From assembly GCA_963931925.1 (NCBI GenBank), contig OZ007569.1, positions 18,520,482-18,584,481 of the forward strand: DNA of 64,000 nt. Reading direction: 5' to 3'. A program made the position numbers and the translations under genes. The notes beneath the pieces are model-generated. The model searched no databases, was not told the DNA's origin, and saw nothing but the letters and a program-made list of their open reading frames with translations. How positions within the stretch are numbered: position 1 is the stretch's first letter; every line of letters begins with the position of its first letter. This document shows positions 1-64,000 of the stretch, one piece after another. This DNA comes from Onchidella celtica (Eukaryota; Mollusca; Gastropoda; Systellommatophora; Onchidiidae).

Positions 1-71
1 TTTTGCCATTGTTTAAGCTGATAAGAACAGATACTACACTTGATCTTAGCCAAAAAAGGCCGAGAAGCGAT
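1..71 (-). pseudogene. U2 snRNA 5' fragment (partial, probable pseudogene)
   Basis: Read on the minus strand from about 71 downwards, the sequence begins ATCGCTTCTCGGCC and continues through the branch-site-recognition region (GTAGTATCTG) to TTATCAG, matching about the first 50 nt of U2 snRNA. Two things argue against a working gene. The loop-I T run is two bases longer than the usual four, and after CAG the sequence leaves the U2 pattern (CTTAAACAATGG instead of the expected TTTAATATC) before the window edge. I read it as a truncated or chimeric U2 copy. Sequence beyond base 1 would settle this. Confidence 0.7.
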
Positions 72-99
72 TCTTACCAGTGTAGTAAAATTTATACAT

Positions 100-240
100 A
101 AATATTTAATTCTATTTGTGAGATTTAAATTGATGAAACTCTGAATACCAAACATAAACAAAGAAACTAAATAGACCATGAAAGTTGCAATGCGGCCGAT
201 ATCGTACCGACGAGCCGTAAAACCAAAATTCATTATCAAA
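100..240 (+). repeat. Dispersed repeat, copy 1 of 3 ('GCCGTAAAACC' family)
   Basis: The segment shares ATTGATGAAACTCTGA, a CATAAA stretch and GCCGTAAAACC-type sequence with 62040-62190, and more weakly with 63515-63600. All three copies lie in the same orientation. The conserved 3' part (GTGGCCGTTACC...GCCGTAAAACCCAAACTC in the best copy) resembles the shared 3' tail of a short retroposon, but I cannot name the family. Confidence 0.5.
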
Positions 241-980
241 CCCTATAATGTTAGGTTCAATAATCTGAGTTTGCACCCTTACCATAATAAACCAATGACA
301 AAGAGGAAATTTTAAAATACTGTTTTTGACATTATTATTTCAAGTTCAAATACCAGTAACAGTAATGGTAGCACATTATCGTAATATCATACAAAATAGG
401 CCTACTTCAAAGGCTCTTCTCAGCTAGAGACTGCTTTAAGTAACACCAAAAATTTGTTTAAAGACTTTGTTTAAATCCAGAATCAGTAAACGCCGAGATA
501 ATGTCAAAACCTTCACAGGGTCTTAGAGCGCATTGTGCTTCTTCCGCTTTCTTCTCGTTTCGATTATTTCGTTGAGACTGAAGTTTTTCGACAAAACTAC
601 AGAAATTGAGGTAAAGGCGAAACGAAACTGAAGCCACTGTGCAGTAAATTTACTCCGGCTTGAAAACCACTGACTTTGGTGGTTTGTTTTTTTTCATTTT
701 TTTGTGGCACACCGAATTACCATTTTGTTTAACAGGAGCATGTTTCATGAGGTCAGCAAACTCCAATGTATACATCATCTTAATGTTTAAGTGCCACAAT
801 TAAATCGGGTCTGCTTTACATCTTACAAATAAAACTCTGAACAGACAGGAATTTTACACATAAAAAACACAGTCTTCTCTGATGGCTGGGCAGTTTGAAA
901 GTTAAGAAAAGCTCACCATGATCCAGGGCCGTCCTAATGCCTGAGCAAAATAATAATAGTAAAATTAAAAAGTTGCGTAC
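241..980. other. No gene seen
   Basis: AT-rich sequence with stop codons in all frames. I see no splice-bounded exon, RNA gene or clear repeat boundary here. Confidence 0.5.
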
Positions 981-982
981 AG

Positions 983-1410
983 CAAATAAAAAAAGAAAAA
1001 GGGAAGACAAATTGATAGATCGGTTAGCTACATCTTCGAGAAAACAAACAAAAAATAAAAATGGAAAATTATACAGAGAAAACAACTGAACGATGAAAAA
1101 AAATGTAGAATATGAAATATTTTGTAGAATATCAAATTAATATGATTAGTTTTACTTGCGAGTCCTGACTTGTATTTTAGGAGCGCAGCACGTCCGCCAA
1201 TGTGTGAAGGCCTGAAGTGGCCTGAATTAGACTTAATAGTCTACAAATATTTCATATTCTACATTTTTTATTTATTGTTTAATTGTTTTATCAGTTCAAT
1301 TTTCCATTTATTTTTGTTGTTGTTGTTGTTTGTTTTGTTTTCCCGAAGAAAGTTTCTAACCGAAATCTCCATTTTTTTGTCTTTCCTTTTTTTTTTTTTC
1401 GTTTTATTGT
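983..1410. repeat. Imperfect inverted duplication (fold-back), about 150-bp arms
   Basis: The left arm (about 983-1127) and the reverse complement of the right arm (about 1240-1410) align over most of their length. Shared blocks include AAAAATGTAGAATATGAAAT, TGGAAAATT, CGGTTAG and a run of AAAACAAACAA. A spacer of about 112 bp separates the arms. The innermost 28 bp are nearly perfect, while the outer parts carry small indels, so it is old. Transcribed, it would fold into a long double-stranded RNA. Confidence 0.65.
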
Positions 1411-2320
1411 GTCCTTTCGGTATTATTTCCTACGCGACACAGACTAATAAATTAAACAGACTGGATGATCCCATTGTGTGACGTCACAAAACAGCGAAAG
1501 GTCATGAACCATTCGCCACATTAGATTTACGGTTGCGACCGACGCTTCAGCACAGTTACAATGCAGCGGTCGTTAAAAGTCCAGACGGTCATAATTTATA
1601 ACAATAAAAAAAAGGCAGCTGTAGACAATAAAATGAAAGGATAGGCAAGACAATGCATTATCAATACATGTACAACCAATCTTGACAAATAAAAAGAAAT
1701 TTCTACTGCAGATAGAACTAAAATCGGAATTTCCCGAGCGGCGGCCACGTTGGTTATGCGGCCGCATCTTATTAACTTCCGTAAAAAACGACACAGCCCG
1801 AAGCTTGTGTTTCCAGTCTGGTTATTTATTAGTCTGTGCTACGCGAGGCTTTGCAACATGCAACTTTTTCTGTTAGCCACAAATTTGACTTTGCTTTAAT
1901 CCTTGCTGTGACCCCGCAGTTTTTCTGTGACTTTTATAATATTTCGCCAATATTAACACATGGGCACATTGGGCAGCTGCCCATGGGTCCCGAGGGTTTA
2001 GGGGGTCCCCATGCATGCAAATTTACATTGGTTTTGGAAACGAGGAAGAAAATCCCGTGCATAACAAAAGAATCTGCCCAGGGGCCGATAGTGATGTTGA
2101 GACGGACCTGCCTTGGTCATATTAAACAGCAGCAAAAGAATAAAATTGAAGAGAAGAGCAAAGCGAAAAAGAAAGATTGAGGAATAACCTAGCATGAAAA
2201 AACAACGGAGTGACTCTTTGCGCCACCCAAGTTAGGTTTTATTCGCACAGTGAATGTTCAGGGGGGAAATAGGATTAGGTGTAGGGTTAGAGTTATAATT
2301 AGGTTAAGTTATTTTTTATA
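1411..2320. other. No gene seen
   Basis: Unassigned sequence with short open frames only. A weak telomere-like motif (GGATTAGGTGTAGGGTTAG) occurs near 2270-2292. Confidence 0.4.
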
Positions 2321-2322
2321 TA

Positions 2323-2440
2323 CTTCTTTAATCCCATTAGGAAATTTGCCTTAGTGTCATTGCAGCCCAGTTACTACTGGAGCAGGCACGTCGTCGCCAC
2401 AGTGCAGCGCCGCGATTGTTGGTTTTTTGGGGTTGTTTTT
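2323..2440. repeat. Dispersed repeat shared with 27580-27700
   Basis: This stretch and 27590-27700 share GTCGCCACAGTGCAGCGCCG exactly, and align on both sides (TTTGCCTT-GTGTCA..., TTGGTTTTT-GGG). At 27.6 kb the same unit leads into tandem monomers with a hammerhead-like core. Here it runs into a G-rich tract and the tail of a SINE. Family unknown. Confidence 0.6.
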
Positions 2441-2462
2441 TTTTCGGGGGGGGGGGGGAGTA

Positions 2463-2731
2463 GATAATTTTTTATTTAATTTGCCGGGGCAGCCGCCTGT
2501 TCGGCCTGCTCTTCTCGATTTCCAACTGCCAAGGCATCTTTAACGTGCGCAACGTGCACACGTGCCATCCGAATTTCTTGTCCTTATCCGAGAAGACTAG
2601 GTGCCCGATCCTACCCACCATAGGATCAGGGACAGGAAAATATGGGAATGCCTGCACCGACGGGATTTGAACCCAGTACCTTTGGCATGAGAGGCGAGCA
2701 CCGTGCCTCTAGCTACCGTGTCCCTGTATCC
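2463..2731 (-). mobile_element. tRNA-derived SINE, near full length
   Basis: On the minus strand the element starts with a tRNA-like head (about 2731-2655). It has an A-box-like TAGCTAGAGG and a canonical B box GGTTCAAATCC. The body then contains CCTAGTCTTCTCGGATAAGG, GTGCACGTTGCGCACGTTAAA and CCTTGGCAGTTGG, and it ends in an AT-rich tail at about 2465. Copies of the body recur at 8068-8215 (+) and 23583-23874 (-). RNA polymerase III promoter boxes and the dispersed copies support a SINE; mobility today is not shown. Confidence 0.8.
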
Positions 2732-2959
2732 ACAATACCATGTTCGTTGGGCACATGGCCACGCCAATTGTTTTCGGAAACTGGCTACAGGTTAGTAACA
2801 AAGATTTTATTTGTTCATGCCTTGGCAACATGATCGAACGGCCTTTGTTTTGGTTTGGGTTTCTATCCATATTTGATGATGACTTGAAGTGTTTTTATAC
2901 AACATCCATGCATCCTTCTAATCCAGGTATAAAAAATGAGAGTTGCAATATATGAGAAT

Positions 2960-3186
2960 GGGTAGGTGGATGGATGGATGGGTTAATGGATGGATGGACG
3001 AATGGCTGGATTGATGGATGGACGGATGAATGAACTCCTTTCTCTCTTTCTCTCTAACATGGACGGATGGATGGGCAGATGGTTAATGGATGGATGGACG
3101 GATGGATGAATGGCTGGATGGGTGGATAAATGAATGGATGGATGGATGGATAGATAGATAGGTGGACGGATGGGTGGATGGACAGT
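2960..3186. repeat. GATGG-type minisatellite
   Basis: Imperfect tandem 4-bp units (GGAT/GATG/GACG) fill most of this stretch, interrupted by a short CTTTCTCT segment near 3038-3058. Open frames across it are low-complexity artefacts. Confidence 0.85.
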
Positions 3187-3900
3187 GTTTCTTCTAAGCG
3201 AAATTTCTAAACTCTCCAATGCTAATTTGTTGTTGTTGTTGTCTCCCTGTTGTTTATTCTAACTTCAGCCCTTGCTCAAGGTGAAAAAGAGATAAAGAAC
3301 GTCTACCTTAACCCATTAAGTAACAGACATGCCAGTTGGAAACAACCCAGAACAAACCCCAAATAGTTGTTCAATTTGTTAGGATTATCTTGTGTGGCTT
3401 TCATTCTATCTTTCGTTTCTGCTGGCCTTAAAAACTGTGAATCTAGATCTGGATGAGAATGAAGAAAGGGGGAAAATGAAAACTGTTAATTATAATTCTC
3501 CTTGCCAGTGAGAGCTATCAATAATGAATCCAGTTGGAAACTACGCAATATTTTCTGAGCCAAATGCAATTTTTTGATGACAGGAATTAACATGAAGGAG
3601 ATGACTTTGTGATCTTCAATTATTATTTTGGCAATTGGTAAAGAGTTGTGAAGATGAAAAGAGTAAGTCTCCTCCTTGATGAACCAAGAGATTGTATAAT
3701 GACATCGAGACAATAAAAACGAGGAGATATGTCACAGCAGAACACACTTGATCCCAGCATGATAAAACACGGGCAAATTTAGTTCGTGTAGAAAGCGGTA
3801 CTGATACAGCTATGTAAATATGTAATGATGTGCTGCAGTAAGGGAAGCACAGTGATGACGTGGTCAGTAAATCCAATGCCATGAATCATAACTCTACTAT
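3187..3900. other. No gene seen
   Basis: Unassigned sequence without convincing coding, RNA or repeat structure. Confidence 0.4.
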
Positions 3901-3914
3901 TACCACTACTTACA

Positions 3915-3980
3915 CGCATACCGTCTTTCTCTCTCACTCCGTCTCTCTCTCTCACACACACACACACCCGCACACACTTG

Positions 3981-4017
<37 letters not shown>

Positions 4018-4121
4018 TCACTCTTCTGTCTCTCCTCTCCACCAATCAATTTCTTTCTCTCCCTCCCGTTCTCTGTCTGTCCTTCCTATCTCTTTCTCCC
4101 TTCCCCTATCCTTTTCTATCT

Positions 4122-4164
<43 letters not shown>

Positions 4165-4175
4165 CCTCTCTCATT
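3915..4175. repeat. CT-rich and CA microsatellite cluster
   Basis: A (CA)n tract near 3951-3978 is followed by two long (CT)n tracts (about 3985-4014 and 4126-4172) within pyrimidine-rich sequence. Long frames on both strands here are simple-repeat translations. Confidence 0.9.
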
Positions 4176-4179
4176 CATT

Positions 4180-5006
4180 GTGTCTCTTTGCAGAATCAGT
4201 TGCTGCACGAGGATTCAATTGTCCTTGCCATGCATTTTTAAAAATTATTTTTCCCCAGCTCTCACACCGAATGACCTAAGTTAACCAATAGTATTCAGGT
4301 TGTTGGTCCAAATTACTAAGTAAAACTGACCGAATAAAAAGTCGAACACAAAAAAATAACTCTTTTGCCGGCATTTTTTCTATTTAATGTATTTCCTGCT
4401 ATTAAATCAAGGTTACACCAGGGATTCCCAAACTGTAAGCAGGAGCCCGTTTAGGCGTATGCCATGCTATCCTCTTCAGTTGACTCATGTGGTTAAAACC
4501 TCTTTGAAAAGACTCATACCAACATTTGAAGAGAAACAGTTTCTTTTTTTCTTTTTCTGAAATTAGAAGGTGTGCACGAAGTATTTGGTGAACTTTAGCG
4601 AAGCACATAAACCCATAATGGGAGAATCCCTGAATGACAAAGTAACATTCTCGTGTCTGGCGACACATTACGCTCGTGAAAGGTGAGTTCCGTCTCGGTT
4701 TCACTTCAGCCATTCAAAACTTGTTTATTTCATAGTGGTCATTGCTTTTATGATAGCTCTACTGATTTCTTCGTATCGATATGACCATCACCGGCAAACT
4801 GAAAATCAACTGGTTTCAAAACTGCGTTTCTAGTTTGTGACCCAATCAGCGAAGTCGTTGAATTGTTGGACGGTATCGATGAAATGATAGCATGTTATTG
4901 TTTGAATACGACCATCCAGTTGTATTTAAATGCTTGACTCACTCCATTTCGTTCTTTTTCTCTCGACATCTGCAGTAAACAGACCGGCGTCGTGGAGATG
5001 GTTGCC
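4180..5006. other. No gene assigned
   Basis: Unassigned. One ATG-started frame at 4618 runs into a good donor-like GAAAG/GTGAGT at 4683. I recognise no protein in it and treat it as chance. Confidence 0.35.
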
Positions 5007-5011
5007 GTGAG

Positions 5012-6254
5012 TGTCGCGATGTGGGTTAGATGGGGATAATTCGACTGACACTCTTTCGAGGTCCGCTCCCACAATCGACGAACACACAAAAAAAATACTT
5101 GCACTCTAAAAACTAAATAAATCAATTGCTTTGATTTTTAGCAGAACTGTAGGGCAGTTTAATTACAGGAATTAATGTAACAAATATAATTATAAATATA
5201 AATATCAATTCAAAGGCAACTGAATCTAACTAATGAAACTACAGCTTTCTATAAAGACTAACTTATTCACTCTAACTACTTGCAGGTCATATGAGTTATA
5301 TGCCAAATAGAATCCGCGCACGTGGCGACGGATATAACAGTTTAAATTCTATTAATTCAATGAGACATGTTATGATATGGACATTTCCTCTAGACACGCC
5401 ATGGAGAATGCTTGTACAACCATGCGTTGTCTGGCGGTAGCTCTGAAACTGTCTTCAAAAGTAAGTAGAACGGTTCACTTTCATCATTACAAATTAGTAT
5501 GGACTCTCACCATGCGGCCCTCATTGGGAGTGAGAGCGCTGGATGTAAACGCTGTGGGTTTATATCAAACCAAGTAGCTTAGGCTCTGGAGCTTTAACTC
5601 ATGGCGCTCCTCACAATATGGACTGCTCAACTGCGTCTCTTATGTCTCTCATCTGGCCGAGGACTATCGCCGTCCACCTCGTAAATGGATTGTCTACATG
5701 TGGCATCTATCTAAGCTCTGCACGGGTTTAAATATACTAAAGCTATGTCTCGACCTTCCGTCCAGATTCATACATTTGATTGGTGCAACCACCTCTAGCT
5801 CAGCTGCCGAACCGAGTTATTTTAAGTAACAGCCCTACGCAACGACCTTGGGTCGACATCAAAGGTCGAATCACTCAAGACAATAAAATGTAATTTTATA
5901 GCAATAAATTCTTAACATGTTCAAAACCCCGAGCTTTTACTCTGGATCACGGATTTTCTGTACGTCAACAGACGTCTCAATAACATTTAATTCCTACTCA
6001 CCCCTTCCCTCTCTACTAAACCTAGTTCAAAACACGAGATATAAAAAGTGCTCAGTCATGCACACCTACGCTGTCCGTCTATCCTTCCCCACACCTTCTG
6101 TCTATCTATTAGGAAAAAAACTGTTCAAAACAAATTGTTTACGAGACCAAGTTATGCTGGCTCGCACAATAATTACGTTTGTAAAAATTACTCACTGCTC
6201 TCTCACAAAAATTTACTCAGTGGAAACATTTATGAATCAAATCTGTTCTTGACA
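5012..6254 (+). mobile_element. Solo LTR (1,243 bp), copy A
   Basis: The element starts TGTCGCGATG and ends TTGACA, giving the TG...CA termini of an LTR, and is flanked by identical 5-bp duplications GTGAG (5007-5011 and 6255-6259). A second copy lies at 36454-37712, and the two align along their whole length with many substitutions and indels. No gag-pol sequence and no primer-binding site follows. It is therefore a solo LTR left by recombination between the two LTRs of a retrotransposon whose superfamily I cannot assign. Orientation is set by convention only. Confidence 0.8.
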
Positions 6255-6259
6255 GTGAG

Positions 6260-7735
6260 CACGTGTTTCGATGTGAATGTCCGTGAAGGCCCTCTGTGTG
6301 CAAGCCCACTGATCTTCAAGCAACCCAGGAAGGACATCAAATTATCAGCCTGAGCAGCGCGACCCTTCATGTGTCCAGAATCATACAAAGCCGTGGCAGA
6401 ATTAAATGTGAGTAAATTTGATAATAGTCAGGCTGTTCAGTGTGTGTTTAGATAGATTACAACGGTTAGATCTACGTCCGCATCAAAACGCTTGTGACGA
6501 GAGAAGTTGTGTTTAACTAGAAAAAAGGCAGAACATAGGGGAGGGTGAGGGAGATTAGGGGGGGGGGGGGGGAGGGAGAGGGCGAGATCAGGTTTCCATT
6601 CTCTTCAGTGACTTAGGCAACTTCAATGGGGCACTTTAGCTTGTAATGTGGTTTTGAAATATGTACCTCCTTTTATGCCTCTTTCCTCTTATCTTCAGTA
6701 GATTTCTGCATTGCATAATTTCCTGTCGTTTTGATGTGTAGCACGACCAGTTATGGGTTACAGACCATGTTATCTTGCATGTTAAACATGTCACTGGGTC
6801 TCGTGTTTTAATTACCTTTTATCTAAACTATTTTGTGATGGTACACGCCATCTCAGAAGTGTTCATAATAATCGGAGCACGTGTTCACGGCACCCACGTG
6901 AATGTCGCCGATCTTTGTTAGATTCGATCCTTTGCAATTGTGTGGACAAGGGAGTCGCTAGCATCTTCCAAATGAAATCACCTCCCACCAGTGTTAAAAT
7001 TTCAGGATAATGAATCGCTTCCCCGTTTGAAAAAGGTTTAAAATTATTTTAAAAGTCCCTCTTCGATCTAATTTTTATGATTTGCTACTTGTATGCTGTT
7101 TTAACTTGCCAACGTATTGGTCCCACAAATCCATTTCAGGGGTCCTGAAACCAATTTCCTGTTTGGAAAGAAAATTTAGATGCTCTACACGAACAACGCT
7201 GCTTTCAGAATGTCTATGAAGTGTCCAGTCAGTTCTAAAGTGCACCAACAATGCAATGTATTTATTCCCCCTTAACTCTTTGCCGACCCCCGACATCCAG
7301 TCGCGAATAAGTTTGTCAAAAATGATTTATAATTAGATCTCTGAAGTTCCAACTCAAATTAGAAAGGAAACGAAGTGAACCAAACAGATGGTACATTATT
7401 AGCACTCTAAATGTCTTAGTGGCCCACTTAAGTGATTTGGTCTTCCCAAAGGATTTTGCAATATTCCAGAAGGGGGCGGCGGCGATGAGCTGTTCTGTTC
7501 CGCAATAGAGTGAGGAAAACGTTTGACAGCTCCACTATGAAAGTACCAGTGAGCACTACTAATAAAGGGATAACATACTTTAAGCATTTTAACATGTCGA
7601 CGCGGACGGGGGGAACAATAGAAAATATAGCTCTTCCTACCGACGGGTTTCTAGTACGTGCGTGCGTGTGGATAGGATAGGTCGAGTTTAATTGCTAATA
7701 GAGATACCCTAAGCCCGAAAGGGTAAATCACTTTC
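6260..7735. other. No gene seen
   Basis: Unassigned sequence including a G-rich tract (about 6538-6580). I see no supported exon or element boundary. Confidence 0.4.
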
Positions 7736-7739
7736 TTAG

Positions 7740-10100
7740 GAACTAGATTCCAGTGTATAAGTGGGGAAGGGGGAGGGGGGTACCTGCCGTTATACTACCG
7801 AGGTCTCCGATATGATCGAGTAGTGTAATTACCAATTGATGGAAATACGCTAAGCCACAAAAGGTTTAACTTTTTTCAAGAAACGCCTTCCTCACACGAA
7901 CTAACGTCTCGTGTACTCGTACAAGTGGGGAAGGGGTGGGAGTACTTACCGCTATACTATCGAGGAGTCGATATGGTGGATTATAAATACAAAGACACAG
8001 AACTTTTTCCAAGACAGCCTCCTTCCAAATGCGGGAAATATATAATGCACGAGTATGAGGAGCGGGTAGGATCGAGTACCTAGTCTTCTCGGATAAGGAC
8101 GAAAAAATTCGGAGGGCCCGTGTGCACGTTGCGCACGTTAAAGATACCTTGGCAGTTGGAAATCGTAAAGAGCAGGCCGAAAGGCCGCTGCCCGGGCAAA
8201 ATTGAAATTAATAGATTAAAATTTATCTATATCATCTCCCCCCCCCCCCCCCCCGCCAGAACAAGAAATAATAAAACAAGGAAAGTGAGGTGTAAATGCC
8301 AAGGGCAGCGAACCTCCTAAAATAAAGACCTCAAATCAGCGGATGGGTGTTACGTTAACTAATTACCAATTAATGGAGATGCACTAAGCCACAATAGGTA
8401 ACCTCCACGGAACTTCTTTCCCCATACCAACTAACGACTCTAACGTAGACGCGGGGAAGGGGTGGGGATGCTTACCGTTATACTACCGAGGTTTCGATAC
8501 GATGATTATAGGCACAGAGCCACATTAACTTTTTTCAAGGCAGCCTCCCCAAGTAATGCACGAGTATGTGGAAAGGGGCTGGGGGTACTTGCCGTTATAC
8601 TACAGAGGTTTCAATGTGATTAATTACCAATTAATGGAGATGCACCCCTCCCCATACGAGGGAATAACGTCTAATGTACGAGTGGGGAAAGGGGGTGAGA
8701 GAGGGGAGGATGTTTACCGCTATACTGCCGAGGACTCCGATGTGATGGATTATAAACACAAAGCCACAAATAGCTATTTCCAAGACAGCCTCCCTCCCAA
8801 TACAAGTAACACTTGGTCTCCAAGTCTAATGAATGTGTAGGGGGCTGGGGGTACTTGCCATTATACTACCGAGGTTTCGATGATAGATTGATGTAAATAC
8901 CAATTAATGGAGATAGGCTAAGCCACAAAGGGTAAACTTAACTCCTTTCCCATACGAGAAACTTAGTCTCAAATGTATGTGGGCAAGGGGTGGGGATACT
9001 TACCGTTATGCTACCGAGGAATCGATATGATAGATAAAATTAAATTACCAGTTTATGAAGATACTCTTTCCAAGAAACTCCTTCCCATTACAAGGAACTA
9101 CTGAAAAGAGTGCTAATCTGTAATGTTACGTAGGGGGTGTTTTTGACGAATTTCTTAGCATTACCACCCTTTATCTCATTCTATCCGGCATTTTCAGTAG
9201 CCCAGAATGGTTCTCCTTAACATTTATAGCAAAATCAGGAGTATATATTTTTGTGCAAGGTTCCCGGCCATTTGACGGCTTGGCCCCCCTACTATGTAAT
9301 GTTTAAATGGGGAAGAGGTGGGGATACTTAGATAATTATGGATTATAAGCAGCCAGAGAGCTTTTTCCGAGACAGCCTCTTTCCTTACGATAAACATGTC
9401 TCTAATGCTCGAGTATAGGGAAGAGGGCAGGGGGTAATTGCCGCTATACTACCGAGGTCTCTGATATGATCCAATTTATGTAATTACCAATTAATGGAGA
9501 TAACGCCAAGCCATAATAGGTGAACTCTATCCAAGAAACTCCTTCACCGTACGACGAACTGGTCTTCAATCTGTAAGATCTGTAAGTGGGGAAGGGGTGA
9601 GGGTACTTACCGTCGTACTACCGAGGAGTCGATATGATGGATTAATGTAATTATAAATTAATGGAGATGCACTAAGCCACAGGGTAAAACTGCTTTCCCA
9701 AGAACTTCTTCCCCGTACGAGTAACGGTGCATAAGTGGGGAAGGGGTGAGGATACTTACCGTTATACTACTGAGGATTCCGACATACAATGTAATAAATG
9801 TTAATGTAATTATCAAATGGAAATACAATATGCCACGTAAAACGAAAATTGTTTCCAAAACTCCTTTCTTATTCGAGGAACTAGTATCTTATTCACGAGT
9901 AGGGCGGGTACTTACTGTCAACTACACGTCTTGATACGATGGATTGTAATTACAAAATGAAAAGGAAAAAACACTAAACAAAGGGAAAAACGCAAAGAGA
10001 ACTCTTTCCACACTAGGAACAGTCTCCAGTGTGTAAATGGAAGGGGTGGGGATACTTACCGTTTTACTACGAGGTCCCGATGTGATGGATTCTAGTAATC
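7740..10100 (-). repeat. tRNA-Asp-like tandem array, about 13 units
   Basis: Units of roughly 120-170 bp repeat with A-box-like cores near 7790, 7955, 8478, 8596, 8720, 8862, 9007, 9320 (broken), 9444, 9612, 9762, 9915 (decayed) and 10062. On the minus strand the core reads CCTCGGTAGTATAACGGTAA then GTATCCCCACC. This closely resembles the first 30 nt of animal tRNA-Asp (acceptor, D arm, A box). Similarity stops before the anticodon, and only a poor B-box-like AGTTCGTATGG follows. Other conserved blocks are ACCAATTAATGGAGAT and TAAGCCACA. A 5'-truncated SINE (8068-8215) and an unrelated stretch of about 160 bp (9125-9290) interrupt the array. Confidence 0.75.
8068..8330 (+). mobile_element. 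5'-truncated SINE inside the tandem array
   Basis: The segment matches the body of the 2463-2731 SINE (CCTAGTCTTCTCGGATAAGG, GTGCACGTTGCGCACGTTAAA, CAGTTGGAAATCG), but the tRNA-like head is missing. After a poly-C run near 8241 the sequence CCTCCTAAAATAAAGACCT also occurs next to the third copy (23588-23614, opposite orientation). The SINE tail therefore probably extends to about 8330. It splits two units of the tRNA-Asp-like array and so is younger than the array. Confidence 0.65.
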
Positions 10101-10870
10101 ACTAGGTGATGCTCTTAACCAGAGTTTTATGTACGAATGTAAATTCTTTCCTTTTAACCTATTTTTATATCTGGTAAGTTATCCGGTCTCTATGGAGCAT
10201 TACGCCAGTTAACTGCCTTTTGTGATTATTTAAATGGGTGCCATCGAACAGGTTAGTGTTCATTTTTTTAAAATCAGAAAATTATAATCCAAAAGGAAAG
10301 GCCTTAGAATAAATGTAATAATAATCAGACATTTCATCGTGGTGCAATTTGGTCTTTTTTTTTTTTTACATAGCTGCAGCATGAATGATTTTCAAATAAA
10401 TTTTCTCAGTGCCAGATCTAACGCAGTTTAGTATCGAACTATCGTGCTCATTGAAGTTCCTTAAGCAATCTCTTAAAAATGTGGCGGTAAAAATGTTTTT
10501 GGCTCCCTTCGATAAGCCTACTGCATGGAAGACTGAATTCGACATGCTTTGAGCTTGAAACTTAATTAGATGGGGGAGGTTTGCGGATGGAAAAGGAGAG
10601 ATTGGGGAGAGGAACAAGACAGCGCCGATCAAACCAAGACTAAGACTACGGTGAATAGAAATCTTTGTCTTTGGCCTGTGAAGTCGCGGGCCCTCTACTA
10701 GTTTGGTTGAAAATGTTACGAAACAAATGCTGGGAGGAATCAGGTTTTTGAATTTCATTGGAAATAACTTTCTTCAGCTGTTGCGGAGGTGTCTGCATTG
10801 TCCATCAGAACAGGCAAATTGTAATACTGAGAAGTGCTTCCTAAGACAAATCCTCTACCAGCCATCATAA
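10101..10870. other. No gene assigned
   Basis: Unassigned. The 130-residue open frame on the minus strand (10366-10758) has no motif I know and no splice or promoter support. Confidence 0.4.
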
Positions 10871-10887
10871 CAATAGTACTGTAATTC

Positions 10888-12190
10888 TAAAACTAGATAG
10901 AAATCCAGCTATGAGTTGTAACGTCGCTACGAGGCTGCCAAAAGCCTCGTACTGTTGCAATTCTACAACTGGGTGGAGATCCAGCTGTGAATTGTAACAT
11001 CACTATGGTGCTGCCAAAACCCTGCAGCCCAAACCTGCAGCCCACAACTGTTTAATTCTACAGCTTGGTAGAGGTCCAGCTGTGAGTTGTAACATCACTA
11101 CGAGGCTGCCAAAAGCCCTGCAGCCCCCGTTATAATTCTACAGCTGGGTGCAGATCTGGCGGTGAATTGTAACATCACTATAGGACTGCCATTTTCTTTT
11201 TACCAATGGAAAGTTTTGTCCTGCTGTGGCGGACATTCACTACGCACATTACAGGCTCTTGTCATTCTCCACCCGCTAGTTGAAATCGAGGGATGAACTG
11301 TGTGCACAGGAAGCTGCAGGTCACCTATTGTGTCGTGCTCACGAAGAACATGAGCCAAAAACTTTATTGCAGCAAAGAGTACGCCGTTCTACTCTTCAGT
11401 TTCCATTTTGTGACGACCAAAAGAGACTACTGGTCTTATAAAATTTCTCAGAAAGACGGATCATTTAAACTTTTAACCAGTGAATTTGACCTAGATTGGC
11501 GTAGACACGGCAGTATTGGGTACACTCCATAGTTGGATGAAGATCGAACTATGAGTTATATCTGACAAATCTGTGTGCGCTGCAGTTTGATGATCGTGCT
11601 GTGATTTGTGACAACAGTTGAAAGCTTTCTCTTATAATAACGGTCAAAATGTTCACTGTACAGCTGGGTGGAGATCGAGCAGTGAGTTGTAACATTAGAA
11701 CCGTAGGAAGCTTTCACTTGTATTGTAAAATGTTCGCTGTGCACCTGGGTGGAGATCCGAACTGCGAGTCATAACATTAGTTGCTTTCACTTGGTACACA
11801 AATTGTTACACTACAGCCGGATCGATAAAACATGAGCCATATCAGCTGGAAGCTTTCACTTGGTACTGTCAGTTGTTCACTGTACAGCTGGATGGAGATC
11901 GAGCTGTGAGTTGTAGCATCAGTTGGAAGCTTCCAACTTGGGACACAAATTTGTGTATAGCTGAGTAAAACTGGGCAACTGTATTGTATACAATACTCTA
12001 GAGCTGGGTGAAGATCAGGCTCCCGAGTTTGTAAGGTCAATACAGGAATTTGAAGTCTGACAATTTTGTGCTGTACTCGGCTGGATGAATAGGGCTGCGA
12101 GTTGCAACCTCAGTGGAAGTTTTAAACCTAGCCGGTTGCCAACCGTGTAGACCCTACAACCGGGTGAAACCGGCTATGAGCTGCAGCCCA
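10888..12190. repeat. Degenerate tandem array ('CAGCTGGGTGGAGATC' family)
   Basis: Units of about 90-130 bp repeat the motif CAGCTGGGTGGAGATC, then AGCTGTGAGTTGTAACATCA, then either GCTGCCAAAA-CCCTGCAGCCC (10.9-11.2 kb subtype) or GGAAGCTTTCACTTGGTA (11.5-12.0 kb subtype). I count about ten recognisable units, many diverged. A segment without the motif, about 11190-11520, separates the two subtypes. Short frames here are repeat translations, not genes. Confidence 0.7.
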
Positions 12191-13830
12191 CAATTAAATT
12201 TGGACAGCCATTTTTTCACCTCCAAAACAACTGGATTAAGTTGTGTGTTATTGTCAGTGGCCAATTTTTTTTTTAAAAACCCGCGACTTTGCAGGTCAAG
12301 AATACTCTTCTATTCAAAACAGAATCCAATTCAAATTTTTCTACTCTCCCCTCAGCTGTCCATTTTGATCGGCGTTTTTCGTGTTAACAATACCGTCTCG
12401 CCAAAAATTCTGCCGCTTGTACGTATAATTTTTGTTCTCCTGTGCAGACTTCTGGTCGTAACTGCTTACATAAAAAAAAAAAAAAAAGCCTTTCCTTTAC
12501 GGAACTAGTTTTGTGAATCTTTTCGGTTTCTTTTTAATCATCGAAATTGAAATAAAATTGAGACATTTTGTAGAGGGCTGTGCATTGAAAATTTAATATT
12601 TTTCTGCAAGTCCTGTATTTCCAGCTGGGTATAAGTTCGCAAAAACTTTGAAATAGCCACAATCGGGACCTCTTGCACTATAATGGGTTTTTTAAAATCA
12701 GGAAACAATTATTTTAGTAGCCTGTGTGACCACGAACCTAATGAAAAAAAAATGTATATATATATTCTCTAGAACGGTAATAGATACCCATTTACTTAAA
12801 AAGCAGCACGGGTTTGGTATTTTGTAGGAAAAAAGATTATCTGGTTGCAAAGTTGCCTTTCATCAATATAGAATTCCAATTATGCCTATGCATTGAGAAA
12901 AATATCATTTTGCCTGCAAGGAATGAGGGCGTCATTTAAATGATTTATAGTATTATAATTTTCAGAAATAGCAGAAAGCAAGCAGAACGTCCAATCGGCA
13001 AGGGGCGAGCGATGTACATAATATAGGTAAGCTTAAGAATGTTTGACAGACATGCTCTGATGCTGTTCGTGTCACTTGACTTCCTCAGGACAGAATTGTT
13101 TTATGGTGACAGAAATTACCAACTGTGGGAATGTGTGGAGGCAGGGAGCAAGAGTAAAAATTGTGCCTTAGATCTAATTCCCCCCCCCCTTCCCCACCCC
13201 ACCTCCCCGCGTACCTACTTCGACCAGTTTAAAACATTTTCCTTGATATGTTTTTTTTAATTTTAAACTTCTTGTTTGCAGTCAATATTATGTCTTAAGA
13301 AATTTTGTTTACGGATTTAAGTGTTCTCACGATTTTTCAGACAAAATGAGACCAGTGGACAGAACATTTTTTCAATTTTTTACTGAAGATGGAAGAACTC
13401 CAGTTAAATTGTGATATCGGGATCAAAACCCCAATCCTGAAACGGGTTTGGGGGGTGGGGGTGTCGTTTCGATGTTTGAGCGACCTAGCCAGCAGTACTG
13501 TCTGTTGTGGAGGATAGCTTGTATCTTAATTTTGGGAGGGGTTGAAAGGGATGTCGTGTGTGGAGCGCAGGTGCAGGACTGGTCTAGACGCCGTAAGTCA
13601 AGTGAATGAAACTTTTTACCAATGCGACCTTGTTGCGGAAGGAGGCTTTCTTATATAAAATGGGTTTAACAAGATGACGTCTGGGGATCGTCGAAGTGGT
13701 AGGTTTCAGAGTGAGTGAACTTTGTAGCAGTAAAAGTAATTTGTATTAATACTGTTTTCTTTTTTAATACAATGAGCAATAGTTATTCATTTTCAATATC
13801 GGACTACTGGTATAATTCAACTCCCCCCCA
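12191..13830. other. No gene seen
   Basis: Unassigned AT-rich sequence with poly-A (12471-12486) and poly-C (13181-13190) runs. Confidence 0.4.
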
Positions 13831-13834
13831 GGGC

Positions 13835-14190
13835 CGGCATTTGCTCTAGGCGCTTTAGTCTTTTCTCCATCTGCAACTATCTGCACAATCTATTACATAA
13901 TCTAATGCTAGATATACATAACATAGTATAAGGCAGAAATTGAACAATAAAATAACACAAAATAAAGTGAATTGAGAAAATAAAAGATCTGGGAATGAAA
14001 GGATTAGACCACAACTGAAAGTGTTTTTTTGAAAAGGTAGGTTTTTAGACCAGTTTTGAATTTTGACTCGGTAGATGCTTCTCGCAATGATTTTGGTGAG
14101 TTCCAGATTATATAAAATATTGAAGGGGCACCGCTTAAGCTTGGGTTTTTGGGGAAAAAAAATATGCGAGAAATGGATTCACCCAAAATT
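13835..14190 (-). mobile_element. LINE 3' end, 5'-truncated
   Basis: Minus-strand translation around 14004-14186 gives LREASTESKFKTGLKTYLFK, the pattern found at the C-terminus of CR1/L2-type LINE reverse-transcriptase proteins (SLREA...FK..LKT.LF). A 3' region follows with GCGCCTAGAGCAAATGCC. The second copy at 15716-16203 (+) shares both the protein tail and the GCGCCTAGAGCAAA motif. Only the last few hundred bases remain, as is usual for incompletely reverse-transcribed LINE insertions. Confidence 0.65.
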
Positions 14191-15700
14191 AGAAATATAC
14201 TTTCAGGTCCTTTCTACCTCGAACATTTTTTAAACACTTTCGAGGCCTTGCACTGGCAACAAAATCAGTTCTCGCATTGCTCGTGCTGTGTGCCATGGAG
14301 ATGGTAAGTCCCCTTAGAATGACAAGGTCCCGGTCCCAACTTTGTCAAACTGATGATTGAAATTTCACATGCCATAGCTTTTACTTTTATTCAGTAATAC
14401 TTAAAATTACACCCAGAATCCGCGATACTTTGCTACACAATGTAGAAGACCCATAGTAGTGTGGTAACTCGGCTCAGCCAAAAAGTGGACACAGAACTTG
14501 TCATTCTGAGGGGAATAAATCTCGTATTAAATTACAAGATCTCGGGAATTCTTGAATTTTTTTTTATTTCCATGTTTCGGACTTTTCCCCCTACCTAGTA
14601 ATTCGTTGAGATTCTTCCATGTTTGTGGGTTAGTTTCTGGAAACACCAGCGTCGCAACATTGTGTGGCCTGTTTGGGACTTGAAGTGGCGGGTGCCGGCA
14701 AAGAAAGGTGAAGTGTTGACCACAGTACTGTCCACTTGACTCTTGACCCCATGGTTCTTGACCGCTGCTGCCACGAGCCTGTCTGACCTGGCATTGACAT
14801 GTCAATCCACACTGCCACATTTACTGCCATTATGACGAGAGCGCTGGTCGCGTCGGCGCAGAATGTTGTCAGATTTTCTAGCGAAGGGGACTGGTCAAAA
14901 TCCGAGATAGTGGTTATGGGAGACAGTGAAACAAAAATGCAGTTTTAATCCTTTTGTTTCAGAGAAATAAAATGTGCATTTCCCACAAATTTTACAGTAT
15001 AGATGCTGGGCTGCTAGTAATTTTTCTTTTTAAATCACATTCTGGCATTAGTGTCATCACAGCGTGGAAAACAAGCCAGTTGTATGGGCAAGAAAGCAAA
15101 TTGGTTTAACCCTCTTTAGCCATTTGCATTTAATTTTTTAATATTGTGCTGTCGAGACTATGAATATTTTTAGGCTGGCAGCTCTATGGAAGCTCACACC
15201 AAACCTATAAACTGCTCCAAAGTCATTAGTCTCTCTTCTGGCAGTTTAGTAAGGTTGAAAAGAGAAGTGTCATCTTCTTGACCAGTAATTGGACACGTAA
15301 TGGCCATTAAACCTAGATGGCAAGTCGGGGGTGGGGGGGGGTGGCGAGGGAGGAGAGAGGGGTATTACATTCGATATCAGTAGTCTGACTGGACTTTTTT
15401 TTGTCAATGGAATTCTCATGTCTCTCCAAACATTTAGCCATGATCACTATTTTTTCCCATGTTCAAGAAAATTGTTTTGGAATAGGTGCAATTCGGGCAA
15501 ATTCGTTTAGTTTATTTTACATCCTGCAGACACATAATTAAAAACGAAGGGCGTAAGTTGATTTGATTTTGAAAGGATTTTAGGACTTTTATCGGCAATT
15601 TATGCTGATCACACCTGTAAATATGACGTAAAACGGCGGGTTTCAAAATTAGGGGAATTTAGAGAACATTTAGTAATATCCATGGAAATCCGCTCAACAA
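14191..15700. other. No gene seen
   Basis: Unassigned sequence with a G-rich tract near 15328-15361. I see no supported exon. Confidence 0.4.
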
Positions 15701-15715
15701 TTTTAGGACGAACTT

Positions 15716-16203
15716 TTTTTCTTTATGATCGCACATGCTTTATAAACGGGCACCACCTTACCTTTCCACCCTGGCAGAACCCTACTCGCCACCTCGTTCT
15801 TTAAGATCAAGCGATCAGGGCCTTAAGATTTTTAACTGCAAGTCAAAGAAACTAGGAGGCAGAGCATTTACACACTGTGCCCCGCACATCAGGAACTCGC
15901 TGCCAAAATCGAGAGAAGCATCTACGGAGTCAAAATTCAAAACTGGTCTAAAAACCCACCTTTTAAAAAAACTCTTTCAGTTGTGAAATCTCGTTCCCAA
16001 TCCATTTATTTTCTCAATTCACTTTAATTTTGTTTTATCGTTTAACTTCTGTCTTATAGTATGTTGTGTGTGTGTCTATGTATTCAATGTGTGTATAGCA
16101 GAGAGAGGGAGAGTTGCAGATGGAGAGAACAAGACTTTCTGTAGAGCGCCTAGAGCAAACTGTTTGGATTGGGCGCTATATAAATGATCTTCATTATTAT
16201 TTT
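15716..16203 (+). mobile_element. LINE 3' end, 5'-truncated
   Basis: The frame at 15735-15986 reads PPYLSTLAEPY, RSLRSS and then SLPKSREASTESKFKTGLKT, typical of the extreme C-terminus of a CR1/L2-like LINE ORF2. Its stop is followed by a 3' UTR ending GGGCGCTATATAAATGATCT and short (ATT)n repeats. These A/T-rich tandem ends mark the 3' terminus of this LINE class. The reverse transcriptase and endonuclease domains are absent, so it is a dead fragment. Confidence 0.75.
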
Positions 16204-16209
16204 GTCCAA

Positions 16210-17970
16210 CATTTTAACATTTTCTTTGGTTACTTTTTATACTTGCCTTTATCGTGGTTACCTCAGAAAGTGGTCTTTGATTTTTAATCTCAACACACTG
16301 TGATCCCATCCTCAAGCCCCAGGTTAATGTAGTAAGGTGAGAATGAACGGTGGTAGGTTTTTTTTTTGTCAGTGTGATTGGTTCTCGGCATGATGCCACG
16401 AGTCATATCCCCGAAGTACTAAAAAGTGCTACCATTTTTATTTGGAATACTTACGAGTGCCCGCAATAAACTTGTGCTTCCCTAAACGTTTTTGCTACAG
16501 GTCTCCGGTGCGTTAAGTTTCTTGGCACGAAAATGGAACCAAACTGAATGCATAATTATTGTCTCTCATGCGCAGAGCTTATCAAAATTAAGGGAGCCAA
16601 AAAGAAAAAAACATTGCACTTTTGCCATAACATTTTAAAACATTTCCTGAAACTTGAATAAACACAATAGGATGCGAGACCGTGCTTTTCACACTCGGAA
16701 AATTTAAACCTTAACTTAAACAAAGTAAGAATTGCACCATACTTGCTGTTTGTCGCTTTTTTTTTTTTTAGGATGGTAAAATGTAATATATTCACTCTTT
16801 TGAAAATCTAAACAGTTATTTGAAATTTGCGTCTTCTCGTGGGGAAAAACTTCCGTGTGCTAAATGTCTAAAAATAAACCACAAATTTCTCTGAACCTGA
16901 AAAGTGCTTGCCAAAATATGTGAATGATCTTTGCATATAATTTGGCTGTGGTGAACGAAAATTTTGACTTGCCAGGTAAAAAACATGAATGAAAACATGT
17001 ACAATTATTGCCATTCCCAGATTTTTATATTGCGCTTTAGAAAGTGTGCCAAACGCAAAATTAAATCATATTGTATAGGTGTTCATCACTTTGCTTTCAT
17101 GTGTTTTTGACACTTGATTTGTTTACGTTTGATGCGAACCGTTTGTTTTGTTTTTTTGCTGTCCATGAAAAATGGGCGTTCTAAGGAAAATTAAGTTAAT
17201 GAAAAAGAACCATTGACTGGGGCATAGAACAAGTAACATTTCGCGGTACATGTGCTGCTCGGTGGTGTGCTCAGAGCTGGTGTGCAGCTATTCAGACAGT
17301 ACTTTTCTTTCCCAATTTTTCATCTACCTCTTTAACAAAATCGTTAACGACAGATCGCAGAACATTTGCCAGCGTTGTCTGCATCCCCCAAACCTTCTCC
17401 CCCTGTGTACCGGAGCAATATGACTTGCCAAATCCAATTGTGGCATGTATAACCCGAAATTGCGGTTAAAATCGCGCTGTAATGAAATTTCACGGTGCGC
17501 GGGACAATATTTTTTTGTCAATGAAGTAGTTTTCCTAACTCATTGGGCAGACAGCATTTTCTGATGTAAGCGTAATCTAAGTCCTCGTGAAATTGGGAAG
17601 CGGGACAGCCCTGTTTCTTCATTTTGTTCGCTCGTAGTTCAGCGCATTGCTTTTTCTAAGGTGCGGGATGGTGGACGCCCTCTGCAAAATAAAATTATGA
17701 GGCTGTTTCAACATCTTCCGCTGTCTTTTATCTAAATCTGTCGACGCGGTTGTATTTTTTATCAGGTGGGCACTGTCCACGAGACAGCAGCTTCAAGAAA
17801 ACTGTATTCGGAATGTGCCGATTTTTATCTGCTGCTTTTAACATCTTGAGGGGAGGGAGGGGGTGCCTGGTATTTCTGAATGCATTTTGATTTACTGATA
17901 TTAACTTCCTTTTTGAGCCATATTCAAGAAACGCCAGTAATTTCCTGAAAATGCAGACGGCCAAGTCAAG
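16210..17970. other. No gene seen
   Basis: Unassigned. Short open frames on both strands lack motifs or plausible splice sites. Confidence 0.4.
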
Positions 17971-17977
17971 CAACGCG

Positions 17978-18185
17978 TTAGAATGACAAGGTTCTATCTC
18001 TACTTTTGGCTGAACTGAGTTGCACATACTACACACTTCTGTAGGCCTTCTCCCATAGTGTGTCGAAGTATCAGGGGGATATACGGTGTGTACTTTCCAA
18101 GTAGTGCCAAAAAGAAAATACTTCGCTCCTAAAGCTATCACTTTTTCAATCTTCATCTCTCAAAAGTTGACGGGAGTTAGAACCT
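17978..18185 (+). repeat. Dispersed repeat, copy 1 (second at 50695-50935)
   Basis: Blocks such as AATGACAAGGTT, TTTTGGCTGAA, TGTGTC-AAGTATCA, AAAGCTAT and AAGTTGA-GGGAGTT occur in the same order and spacing here and at 50695-50935. Both copies are on the + strand and diverged, roughly two thirds alike by eye. The family is unknown. The Harbinger derivative at 18197 inserted at its right edge. Confidence 0.6.
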
Positions 18186-18196
18186 TGCCATTCTAA

Positions 18197-18830
18197 ACGT
18201 GCAGGCAGAGTGGGCGCTGCTTGGACGCCACTTCCACTTGGCCGCTCCTTGCTCGCACCATTTTGCAGCGACCAAAATCAAGACAACAAGAAATGCACTA
18301 CCGAAGACAGCGTGGAAGCACCTTGCTTGCCACCCCCTCTCACCTCAGACACCTTGGACGCACCAAAAAACTTGCAGCGTGGTGGTTTAGTGCCGCACTA
18401 ATTTTGTCGCCCCTTTCAGGCCACATTTATTTATTCATTCATACATTACCTTGACGTGATAACCACGTGACAGTGGTTTTCGAAAGTTGGTGGTTCTTTT
18501 TTCTAGTTATGGTCCAACTTTGGCAAGGAATAGCTTAAAAGTAGACGATTTCATTCTTATATACGACAAACATTTTTCATCATCTGAAAATACTTGTTCC
18601 ATTAAATGATAATATTCGCCATATATGTAGAGCGGCACTGGTGAATTTTGTGGACCCAGTAACGGTATCTGTTTAACCTGCGTATTCTTAACAAATACAA
18701 AATCATAAATTGAAGAATTCCACTCTGTCTCCTCCAGGCCGCATGCTCGCCTTTCCCCTTGCTCGCCCCTTTTGGGGCCTCCAGGGAGCGTCCAAGGGGC
18801 GTCCAAGCAGCGCCCACTCTGCCTGCACCT
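18197..18830 (-). mobile_element. PIF/Harbinger deletion derivative with transposase exon relic
   Basis: The terminal inverted repeats are at least 30 bp and almost perfect: GTGCAGGCAGAGTGGGCGCT from 18200, mirrored up to 18828. They are flanked by the 3-bp duplication TAA (18194-18196 and 18831-18833), as expected for PIF/Harbinger. On the minus strand about 18534-18700 encodes a HARBI1-like N-terminal segment. It has WVHKI in one frame, then after a frameshift GEYYHLMEQ, DDEKCLSYIRM and FLAKVGP. The catalytic core is missing, so the element is non-autonomous. At about 634 bp it is longer than a typical MITE. Confidence 0.75.
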
Positions 18831-18964
18831 TAAGGAGGATTTCTGAGATGAACGCTCAGGAGCGGGTGCTTGGTGGGGGGGGGACTTCTGGTGGGGTCTC
18901 CTCCCTCCCCCCCCCCTTTTATCCTATCAATATCATTCTTCCCTCTAAGGGTAGCCACACAAAG

Positions 18965-19128
18965 GCCACCGAATTCGGTCACCGAGCCGCTAGGCGCTTT
19001 AGGTGAGAAGAATTGCACTACATAAACGGACCGAATCTAGGTGAGCTCTGTGTGCAGTTGTAGAAATTATATAGTGCAATTCTTCTCACCTAAAGCGCCT
19101 AGTGGCTCGGTGACAGAATTCGGTGGCT
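18965..19128. repeat. Fold-back (hairpin) repeat, 56-bp arms
   Basis: The left arm (18965-19020) and right arm (19072-19128) are near-perfect inverted copies. Shared blocks are CACCGAATTC, GTCACCGAGCC and CTAGGCGCTTTAGGTGAGAA, around a 51-bp loop. It looks like a small fold-back transposable element. I could not define target-site duplications. Confidence 0.75.
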
Positions 19129-19133
19129 ATCCT

Positions 19134-19779
19134 AACGCACTGTGGTTATCGTGTCGACGTTCTCTCTGCAACCTCGACTGAGACTGAAACGCCTTGCTCC
19201 GTCATCCCCTTCTTGGAGTCAAATAATTCAAGGTTAAGGCTCCCTTTCATAAACTTTATTAATCCCTTGAACACTCTCTGCGTCTATGGCATTTTATGGC
19301 ATGTTGACATAAATAATGCCAATAAAAATGTGCAAGATAAGTTCTTGTATGCAGTTATTTCAATATATATATCAACACCCTGAATGGCTGGTCGGAACCA
19401 TCATAGATTTATGAGATCTTGTTTGATAAGAGGTCACTCGTGGTCAGTGCTCGGTAAAGAGTGAATGATGTGCGAGGTTCGTGTTCCCTGTTGTTATTAT
19501 TACGAAGGTCCATACATTTTGTAGATCTGGTAGTGGCAGCAAGGAAGCGCTATTTTGCAATTAATGCTAATCTAATAAGCATATAGGTAATTGGCAGGCT
19601 AAATTTTTGTTAGAGCCAACAATAATAAACTGTAATTAAAGTGGCGATAATGCATGACCATTTCAAAAACAGTTGTAAATGTTCTCACCCCGCTGTATAA
19701 AATGGTGCAAGTCGAAAGACGGTCTACAATGGAGAAGGCCTGTAGAAGTGATGTCAAAGTATCGAGCGGATTCAGTGTG
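19134..19779. other. No gene seen
   Basis: Unassigned AT-rich sequence. Confidence 0.4.
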
Positions 19780-20020
19780 TAGGCCGTGGCCACATCACGA
19801 GCAGACGAGCCGAGCTGAGCCGAACTCCGGCGCCGAAGAAAGTTGTAGTGTTTCATTAGAGTGGTCACATGAATAGCAGCCGGCCGAACTGCTAGCCGCA
19901 AGCCGAAGGAAAGTCATCGGGACTTTGCCCCAGCTGTAAGCTAGAGCCGAAAATTTGGCCAGTTTTCCCCCTTTATCGGAACTCTTCAGATCGCGGCATC
20001 GCAATAAAATCAAATCAAAC

Positions 20021-22310
20021 ATGGCTGAAGCAAGCAAGAAAAAAGACAAGATAGAATTCATTGCGTTTCTTGTCGATAGACCGGCCCTGTGGAGAAAGCA
20101 GGATCGTGATTTTTCCAACAGAGATGTCAGAGAGAAAGACTTCCTTGAGATTGCCGAAGCCATCACGGAATCAGGTAAGTCTGTTTTAATTATCTATCAT
20201 TTACTATTTAGATCCATTTCGACACAAGACACAAACAAATAAAAATGCTGCTAGACCTAGTCTATGTGTTAATTGTGTGTGTTTGTGTTATTATATTTAT
20301 GTATATGTTTATTAAATGTATACCTGTGTAGATGTATGTATTTATAGGTGGTGTGTATATATGCATGTGTAGAAGAGATAAAGATTATTTATATTAGTGC
20401 ATATGTGTGCATGTGTGGTGGAGATGGAGTGGGGGGGGGGGGGTAATTTCACAACATGAATTATGTCATTTATTTTATTCTCAAAGTGATGTCACTGCCT
20501 TATCATGACGTCTTTTACGTCACATTGTTCCCTGACGAAGCCAAATCAGGCGAAATATTGGCTTCAACAGATTGTAGTGTTTTTTTTTTTTTCTGTTCAT
20601 TTATATATATATATATTCTCAATCAGATCTATATGTAGTCCTCCTGCCACGAGACAGAACCAGGACAACAAAGTACTGGGCCAGTTGGTTTCTGATCTGT
20701 GTTGCATGTTCCCTTGGTCGGCCTGTACGCCCTTGTTTGGCGGTCCCAGCACACACTCCATTGACATCACGCACTTGAGAGTCATCCCAAACTGGGGTGG
20801 TGTCTTTGTCAATGTCTCTGCAACCCTCATGCTCGATGTAGCATTGTGCAAGGTGACAGCAGCTAAGACAATGTTTTCAGCGTTGGTCACATCAGTACTG
20901 ATACTTGCTTTTAACACACGCCACTTGGCTGCCAAAACACCAAATGCACATTCGACACAGCGTCTTGCTCTGGAATGACGGTAATTGATTTTGGTTTCAT
21001 GTGTTGAATTTGTACTGAAACGCGGTATAAGATACGTCCGGAGTGGATATGCAGAATCCCCCAATAAATAATATGGGAGTTTGATGCCAGAATTTGGTAA
21101 AGTTGCTCCCTCAGGTAAGTTTGTAGCATTTTCTTCGAGTAATTTCTTAATCTTTGATCTCGCAAATATTCCCCCGTCACTTTCTTTACCATACGCTCCA
21201 ACTTCAACACTGAATTTCAGTTGAGGATCAGCGACGCCCTGGAGAACAATAGAAAAATGTTGCTTGTAATTGAAGAACATGGAACCGGAGTTGTTTGGGG
21301 CTTCTGTGGCTGTTTTCCATCAATAGCTCCGATGACATTGGGAATGTTGCAGACCGAATTGTACATATCAGCTACCCGCAGAAATATATCTCTGGTGGGA
21401 TCCGGGACGTACACTGGGCTTAGTGTGCGCCATATTGCACTGGTTGTTTCATGGATGATTTCCGAAACTGTAGACTTTCCAAGGCGAAATGAGTGTGCCA
21501 GTGATCGGAATGACATCCCAGTGGCGAGAAAGCTGTCAGAAAAAAAATACACGTTATTTCATATTGTTGTTTGGATTTGTAAGTCTTTTCATGTCAATTT
21601 AGTAAAGAAGATTTTCATGCTTTGCTTTTTATACAAGTGTTATAATGATTTTGTTTCAGTTGACTGGTGTCGCAAGAAACTCAAGTACTAGAAAGACAGG
21701 ATGAGGGAAAATTGTAAGTGACCTCCCGAAAACTAAAAGTGGCCAACCTGCTTTCGAAAAAAGGCAAAGTAACTTGGAAGTATTACCAAGCAATAATGCT
21801 CTTTATGAAAGACCAGTTTGTGGGAAGAACAATGAACGGGGACGCTGCACTCTCCTACAAGAGAAGGAAACGAGGACAGTCGTCAACCTCTTCCTCAAGA
21901 TGGAGACGATTACGCCGAAGAACATGACTCTGTAGACAACCTGGAAAATCATTCACTTTCAGGACCCAGCCCCAGCCCCTCGTCCTCAGCAGCATCATCA
22001 ATTGCCGCGGGAGCAAAACGATGTACATCCAGGAACAAGAGAGCCCGAATGGAAGAACAATTTCTCAATATTGAGAGAGAGAAAGTTGAAAATATAAATT
22101 CATGGAACCACAACCCAAAGATGAATGGGACATGTTTGCCTCATCACTCGCCTGCGATTTGCGAAAGATTAAGGATCCTTATACTGCATTAAAGTTGAAG
22201 GGTGAGATAAACAAACTTGTGAATGAAACTGTATTACACAGTCAATGCAACCTCCACCACCTTTCCCGTATGACATGTACGGGAATACAAACATCATGCA
22301 GCTTTGAATA
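20021..22310 (+). pseudogene. MADF/BESS (Myb/SANT-like) protein of Harbinger element, broken
   Basis: Exon 1 (20021-20174) starts at ATG and encodes an MADF domain with the motifs FLVDRPALWRK and FLEIAEAITESG. It ends at a clean donor TCAG/GTAAGT. The acceptor TTTGTTTCAG precedes exon 2 at 21660, which continues in frame as VDWCRKKLKY, the end of the MADF helix bundle. A TAG at 21690 and further stops and frame changes then break it. Downstream a lysine-arginine/serine stretch (about 21850-21960) and a BESS-like motif (DEWDMFASSL...KGEINKLVNET, about 22116-22240) survive. Such proteins bind the transposon ends together with the HARBI1 transposase and help it enter the nucleus. The premature stops make this copy a pseudogene. 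Confidence 0.75.
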
Positions 22311-22764
22311 GCATTTTTCCACCTGTGCTGGCATTCAAGTGTTACTAGTATTATTTCATCTCCATCCCTGTAGGCTATAAGGGCCAATGATGGAATAGAT
22401 AGGCTACTTGAAGTCCTCATAGCAGATTCATCAACAGATTTCATTCTTATTACTTTCAGTTAGAAAGCTGAACGTGAGCTATTTCTTATATGTATATTTT
22501 TAAGTTGTTTCATTTCCAACATAAGGTGCAAAGAATGCTCAGTAAAAGAATGTTTTTCATTTTTAAAGAACAGACTTGTAAGTGTAAGACTGAAAGTGAT
22601 GAAATTGAACAAAATACAAGAATAAAACGTGAGTCTCTTCCATTTTTTTAACAGTTCTATTATTTGATATTGAATTCACATTTCCTTATCTTTCAGTCCC
22701 TTCTTCTTCTTCTTCTTTTTCTTTTTCTTCTTCTTCTTGTTCTTGTGCTTCTTCTTCTTCTTCT

Positions 22765-22801
<37 letters not shown>

Positions 22802-23299
22802 TCAAATGTGTTATATACATCTCATGGTAAAGGTAATGAATGACATGGAATGTTGTACTTACAAGTTATATATACTACCCAAATATATTTCTTTTCTTTT
22901 CTCCCACTATACACATCTGCCACAATTTAGTGATGACAGATTCAAATCTCAAACACTGAAAAAATACTTCCAAATATTGCCACACTCACCGCAAAGACAG
23001 GGCAAATCTTTCTTCCGAGGAGATAGGCCTCCTGAAGCCAACGTCATGTTTCTCAATTGCTGGGCCGACGATATCGAGAAGTCTGTGTAGTATGTATCAC
23101 TTTCCATTCTAAAATATGAATGAAACCTGCTTTCGTCTTCTTTCAGTTCTGGGACCAAATGATGAAATTCACCAAAGGTCTCCCTTTGTTGATTGATGGG
23201 ATGGACCCAGTGTTCACGCCTGTCAAACAGTACACTTGCTCGATAAAATGGGGATGTTTCTAACAGCTGGGAAAGCAACACGTATCGTTGTTCCGCCAT
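20597..23299 (-). pseudogene. HARBI1-like PIF/Harbinger transposase, two frameshifts
   Basis: Exon 1 (23299-22990) starts MAEQRYVLL and carries the family N-terminus: WVHPINQQRETFGEFHHL, SYFRMESDTYY, then LDIVGPAIEK in the next frame after a one-base loss. It ends TTGCG/GTGAGTG. The acceptor TTTCTGACAG leads into exon 2 at 21532 with FLATGMSFRSL and LGKSTVSEI. The first catalytic Asp lies in GAIDGK. A second one-base loss in an A run follows, after which the frame continues APNNSGSMFFNYK, GESDGG-type sequence, the second Asp in LLGDSAYPL and the catalytic Glu in RRCVECAFGVL. All DDE residues survive, but the two frameshifts make it a pseudogene. Its intron (21533-22989) contains the plus-strand MADF exon 2. 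Confidence 0.8.
22703..22800. repeat. (TTC)n and (CT)n microsatellite
   Basis: TTC trinucleotide repeats run into a (CT)n tract inside the Harbinger transposase intron. Confidence 0.85.
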
Positions 23300-23582
23300 G
23301 TTGATCGAACTGATCTGCTCGCAGAACATACTCGTCGAACAGCCCGAGACAGCTAAGCTGGCCACACCTACAGCATTCCGCGCCGAACTGAGAGCGTTTC
23401 AGCTTGACGTCATCGGCGCTGAAAAGCCTTTGGTGTGGCCGTCCTAGCATTTCGAGCTGTTCGGCTTGAAGCTCAGAAAAGTCGGCTCGGCTCGTGGTGT
23501 GGACTCGGCCTATTGCTAAAACGTCTATCGGTAAAAGCTATGAAACTTCAATAATTGGTTTCTCAATAGAACTTTGCCACGT

Positions 23583-23874
23583 TGTTTTAGGTCTTTATTT
23601 TAGGAGGCCCTCGTGAGTTTTTTAAAATTTTGCCCAGGCAGCGGCCTTGCTCTGCAGGCTCTTCTCGACTTAACTGCCAAGGCATCTTTAACGTGGGCAA
23701 CGTACACAGGGGCCTTCAGTTTTTTCATCTTTACCCTTGAAGACTAGGGTGCTCGATCCTACTACCTCCATAGGATCAGGGACAGGAATATATCCCCCCC
23801 CCCCCGCAAAAAAATCCAACATGCCTGCATCGATGAGAGGCCGGCACCTTGCCTCTAGACCACCGTGTTCCCCC
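23583..23874 (-). mobile_element. tRNA-derived SINE copy, B box lost
   Basis: This is the same SINE as at 2463-2731, minus strand. GCATCTTTAACGTG, CTTCTCGA, GATCCTA and GGATCAGGGACAGGAA are shared. The segment holding the B box (about 26 bp in the other copy) is missing between CCTGCATCGATGAGAGG and the A-box side, and a poly-C run interrupts the middle. It is a degenerate copy unlikely to be transcribed by Pol III. Confidence 0.7.
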
Positions 23875-23910
23875 AGCATTGTCTCGCCCGCCGAGCTTGA
23901 TCCGTCTTTA

Positions 23911-26900
23911 ACATTTTAAAGTGTTGCTTGTAACTTGAATAAATAGTTGGTCGGCACCAAGAGATCGGGCTAGTTGACACTCAAAATTAAACGTGGTAAA
24001 GAAGCTATGGGGAGGGTTGGCAAACACCACGTGAGGAGAACTTTGTCGCTCTAAGAAGACGAAGTTATAATGGCCACTGTTTCACCAGAGAGCGTTTCAC
24101 AACGGGGGGGGGGGGGGGGGGGTTGCTTGTGTATTTATGTGCTGTCAAAAAAGCGTCACCCTGTCTCCCCAGGTAAAGCGGTAATCTGGCGAGGACCATA
24201 CAAAAATATAAACAATTTGTTTGAATTTACTGTATGGCGTAGATTTTGAGTAATTTGTACTATGTACCGCCTGTCCACCTGCACCTGCCCATTCTCTTCC
24301 CCCACTCGACAGCCTCTTGTCTAGTAGAGTATATTAGAATCATTTGTTTTTTCTTCCTCTGTTGAATCATTAATTTTTTCATCCTCTATTGATACACTAA
24401 GTGAATCGCGAGAAATGCATCTCTTACTTGTTGATACAGTGAATAACTTCGCATAATCATCTACCATGTGAGATGAGGCAAGAAAGCCGTTCTTTTTTTC
24501 TTTTTTTTACGTCTCTTTCTGTTTGTAAGAATGTGCATGCGTGCGCGCCGGGTAAAATAATGGGGCAAAAGAGGAACGTAAATTTTCCCCAGCATTGCCC
24601 AAACGCTATGAAAGATGCCAGATTGTATTGCGTTTGATTCGTTTTTTCCGGACACGTAACTTTCCCCAAAATTGACTCTGCTCTTAGTCTTAGCCTCTCC
24701 ATTCTGGCATGTGCCAGAATTTCTTGATCTTTTTCATGGTTATAGCTTGTTGTGGGAAATTAAAAATGGCCAACAGTGTTTCCCGTCAGTATTGCATAGT
24801 TCTGGGGGTGGGGGCGGGGGCGGTTAAGGCCATCCATAAAGGACGTATTCTCTCCATTGTCCCTAATGACTCGCCCCTCCCTCCCCCCCCCCCCTGAACG
24901 CATGGTAAACGTTGAAAGCCTTGTTTTGAACATTAATCCCTTTCCCATGTTTTTCTTAAGCTAGAGCAACCCCCCCCCCCCCACCAACTTCATATCCAAG
25001 CGTACTCACTTTATATGGATGCCTCCCTCCCCCAACCCCCTGAGCTCCTCCTTATCACAAATGCGAGTATTTGGCACAAGAACAAATTTTACACATTCTT
25101 TTTCAAGAAGAGGTAAAAACCGTGTTACCAATAAAAAAAAAAAAGTGAGCAAAGTCAAAATGAAGATACAAAACACTTAGGTTCTTTTAGCATTCGTGTG
25201 TGCACAATTACAGCCAATTCGAAAAAAAGGCAAAGTCGGTGTTACCTATTTCAGGTTTGGGAGTGATCGTTATTGAGTGGAACTACAAACATCCTATTTT
25301 GTAAACAAAATAATTAACATGGCGGAAAGCCAAAATCTTGGTCATAACAAACCACAGGCAACGCTCGTGAAACAAAACAAAAACAAAAAGTCTTTCAGTC
25401 AGTGACATGACCTAACCTCTTTCTCTCCTACGTTTTGTCATTTTATGATGGGCTCGTTTCATTCATTGGGTTACATCAAAAACGGCAGTGGCAAGTAAAA
25501 TCTTAGACAGACACTTGCCGATTTGTTCAGTCTCCTCTTTTCACTCTTCTCTTCCTCTCACGCACTCTTTACTTATTCAACTCACCTACCCTCTAAAACG
25601 CGCTCAAAACTTCGTGTCCCATTTTTCAAGCGGGATTCTGGCGGTAATTAAGCATCTTTGCGACGCCCAATGAGGGCTACATTGTTGTGAAAGCGTCGAA
25701 AACCCTTGTTTTACGAGGGCTCCGTCTGACTGCATGTCTCCCCCTATCCTGTCAACAGGGGGCTCAGGAATGGGGTCACACCGTTGTGTGTAGCACTGGT
25801 CTAGCTAGATGTATCCCGAGTATCTTTATGCATTTTTTACATGTACTAGCCATATATGGAGAGAACATAGAATTTTTTTTTTATAAAATGTACACTGCTA
25901 GATGCTTCAAATCCGCAACTTGGCCCCTTAGCTTTGTTTTTGCCTCGTTTTTGTGGACTGGGTTAAACGGGACCTTGTGCACCAGTGATATGAAACAGGA
26001 CGCAGCCTAGTCTTACTAGTTGCTAGTTGATCGATCAAAGAAACGTTTAACGTAGAATGAGGGGGGTTATTAACTTGAGAAATCAGTTTACTGTGTGTAA
26101 TGAGAACGAGAAATGGGATTATACTGTATAGCTTAACAGAAAGGGTCTGTAACAAAAGCTCAGTGTTTTTCAAATAACATGGGGTAGTAGTTTTGGTCTT
26201 GGTGTAGTAGTCTTGGGGTAGTAGTTAGTTTCGATTCACTTTATTTTGGTTGGCGAATGAAGAATGAGACGGTTGGCAAAACGTATCGCTTATGCTGGCG
26301 TTCCAGAGTGCGAGTTCACGAGATCTCTCTTTCTATCGGGAGAGACGCCCATGAGCTCAAAGACAAAACAGCAGGCGGGGGCGGATGCCCTGACGTGATA
26401 ATGAAGTGTTCCGTTCCACGCGCGAAGGTCAAGGAGATACCAAGTTTTTTTTTTACTAAGGGGCAGATGTTGCAAAATGCAGATAGGTCTAGGGTGCTGC
26501 TGTGATACTGAGGCGGGTTGCCCAGATCCTCGGCGCCTTGACGCTAATCAGTTTAACCTCAGATTCCTTGATCTCCCCTCCGCTATTTTATGCATAAGAT
26601 AATTTCATCCTCCGAAGTTCAACAACCCACAAAGTTGCTTTGTAACAAAGGCATCAGTGTTATCGGTGCTGATTCTCTTGCTCGTCTCGTGTGGTTCCTT
26701 TACAGAGCGGATGTAAACTTGCCCTAAAACCAAGTTATTGGTTTTGCATCCCTTGTTTATGTTACCGAAAATTTGTGATGCATACTCGTTTTTTTTGGCG
26801 CGACGGCTAATCATGCGCACTCGTAAAGACTAGCTGTGTAATTCACACAATTGAATCTCCTTGGAAATATGATGATGGCCTTGGAACTTCCCAGGGAGAT

Positions 26901-27570
26901 ATAAAATCAAATTTAAAATTTCATGGGGTCTACATCCCTGTAATGTCGAGTGAAACAAAGCAATGCACGTATTCCACAGCCGTCAAAAGTAGCATGCGGA
27001 CCCACCAGCGTTTGGCATGACTTTTAATGGTCCTCCTCCTCCACTGTTATTTTTCAGATAGGCGAAGAGTGAGAGTGAGAGTTCGAGGCTTTGCTCGAGA
27101 TGCAGCTGCACTAGTTTCACACAATCAGAAAGGGCACGACAACACGTAATGGCTGATCTGGATCTGAAGAATGGGCACATTTTTTTTTTTTTTTAATCGC
27201 TGGCCCCGTCTTGGAGTAGCACAAAAATATGAATCGCACAACTGCAGGGATTCACTTTTGCCAAGTATTTTCCTCTCCTGCAAATTTAGGTTTCGTGAAT
27301 TTCTGCGCGATCTTAGTTCTATCCCCTCCCCGCCCCGGCCCGCCCCGGCCCGCTCCCACCCTTTCCTTCCCAGTGGACGTACATTTTGGAACCTTTTTTT
27401 TCTTTCGCGAACTTGTATTCTGGCTAGCTAAACAGGAAGTCCTTGCCCGAAAATGTTTGAATTTTTTTTCAACTCTATCAAAAGATGGAATGAAAGGGGG
27501 ATGGGAGTGTTCAACTCTGCCCTGAATGGATTTCATTTATTGGGCCAGTGCTTGGATGCTAAAACTTTTT
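23911..27570. other. No gene seen
   Basis: 3.7 kb of unassigned sequence with many homopolymer runs (poly-G at 24103-24122, poly-C at 24886-24895 and 24970-24981, poly-T tracts). Open frames are short and show no recognised motif or supported splice borders. Confidence 0.4.
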
Positions 27571-27579
27571 TTTTTTAAA

Positions 27580-27980
27580 TATTGTACTCCCATTTGGGAA
27601 GTTTGCCTTTGTGTCACTATAGCCCCAGTCACAACTGGAATAAAGGTATCGTCGCCACAGTGCAGCGCCGCAGTCTTTGGTTTTTGGGTGAGGGCGTTAT
27701 TTTGTTGTAGATGCCACAGACACGCTGAAGATCTTGGAGCTGTTGCTATGTAGACTTCTTGGACGTTGAAGTATGCTTCTGAACACGCATACTGACGCCA
27801 GACACCCTGAAGATATTGGAACTGTCGGCGATTTCTTGGATTCTGAAGGGTGCAGTAGGCACCGAGACACCCTGATGAGTCCGTAGCTCTCTGGGAGATG
27901 AATGGGTGTCGAAACGTATCGTCGGATGTGAAGTCGTGGTTGAGGCTGGCATGCAATGGATCACTTCGACGTACAGCATT
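27580..27980 (+). repeat. Repeat with three diverged monomers, last with hammerhead-like core
   Basis: The first 120 bp match 2323-2440. Three monomers follow, beginning near 27718, 27793 and 27860: CAGACACGCTGAAGAT, CAGACACCCTGAAGAT and GAGACACCCTGATGAG. The last contains CTGATGA (27872-27878), GAAA (27911-27914) and a mini-hairpin ACG-TAT-CGT ending in GTC (27921-27923). That is the order of a type I hammerhead ribozyme. ACACC before the core can pair with GG(A)TGT after the putative cleavage site, but the stem II strands pair poorly. The activity is unproven and may be lost. Confidence 0.4.
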
Positions 27981-28049
27981 TTTTTTTTTTAATTTTGTCT
28001 GAAAACTGGTGAGCCAGTAAAAAGCTTGAACGATAGTGGTTTCTTCTAA

Positions 28050-28440
28050 ACCCCCCCCCCCCCCCGATCTTTCTTTGTGAAAAGGAGGCGGGGAGGCTGG
28101 GGTTTTGGACAGTAAAAAAAAAAAAAAAAGCCTTGCCAATCTAATCCTCTAAAGATGTAAACAGTTAATATAATCCGCTGGGCTGACCAACCTCTGTTGG
28201 CCCAAAGTTTACCCAACTGGGTGATACGGTAGACCTAATGCTTTCAATGTTTCAGTGTTTTAGTGATTACCTCTTCGTAATCTGAACATTTATACAAGTT
28301 CTTTCCTATGTTGATCATTACATCTGCGAAGGAAATAATTCTCCTCCTTCCACACACACACACACACACACACATACCATTTCCATTCGTTTTGGTGTTG
28401 TTGTTTTTTGGAGTGGGGGGGGGGGGTGCGGGGGTGAATG
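28050..28440. repeat. Homopolymer and (CA)n tracts
   Basis: Poly-C (28051-28064), poly-A (28116-28129), (CA)n (28352-28373) and poly-G (about 28418-28427) tracts lie close together in otherwise unassigned sequence. Confidence 0.7.
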
Positions 28441-28449
28441 ATCGAAATG

Positions 28450-31200
28450 GGAGCCTCTGCATGCATCAGCGGAATTTGATCAGCTTACTAGTTGGTTGGC
28501 GACACCACGTTTCGATGATGCAGCTCGTGGAGTATGCAAGGTGGTTGTCGATTTCGAAGTTCTTAAGTGTAAACTAAGAATATCTGAGAAAGACTGTATA
28601 CAACACATTTCAGGACTTGATAAAGTAGCTATCAGCTGTCAGACATTGGATGATTTTTGTTTCATCTCCTGCTGTGCCATCACTTGTTTTTTGTCGCTTA
28701 TTGAGGGCAGACAAGGTGACGAAATGGAACGTGCATCTCGCACAGGAACTTAACTGTTTCCACAACGAGCTGCTTGAGCATCACACACTGGACCGCGCAT
28801 ACTGTTTTATAGTTTCAAATTGTCGTAATGAAAAAATCTACGGAAACTGAATGTTCTGTGAGAATAATTTCCAGCCATTGAATGCACGATACGCGGTTTG
28901 TGTATTGTATTTTCTTATAGCTTTGTTCATAAATGTAGGAGTTTCATGATGTGTATAGCGTGGCGAGTGATAGAGAATTGGCTAAACCCCCCATGTCTAC
29001 GTCTAATATAGTTTAGGACCTTCTCAGACTCTCTTCGAAGACTTTCAGAATGCCCGGAACTGTTACAGCTTGTGGTTCGCTAAATATGCCATCCAGGAAT
29101 CCTGTTGTCCGTACGGTCAACCTCCAGTTCTGAAATTCTTTCATCGTTTCCATGAAAATTTGTTTTTCCCCTTTCTTCTGCCAAAACACTTGCCAAAGCT
29201 GAAAGCGCTACTTTTCAGCCACTATGCCGGACTTTCTCTTTCCAAATAAATATGGAGGCCCCGCGTTCTTCAATTATGTTAATGACCAATTATCGTTGTT
29301 CACAGCTTTTCCATACAATACGTCAGTTTTGCCAAAGAAGGGATGTTTTTTTTTTTGTTTTGCAAAACTATTCCAAATATCTGCTCTTGACATCATCACA
29401 TTTCAGACACCCGTGACATCCGTTTCCCACTACCGGGAGTTGTATGCGCTCGCTCCATCTCAAAAAATGAATACATGTATAGCAATCCTCATTAAAAAAA
29501 AAAAAAAACATTCACATTTCTCGTCTTTTTGCAGTCTAAATCATGTGCATAATGGTCTTTCCCGACACAAAGGAATGTCATTTTTATCATTCTGATAACT
29601 GCAGTGTATAAAGAGTTCGCGCTGAATTAAACGACAAAAAGGCACGAATAATGCCAAATGATCTAAAAAAAAAAAAAAAAACAGGCAGGCGTAAAGAGTT
29701 CAAGCCGGCTTGATTACCGGCCGATTTAGTTAGCCAGATTCGTAGCAGTAAGGAATATTAGACATGTTTAAGCCAAAATTGACTTTCGCAGCGAGCGCAC
29801 TCGTAGGATTTAAGAATGTTTGAGGCCAAACATGAAAGCCTGACAAGCTAGGCGACAGTTTTTGTTGTATATACCATCTGTGATTGGCCTATGGACAATG
29901 TCGTTTGTCAATTGACACCGAGCAAGGAAAACGAAAGACCATTTTCATATTTTTAGACTTTTCAAAATACGTCATATATAAAAATTTTGCTTAAATTATT
30001 AGAGGACATTTTTTTCTAATATTCGAAAAATTGGAAACTGCATTATTTCCAGGGCAGCCTTTTTGCTGGTTTGCAGGAACTTCGTCTCATCCGTGGGAAA
30101 ACTGAGACCTCTGCGTCAGTCTGATCGTATTGAATCATCATCGCCATGCAAACTCGCTTGAGATGGTATTCCAATGTCCCTCAGATTTTTGCATTCTGTA
30201 AAACGAAGAATTGTAAGAACAAGCTTGAAAGGGGAGAAAAATCAAAATGTCGGTTTTCATGCACTGTCGGCTTTCCAATCCATTCTTTTCATGGATGGTG
30301 GCATCACAAGCACCAAGTGAAACTATCTTTTACTCTTAACCACGCCCTGCTTTTGGTACATTTACTCTACAAAACTATGGTTTTTAAGTCGATTCACTGG
30401 CTGGAATTACTTTCAGAATCAGAAAAGTAAAATAGCCTACTTTCTTTTGTTGTGTCTGCCTGACATTTCCAGTCAAATCTTTTAAACAGTTCTGGCTGAA
30501 TCTGTCCTAGACTTACTTTAAGTAATTTACTTCCTCTTTTTGTCTTCCTCTTTTCGTGCGCCTGAGGTTTCCAGTAGAATCAAACCCTATTGCTGCTTTT
30601 TTAAACCAATTTTATCCGTCAATTACTGTGGTTCATTTTTTTACACTTCTCAGCCAATTTCCTTTCCAAAAATATGTAGTTGTGGTATTTTTTGGAATCA
30701 ATTTTTAGCCCATAATTCTTTAAAAAGCTTGGCACTGGGGAAACATGTAGGCCTATGTAGCAGTTAATAGAGTAAAAAAAACAATGCTGGTTGAATTTGT
30801 CTGAAAATTTTCCGTCAGTCATGGGTGATTATGACCTGTGATTATTTTTACAGTTAAAATGGTAATTGTTGCTTCTTTTTCAAATTACCTGTATCTGTCG
30901 GTGATGAGGGGGCACTCATCCTTACTAAATTTTTCACAATGTCTTTAACGTACTTTACACATAGATCCTATTTCAAATTCAGAAAATCTCCATTCAAATT
31001 TTCTTTGAACATAAATATCATCGTGTTTCTTATTCCCGGCACGGGTCCAGTGATATTGTTCTTTTTATTAATGTCAGAACCTTCTTGCATATTAACGAAT
31101 TAAAAAACCATCTATTAATTAAGGCTTAATGTATCGTTTCATATTTGGTGGCAGCGTAAAACAATAAGGGGGTGAAACAAAGCTTGTTTTGGGTTGCCAC
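28450..31200. other. No gene seen
   Basis: 2.7 kb of unassigned sequence up to the left end of the large transposon. Poly-A tracts lie at about 29493-29507 and 29667-29681. No supported exon. Confidence 0.4.
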
Positions 31201-31206
31201 CCAATA

Positions 31207-31242
31207 CGCGGGCGGTATTGCATACAGCCGTATCTCAATTTT
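31207..31242 (+). repeat. Left terminal inverted repeat, 36 bp
   Basis: Identical, inverted, to 36102-36137 and preceded by the target duplication AATA. Confidence 0.9.
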
Positions 31243-31384
31243 GGGCTTTTTGGGTTTATTTCATATACGGGTACTTTAAAGTCTCCCACGTCTTTCTAGC
31301 TGGGTCTCGCGGCTGTATCTATTTAAAATACGATTTTATTGAGAAAACTGTAAAAGTTGTAACTTAACTTATCTGGAAACTGTT

Positions 31385-31470
31385 ATTGAATACAGCCGTA
31401 TGTTGACATACGACCTCTGAGTCAATAATATTTAGTTGCACAGAGACGTATGTGCTACATACGGCTGTTT
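31385..31470. promoter_or_regulatory. Left subterminal palindromic repeats
   Basis: CGTATG-TTGA-CATACG (31397-31412) and CGTATGT-GCT-ACATACG (31447-31463) are perfect palindromes. Both are joined to the ACAGCCGTAT-type motif of the terminal repeat. Such subterminal arrays are usual transposase-binding sites; binding here is inferred. Confidence 0.6.
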
Positions 31471-31656
31471 ACAATAACACTTAGCTTACATTGCGGTCCG
31501 CACTCACTTGATCGGAAGAACACTTAGGACTCTATGCCATTGACATTACATGTATGCGCCCTTCTTTTTAGGGACTGAACTCATGAAGTGCTCAACGGCG
31601 CGAGTCATAATTATTCCACCACCCAGTTTCGATTCAATGTCGCGGGAACTCAGCGC

Positions 31657-31695
31657 TATAAATAGCAAAGCGAAACCGAAACCGAAAGCGAAACC
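31657..31695 (+). promoter_or_regulatory. TATA box and four phased GAAANN motifs
   Basis: TATAAATA (31657-31664) lies about 170 bp upstream of the split start codon. Eight bases after it come four contiguous 6-bp units GAAACC, GAAACC, GAAAGC, GAAACC (31672-31695), near the expected transcription start. GAAANN in 6-bp phase is the recognition pattern of IRF transcription factors. That it responds to such factors is inference. Confidence 0.5.
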
Positions 31696-31826
31696 AATGA
31701 TGATACTGTCGATTTGACCGTGACATCACAGATTTTTGTTTTCGTCTCGAAGACAGTGAAAGGAAAATGTTTTGTTGACAGTTGAGAGACACTATTTGGA
31801 GAAAGCGTTTTGCAGATACAGATACG

Positions 31827-34800
31827 ATGTAAGTAGCGGGCATGATTATGCCTCTATTGTTGTTGCTGTTGTTGTTGCTGTGCTTTTCTTGTTTATTCTA
31901 TATCGTTTTCTTTCGTCAAGCTACTACGGTGTGACATGGTAGGCTTAGCCTTCTAGATCTAGTACTCAGTGAGACACAGCAGCAGTACTTCCATGTTGCT
32001 CATAATCATTTGAATAAAGCGTGCTCCCATATTGGGATGATTAGATTAGTTGATTTAATCTTATTGGCTTTGCAGTTGGGTGCTAAATCGTACAACACGA
32101 AATGATATTATTTCATGCTTCTGCACCCACACTATTTACAAAATAATTCATAACCGTCTCTAATTCATTTTTGTTTTCTTTCTCTCCGGATATAGGCCAT
32201 CTGTGCTCGCCAGTACACACCAAGCCTCACCGGTGTTTAAGTCACCCGGACGACAGTGCATGTACAATGCCGTGGAAAGCATAATTATGAACGAAACTAC
32301 TCCAGTTCTTCAATGGAACACTGGTGTTCTTGATACAATTCTAAAACATGGCGATTGGTTGTGCACAAACGCTCAACGTGAAGGGTTCCCCTTAATAACT
32401 GATATTCCAACTCAAATGTGGATCGGTGGACAACAGTACAATCTGTCATTCGGCGAATCCGAGGGTGGCTCCCTTACTTATCTGGATGACATATTTCCTC
32501 TCTTCAAAGACAACATCCCAAAAGTCAGAAAATATGGCGTTCTCACGCTCGGAACAGGCTCTCCAGCATATTCATGTGCTGTGATAAAAGATGACAATGC
32601 TTCATACTACATCTTTGATCCTCATGCAAGGGATAATCGTGGCATGGCATGCCCAGATGGCAAAGCTGTGCTAACACCACACCGTGACATTGACGAGCTT
32701 ACCCAGTTTCTGAAATCGCTCGTCGAGTCTCTCGCAACGGGCAACATATATGAACTCACACCACTTTCGGTTTCTCCAGCAGGAGAGCAGCATGGCGTCG
32801 ACGAGACTCTGCTTTGTGATGAGGCAGCGTCGTTTTCCTCTTCCGACGATGACATTCCCCTATCATATTACAGGGATCTTCAACAGCAGGTGGAAATCAA
32901 ACGTGCGAGCAAATTAGAAGCTGAGAGAAAACTGAAAGACGTCATCGTGTCTGAAACGGAGCATGAAGAGAATACATTTGGATACATTCCTTGTGATGAA
33001 GCTGACGGTGATGATGACTACGAACCACCCCAAAAGCGACATAAGAAACGTAAATCAATTCCCTGTGGTGTGTCTCCAGTCCACGAGGAAGCCCCTCAGT
33101 TCACACTTATGGATATGGGCACCCCAAGCAGCAGTCATACTCATGCAACTGATAATTCCATACTATTGGAGTTAAGTAATTCTTCCTTTTGTTCACCACA
33201 AGCTGATCGTGGTCGTCGGAGACAGCGGGACCCCGCTAACTGGGCTTGCAATGTTGCAAAACGTAAACGCAATGCTGGAGAACAGTACGAAAGCAGACAG
33301 TCGAAGAAGGTGGTTAGAGCAAGAGAGATTAAATACGGATGTGGTGACACGTGTAGAAATCAGTGCAAGAGAAAGGTGACAGAAGATCAGCGAATGACAC
33401 TGTTCACAACGTTATGGCAGCTTGGGTGCCTTGCAAGACAAAGAGATTTTCTTTGCGGAATGGTGAAGGACAAACTGAAAAAACAAAGCACCACCGGAAA
33501 AGAATCAAGAAGAAAAAGAACATTTCAGTGGTTTTTTGTTGTGGACGGCAACCGGATTGAAGTATGCAAGAGATTCTTCCTCGACACATTGAACATTAGC
33601 GATAAAATGGTGATCACTGCCCTCGCTAAAAAGACAGATCTAGGAACAACCTCACCAGAGAAGAGAGGGACGCACAAGAATAATCAAAATGATAAAGAGG
33701 ACGAGAAAACACTTGTGAGAGGACACATTGAGAGTTTCCCTGTGACCGAGAGCCATTATTGCCGAAAGGAGTCCAGAAGACAATACCTGAGCGGTGAACT
33801 GAGTGTTCAAAAAATGTACGATTCCTATCTTGATGATTCCAAAGAAAAGGGAAGAAGCCCGGTGTCTTTGTCTACTTACAAAAATATATTTTATCAGGAG
33901 TACAATCTTGGTTTCTTCAAAAGATCAAAAGACAGGTGTGATTTTTGTACCGCATTTGAAAACATGGCTGACAAGGAGGAAATGCGCCCAGAGTTTGACA
34001 AACATCATGAGATGAAAAATCAAGTGAGGAACTTAAAAAATGAGGACAAAATGATGGCACAGAATGACTCTGAATTTTCGTCGGCTGTATTTGACCTTGA
34101 GGATGTGCTGGTTACCCCAAAAGGGTCGCCAAAAGGATTCTACCACAAGAGGAGACTAAACACGTACAACCTGACTATATATGACTATGGCCAAGGTCTT
34201 GGAATAAACAATATTTGGAATGAAAGAGTTGCAGGCCGGGGGTCAAATGAAGTTGGATCATGTCTATTCCATTACATGGCGGAACAGGCAAAGCTGGGAA
34301 AGAGGTGTTTTTCTTTTTATTCGGACTCATGCGGGGGTCAAAATAGAAACAAACACATTCTAGCATTATTGTGGTATGCAAGTAGTGTCTTCAACTTGAC
34401 AGAAGTTCAACAAACATTCTTCGTCAGTGGCCACAGCCAAAATGAGGCAGACGGCGTACACTCTCGGGTTGAACAGACATCTGCCAAAATAGACATTTTT
34501 ACTACTCCACAGTGGGCTTCTTGCATTAGAAACGCAAGAAGGAAACCACCTCGTTTTCAGGTTAATGAACTCGACTTGAAAGACTTCTACGATATAAAAG
34601 AAATTTCAAAACGGATCAAGAATTTTGACAAAGACACTAACAGACAAAAAATTTCGTGGCTGAAAGTGAAAAGGATCAGAATAAAAAACAGCAACCCAAA
34701 TGTCATTGATATGTCTTATGACTACGATAATGATAGCTGGTTTCAGTTGAGCTTCTCTCAACGAGGTCGTCGTCAGCTTGAAGTCCCAGATCCACAACAA

Positions 34801-34917
34801 ATTGTTTTAAAACAGCTTAGAAAAGAGTACATTCCTGTTGATGAGCATAAACTGAAAGACCTCGACGATCTATGTGAGAAAAATTTGATTCCAAGTGTCC
34901 ATCACTCATTTTTCTAA
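31827..34917 (+). CDS. Fusion protein: viral-type cysteine protease plus DDE transposase
   Basis: Joined from 31827-31828 and 32196-34917. The donor ACGAT/GTAAGT and acceptor CCGGATATAG/G unite AT+G into the start codon, and an in-frame TGA lies upstream at 31776. The product is about 907 residues. Residues 8-180 resemble the herpesvirus tegument-type USP fold: Gln10 in HQASPVF, Cys22 in GRQCMYNA, and Asp142 and His144 in YIFDPHARD. Residues about 200-370 are acidic then basic and probably disordered (nuclear-localisation-like KKRKS, KRKR). A Cys cluster (YGCGDTCRNQC, residues 382-391) precedes TEDQRM...QRDFL, as in Sola-type transposases. The DDE core shows FDLEDV (Asp634), YSDSCGGQNRN (Asp711) and GHSQNEADGVHSRVE (Asp753/Glu760). 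It should cut and join the element's ends in the nucleus. The role of the protease (for example removing ubiquitin-like marks) is unknown. The frame is intact. Confidence 0.85.
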
Positions 34918-34959
34918 GATTTGCGTTGTTAAGGGTTTATTTTTCAGCAATATCCGATG

Positions 34960-35030
34960 ACCTCTGTGCGAGAAAAACATTGATCCCAAATGTCCATCAC
35001 CACTTAAAGTTTTGTGTCGTTATGATCCCC
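34960..35030 (+). repeat. Duplicated tail of the transposase gene in its 3' UTR
   Basis: The stretch GATGACCTCTGTGCGAGAAA to about 35010 repeats, with differences, the last 50 coding bases (34863-34917) plus the first bases after the stop. Translated, it gives DDLC...LIPNVHHH against DDLCEKNLIPSVHHSFF in the protein. It is an approximately 100-bp tandem duplication that spans the stop codon. Confidence 0.65.
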
Positions 35031-35693
35031 ACTTTTTGTTGCTCAGTTCGAACATAATGTTTCAAAAAATCAAATCCTTTTTTCAGAATATCTTAGCTCT
35101 GGTATGTTTTGGATTTCACGTCTTGTCATTACGCCATTGCGCCTTGTCGCATGATAAAATCATTTTGTAGCGTTATTCATTGATAATTAGCGTTCAAACT
35201 ACATGTACTTCCTAAACCTGGTGATTATTCATGTTGCAGGTCTTTTATGTTTGTTTTTATTTCATACTCCTTTTTATTATGAACATTTTGCTAGATCAAA
35301 TGATTCAGTCTTGTATTCACACGTGAAAGATGGTGCGGATACAGGCTTAGTTATATTAGAACAAACGTTCAGTCCAATGATCTTCTTTCAACTTTATTTA
35401 AAAAAAACAATTAATCACTACATGTATTTGCAATCAAGTCTGACTTCAATAGAAGTCCATTATTGGCCACGTGATTTTTTCCAAATCGATTAGATCCTTT
35501 CACTTATATGTTTGGAAAAATGTTTTCATTTTTATATTAAAGAACTTTGATATTACAGTATTCTTACATCATTACGTATTAATTGTGTTGTGTATTATTT
35601 AGTTAATAAAAGTTCAACTTTGACGTCCTCTATGTTACACTCTTCTTTCCTGTAAACAATCATGTTTACTGTTTGAGGGTATATTGAAGGAAG

Positions 35694-35930
35694 TTGCATA
35701 CAGACGTAAGTCTTCATCAACAATATATACAGCATCTTTGGCATGCACAGTATCTCAATATGAAAAAGCTGTATCTCCAGATACAATTATATGCAACTGG
35801 CATTTCCCCTTCACATCTGCAGTAACTCGTTATGAAAAAGCCGTATCTTGAGTTACAGCTTTATGCAATTGACGATACAGAGTAAAATTCGGATGTATGT
35901 TTACTTACGTCTGTATTCGATAACTATATA
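35694..35930. promoter_or_regulatory. Right subterminal inverted repeats
   Basis: CAGACGTAAG (35701-35710) is inverted at 35904-35913. GTATCT...AGATAC and GTAACTC...GAGTTAC pairs lie between, along with TATGAAAAAGC-GTATCT repeats at about 35757 and 35831. These match the style of the left subterminal region and probably bind the transposase. Confidence 0.6.
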
Positions 35931-36101
35931 TTAGAGTACAATAGTTTTAAGTGCTCCAGAGACAAAAGTATGTACGTTATAGACACGGTGACATAGGGAC
36001 AGGCCGAATCGTGTTTCAAGGGACAAACGATCAAAGCGCCAGACCAATGTGTTCACAATGAAGCGAGATATTCAGTTTTTTGCTTCTCCTGAAAAGTTGC
36101 T

Positions 36102-36137
36102 AAAATTGAGATACGGCTGTATGCAATACCGCCCGCG
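36102..36137 (-). repeat. Right terminal inverted repeat, 36 bp
   Basis: Perfect inverted copy of 31207-31242, followed by AATA. Confidence 0.9.
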
Positions 36138-36141
36138 AATA

Positions 36142-36453
36142 ATTCTGCATCACATTCAATAAGGACACAAACCCCCACACCGCCGCGATATGGGCAATCT
36201 AGTGCATCAGCGTGGCTTAATATGATTGGGCAGCGAGCCACCAGAATGGCGCTTACACCAGCCCTGTTTTTACCCCTAAATGTATATATATGTGAAAGTG
36301 CCATCTTCATTTATCGTATCATCATCCTTGGTTCTTTCCAATCTTTGATTTTTTTCCCCCTCGTCTGTCGTGATCACCATCCCTTGAGGCTTGTTTGTGG
36401 CAGGATGTATCCCCCCCCCCTCCCTTTTCCTGAAGCGGACACGGGCGATCGAC
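36142..36453. other. Spacer between transposon and solo LTR
   Basis: About 310 bp with no recognised feature. Its AT-rich and poly-C segments code for nothing evident. Confidence 0.4.
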
Positions 36454-37712
36454 TGTCGCGATGTGGGTTAAGGGGGGAATTCGACTTACACTCTTACGAG
36501 GTCCGCTCCCATAATCGACGAACACACTAACAAAAAAACTTTCACTCTAAAAACTAAATAAATCTTTTGGCCGAACTGTAGGGCCAAGTAATTATCGTAA
36601 ATAACAATGATAAATATAAAAATATCAATTCAAAGGCAACTGAATTTCTAACTAAGCTGTGGAACTAAAGCTTTCTATAATAATGGTAACTTATTTGATC
36701 TAACCATTTGCAGCTCATAATATGAAGTTTAAATACCAAAAAGGCTCCGCGCACGTGGCGACGGATAATACAATTTAAATTCTATTACATCTTATTTCCA
36801 ATGAGACGTGTTATAATATTAATTTTCCTCAGTACACGCCATGGAGAATCCCAATCACACGTGCTCGTACAAAAAACTGTGCGTTGTCTGGCGGTAGCTC
36901 TTCAAGACTTCAAAAGTAGCTGGAACGTTTCAATTTCATTATGGCGAGATCTAGACTATAGTTAGTATTTGACTCTCACCATGCGGCCCTCACTAAGAGT
37001 GAGAGCGCTGGATATACTCGCTGTGGGTTTCATAATTATGCCAAATCAAGTATGCTTGGGCTCTGGAGCTTCAATCTACACAACGCTCCTCATAAAATGG
37101 ACTGCTTAACTGCGTCTCTGTCTCTCATCTGGCTGAGGACTATGGCCGTCCACTTCGCAGATGGATGGTCTACATGTGGCCACTACCTAAGTTCTGCACG
37201 AGTTTAAATACTAAAGTCACATCTGCAACCTTCCGTCTAGATTCCTACATCTGATTGGTGCAGCCACGCGGGCTCAGCCTGCAGTATTAGATCTAATTTA
37301 TTCTCGTCACGGCCTTGCGCCAAAATCAAAGTCAATTTTACCTACACAATAAAATTTAAAATGCCAAAAATAACTATTAAAATCTAAAAGCTTTTCTACT
37401 CTTGTGCACGAATTTCTGAACGCCAACTAAGCGTCTCAATGAAACTACTACCCTTACTCGCCCCTTCTCTTCCCTTCTAAGTGTTAATCAAAATCACGGG
37501 GTCGAGAACTACTCTGTCATTCCAAGTTATGCTATTCGTCTGCCTCGCCCCACCTTCTCTCTATCTATAAGAACAGTGTTTCAAAACAACTGTTTACGAT
37601 AACAGCTCAAGGACAAATTACGCTGATTATATAATCAAGATCGTAAAAATTAAAAAATTAACTCACTGAAGTCGTGACCTAGCACGGCATTTATAATAAT
37701 CTGTTCCCGACA
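36454..37712 (+). mobile_element. Solo LTR (1,259 bp), copy B
   Basis: The second copy of the LTR at 5012-6254, beginning TGTCGCGATGTGGGTTA and ending TTCCCGACA. Conserved blocks include CGCGCACGTGGCGACGGAT, CGTTGTCTGGCGGTAGCTCT and GACTCTCACCATGCGGCCCT. The flanking five bases (TCGAC and GACTA) do not match, so the target duplication is eroded or the copy was rearranged. No internal retrotransposon region accompanies it. Confidence 0.75.
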
Positions 37713-38566
37713 GACTATGACCATCATAACTGAGAAATTTAACCAATTTTCTAAACTTGTGGGTCTGTCTGTCCGACCCAGAGCACCTTGGTTTTTTGTT
37801 TTCGTATTTGTTTTGCCGCAAGTTTGCAAAACGTTTTGAAATCGGACAACTGGCCGAAAATGCGGTGAATAGCATGTCTCTTTTTATGCATCTTTCTATT
37901 GCTATCTTTTTCTCTCTCGCACTCAGACACACACACACACCACATAAACCATCGCACACACACACACACACACCATAAACCAATGCACATAAAATTTAGC
38001 CCTAATGCTATCAGCGGGCAAGCACTGTCAAGGGTTTTTTAGCCGCACATATTGTGTGTGTGTATTCTTGCAAAACTCGAACAAAGTAAAAACATTTCTA
38101 GAAAGCCCATTACATTGGTACTGATTGCTCAACAGGCAATTTTCGCACTGAAACTTTCGACGCAACCGTGCCGAAGTACCAGTAATTTGATAGTTGGGAA
38201 CGCCTCGTTGGGAACCGATCAACAGTCTGACAACGTGAATCCCAGCAGTAAGAAGAAAATGCGGGCAATGTGAGAAGGGAAAAAAATCCTACAAAACAAA
38301 ACGCATTGTTTTTCACAAATTATCTCCCTTTTTACTCATGGAATCGGTTCTGGGATGGGAAGGTAAGTTTCGGCACGGGTTGGGGAAGGGGGGGGGGGGG
38401 GAGCGGGCTGTTGTCCTTATGCGACATTCAGTTGAAATGACACGTTTCTAGTAAATGAAAAATGTGCACACAATGAATACTCGATCTATATATATTTGCT
38501 ATATAGATATTAGTATATAGTTGCTATTGATTCGATTCGTATTATTTTCATTTCCTGATCGAAGTG
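37713..38566. other. No gene seen; (CA)n tract
   Basis: Unassigned sequence with CA/CACACC repeats at 37926-37972. Confidence 0.4.
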
Positions 38567-38654
38567 CTTATTCGCAGTCGTCTGCGAAAAGATCCCGATC
38601 TTATTCGTAGACGGAGGGGGGGGGGTTCTTGGTTTTGTGATTTTACTGCGGAAG

Positions 38655-38815
38655 GGCCCATCGTGGTCTGTGTGGTAACGTAATGACTAGCATCTGTTTT
38701 ATCAGTCGCAGACTGTGGGTTCATTACGTCTTGGTGGCTTTAATCCTTCTTGGTGGCTTATTTAATCCACCTCAATCCATCTTGGGTTCAATTCCACGCG
38801 GGAGCATTTTTTTTT
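38655..38815 (+). repeat. tRNA-like (SINE head) segment with poly-T end
   Basis: GGGTTCAATTCC (about 38788-38799) is a perfect B-box match, and a weaker one (GGGTTCATTACG) lies about 70 bp upstream. Candidate A-box sequence (GTGGTCTGTGTGG) precedes them. A poly-T run of 15 follows. It looks like a degenerate tRNA-derived SINE head. Confidence 0.4.
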
Positions 38816-39242
38816 TTTTTTAAACCTTGTACTCTCTGCTCATTATTAGGATTATTTTTCTTCTGTTGCAAAATTGATGTCGTGGGGGGAAAAACTGATA
38901 ATTATTACTAGTGTGCTCCAGATTACTTTTTTTTTTAATGTTTAAACATGTAAATGATCAGTGTAAAACTGAGCATTAATTTTTTCTCTATAGGGCGATT
39001 TTAGATCTATACTGTATTTACTGAAAATATATAATGGGCGTCTTCTGCTTCACCTTTTTGTTGCGTTTCATTTTATTACTTTTTTGTTTGCATGGAAGTT
39101 TTTTTTATTTGCTCTTTCTGTGATTTCACACATTTTCAAAATTGGCTACTAATTCATCTAAAAAAATCCTAGTCAGCTTTATGCTCTGGAGCAAAGCAAC
39201 AATGGCCAATGGGGGGAAGAATCAGAAAAACTATTTAAAAAA

Positions 39243-39320
39243 CTCCCAACTCTTGCAGAGATTCGAACCACCTTAACCGATTCGGCAGGCGAGCTTACTT
39301 ATTAGCATGCCACCTGGGAA
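39243..39320 (-). repeat. tRNA-like segment, minus strand
   Basis: Read on the minus strand it gives GGTGGCATGCTAATAAG, then GTAAGCTCGCCTGCC, then a B box GGTTCGAATCT. Spacing is close to that of a tRNA, but the acceptor stem does not pair well. Likely a pseudo-tRNA or SINE head. Confidence 0.4.
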
Positions 39321-39355
39321 TCTGAGTAAAAGTACTAAGTAGGGTCAAATACCGC

Positions 39356-39456
<101 letters not shown>

Positions 39457-39974
39457 CGAGGATACGATAACCAATAAGTATATTAAAAAAAAATAAAATA
39501 TATGGTTCATCAATAGGTCTACCGTAAGAAAAAACACCATGCATATTACTCCGAATCGAAACATCTTACCGAGTGAAGAACCTAATTCAACAAAACAGCC
39601 AAAATCTGAAGCTCTTCCTATACAATCACAAACCAAAACATCCATCTCTGCAAAAATAAGATTCTGATCTCGCAGACGTCTGCGAATAATCCCCAAAATA
39701 CCCGCAGACGTGACTGCAAATAAGGGTTGGCCTTTCCTGATACAGGGGATGTAACTCTAAAAACTTGAGATTGGCTTTGCAGAAGTTGACAGAGATGCGA
39801 GGGTGTGATGACTTCCCCAGTCTTTAAATGGAATTTATAATGATAGGCATAGTGGTTTTTAGATAATGGGCCAGAAGAGTTCGATCTAGATCTGTATTCT
39901 CTATATACTATATGACAGTGCAGTTAAAAAAGTGCTGCATTGATTGCACTGTCACTGTCAGACTCGTCAGCGAC

Positions 39975-42900
39975 ATGACCACTGAAATGCATCATAGAGA
40001 CTACGGCGATAGAGGCAGTGAATTCATCGTTATGCACTCGCCGCTAAAGAGCCGGGCACTGTTTGTCATTTTATTTGGTGTCATACTGACATTGGCATTT
40101 TCATTTGGGATGCATCTCCTAGTAAGTTAATCTGGTTATCTCCAGAACCCTTGAAAGGGACAGGTGTTCCCCACCACCCATTAAAATGGTTTATGTTGTG
40201 GGTGTTCCAATTTGCCAGGGAGGCTAGGCACTCTACATAACCTTGGTTCGGCTGATAATTTTCTCTGAATCATTATTTTATATTGTCTATACTATTTATA
40301 GACTAGCATTCAGCATGATGATCAGATTTAAAACTTGGATCTAGATTCTATGACTGTACAGGGGTGATGAAATCTTAAAATTTAAACTAGTCCGCAGGAC
40401 TACTCCACAGGAAAATCAGCTAGTCCGCAGAAATTTTTACTAGTCCGTCCACTTTGAAAATATAAAAGAAACAAAAGGCAGAGTAAAGTTTTAAAAAAGT
40501 GTGTTTTAATTGACTGAAATGACAAGGGAATGAAACACAGATGACTATAAGCATTATTAATTTATTGCATGAAGATCTTCAAATACTGTACTGGTTTATG
40601 GCTAGAATAAACATTATTGCTATCTGGTAAGAAAACAAATTCTGATGTATTCAAACTATTTAATCAGAGTAGACTGTCATCCAATGGCATTGGATGAGTC
40701 TACTCTGATTAAATAGTTTGAATATATATGCAGCCTCAAAGTCATCCAGCTGTTTCTGGCAGCGGCCTCTCCTGTGACAAGCCCACTGCAGTTCTGCCTC
40801 AGAGTCCTCTTCTTCTTCCCCCTCTTCCTCTGTGAAGGTCTCCTCCTCTGGCTCTTCAGTCTGGGCTTCTGCTGTTTGGCCTGTGGCTGCTGCTCTCTTA
40901 TATGAAGTCTTTCTGCGAGTCTTCCCACTCCTCATCCAGTGCTGCACTGAAGGCAAGGGGTCAAACTCACTAATGCCTGCAGTGTGCATAAGGACAGTCA
41001 TGAGGTCAGACAGGGTGCCTGTGTGGAGAGAACTTCTCCAGTCAGACTTGATCTGCTTCATGCAGCTGAAACCTCTCTCACACTCTGCTGTGGAGGAAGG
41101 CAGAGTCAACAGCAGATCAACAAGAAACAGCAAATTTGGACATGTGTGGCCAAACTCTCTGTTGAGTTCGCTGCCTCTGTGTCTGCTTTCTTCTTGTCAC
41201 GGTTCTCCTCGCATGTTTTACTCCACGTGTGTCCCGCAGACTTTTCATGAGTGGTCACACTTTCCAGTTTGAAAATCGCTGATCCGACCACAAATGGAGA
41301 GCTTTTCACTTTCCCCGTAGCAAAGCGTTGACAGAAAGTACAATACATTTTCTGTCCGTCGAACTTCAGCCATGTCCGACGCTCGCCTGTCGACGCATTG
41401 ACGTACCATGTTTCTTGAAAAGATCGGCTACGTATTTTTTTATCATAATGACTGTCTCTGGATTTCTTCTCCTCGTCAGTTTTTTTCTTTTTTGGCGGCG
41501 TGGCGTCACCAGATCGTGTTAGGAAGCGATCCATCTTAGATCTAGTCTAGAACAAGAAACTTATTTGTAAGTCTGTGCGTAAAATCTGTTTGACCGAGAC
41601 GGGAGGAGAGCTGATGCCCGACCTCATGGCGCTACTAAGCAGGAAACGGTCAAGCTTCACCGCGATTTTAACATCGTCCGTCGGACCGGCAGTCGGCGCA
41701 AATTAGGTCGTCCGCGGAAAAGTTTAGTCGCCTGGGGCGAGCGGACTGGCGATTTCATCACCCCTGCTGTATGAGTTTAGATCAAGAATGTTTGAAATGC
41801 ATTGCTTTCAAGTGAATCGTGATTCTAGATCTAGATTTTCAGTTCTGCAGATCGATATGGAATCACCATCTCAACAATAGTTTGAATTTATAGGCCAAAT
41901 AATGTTTGAACTGATGGAGAGAGGGAGGTTTTGACTTGGAGATTATTGTATTAGGAGGATCTGCCATTCAGCAGTTTGCACCTACCTAAAAGGAGCGAAA
42001 AAACGTTTTGAGTATTTTTACGCATTTGCTCTCTCACTGTTGTCACGAGACGAGTTAGTGAACTGTTCTTAATAACCAATCAAGCAGACCGACCAACGAA
42101 CAGATGGAGTGAATTTTCAAATCAAACGCGCTATTTAATTCACAATGAGTTTCATGGTGTGCTTTTGTCAAATATTGCAACTCATTTAGGCAAAATGTAC
42201 AATCAAAGCAAAAAAATAAAGACGTGCAAAAATCCCTATCGAGGACTTGGCGATTAATTTAAGAACCCCCTTTTTCTAGAACTTAACTAATGATAATTAA
42301 AAAGTCCTTGTCAACAGCTGTTCTCCTCATTGACACTTTCACGTCTCCATGGTTCAAACGATGATCTTCAGGGTTCAAACGATTCACAAGGCCCTCGTAG
42401 ATAAAGACTGTCTCGAAGGGTACCCATGCCTTCTTCAAGACCTCCAAGCTTCAAACGACAATCTTCAGGGTTCTAACGATTCACAAGGCGATTTCACTCA
42501 CGCCCTCATAGAAAATTAACACAATGGTTTCCCCACGGTCATTTCATGCAGTCAAAAACTGGAGGGGGAGCACGTGGTGAGCCTTTCCTCCTATTTTATA
42601 CCCCGGAGGGTTTTTTGCACACGGTACCATTTTTAACCAAGTCGTGTCTATCTTTTCACGCTCATAAACAAGTTTAAAATCATGCTTTCCCTCGCCAAGT
42701 TTTTACCCCCCCTCTATTCGTGGCGTACAAGGCCACCAACCTTACTCGTGACACTGTTCAAAAGCCACGTGTGATAACATTTCAAATATTAAAATATAGG
42801 AGCAGGCACTTTGGCTGTAAATTTTCTGAACATAATCTGTGTTTAAAGTGTAAATCTAGATCAAGATCTGTGTAACACACACACATATACTGTCAGTGTG

Positions 42901-45900
42901 AACCAGCCTTCTTTATAGTTTTAATCTCTATTGCAACTTTTTGGTTATAAATATTTTGCATAGAATCTAGAGTCGCATGCCCACATATGAACCAGTAGCG
43001 GGGTGCCCTCATTAGAGAACCACTACTGTCAGTAAAGCAGCGAGTCTATGATGTTTCTTTCACTTCCACATTGAAGAGTAACCCCCCTCCTTTGTGGGAG
43101 TTCAAGAAGCCAGGCTCATATTCAAGCTTTTGCACTTTCAGTTTTTTTTTTTTTTATTTAGAGGAACCTAGCCCAGTGGGTCTCCCCCATATGAACCACG
43201 GTCCCTCTAATGAACCAGTGCCTACCCACATATGAACCACTCTAAATGTGACCAATGTTTGCACTGTAAGTAAGCCTGTTTCTTTTCAACAATGTAAAAA
43301 AAAATATCATTTAGTCTGGAAGAAAGAATGTTGTGAGGAAAATTTTCCACTGGTTAAGATACTGAACAAATTGATCCCTATACAAACCACTGACTGAAGT
43401 GGTTATCAAATTGGAAAGACAAACTATCCACACACTACCCCATATAAACCACTCTGTAGGGACCTAGCCCCATACAAACCACCCATCATGATTATTAAAT
43501 AGAGATAGGCCCTCATTTAAAGCACCTTTGATATGCCATCACTTAGATTATTCAAACAATCTTTACAGTAGAAATGAGCTGGTTCATCTGGGGACCAGTC
43601 ACTCTACCCCCATATAAACCACTCTGTAGGGACTGCCCCATTCAAACCACCCATGATTATGAAAAGAAGATAGGCCCTCATTTAAACCACCTTTGTTATA
43701 TGCCATTACTAAAAGTTATTCAAACAATCTTTACAGTAGAAATGAGCAGGTTCATTCGAGGACCAGTCATAAAATATGTGTACCCCTTATGAACCACCCT
43801 GTTTTCCAACCCTCTCCTCAAAGGTGTCACGAGTGGAGTGAGCGGGATTCAAGGATTACGGGGGCATGGAAGTGTAGGATGGACTCACGGGATAGTGAGG
43901 CTGCTCACCTATATTGACTTCTGTTAGTTAACGTTAAAGCGTGCATGTTGTGAGTGAAGTTGAGGCGTAGTAGAGGCAAAATCTGAATAGTCAGATCACT
44001 GCAAGTTAAGAGGTCCAAGGGGACAGACGTGAGATCAGAGGCAGTCGGGAGATTGTGTGTTTTCCAGTGATGACTGGTAGGTTGAACTGTGATTGATAAT
44101 TATGATGATTGATGTACTAGATTCTCCTATGACCATGATGTAAATAAGTTATATGTGAGGACTGTGAAAGTCATTGATTACTGTGTATAGAGATGTGCGC
44201 AATGAGCGATAGATGTAAGTTAGGATCATGGATTCGTAGCGAGTCTGAGTACGGTGTGACACGGTGGAGGTGTGTTACCGTAAGATGTGTGGTGAGTGAA
44301 ATGTGGACTATTGTGAGTACGCTTGATGGTTCGTAATGAGTGGTGAAGTGGATAGTAATTGTGTGGTGTATTACAGATGTAATGTTATTCTTATAGGTGC
44401 CGGGGTCGGGCAGAGAAGCCACCCGCGGTGAGCGGACTTGTGCCGGGGTTGGGCAGAAGGCTACCCACAGGCCGCCTGAGTGAAGCTGTCGCTCAGGACA
44501 GCGGGAGCACATGAGTCGTGGCAGTCTGGCCACAGACAGGGACGTTGTTATTGTCCTTATTGCTATTCAAATGTTAATGTGCTATTACGATGTTAATGTG
44601 CTATTACGATGTTAATGTGCCATTGAGAATATAATGTGCTATTGAAATAGTAATGTGCTGTTAAGACCTCGAGGGGAGATTGAGATACGGAGATTAGGTT
44701 GAGCCGGAGCCAATAAGAGAGGCCGGCAAGTAATATATATAGATGTGAGGCTGAGGCCAGAGCATATTTTAGAAAGTATTATCGGGTTGTGGACCCGTAG
44801 AGGAATGAATGTCGGGAGTGCTGACCATTGTATGGTATTTGAAGTGAATAATGTAATGCACGTATCTCTTTATTTTTATGTATAATAAATGTGTGAGTCT
44901 GTTTGGTTGTTCTATTAAGTGTTATACTTGTTCGTTCGTGATTGTTGTCCTGTCATAATAAGTACATCTCCCAGTCTGGGATTTGTGACAAAAGGAACCA
45001 GCAAAATATTAGTAGGATATGACAAAGATGCCTATTCTTAGTAACCAGGTCACTTTCATGCTTAAATTAGCTGAGAAATGCATTTTTGATCTTCGACCTG
45101 TCGCGAAGTATTCTTATTGTAAAGCAAAGATGGCGGACGGGTTCGAAAAGTTACCTCGATTCATAAGTTTCACCGCCAATTAGGGCAACACAGTGCAAGC
45201 TTGAGTTAAATGCTGATCACAACTCACAATCGGAGATCTTGGAACGGTCGTGGAAGCGGTCAAAAATACGAAAATTGCCTTTAGAAAACGGCAGAAACGA
45301 AATAAATTTCGGGTGGTTCATAACTGGGACTGCTGGTTCATAGCGGGGCAGATGACTCTAGATCTAGTTGTAATTCTTGAATGTAGGTAAAAATGGGGGA
45401 AAAAATGGTACATAATTTTTTTATACAAATAATTGCAATTTAAAACAATTTTATATTTATAATTAAAATATAATTATTGGCAAGTGTCAGAAAATTGGGT
45501 TCAGACTTCCCTAGCCAGGCACTTCCATCAGTCAAAACGTGACTATTGCACCTAAGCATGGGTAGGGCAGTAGAAAACATCTCTTAAAAGTATTATAATG
45601 GCATTGTTTGACTGTTGAACCCCTTAATCATACTGGGAAGATACTGGGAAAGACTGCCGATTACAAATATCGGCAATAGGTCTTCAATTCCTGAGTTTTC
45701 TGACCTGCATCAGCTGTTGCAAAATGGCTGTTGCGAATTGTTTTGACAGACATTTTTAATACAAAAACTATTACAAATAGGAGTGAAACACATTGTTTCG
45801 CGAATGCAAACAGATTTTGTATCTCCCGGAAGTGAACCCAGTTGGTGTTCAACCAACAAAACAGAACAGGAAAGATTGCACGAGATGGTCACGTAACTTT

Positions 45901-48900
45901 GACTCGTGCCTCACGAGATTTGCTGTTGGATTTCACACTTTTTAACAAATTTTCTTTCATACCTTTTTAAAGGTTTTTTTTATTATTATTGACTGTGAAA
46001 ATTGGGACTTAAAATTATTTTTAAAGCAGTGACACATTTGCGCAACATTTGGCAAAATGTAAACCTTATTTTCTTTTCTTTGCTTCTGGGGACTTTTTTC
46101 TAGGGTTTTTTATACACCAGCAGCAACATATTTGCTACCATTTCATACTCAAAATATTACCTGGGCCAAGTTGGTATGGTCCGTTCGCCGAGGCGTGATC
46201 ACAGTTTAGTTGGATTTTCTCAGCTATTACGAAATACAGCGTCCTGAATTTTTTACATGCAGTGTTGCATTTATCATGACCCTACAAATCTTGAATTTGA
46301 AGTCTCTGCACAGCACCGTTCTTTCAAAGCGGCGAATTCCTTAAAATACATATCGAGATACGACCACCCTTTCCCCTCTGAGTCCCTGTCATTGCAAGAG
46401 CATGGCCTAATGGGTACAATGATCAGGCTGGACTTGGGACAGCCTTAGGGCCCAATAGAAAGGTTAGCTCTAAAAAGGTGTTTTTTGTTGTTTTTTTGTT
46501 TTATTTCAAAACAGGCAAGCATTTTTCGATGCTTTTTAATGTTTTATCATCTCGGTCGCTTTCTGAGTCGGATGTCTCCATTGGATTGATGACGATATTC
46601 GGTTGAATAAAATGAAGGCCCTCGTTAAATTGCCAGCAGTATTCTTCCTCCAACCGCGATACACTGTCCTCTCTCACTTGGAGAAAAATTCTGCGACTAT
46701 TTTCAATGCTGCACGAGTTAGATTTTGGATGTCTGACAGTTTGAAAGTCTTGTTCTCCAATGTTCCGCATCGTATTGATTTTGATGTTTAAATCCATGAT
46801 GTAAGGAATTCTGAAATTAAAAGATCTCTGACAACGCCTCTGACTCTGTGTTGGCCTACCAGTGAACAATCACTTGTTGTTCACTCAAAATTGATTTCAG
46901 GCAGTATTATACATTTTTTTTGTCCACTCCAATTTTTTTACGAGTGCATCAGTGGCAAGTCTTCACGTGAACACGTTTATCTATGATTTAGTTTTCCCGG
47001 AATTCTTTGGAGATAAATCTCCTGCTCAGTCGGCTATTTCAGAGCGGGCTTCCCTAAGACTTGCATAGGCATCTTTCTCTCGGCTTAATCATAAGTCATG
47101 GGACATTTATCATAGCTTCTTCCAGTGTAGGCCCCCTTGACATGCTGGTCTGGGTATACGGATGGGTCGCGTGTTATGAATTGAGTTGAAGCTGGTGGCA
47201 TGTCCACAAGAATTACCGTCTGTGACATGAGGCCTCATTTCAGGTTAAGTCTGCTGAAGGGCATAGTTTTGTTTCAAGCTCTATTGATTCCAAAACTGTT
47301 TTGGCAAGAGTTTTGAAACACCAGATTCTGAGCGAATCGGTGACGCCCAAACCAATTCAGGCGAGAGGATTGATACGTCAGATCAGGGGTGAATTGGAGG
47401 CAAGCAAAGCTCTGTCATTGCGGAGGATTGATCAGCCAGACAGTTAAATGGGACTTCAGAGGTTTTGATGGGGTGGATGGGCAATATGTGATGGTTAAAA
47501 AAACTACTGTTAAACCAGTTACTAAATTTTAGAGTGTTTGCGTCTAATAAATACACTACAGAGTACTGTTGCGCTGTCAACGTTCACACTCCCTAGCCAT
47601 GCATTTTTTACATCCATCTCCTCTAAATAAAGCCATAATCTTTAGACAGTCACCATAGCGTTCTCTTGAGCCAATGTCAAATCAGTTTGGTATAGGTGAC
47701 ATCTTCGTTACATGTCTTATAACATCTGCATCACATTTTACTAGTATGTCATTTTTTTTCCCATTTTTGATTTGTGCCATTTTTACTGGGTGTCGTAATG
47801 TCAGCCTATGCTGTGACAGTGATAAAATGCTGGATTTTGAAATCGTAATACAAAAGAGATGGGCACTTTAAAACTCGATAGACTCGTTACCCACTAAAGC
47901 TGTGTTTTTCTTGTTTATGGAAACGGCACTAGAAAAATCAGAAAGTACATCCAGTGAAAAGAGAATTTTCCATTTGTTCGAAACAGTGTTATGAGATGAC
48001 ATGCATAAACATTTAATTGTTCGCATCAGGTAGCAATTTTTGGCCCATTTGCCTGCGGAAACACCATCCAGAACTTATGTCATTCCCTCCCTTTTCATGC
48101 GCTGCTCGATCTGAGGTGTCAGAAGGTGAAGCAGGCTCAAGAAAATCCCGCCCGAGTGGATTCGAAGTGTGTAAAAATTGACCCATTGCCACACCTGCAG
48201 AGTGTAAAAGCCCGCCACATCTCGGCGGCCTGTGGGCAGCTGTTGTCCTTTCTTGCTTTGTCTTCTGTCCTGCTTTTCTTTCGTCCTTTTCTTTATATGA
48301 CGTGTGTGGTTCCTGGCCTAGCAAAGAGCAGAACCACATTGTACGTCCCCACAGTGTGGGCATCTCATTGACCGTGATGTACCTGTGATGAAGGAGAATG
48401 GGATTCTGGTGGTAGAGATGGACCAGTCTGCGGACTGCCCCTCTACCGACATCCCCAGCGTATCGAAATTCACCAAGGAGACGAGCCGATTTTTACCAGC
48501 TCCATCATCCTCGCGTTTGATAAATCAAGCCTCCAGCTCATCTAAAAGTGGCATATTTACAGATTCCGGTCTCGCACGATGCTTTAACTGTCAGCGTTAT
48601 GGACACGGAAAGTCACACTGCTTGTATAGCTGAGCAGAAGTGTCCAAATTGTCAAGGCAATCACACCGCCTTCAGCAAAAGCTGCCCAAAATGGCTAGAA
48701 GAAAAAGCCGTTCAAAATGCAAGGCCGAAAACGGAGTACTTTTGCCAAAAAGCGAGGAGCAGTCATTGCACTGAAACCAAGGACGCCGATACCTATCATG
48801 TACGCTGCTGCTGCTGGGAAATCTTCAGCAGTGAAAAAAGCCAGCAGCACAAGTATCCAGCCAAAGACGAATAATACCTCTTTTGCATCTCTGCAGTTCC

Positions 48901-51900
48901 GTTGTCATACTAAAATTGCCTCAGGTGACAGCTTTCCTGTGGCTGAAATTACCCCACATTTCCAGATAATGCCTCAGTTTTTCCTCCTCTTCCTTTTAGC
49001 TCTTTGTAAAATTCTTACAGGGTTGGTAGAGCTAGTGCTGACAACTGTGTTTCGTCATCTGAGTCTGACATTCACGAAATATCATAAAAACCACAGAAAA
49101 ACTGTGGGGTCGCAGCAGGGGTATAAAGCAAAGTCAAAATTGGGCAAAAAGAAAAGGTTGTATATGTTGCGAAACCCTGCGTGAGAAATAAAACCCAAAC
49201 AATATAAAGCAAACAAAAGAAGACGGAAAATACACAATTTTCGGCTTTCGCCTATGTCAAGTGAAAAAAATCTAACAAGACTTCAACGGGAACGAAGCGA
49301 AACAGTTTACTTAGCTGCGAGTTCTTGCTTCGTTAGCAGCACCAAACCGAAAATTTTATGTATTTTGTCTTCTCTTTAGTTTGCTTTGTATTGTTTGGGT
49401 TATCGTCACGGCAAGGTGGCATTTGACATTTTTATTTCTCATGCAGGGTTTCACATGCACGCGCAACATACCTTTTTCTTTTTGCCAAATTTTGACTGAG
49501 TCTGACATTGTAAGCTGTCTTAGAAGTGTATGGCTCACTCTTCTGTAGTTTGCAGCAGGCAGACAAGCTGATGGTAATCAGGAAGTGTCAGTTTCATTTT
49601 ATTTGTCGTATATATTTTCTTGTCAAAAGATTTCATTAAGTTTATCAGAAAAAAAGGAAGTAGAAAGTCAGAAGATAAAACTTCAAAGATGCTGAATTAC
49701 ATTAAACATGTTTTTTGAGAACACCACCTCAGCTGCATGAATTGTGTGTGATGAAATAGAGTTTTTTTTTTATAAGTATTGAGGAGCAGGAACCCTTCAG
49801 ATCTGCTGTCAGAGAAAATTAGACTTTCCTATGTTTTGACAGTTTACTTCTCACCACTCACTGAAAGAGAAAAGTTTATTTTTTGCACATCATTGAAGGT
49901 GCTGTTTCCATTTCTGAAAATACAGCTTAGTCTACTAGACACTGAAGAAAATTTAGATCTGCATTTCACTTGTAATTTTGTCATTCATAGGACAGGGCAA
50001 TCCTTGCTGCAATATGCGTGATCCTGGCAGTTAGCCTTCTGTTCAAACTTGCTGTGAAAGTTCACTCAGGTAAATTTCTTGTCATTATTTCTCAAAGTAT
50101 ATCACTTAACCAAGTTTCTGTTTACAAATAATCCAGACTTTTGAATAAAATGTGGCAAAGTAATTTAAAATTAGGTTTCCCCCTAAAGCAAAGATGGAAA
50201 GTTTTCTTGTACTAGTCAGAAAAAGAAGTTGAAATATGTCCTTTCATGTGTCAATGAAAACAGAATGCCTGGTTTGTTAAACTGAAACTTAGAAACTTCC
50301 TGTCTCTCTGAAAACTTGCATAAAACTGTTCTTGTCAACACTGATGGGGGAGTTCTGTGGTATAAAGTTAATCGTCACGGCAAGGTGGCATTTGACATTT
50401 TTAGTTTCATAATTTTTATGGTTGTTGCACTTTCCACATTAATGGTTGATTTATGTGGGGAGGCATGGCTCTCCAAATAACAAAATTTACAAAAAATGTT
50501 TTGTTCTTGTAACAACTTCGGTGTCACAGTTGGTGTGACATATGAGATCAAAAAAAGAATTTACAGAAAAGACTAGTGGCTGTGGATGAAAATTTGGAGC
50601 CATGTGAAGAGAAGACAGTGGCATTTACTCTGTCCAGATGGGGAGAATATTTACGTTTTTTGCCTTGGTGGCAAAGCTGTAATGTGTATCATCGTCTTGA
50701 AATGACAAGGTTTTTCCCATGAAATGACAAGCTTGTATCTCCACCTTTTGGCTGAAATGTTGCATACAACACACTACTTTTACAAAGCCTTCTCCATTGT
50801 GTGTCAAAGTATCAAGGGATTCAGTGTTTGTAATTTGTAGGTGTACTAAAAAAGAAAAGGTTGTATTTCTAAAAGCTATGGCACATGCAACTTCAGTGAT
50901 AAATTTCTCAAAGTTGATGGGAGTTGGAAAGGAGAGAGAGCTAAAAGGCACAATATTTCCAGTGAGACAGTATTTTCCATTTTTCTCTTACAGAGAAGCT
51001 CCTCATTTTGCCTTCCATAGGACTGCAGGTGGAAATCTGTTATTATCTGGGCCACAGCCACACACATTTCATTCATCTGTCGCACATCAAAGACATTGTT
51101 ATCAATGAAGCTGTCACAATGGTAAGTAGCCAAGGCCTCCTAAAAGTAAATTGGGAGAATTGGGTGAAATTTGAAATGGTACAGAAACACATCTTTGAAA
51201 GTCCTGCTAAATTCTTTTTTTTTCACTGGCAGTAAACTTTATGAAGCAGATTACTAGTGCATGCCACATTGTTTTTAATACTAGTATCCTGTTAGGAATC
51301 AAATGTAAATAAAACTGGTTTAAAAAAAAAAAAGCATGTTTTAAGGAGGGGGGAAGGAGGGAGAGTTAAAATTGTATTTCAGCACAGAGATGAGGCTTGA
51401 GCTGCCAACAAAATGAGTGCCTTAAAAAAATACCAAGAGAAATTAGGTTTGAGCCAGAGAGTTCTCACTTCCAAGTTTTAGCACTCAGCCATTATACATG
51501 TACAAACAGTGTGTGTGATATTTTTTTGCTTCTGGTATGGCAGGTAAAATGATAAAGTTGGGCAAAGTGCAAGATGATTTTTTTGTTAGCCATAAGATAT
51601 TGATGAAACACGAAACCCTAACTGATTTCATTAAATTTCAGCATTCCATTTTGTGCTATTTGGTTGTTCTGCTGAAAGGACCAGATGGCAATGGTGTGCA
51701 TGCCCTGTATCCTTTGTTTACTGTAAGTAAATACGCAGTTTTCTGATTGTTCATCTTTGATGCTTTTCAGAAGGATGTAATTTGAATAAAAAGGTTGAGT
51801 GTAAAAAACATGTGGGCAAAGGCAATGGTCTTGCTCCTGCTTCTTTGTTTCTGTGATAACTCCTAAACTGAAACAAGTGGGGGGTCATTGTCTATTCAAC

Positions 51901-52763
51901 TTAATTTTGGTACTTGGCATAATTTGGTGCAAGGCATATATGTGAAGGAAATGTCTTGTCACATTCATGTGCATTTGGCAAAAATGGATGTTTACTGGAG
52001 GAATTTGCATATGCAAATAAGAGCTGATGTCAGATAATGATGATTCGATCATTTCTTTGATTTTTGATCCAAAGCCAAGTCATGAAGTCCCATGGTGAGA
52101 CTTATTTTGTTCTGGAATATTTATGGAAAAAAAAGTTTGTGTTACCCATTCAGGGAGGAAACCTGAAACATCCTGAAATATCCAACTCGTATCAATTTCA
52201 TCACTATCTTGCAAGCTGTCAAATATCAAGATGGCAATATCAGTAGTACAAGTGATTATTATTTAGTGCCTCCTTTGGTTTTGAAACTTTCCGAGTTGGG
52301 TTAGGATTTAGAGTCGCCTATTTCTCAGATCTGTAATTGTCAAAAGGTCTGGTACCATCTTTTCATTTTATCACAAAATCATAAGATGCAATGTTTGTAA
52401 TATATCTGATGTCTTTAAAATTATGTGTGAGATTTGAAAGGAATTTTCTTTGAGATATGCATTGACAAAATGTTAGAAAAATTGAGTTTTACAACTATTA
52501 CCTGTTATGATGTGTATACTAGTACATGTAGTAAAAGCATTTTTCCACAGCATGAACTTAAAGCTCTAATTTTGCTAATGGACACACATATATATCTGTC
52601 ATCATTATGTAATAGGAACCTTACTGTTTAAAACCAAAAAAGTGGTCACTTATTAAAAACAGCTTTCTTGTCATTTCTTTAGCATTCGTGGCCACCGGTG
52701 AGCAGCCTGAGAGATGTTTATATATCTGCCCAGAGAAAACTCATCAGTCCGAACACCAGATGA
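39975..52763 (+). CDS. PIGH: PIG-H, GPI-GlcNAc transferase subunit H
   Basis: Five exons: 39975-40121, 49991-50069, 50994-51121, 51642-51722 and 52683-52763. All introns are GT-AG with phases 0, 1, 0, 0, and the product is 171 residues (human PIG-H has 188). PIG-H belongs to the ER complex that adds GlcNAc to phosphatidylinositol, the first step of GPI-anchor synthesis, with PIGA, PIGC, PIGP, PIGQ and PIGY. Residues about 29-70 form a membrane hairpin (ALFVILFGVILTLAF, then AILAAICVILAVSLLF). The PIG-H domain follows: EKLLILPSIGLQVE, HIKDIVINEAVTM (the family signature), HSILCYLVVLLKGPDG and SLRDVYISAQRKLI before TGA. I chose the ATG at 39975 (G at -3) over 39912, which lies in poorer context. 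Intron 1 (9.9 kb) is filled with mobile elements. Confidence 0.88.
40648..40724. repeat. Long perfect hairpin inside the hAT element
   Basis: About 36-bp arms (TATTCAAACTATTTAATCAG...) pair around CCAATG/CATTGG with one 2-nt bulge and no real loop. It falls at the 3' end of the minus-strand coding region and could stop or process transcripts. Confidence 0.85.
40660..41534 (-). pseudogene. Deleted hAT transposase: zinc finger joined to C-terminal domain
   Basis: The frame starting at 41534 gives MDRFLTRSGD, basic KKKK, then a TTF-type zinc finger region: RSFQETWY, TWLKFDGQKMYCTFCQRF, SPFVVGS and THEKSAGH. This resembles ZMYM6/ZNF862-type hAT derivatives. Near 41145 the catalytic RNase-H core is missing and the frame shifts. 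The other frame continues PNLLFLVDLLLTLPSSTAEC, ERGFSCMKQIKSDWR and SLHTGTLSDLMTVLM, the conserved hAT C-terminal dimerisation motif. A Glu-rich tail follows. Expected length for an intact protein would be several hundred residues more. A non-catalytic remnant is the simplest reading. Confidence 0.75.
41772..42960. other. No gene seen; local duplication at 42350-42490
   Basis: Intron 1 sequence. ATCTTCAGGGTTC-AACGATT occurs at about 42363-42385 and again at about 42461-42484, followed in both cases by CACAAGGC, a 98-bp tandem duplication. Otherwise unassigned. Confidence 0.5.
43825..44990 (+). mobile_element. Solo LTR (1,166 bp), second family
   Basis: It starts TGTCACGAGTGG and ends GATTTGTGACA, giving TGTCAC/GTGACA inverted termini. 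Identical AAAGG duplications flank it (43820-43824 and 44991-44995). It includes a TATA-like ATATATATAG (44731-44740), an AATAAA (about 44884) and a short minisatellite (44570-44665). There is no gag-pol sequence, and it is unrelated in sequence to the LTRs at 5012 and 36454. The exact duplication points to a younger insertion than those two. It lies inside the TATGAACCA element in PIGH intron 1. Confidence 0.85.
44570..44665. repeat. ATGTTAATGTGCTATTACG minisatellite within the LTR
   Basis: About five units of 19-24 bp: the first three nearly identical, the last two diverged. Confidence 0.8.
45346..48100. other. No gene assigned (PIGH intron 1)
   Basis: Unassigned AT-rich sequence. A 122-residue open frame on the minus strand (46501-46869) is not low-complexity, but has no known motif or clear exon borders. 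Confidence 0.4.
48118..48895 (+). pseudogene. LINE (jockey-type) ORF1 relic with CCHC zinc knuckles
   Basis: The plus-strand frame at 48385-48633 ends in RCFNCQRYGHGKSHC, a CCHC knuckle of the Gag-like ORF1 of jockey-type LINEs. A stop interrupts it. The sequence then continues as KCPNCQGNHTAFSKSCPKWL (second knuckle), with a frame change near 48716 into STFAKKRGAV and YAAAAGKSS. An upstream GLAKSRTTLYVPTVWASH segment fits the same family. ORF1 proteins coat the LINE RNA. Stops and frameshifts show a long-dead copy, and no reverse transcriptase follows. It lies in PIGH intron 1, in sense orientation. Confidence 0.65.
48896..49990. other. No gene seen (PIGH intron 1, 3' part)
   Basis: Unassigned, apart from the 33-bp direct repeat at 49402-49434. 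Confidence 0.45.
49402..49434 (+). repeat. 33-bp direct repeat, copy 1
   Basis: Starts ATCGTCACGGCAAGGTGGCA and is identical to 50371-50403. The pair brackets PIGH exon 2. Confidence 0.85.
50371..50403 (+). repeat. 33-bp direct repeat, copy 2
   Basis: Identical to 49402-49434, same orientation, 969 bp apart. Confidence 0.85.
50695..50935 (+). repeat. Dispersed repeat, copy 2 (first at 17978-18185)
   Basis: Same ordered blocks as the first copy (AATGACAAG, TTTTGGCTGAA, TGTGTCAAAGTATCA, AAAGCTAT, AAGTTGATGGGAGTT). It lies in PIGH intron 2 just before exon 3. Confidence 0.6.
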
Positions 52764-52801
52764 CCAATCTTGCATCAGATAATTATTCCAAGTACTTTTT
52801 C

Positions 52802-53045
52802 TTAACCCCTTCACTGCCAGCTATATTATGCACTGATATGCCGGGGTGATTTTGCTTAAAAATGACTACCCGTACAAATTTGCCTTTATATCCTCGAGGA
52901 CGCACTTTAACCCCATCACTGCCTGTAGCCCATACGATGTACAGGACTATTGACACCCGTATATGACATACGGGGACTATGATGTCGTAGTGAGTGATGG
53001 GATAGGCCCGTGAGTTGTACGGGCCACAGGCAGTGAAGGGGTTAA
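52802..53045. mobile_element. TTAA-flanked MITE with partial second copy
   Basis: The core 52911-53041 has TTAA on both sides (52907-52910 and 53042-53045). Its inverted ends are CCCCATCACTGCCTGTAGCC on the left and, reverse-complemented, CCCCTTCACTGCCTGTGGCC on the right. A second left end (TTAACCCCTTCACTGCC) at 52802 belongs to a partial older copy. TTAA targets and CCC ends fit a piggyBac-type MITE. It sits 40 bp after the PIGH stop codon, probably in the 3' UTR. Confidence 0.65.
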
Positions 53046-53605
53046 TAATGCCTGACAAGTTTTTTATCTTATGTCTGCTCCTTGTCACTAATACTTAGTG
53101 ACATAAATTATATACCTCAACACTGGGTTCTGATGGGTAACAAGTAAAATATTTGCTTTCATTGTCTGGTTGACATTGTGGATCAAGGTTTCAAAAAGAA
53201 ATTTGTATGAAAATCGAGACATCAAAATGTGACGAAACTTACTTGCACAGGATCTGGAATAGCTGTTTTGCTATGAAATTAAACTTCTAATTGAAAACAA
53301 GATTGGCTTTTGCTGTAACCCATACAGCATGACAGGAGTGGATTCTTGGGAAGCCACTCTGTCTCCAGGGTAACAACTTTCAGTGTTGATTGATACTGAT
53401 ATTGGCAGCAATGTCTTGAACCAAAAGGATTGAAAAGAATGTGATTAGAATGAAACGGTACACAAAAATTACCTCAACGCTCTTGTCCTAAGACCATTTA
53501 CTTAAATAATATGGACTTGACAAGAAGTTGGTGCTGACAGTCACTTTTATTTTAGTTTTAGTCACTTTTATTTTAGTTTTGTTCCGAGATGGTTTGTATG
53601 TTACT
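53046..53605. other. No gene seen downstream of PIGH
   Basis: Unassigned. It may include PIGH 3' UTR; I see no decisive polyadenylation site. Confidence 0.4.
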
Positions 53606-54313
53606 TGCAAAGTATGAAATTAAGGGATTCTATAGAATGCCGAGACAAATTAGGCAAAGTATGAAATAGAGTATGCCTAGGCATTGTATAGAATGACGAG
53701 CATCGTCTAGGCAATGTATGAAATAACATCCATGAAAAGTTTTCTTTGTGGTTTAATTGAACAAAAACTACATAAAAGTACAGGATCCTAATATTACATT
53801 AAATATACTAATTCACTTGTTGAAGATGAATTAAGCAGAGCAGAGTATGAAAACACAATCATGGAATTATATCTACAGTAGACGGGTATGAAGCTAAAAC
53901 ATACGACAGCTTACTGTAATGAAATAAACGAGATAGCTCATTCATCTGCAACAAGTGAATCAGTATTTCAGCAGAGTACGAAAATACAATCATGAATAGT
54001 TTTTTGCTTTTTGTTTTTGTCTTTTTTTAAATGCACAGTCTTATCTGGTGAAATATGAAACTGAAGCACACGAAACCCAAGTACTGATTAACTAGTAGCA
54101 GAGGTGAATTGCCAAAGATGAGCTTGAAAATACAATCAGAAAGTGTTTCTTTCTTTCTTTCTTTCTTTTTGACTGGTGGAAAAATGTTATAGTTTGCCTG
54201 ATTGTCTTTTGGCATTCAGCAGAATGCCTAGGCAATGTGTATAAAATTGAATACTTCATACTTTGCCGTCTGCTTTTCGGCATTCTATAGAATGCCTGAT
54301 TTCATACTTTGCA
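53606..54313. mobile_element. Non-autonomous DNA element with about 80-bp inverted ends
   Basis: The left end reads TGCAAAGTATGAAATTAAGG and then ATTCTATAGAATGCCGA. The right end, reverse-complemented, reads TGCAAAGTATGAAATCAGGC and then the same ATTCTATAGAATGCCGA. Further inside, GCAAAGTATGAA and GCCTAGGCATT recur in both arms. GGCATTCTATAGAATGCC is itself an 18-bp palindrome. There is no coding sequence between, and target duplications are not visible. Confidence 0.65.
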
Positions 54314-56526
54314 GGCAACATTATATTAGACATTGTCATTCTGAACTGGCATGGAGTTATCTGGTTCATTTTTTCAAAACTGCAAGTCCACTTTTTTACC
54401 TTGAACTGAAATATCAATGACACTTTCAACATTGTAAAAATCAAAATTCATAATCATATATTCATAGAGGAAGGATGTGAGACCACCTATTTTGCAAGTT
54501 TTTCCTTACCATCACTTATTCTTTTGTGATTTAATGTTTCTCTGTTGTTCTCTACTGCGAGACTTTGCAACAAACAGCTTTTTCTCTTGTTTGACCATAC
54601 TTTTTGTTCCAAGCCTTGCTATGACCCATAGGTTTTTTGTTTTCCTTTTTTTAATATTTTGCAAGTTATGCAATATTGTACAAGATTCTTCTGAGAATTG
54701 CTTTGTTTTCAAAAATAAATTAACCAGATCTCTCTTGATTTAGGAAATAGAATGTTCATTGAAAATGTGACTGTAGTGGATATTAACAGTGAAAATATAC
54801 ATAAATATATGAATTATGTGAGAATTTTTACGAGCTACTTGACACACAACAAGAATTGGGCACTGAAAGTCACAGAACTTAAACGGCAGTAGCAGTGACT
54901 GCAGAAAAGATTTGTTGAACACGTTGGACAAGCGTTACTTAAATGTTACCTGGTCTGTGATAATTTGGATTAGTTTTGTATGTTTCCCAAATGTTTCCCA
55001 AATGTTTCAAAATGCGGGTGATGTTCAAAATGTCACATTATCTAAGTCTTGACAAAAGTCAAATGTAAAAGGAGTGGTGGTAAACATAGTCATGTCTCAT
55101 GTGATGCAGGTAGATCATAGTAATATTTATGAATTACCATGCAATCTTTAGCTTAAGATTGAAATCTCTACTGCAGTTATTAAAAGGCTGTGTAAAATTT
55201 AAATCAAAACCTGTGGTTCAGTAATCATGTAACATAAAACAGTTTTTACTTAACCTCATAGTTTTATTGCAGTCATCAACAGGCTGTGTGGCGCTTTAAT
55301 CAAAAACTTTTTTCAAAATGTTACGTATTGAAGCAGCAAATGTTATATTTACCTTTTCATGTGTTGCCATATTTACTGCTGCTTTATGATTTTTTGTTTA
55401 GTTTCCTGTTTGTTTGTTGCTGTTTTTTTTTTTTTGTGGCTTATAATTTTCAATTTGGAGATTTCTTAGGAAAGATGTTCTTTTTTCATTTGCACATCAT
55501 GTGAAAATTCCCTGTGAAGTAATAAGCTTTGAGATGGCTGTGTGAATAGAGATGGAAGAGGAACTATATATAAATCGAAATCTTCTTGCAAAGGTGAAAA
55601 CAAGTGGAAAATGCAAGATTTGAATATGGTAGGCCTATGTCAGATGCAAGTTTCTTTCAGTTTTGGCTTCAGTTGTCTTGTGAAGGCAAGCCTTTCTAAA
55701 AAGGTCATGAAGGTCGTGGAGAATACGATCATTTTTTCAAGTTCTCATGGCTAAGAACTGAAAAATCAATGAAATTTGAAAGCAAAAACATCTTAAGAAT
55801 GACTAGGTCAATCAAGACTCTTCCACGGTTATATGTGAAATTTTGTATGGAAAATTTTCTCTGACATGATTAAATTCTTCACTTTCTTTAGCAAGAGCAG
55901 AACACACAAACTTTGAGTACCTCACATGCATGTGGACATATTTTTTTTACCATTCACTCCATACTTGTTTGTTTGTGTCAAGTTAAAATGTCTGAGGCTG
56001 CAGAAAAAGGTTGTTCCTTCAAAATTTTGTCCGCCGTCATATTCACTTCATTTAAACTGAGATTCAAAACGGAAATCTTATCACCAAGTTGTTTTCTTAT
56101 CATGATTTCTATGTGACTTTGAACAGCTGATTTCCTGTATTATTTCCCGAGCTAAAGTGGTGAAAAGCATTTGTCCAAAATTATATATAGTGCATACCAA
56201 GACATATTGTCACAAGACATATTGTCACATCAGCATTATTATAGTGTCTTTAGGGTTTCATTGACAACTTTTTTTTTTTAGCGTAGAAATCTATATGGCA
56301 GGTTATTTTTAAGTGTTTGGCAGCAGCATTCAATGTGTCAGTGTTGGGTCCTTTTTGTACTTAAGTAACTTGATCTGCCCAGATAAGATATTATGTTGCC
56401 AGTCTCATCTTTCTCTTTTTGTATTACATGATTATTATTATTATTATTATTGTCTTCAAGACTGTCTGATGTGATGAAGAGATCAATGAAATACCAATAT
56501 GTGGAACTGATGTTCTGAAAAGTTAG
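54314..56526. other. No gene seen
   Basis: 2.2 kb of AT-rich unassigned sequence with short frames only. Poly-T occurs at 55419-55435 and (ATT)n at 56432-56450. Confidence 0.4.
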
Positions 56527-56527
56527 T

Positions 56528-57033
56528 ACATATCGATGGTGTTGTGCTCTAACGGTGTAACTGGAAAAAATTGACCAACTTATTTTTTTAGCTAAAAATA
56601 GTCACCACGCCTTTCCGGGGGTTCCCTATTCAAATGGGAAATCTACACGCACTAAGTATAATGAGCAAAATTGAGCACGCAACTGGCTTCGAAGCGTTCA
56701 ATAGTTACAATTCTAACCGTGTATGTGGCTGTTCAAATCGTGTAACTGATTTCTGTGGCAGAATTTTGTTGTGCTCTAGTCGTGCGTATCTCTAACTGTG
56801 TAAGTGCCCGACAATACTTTGTATGATAACCGCGCAACAGGATTAACCGGCTTAAAGACCTGCATTTAAAAAAAAGATATATTTATTTACGACAGAAAGA
56901 CGTTTTGTTTGATTAATGCGACCAAAAAGATATAGTCCTGTATAAAAAACTTGCAGAAAGATGTTTTTTTCGTCTCCTGGAAAACAATCCCAAAATCAGT
57001 TACAGGGTAAGAGTACAACACCATCGATATATT
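56528..57033. mobile_element. MITE with CATATCGATGGTGTTG-type inverted ends
   Basis: The left end reads ATATCGATGGTGTTGTGCTC and then TAACGGTGTAACTG. The right end, reverse-complemented, reads ATATCGATGGTGTTGTACTC and then TTACCCTGTAACTG. About 500 bp lie between. They hold further CTAAC-GTGTAA motifs (about 56738, 56779-56803) that look like subterminal repeats. No coding capacity; superfamily unknown. Confidence 0.65.
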
Positions 57034-57369
57034 ATGTCATCCATACTGTGCCAGTCAACTGGCTTGGATGTTGTTGTTTGTTTTTGTTCTGTATACTCTA
57101 ATACTTTTACCATGTTTTAATTTAGTTTTATATTGTTAAATTTTGTTATTGTGTATTTCATGGTTTATAAAGAAATACTTGGTAATCAAAATAAAATGAT
57201 ACAAGTAAAAGATTTTTTTGTTTTTTTCCTGCCTGCAATAAGTTAAGTATTTCAACAATATCAAAAGACAGTAAACTTGTCTTTTGGGTGGTAGAGATAA
57301 CTTCATCATTTTTATTTCTAGTGTGTCTTACAAAGGCAAGTTTGTGGGGGGTTTTTTTAAGGGTGTGTT

Positions 57370-57725
57370 TATTGCCCAGGGTTATATGTAGCCTAAATAA
57401 GGTCACCCATTTATTGGGGCTACATGATCACTATTATAGTATTTACCTTAGCGATTCAATATTTCCGTAGGGTTAGGGTTGGGGGGTTAGGTAGGGTTAG
57501 GGTCAGGATTAGGGTTAGGTACGGTTAGGGTTGGGGTTACATGATCAATATTATTGTATCATGTAGTGATTCAATATTTTTGCAGTGAGAAACGGGTAGC
57601 CCAAATAAGTTTCAGGGGTGGGGTTTGCTTATGTACAGGCTACATGTAGCCCCAATAAACATATATAGTTTAACATGATTATTTATTTAGACTATATGTA
57701 GCCTATATAAAGTCACCCTTTTTTT
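57370..57725. repeat. Interstitial telomere-like repeat in a duplicated segment
   Basis: 57470-57540 is a degenerate TTAGGG array (four perfect TTAGGG plus TTAGGT and TTGGGG variants). Flanking it are similar copies of a TACATGATCA-TATTAT...GTGATTCAATATTT segment (57419-57466 and 57537-57583) and of TATATGTAGCCTA-ATAA-GTCACC (57382-57407 and 57692-57718). GGCTACATGTAGCC (about 57637-57650) is a perfect palindrome. Confidence 0.65.
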
Positions 57726-60700
57726 AATGTCTGAAACAAGTTGGGTTTATTATGCATGTGCTTCATTTGCCTGGTCATAAGATTGGAATACAAGCATGTG
57801 AAGACATAGAGGACATTATCTATATATATGGCGCAACCAAAGTGCACAATGGTGTCATGTTTACGTGAGTTGTGTGCACCAGATCGCTCACAGTTATGGT
57901 TTTGGGCCATGAGCGATTTGAAACATGCAGACAGTGTTTGACAAGACGAGAAAAACATTTTACCCCTGAAAGATGTATGACAAAGCTACCAGAAATTTCA
58001 GATAATTAACACATAACAGAGAATTGTTTGCTTTCTAATTTTGGTGTGTGACTAATGAAAGCCGTCTATTTCGGTTGTATTTTAACAATTTATTTAGTAG
58101 GCAGCTCAATTTTTAAAAAAAACAAAAAAAACGGCGTTTTTCAAGAAGTCCTCCTTTTTCTACTGTTGAGCAGTTGCGTAGCTTCTATGAAATTATTGAA
58201 GCTTAAGTTTCAGTTTCAGAGCCCCAATGGGGGAATATGGGGTGTTGCCACCATTGTTGGCTGATGGCGAAGGAGCCTCGAACAATTCATGCTTCAGGTC
58301 CCCAAAAAATGTAGGTCCGCCGCTGACTTGCTGGTTAGTCATACAATGTAGTCCATAAACTACCGGATCATAATGTGTCGGTGACAGCGATATGTTTTTC
58401 TTCACTCTAAAAGTAAGTCTAAACCACCTGACACCAGCTCGGTCCATTCTGATGCACAACTTGTCTTGAGAAGAATGAGTTTCACCATTTGTAGTTGACA
58501 GAAATGTCGTTTAGGGTTGTTTGGGGCACCAGCTGTGTGGTGTAGGCAATTATTGTCGTGGTAACATGTGGCAGTTACCCTTTTTTAGTTCTCGATGGCA
58601 AGTACTATGCTCCTTTTCTCCTTCCCCACGGGTCGAAGTTCATAAACTACACTAGTGAAATGCGCAGATCTATATTTTTTAGCCGGCATTCTCTTCTGTG
58701 TGGTTTGAGTGGCTTAGCCATCTCTCTTTCTAGTTTTTCACTACCTAAATGTGCCACCCGTAATCTCTCCCGCCCTCGACTTTTTTTTCACCGCCTGTCA
58801 CACACACATTGTTCTTTCTTTCTTTCTCTTTCTTTCCCTCTGTCCTTCTTTCTTTACTTCTTTCTTTCTCACTCTCGTACATAGAGGAATACAAAAGGCG
58901 TCAGAAAACACTGGACATTTTTTTTTAATATGTTTGCAAAATAGCAACCAGTTCAATGTTAAGTATTGCTTTCAATTCAATCACATTGTTTTCCTTTCGT
59001 CTCAACCAGTACCACCCCAAAACCATCCCCTCCCCCCAAATCACTCAGCAGTCCAATAAGAAAGAAAAAAAAAAGATTCACTGTCTCTGCATAGCAAGAG
59101 TATTTGGCAGCATACGTAATATTATACACATACAAAAGTTAGCCCATAACATAGTACAATGATCATTATGATTCATATAATGTCCATTGATTCACAGTGA
59201 CTGTTCTACAAACTTACGACATACATATGGTATAATGAATAAATACTTTGCGCAATAAATTATTTTTTTTAATTCTAAACACTCAAACGTTTACGGTGTG
59301 TGCGGAATCGGGTAGGGTATGATAATGCATCATAATATTACTGTCGGTATTTTGCATCGTTAGAAATTATATTGTACTTGCAATTAATGCAACCTAGCAT
59401 CGCCTCTGACTCCGGGCATCTTGTGATGGAAATGTTGCATGAAATTTGTATATTTCTCGAGTTGTTCGGTCATTCATGAAGAAAGGAAAACAAATAGTTC
59501 AAAGTTTGCCAATAATTGCTGGCACTGCGTGATGTGAATTTGTCATTAAATTTATACTGTGGTCCTTTCAACTTCAAGCCTAATTACATGTAGTTATTTC
59601 CGTTTGGAGTGTCTGCCGATTTTGGAAGCATAAACGGGCGTGGTAGAATTGCTGTAGACTTACATTTTTGTCGACTCCTGGGTATTTTTTCATTTTGTGT
59701 GTTTGGGGGGGGGGGGGGGGGGGGTCTGGATCTGTACTGTACGTATTACAGTGCATGAACAAATGGTATGGCGGTGACCAGTAGTACAGTAATGTGACTT
59801 CTTCTTCGGCAAGGCTTCTGCATAAAGCATTAGTGATGTTCTTGTTGACTGAATGAATTATTGCTGGCGCTTTTCATCAGCTATTTGGCTTCATTCACAC
59901 TCTTTCGGGAATGGCTGACACTGATTCTACTGGAGAATGGCACTAGATCGACACACTTGCCACACAAAAAGTCCGCAACGCTAGCGAATTCCACAATATT
60001 ATTTTTTCATATAATACAGCACACAGCGGAAACAGTGTTAGCAGCTACATGTATACCACGTTAGAAATGAAAAGAGGGAGCGGGAGGAACGGCTCAAATG
60101 ACATTTGAATGCCCGCCTGTGTAACAATGATAATTATGTTTTCTGATCTCTCGTATAGTCTTTCTAGTTGATATGTTTGATACACAATGGTGCATTGCCA
60201 TGTGATCAGTGATAGGCGGGTTTCAGTGAAATATGATCGAGCTGACGTTTGGGGTGTTTTACTGGCTTTAGTAGACAACACATGCTACTGACAACGACAA
60301 GTGACAACATCCATTTCCGAAATTGGTCGTGGGAAGGGGAGACAAAGAAAACAATGTGTACTGTACAGCAGACTGTGGGACCTTTTCAGAAGTATAACAT
60401 CCCCTCCACCCCTCCCCTCCCATTTTCGTTTATCATCAGTTTTTGATGCACGTCCCTGAAGCCGGAGAGTGATGTTTTTTTGTTGTTTTTTTCTCTCAGC
60501 TCCCAGTTGCTGTCGTTTTAACTTCACCGTACGTCGCTAAAAACTATGCTTGGCGTACGTCATAAAGTCTTATGCACACCACACCCCTAAGGAACAATTT
60601 ATTAATCCTCTTTAAAGGTATGATATTTGCCAGAGCCCCAGAACGTACGAATAGGGATACCTGTATAACATTATCAATAAACTCCTCTTTAAGGCTTGTT

Positions 60701-62035
60701 TACACTGGTAGGTTTTAGGAATAGAAAAAAGGAATGGGGGACTGTGTGGGAAGAACTCTACTGGCTGTTGCTTTCCGACAATAAAATCCTTCTTAAAAGT
60801 ATGGTGTCTGTGAGTCCCAGGACGTACGGGAAGGAATAATACAAATGCGTTTGCGTTGGTGGGCGCGCACATGCATAATACATGTATAATGTTTAAAATT
60901 TTAAGACTACGGAAAGATAGACAATGACGTCATTGGGGGATAGCTGGAATTTCAAGTAAAACTTCCGAGAAAATAAGATAATTACAAGTGTTTGTAATTG
61001 CTTGTGGTTCCACTAGATCCACGATGTACGGCGAAGATAAATTGTACAAATTATAGTAAACTCACCACAGATTGTCTCTTTACTCATCATGGCCATTCAT
61101 TACCAATGTTCGGTTGCTTGGTTTTGTCTTTACATGCCAGGTGAAAGCTCAGTGGCGCTTGTTTTTTTCTTCCTCATTATAATCTGATACAAATCACATA
61201 AGATGGATTGGCATGATGATTATTCGAGTGTGAGCAATTGAATTTATGATGATACGGATTTTGAAACACTGCCGAACAATGGACACCATTAGCAGTCGAA
61301 AGAAATTACAAAGAATTTTGGTGCTAGCACTACCTGCTAATATTAATAAAGAATGAGTAAGCAGGAGCCAGGAGATAAGACCATTAAAGGGAAAGGGGGA
61401 GGAGGGCAAGGTATTATTATTAAGATAATTTATTTTGGAAATGGAATGTTAATATCGGCAAGTGCCTTCCTAGAAATGGCGGTTGCTATTTTAGTTTTAT
61501 ATACACGAACATGAGGCATGGGGTATCACTGTCAGAGAACATTAAAATTTAGTGTATTGCCAAGGTAAATAAGTAGTATTGCATAATTATCTTAACAAAC
61601 AATGAAACTACTCCGATACCGACGCCATGTAACACAGAGAGGCACAGTCACAGCTGGATCTAAGTTCTAACAGTAACACAATAATTATGTAATGGCTCTA
61701 GTAAAACAGTAATCTGACGGAATGGGAAGACACGCAAAAGGTCATGGCGTATTGTTAGCACAATACCAACAGCATTGACAGCCTTTGCACTGATGCGAGG
61801 ATCAAGAAGAGGCCCAGAAGACTTGAACAAGGTGGGAGGACGGGGGAGGGGTAAAAAGGGCATCCTCTTTAGTGGGGAGGAAATTTGTTGGTAAAAAAAA
61901 AACAACCAATGAAAGAGGCTGCGTAGATACACGAGTAATACGTCTACGTTACGTACATTTAGTCATTTTGTTTCATTTCCGTGTGCTGTCTAAAGCACCG
62001 TACATTGTAAGATATTTCTTTAAAACTTATATTAT
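57726..62035. other. No gene seen
   Basis: 4.3 kb without a supported gene. It contains TTTC/TTCT-rich simple repeats (58812-58872), a poly-G tract (59705-59723) and two related segments of 60-70 bp at about 60600-60665 and 60780-60845 (AATCC-TCTT-AAA-GTATG then AACGTACG). Confidence 0.4.
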
Positions 62036-62039
62036 AGAA

Positions 62040-62190
62040 GTATTAGAACTATTTACTTCTACTTGTGAAACTTAAAATTGATGAAACTCTGAGTACCACA
62101 CATAAATCAGATACTCAAGAAAGAGTGAAAGGCGCAAAGTGGCCGTTACCATGACGACGCGCCGTAAAACCCAAACTCAAAACATGAAGG
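62040..62190 (+). repeat. Dispersed repeat, copy 2 of 3
   Basis: Best-preserved copy of the family at 100-240: AATTGATGAAACTCTGAGTA, GTGGCCGTTACCATGACGAC and GCCGTAAAACCCAAACTCAA. Confidence 0.55.
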
Positions 62191-63514
62191 TACAGGGGCG
62201 TGCACATGCAAGGGCAGGTCATACGCATACGTTGAATGTAAACACATTGAAGTGTTAATTTCTGTTCTGCACTTTTCTTTGTGCAGCAGCATGTAGCATC
62301 TGCATTACCAAAAGCAATGCTTATCCCCATGCCGGTATACATGTACCATTTAGTTATAAGCGAGTAAAACAGGCTTCATGAATTCTTTTTAGATTGATGC
62401 ATCTATGGAGACAAAACAAAAGTTTAAAATACAGAACGAAATTCCTTTTATTTTGTGGAGACGTTCCCAAATAAACATGAACAGAGCCGTTATACACAGT
62501 CCGACAGAATCTTAAAATATAAGATATTCTAACAAAAGAGGAGGAGACTGTATTCCATAATTTTTGTAGGAGATATCTCGCATTCTAGATCTCGGTTATA
62601 AATAAAAAATCTTAAATATTAGCAGTACATGTGTTTTGTACCTCAGTAATGGAACTTGGAAGATCCCTCAATTTGCGAAGATAACCTCACTGCATTATTG
62701 GTTTTTCATATTTCATGTAAAATCTGGAAACGGAGAGCATTATTTTATTGGTTTGTGCTGTACAATCTTGAGGCCAGATTAAAATTTGAAAAAAAAACAA
62801 ATTTAAAAAAGGAATGTAGTTTGATAGAGAATGAAGGATTGATAAATTGCACATTTTACATTTAAAGTCTATGCAGATGCCTGTAAATGTTTACAGAACA
62901 ATATTTACGTAAATCCGATTATATGTAGAGCACAAATTATTACATACACACGTGTACTTAATATCATTTACGTACATGTATATCTATACGGTCCATAATG
63001 TTATTACATATATACATAGCAGAGCATATCAAAGGCATTGGATAACAAATACGTAACGGGATACGAGAAAACTTCAGTGCAGATTTTAATAACGCACGTT
63101 TCTAATCTAAGAATGTCGAGTAACACATTCTGTATCAGGGTATGGATACATACACACATGTATGAATATCAAATGAAGTGTGGCGTGGTGCATAATGACA
63201 AAGTGCATATATTTGAGCATGTTGGAGATAGGGTCTCTACTGAACTTCAAAACAATAGATTAAGGAGACAATTGTTTGCAAACAACAAATAATTGAATAA
63301 ATATTAAGAAAACATACATGTGGCTTGGTGGGAAAGAATCCGTGGAAAACAGATACATCAATTTAACAGATTTTTTAAAATCATATTTACCGAACTCGTA
63401 TTTTCAGATACCTTATAGTACGGGCCTTTCCCGGATAGATTTTTAATTTCACTTTTAACTTGACCTTATTTACCAGAATCTGAAAACTGAGAACTAACTC
63501 AAAGTAAGATAACC
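62191..63514. other. No gene seen
   Basis: Unassigned AT-rich sequence. Confidence 0.4.
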
Positions 63515-63600
63515 AAAAATAACGTGAAAGGTGCAGAGTGGTAGTTATGGTGCTGACACACTGTTAACTCAAACTCAAAACTCAATTTAACTCGCGCATT
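63515..63600 (+). repeat. Dispersed repeat, copy 3 of 3
   Basis: GTGAAAGGTGCAGAGTGG followed by GTTAACTCAAACTCAAAACTC aligns with copies 1 and 2 but is more diverged. Confidence 0.45.
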
Positions 63601-64000
63601 GGTTACATCCCTCCACTTTCTTTGATCTGTCAAAGACACGATGTCTCTTAAGAGCGAGTAGTGGGGGATAGAGTGTCATGATTAAAGACATAGTGATTGT
63701 ACAGTTTTGCAAATGTCATTCTGCCTTTTTGTTTCAGAACATACCGGTACGACAAACTTTGATTTTAGTCTTTAGGAAACTAAAATTCAACATTCGAATA
63801 TCAGTGTTTAGCTAAGTTACTGCCTATGAAAACTCTACAAAATGCATGCAATGTTTACTAAAATGAGCATTTGAAAACGAAATAGCGAATGTGAATGTAG
63901 AAATGATTTCAATATTCATGGACATGGTCGTAAAAATATGTTGTTCGGGGTTATTTTATGTGTGGTGATATTCTGTGGGGAAAACAAGATTATTTGATCA
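63601..64000. other. No gene seen
   Basis: Unassigned. An acceptor-like TTTTTGTTTCAG at about 63726-63737 opens a 25-codon frame of unknown meaning. Confidence 0.35.

Follow-up and report, generated by a model that had tools for sequence, protein, structure and literature searches.

The window, a 64,000-nucleotide stretch of Onchidella celtica DNA, contains a cut-and-paste transposon whose one protein combines an N-terminal VTD-class (herpes-tegument-like) deubiquitinase domain with a C-terminal DUF7869 DDE-type transposase, and may deubiquitinate the element's own transposition complex. The fusion of a tegument-like protease with a DDE transposase, the central claim of the original prediction, is supported by profile searches, homologues, further genomic copies and selection. 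It suggests that some jumping genes bring their own tool against the protein-disposal systems of the cell.

Ends, copies and mobility of the element

The non-coding features of the element are as follows:

31203-31206, unstranded: left target-site duplication AATA
31207-36137, + strand: whole element, 4,931 bp
31207-31242, + strand: left terminal inverted repeat (TIR), 36 bp, CGCGGGCGG...
31388-31401, + strand: inner TIR motif GAATACAGCCGTAT, repeated subterminally
31459-31472 (-), 35696-35709 (+) and 35905-35918 (-): further subterminal copies of the motif
31657-31664, + strand: putative core promoter TATAAATA, a probable reading of the sequence
35605-35610, + strand: putative polyadenylation signal AATAAA, likewise probable
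36102-36137, - strand: right terminal inverted repeat, 36 bp
36138-36141, unstranded: right target-site duplication AATA

As had been predicted, the inverted ends are perfect, pairing at 36 of 36 bases, and AATA stands on each flank. The first 22 TIR bases, with up to three mismatches, match just two sites in the window, against 0.00 expected from shuffles. At the same tolerance the inner TIR motif has 11 matches in the window, as compared with a whole-window expectation of 3.01, and 10 of the 11 lie inside the element (two of these being the TIRs themselves and two overlapping one another); the subterminal copies are probably binding sites of the transposase.

A search for further copies, which had been proposed along with the prediction, yielded 20 copies or fragments from the same genome (1.14 Gb). 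Exact 4-bp duplications flank 13 of the 17 two-ended copies (12 of 16 when the window copy is left aside), a recurrence that argues against a chance origin of the duplication. The joined flanks of the window copy matched no empty copy of the site within the window. The segment encoding the DDE residues is kept in seven fetched copies and the whole frame in three, namely the window copy, L010 and L011, the last with a genomic ATG. Nine fetched copies constitute a deletion subfamily of about 4.12 kb that lacks the D, D and E and is, on that account, presumably mobilised in trans. Sola-type elements, which the original prediction brought in, make duplications of the same 4-bp length; a place in the Sola superfamily is at most a candidate assignment, and 8 of the 13 exact duplications contain G or C, unlike the AT-rich targets, AWWT and similar, reported for Sola2 (PMC3627910).

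The coding frame and the two domains of its product

Within the coding part of the element the following features can be distinguished; Q10, C22, D142, H144, D634, D711 and E760 follow the 907-codon numbering:

31827-31828, + strand: the A and T of a putative start codon, which G32196 would complete after splicing
31829-32195, + strand: inferred intron, 367 nt, GTAAGT...ATATAG
32196-34917, + strand: main coding exon, of 907 codons if the start is spliced and of 904 if it is the GTG at 32203
32196-32790, + strand: VTD domain (herpes-tegument-like deubiquitinase), residues 1-199, from profile searches and alignment
32221-32223, + strand: Gln10, whose active-site role we take from M48; invariant in 10/10 aligned domains
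32257-32259, + strand: Cys22, nucleophile, invariant in 10/10
32617-32625, + strand: Asp142-Pro-His144, the VTD Asp-x-His motif, invariant in 10/10
32791-33192, + strand: acidic, poorly conserved linker with the motif SDDDIPLS
33193-34914, + strand: DUF7869-type transposase core whose N-terminal part is a Cys-rich module, C380/C384/C388 in 904 numbering
33781-34546, + strand: segment that holds the D, D and E and is absent from the non-autonomous subfamily
34093-34095, + strand: first core Asp, D631 (904) or D634 (907), in 54/54
34324-34326, + strand: second core Asp, D708 or D711, in 55/55
34432-34473, + strand: H-x5-D-x2-H-x3-E block, whose last residue is the core Glu, E757 or E760

The intact gene of about 907 codons originally proposed is present as an open reading frame of 904 codons (32203-34917) that opens at GTG, but the full 907 codons need a start reached through the inferred intron. 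Joining A31827-T31828 to G32196 gives a protein that would begin with MPSVLASTHQ, and a Mercenaria gene model opens with MLSVKASTHQ; without splicing, the RNA of the window copy reads ATG-TAA. The donor site is found in 17 of the 20 other copies, while the acceptor AG is retained in 7 of the 20 and 4 have no match there; in the remaining 9 a genomic ATG replaces the acceptor with the frame unchanged (8 exactly, L020 with a 2-bp gap). The window copy may thus be spliced or may have lost its ATG, and the choice of start codon depends on the predicted intron. As a conserved trait of the wider family the intron is not supported, L050-L052 having a plain ATG and no matching donor that could be seen. 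The donor comparison for L049 is ambiguous.

The profile search proposed with the prediction recovered both expected domains in this one protein. Pfam places Herpes_teg_N at residues 4-146 (E=2.1e-5) with 24.7 bits, just under the cut-off of 25, and four relatives score above that cut-off. As a single-sequence query the window domain matched no VTD structure at E up to 10; a profile of six VTD sequences matches the Helitron VTD deubiquitinase 8ADD (E=1.1e-16), 6PPB (3.6e-10) and 2J7Q (2.6e-5). Its seven distinct matches at E up to 1 include three herpesvirus tegument sequences, a Waddlia VTD and M48, with no non-VTD entry among them. The Gln, Cys, Asp and His named in advance as those of a herpes-tegument-type protease are all retained across VTD domains that are 33-44% identical, the latter two forming the Asp-x-His motif described for VTDs (PMC9741609). 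Further, an alignment reading of the acidic pair that contacts the ubiquitin tail (D376 and E377 of DrT1-VTD2) finds the E377 position acidic here and the D376 position occupied by Thr. Zebrafish Helitron VTDs act on ubiquitin and are dead when the Cys, Asp or His is mutated (PMC9741609). A papain-like fold is predicted from the sequence profiles, and the domain is very likely a deubiquitinase in activity.

The C-terminal half matches DUF7869 in Pfam (E=2.6e-10). The predicted DDE-type core with a Cys cluster is borne out by the triad D634, D711 and E760 and by C380/C384/C388 (904 numbering): across up to 55 core sequences both Asp residues are invariant and the Glu position holds E in 54/55 and D in 1/55, as expected of a DDE/D cut-and-paste transposase, and D750 and H753 (904 numbering) are present in 55/55 of the core alignment. 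This conserved acidic triad supports the assignment of the core as a DDE-type transposase. Sequence profiles offered no convincing structural relative of the core that would speak for an RNase-H fold, Pfam returned no domain besides Herpes_teg_N and DUF7869 at E up to 10, and the best PHROGs match of the protein has E=0.049.

Distribution, descent and selection of the fused domain

The fusion is not peculiar to this element. Four more VTD-DUF7869 families with long open frames occur in the same genome, and in all five families read the VTD and the transposase share one frame. When 150 scored matches to DUF7869 were paired by coordinates with VTD matches of the same genome, only 40 had a VTD match beside them. 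In the scan for the VTD itself, 24 of 150 matches place the domain within an open frame of 917 aa or more. Four proteins from elsewhere carry both domains. Residues 1-200 alone, used as a query, found no homologue, probably on account of a word-filter limit; full-protein and alignment queries recovered the fusions. Scans with short peptide patterns found no relative in collections of viral and genome contigs, and on such patterns a prokaryotic or viral origin of the fusion was tentatively set aside.

In precomputed Pfam annotation of 55 DUF7869-type homologues, 4 have PF04843 and 2 have PF02338. In two DUF7869 proteins on a separate branch an OTU protease lies N-terminal of the core, which suggests that ubiquitin matters here more than any single protease fold. 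Five other DUF7869 loci in this genome, with frames of 769-903 aa, have no protease domain, and since most DUF7869 relatives found are without one, the core does not generally need a protease. Relatives without the N-terminal domain, which the original prediction had named as evidence against itself, therefore do exist outside the window protein's own group, but none that is complete was found within it, every complete member read there carrying the VTD. The apparent exceptions, P0002 and P0004, each neighbour a VTD-bearing family (P0002 is sister to L052, P0004 to L051) and were rejected as true VTD-less members, for they look like shortened gene models: P0004 opens with MQVSVDAIR, which in the VTD-bearing L051 and L054 lies inside the protein, and the case of P0002 is unproven. 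A constraint grouping the six VTD rows without these two was rejected (p-AU 0.0007), which is expected if both belong inside the group.

The two domains descend jointly, the VTD and core trees agreeing on the pairs window plus L049, P0001 plus P0003, P0005 plus P0054 and L050 plus L051. P0021, which has no complete VTD, joins the window protein and L049 in the core tree only, and L052 has no firm position in the VTD tree. The VTD is under purifying selection: its dN/dS between families is 0.14 and 0.13 in two pairs whose dS of about 3 is near saturation, and a comparison of L051 with its close copy L054 gives 0.46. Within the family, on few sites, six full copies show 5 nonsynonymous and 3 synonymous VTD changes (pN/pS 0.51), and five deletion copies, also on few sites, show 12 and 3 (1.24); over the whole frame the values are 0.62 for full versus 0.75 for deletion copies.

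These data largely refute the notion that the domain is a passenger captured by chance and without function for the element. The rarity of the domain among DUF7869 relatives would fit such capture, as would the frameshifted VTD of five deletion copies compared at nucleotide level, all of which share the 11-bp deletion responsible. Yet the long open frames, shared trees, retained catalytic residues and low dN/dS between families render it very improbable.

Proposed role of the deubiquitinase domain and comparison with known systems

In the favoured and moderately likely mechanism, the transposase would recognise both the 36-bp ends and the repeated subterminal motif, cut the element out and reinsert it with a 4-bp stagger. 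Meanwhile the VTD fused to it would strip ubiquitin (mainly K48/K63-type chains, perhaps also NEDD8) from the transposase and from proteins at the donor or target site, keeping the complex safe from extraction driven by ubiquitin and from degradation by the proteasome up to the end of strand transfer. That the VTD acts in cis on the transposase complex has an even chance at best. It might instead act in trans on the host, with germ-line proteins of silencing or DNA repair, such as histone H2A/H2B or repair proteins, as its substrates. Domesticated VTDs show germ-line expression, with escape from limits on transposon inheritance having been proposed (Erven et al., PMC9741609), and the OTU and Ulp1 proteases of Ginger have been proposed to act on DNA repair (Bao et al., PMC2836005). 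However, a separate trans factor would need no fusion, and the one-frame layout of the five families, which fits action at the bound transposase, makes the host-directed role rather unlikely. A self-processing peptidase that is not a deubiquitinase, cutting the linker to free the transposase, is improbable: the linker is only 13-28% identical where alignable and viral DUBs frequently process polyproteins as well (PMC9741609), but the VTDs already characterised act on ubiquitin (PMC9741609) and in relatives an OTU can occupy the position N-terminal of the core.

On a broader and doubtful reading, a branch of DUF7869 transposons built a deubiquitinase into its machinery, and the DUF7869 group gained such a domain two or more times (the VTD and OTU on one occasion each), as Helentrons and the two herpesvirus families did in parallel; this was judged still less likely once protease-free DUF7869 families with long frames were seen to share the genome. 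Were it true, large mobile elements would repeatedly have turned deubiquitination of their transposition complexes against the host, and these transposons, beside Helentrons, could have been a source of the herpesvirus tegument enzyme. Aside from this, a herpesvirus-type deubiquitinase domain has also entered a mechanistically distinct transposon class and been kept by selection, and the uncharacterised family DUF7869 gains a concrete role as a mobile-element core. Protease-bearing and protease-free families in one genome offer a natural control, and as the ends are nearly identical, excision could be assayed with the catalytic cysteine intact or removed.

The original prediction knew of no cut-and-paste transposase with this domain. 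In the literature searched, no paper described a DDE-type cut-and-paste transposase bearing a VTD, and none was found with DUF7869 or with transposon plus Herpes_teguN; but VTDs were previously known in Helentrons and herpesviruses (PMC9741609) and OTU and Ulp1 in Ginger1 (PMC2836005), and cnidarian VTDs fused to transposon-associated domains, unnamed there, have been reported (Erven et al., PMC9741609), among which there may be an earlier sighting of this fusion.

The herpesvirus large tegument deubiquitinases (PDB 2J7Q, 6PPB, 7ET3, 6W2D) belong to the same domain family by profile and likewise lie N-terminal in a long protein, which is attached to the capsid and is not a transposase. Invertebrate DUF7869 (PF25273) proteins share the core with its conserved D, D, D-x2-H and E, most without a recognised protease. 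Ginger1 also combines a DDE transposase with a ubiquitin/SUMO-type cysteine protease, of which two types alternate, and has TIRs and short target duplications (PMC2836005); it differs in its Gypsy-integrase-type core, of which the Pfam listing for the present protein has none at E up to 10, in its C-terminal proteases and CCGT-type target sites and, in the available part of its description, in having no VTD. The Helentron VTDs (zebrafish DrT1/DrT2) are of the same protease family, with the same order of Cys and Asp-x-His, and are transposon-borne, whereas Helentrons move by Rep-helicase and rolling circle (PMC9741609) and the present element has a DDE-type transposase, TIRs and 4-bp duplications, with no Rep-helicase domain in its protein at E up to 10. 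As among the DUF7869 relatives, VTD and OTU alternate between related Helentrons (PMC9741609), and this alternation, recurring in herpesviruses, Helentrons and DUF7869 transposons, makes a role of ubiquitin in transposition directly testable.

The element and its two-domain protein

The element is bounded by terminal inverted repeats identical at 36/36 bases, with AATA on either flank as the target-site duplication, in keeping with the perfect ends and flanks of the original prediction. The outermost 22 bases of these ends do not recur in the window when up to 3 mismatches are allowed.

Element and other features of the window
31207-36137: whole element, 4,931 bp, bounded by two inverted ends
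20597-21558 (-): PIF/Harbinger-type transposase frames (DDE_Tnp_4, E=2.7e-24)
40660-41546 (-): hAT-type transposase pieces in two overlapping frames (Dimer_Tnp_hAT, 2.8e-06; zf-C17orf113, 2.6e-09)
1-71 (-): partial U2 snRNA match, clipped by the window edge (64.7 bits)

A repeat of about 700 bp also occurs at 5009-5665 and about 36451-37141 (77% identical overall, 88-90% in blocks), its right-hand copy starting some 300 bases to the right of the element.

Counted from a GTG, the single long open frame (32203-34917) has 904 codons; of the gene of about 907 codons initially proposed, this frame stands, while the figure of 907 depends on a candidate intron. That intron (31829-32195) has consensus borders, and its removal would assemble an ATG from two parts and lengthen the protein to 907 residues, beginning MPSVLASTHQ, comparable to the MLSVKASTHQ that begins P0003, a Mercenaria gene model. 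The donor is found in 17 of the 20 other fetched copies and the acceptor AG in 7/20; in nine a genomic ATG replaces the acceptor at the same start (8 exactly, and L020 with a 2-bp gap), and four are without a match in this comparison. Some copies can therefore be translated without splicing, and the window copy may either obtain its start codon by splicing or have lost the ATG. Within this family the same start is thus reached in two ways, by a spliced or a genomic ATG; in unspliced RNA of the window copy the upstream ATG would be followed at once by TAA (31827-31832; acceptor region 32192-32199). The families represented by loci L050-L052 have a plain ATG and lack the corresponding donor.

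The profile search suggested with the original prediction recovers two Pfam domains in the protein. Herpes_teg_N spans residues 4-146 (E=2.1e-5; 24.7 bits, just below the cut-off of 25), DUF7869 scores E=2.6e-10, and no other domain appears at E up to 10. The former corresponds to the viral tegument-like deubiquitinase domain (VTD). Searched as a lone sequence against solved structures, the window domain did not recover a VTD. A profile of six N-terminal domains (five fusions and P0053), run against the same structures, matches the zebrafish Helitron VTD 8ADD (E=1.1e-16), three large tegument protein sequences, the Waddlia VTD 8ADB and M48 (2J7Q); none of the 7 distinct sequences matched at E up to 1 is a non-VTD protein. 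The predicted active-site residues are Gln10, which we take to act as in M48, Cys22 and Asp142-x-His144, and all four are among the 14 positions invariant across 10 aligned VTDs, P0053 included. Erven et al. (PMC9741609) define the Asp-x-His motif in DrT1-VTD2 and report that its Cys, Asp and His are all required. The profile matches and the residues in place support the proposed herpes-tegument-like protease domain. P0053 is a DUF6570 (PF20209) protein that opens with a VTD but has no DUF7869 core, perhaps a further mobile-element setting for this domain.

The proposed C-terminal DDE-type core finds support in an alignment of up to 55 DUF7869-type sequences (904-residue numbering), where D631 is conserved in 54/54, D708 in 55/55 and E757 as glutamate in 54/55, with D750 and H753 each in 55/55 and a Cys-rich module upstream of the conserved acidic residues. 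Since a sequence-profile search with the core retrieved no related solved structure, an RNase-H fold is suggested by the acidic triad together with mobility. The linker ahead of the core bears a short acidic motif, [DE][DE]xPL (DDIPL, residues ~219-223), present in 10/54 sequences, including VTD-less relatives, and four times in the homologue P0002. At the DNA level, the motif GCATACAGCCGTAT has 11 matches in the window at up to 3 mismatches (3.01 expected for the whole window), 10 of them within the element; of these ten, two are the inverted repeats themselves and two overlap. These repeats are probably transposase binding sites.

Copies, families and selection

Further copies were sought in the 1.14-Gb assembly containing the window, and 20 additional places were retrieved for comparison. 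Counting the window, 13 of 17 two-ended copies have an exact 4-bp target duplication (AATA, ACCA twice, AAAT, ATTT, AGGA twice, GGGT, TCCA, TCTT, TAAT, ACAA and ATTA), the others being L020, L025, L026 and L027. Among seven retrieved copies in which the DDE segment is retained, the whole frame is intact in the window, L010 and L011; that of L012 is interrupted by a single stop close to the C-terminus, and the frames of L009, L014 and L026 are broken. Nine copies (L015, L017-L023 and L028) have a common deletion, corresponding to window 33781-34546, which removes D, D and E, and are presumably mobilised in trans; in the five compared base by base, the VTD also lacks the same 11 bp. Two further copies, L025 and L027, survive as MITE-like remnants of roughly 660 bp. 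Over the coding part compared (element 990-2479), coding divergence is below non-coding divergence in 15/15 pairs of six full copies (0.47-1.14% vs 0.80-1.52%), whereas it is above it in 9/10 pairs of the five deletion copies (0.62-1.44% vs 0.52-0.85%), the pairs not being independent. The low divergence among copies suggests recent activity.

A genome search with the VTD scored 150 matches of 208 candidates, in which one broken copy may count twice; for 24 of the 150, the surrounding open frame reaches at least 917 aa. Seven loci, drawn from seven of about nine groups sorted manually, were read, and all encode both VTD and DUF7869 core. They represent four families besides that of the window: L049; L050 (with L055 and the decayed L053); L051 (with L054); and L052.

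Ends and duplications of further VTD-DUF7869 elements
L049: 5,110 bp; ends CGCGGGTGG; duplication GTTT
L050: 5,253 bp; ends CGAGGGCCG; duplication ATTT
L055, member of the L050 family: duplication ATAT; frames broken

For L051, L054 and L052 the search for ends gave no clean pair. A further 52/150 matches span VTD residues 59-190 alone, where the open frame is 187-222 aa long; of these, L053 was read.

The VTD dN/dS is 0.14 between the window and L049 and 0.13 between L050 and L051, with dS near 3. The close copies L051 and L054 give 0.46, and the remaining pairs are saturated. Within the window's family, VTD pN/pS is 0.51 in six full copies as against 1.24 in five deletion copies, over few sites, and whole-frame values are 0.62 and 0.75, respectively.

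Descent of the protease fusion

A genome search with PF25273 scored 150 matches of 306 candidates, of which 40 adjoin a scored VTD match by coordinates. Among the remaining 110, five loci with long frames of 769-903 aa were read (L056-L060, two from one family), all with the core, no VTD and no protease among their Pfam domains. The genome itself thereby offers a control with which the VTD-bearing families can be compared. Among 55 DUF7869-type database homologues, PF04843 is found on 4 and the OTU protease domain (PF02338) on 2, besides a VTD tail on P0021. DUF7869 transposases therefore function in general without a protease, and the VTD marks one branch. As for an accidental capture in a single copy, relatives without the domain do exist in L056-L060, but the fusion is present at 7/7 VTD loci read.

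In a core tree of 25 rows the VTD-bearing proteins form one group (support 99/96), which also includes P0002, sister to L052, and P0004, sister to L051, in neither of which a VTD is evident; the first residues of P0004 correspond to an internal stretch of the L051 protein. The VTD and core trees have in common the pairs window+L049, P0001+P0003, P0005+P0054 and L050+L051. P0021, without a complete VTD, joins window+L049 in the core tree, and the VTD tree does not settle the placement of L052. The OTU-protease proteins P0020 (Littorina) and P0024, with the motifs DGNCFF/DGDCFF and HYDG, pair in a separate core-tree group. The simplest history would be a single capture of the VTD, followed by joint descent with the core, and a separate capture of the OTU domain.

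Predicted role and relation to known systems

The transposase would bind the repeated motif GCATACAGCCGTAT, and the fused VTD would act as a K48/K63 deubiquitinase where the transposase sits. This activity is expected because the window-type VTD aligns by profile over its full length with the Helitron type, which, according to PMC9741609, acts on K48 and K63 chains, partly on K11 chains, and in part on NEDD8. Two roles have been put forward in the earlier literature: for Helitrons, that the VTD shields transposition proteins from the proteasome (PMC9741609), and for Ginger1, that the protease affects repair (PMC2836005). On account of the fusion in cis and the exchange with OTU, protection from the proteasome is tentatively favoured over an effect on repair as the predicted role.

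PMC9741609 already places VTDs in Helentrons and herpesviruses, OTU domains in alloherpesviruses and Helitrons, and cnidarian VTDs in fusions with unspecified transposon-associated domains; PMC2836005 describes OTU and Ulp1 in Ginger1, notes that Mutator elements also carry Ulp1, and reports a C19 peptidase adjoining a transposase_11 domain. The original prediction that no such cut-and-paste transposase had been described must be narrowed against these VTDs of Helentrons and the OTU/Ulp1 of Ginger1, but none was encountered in the literature searched. As far as that literature goes, three features are new: the union of a VTD with a DDE-type cut-and-paste transposase whose element has defined ends and duplications, five VTD-DUF7869 families in one genome, and the exchange of VTD and OTU inside one transposase family.
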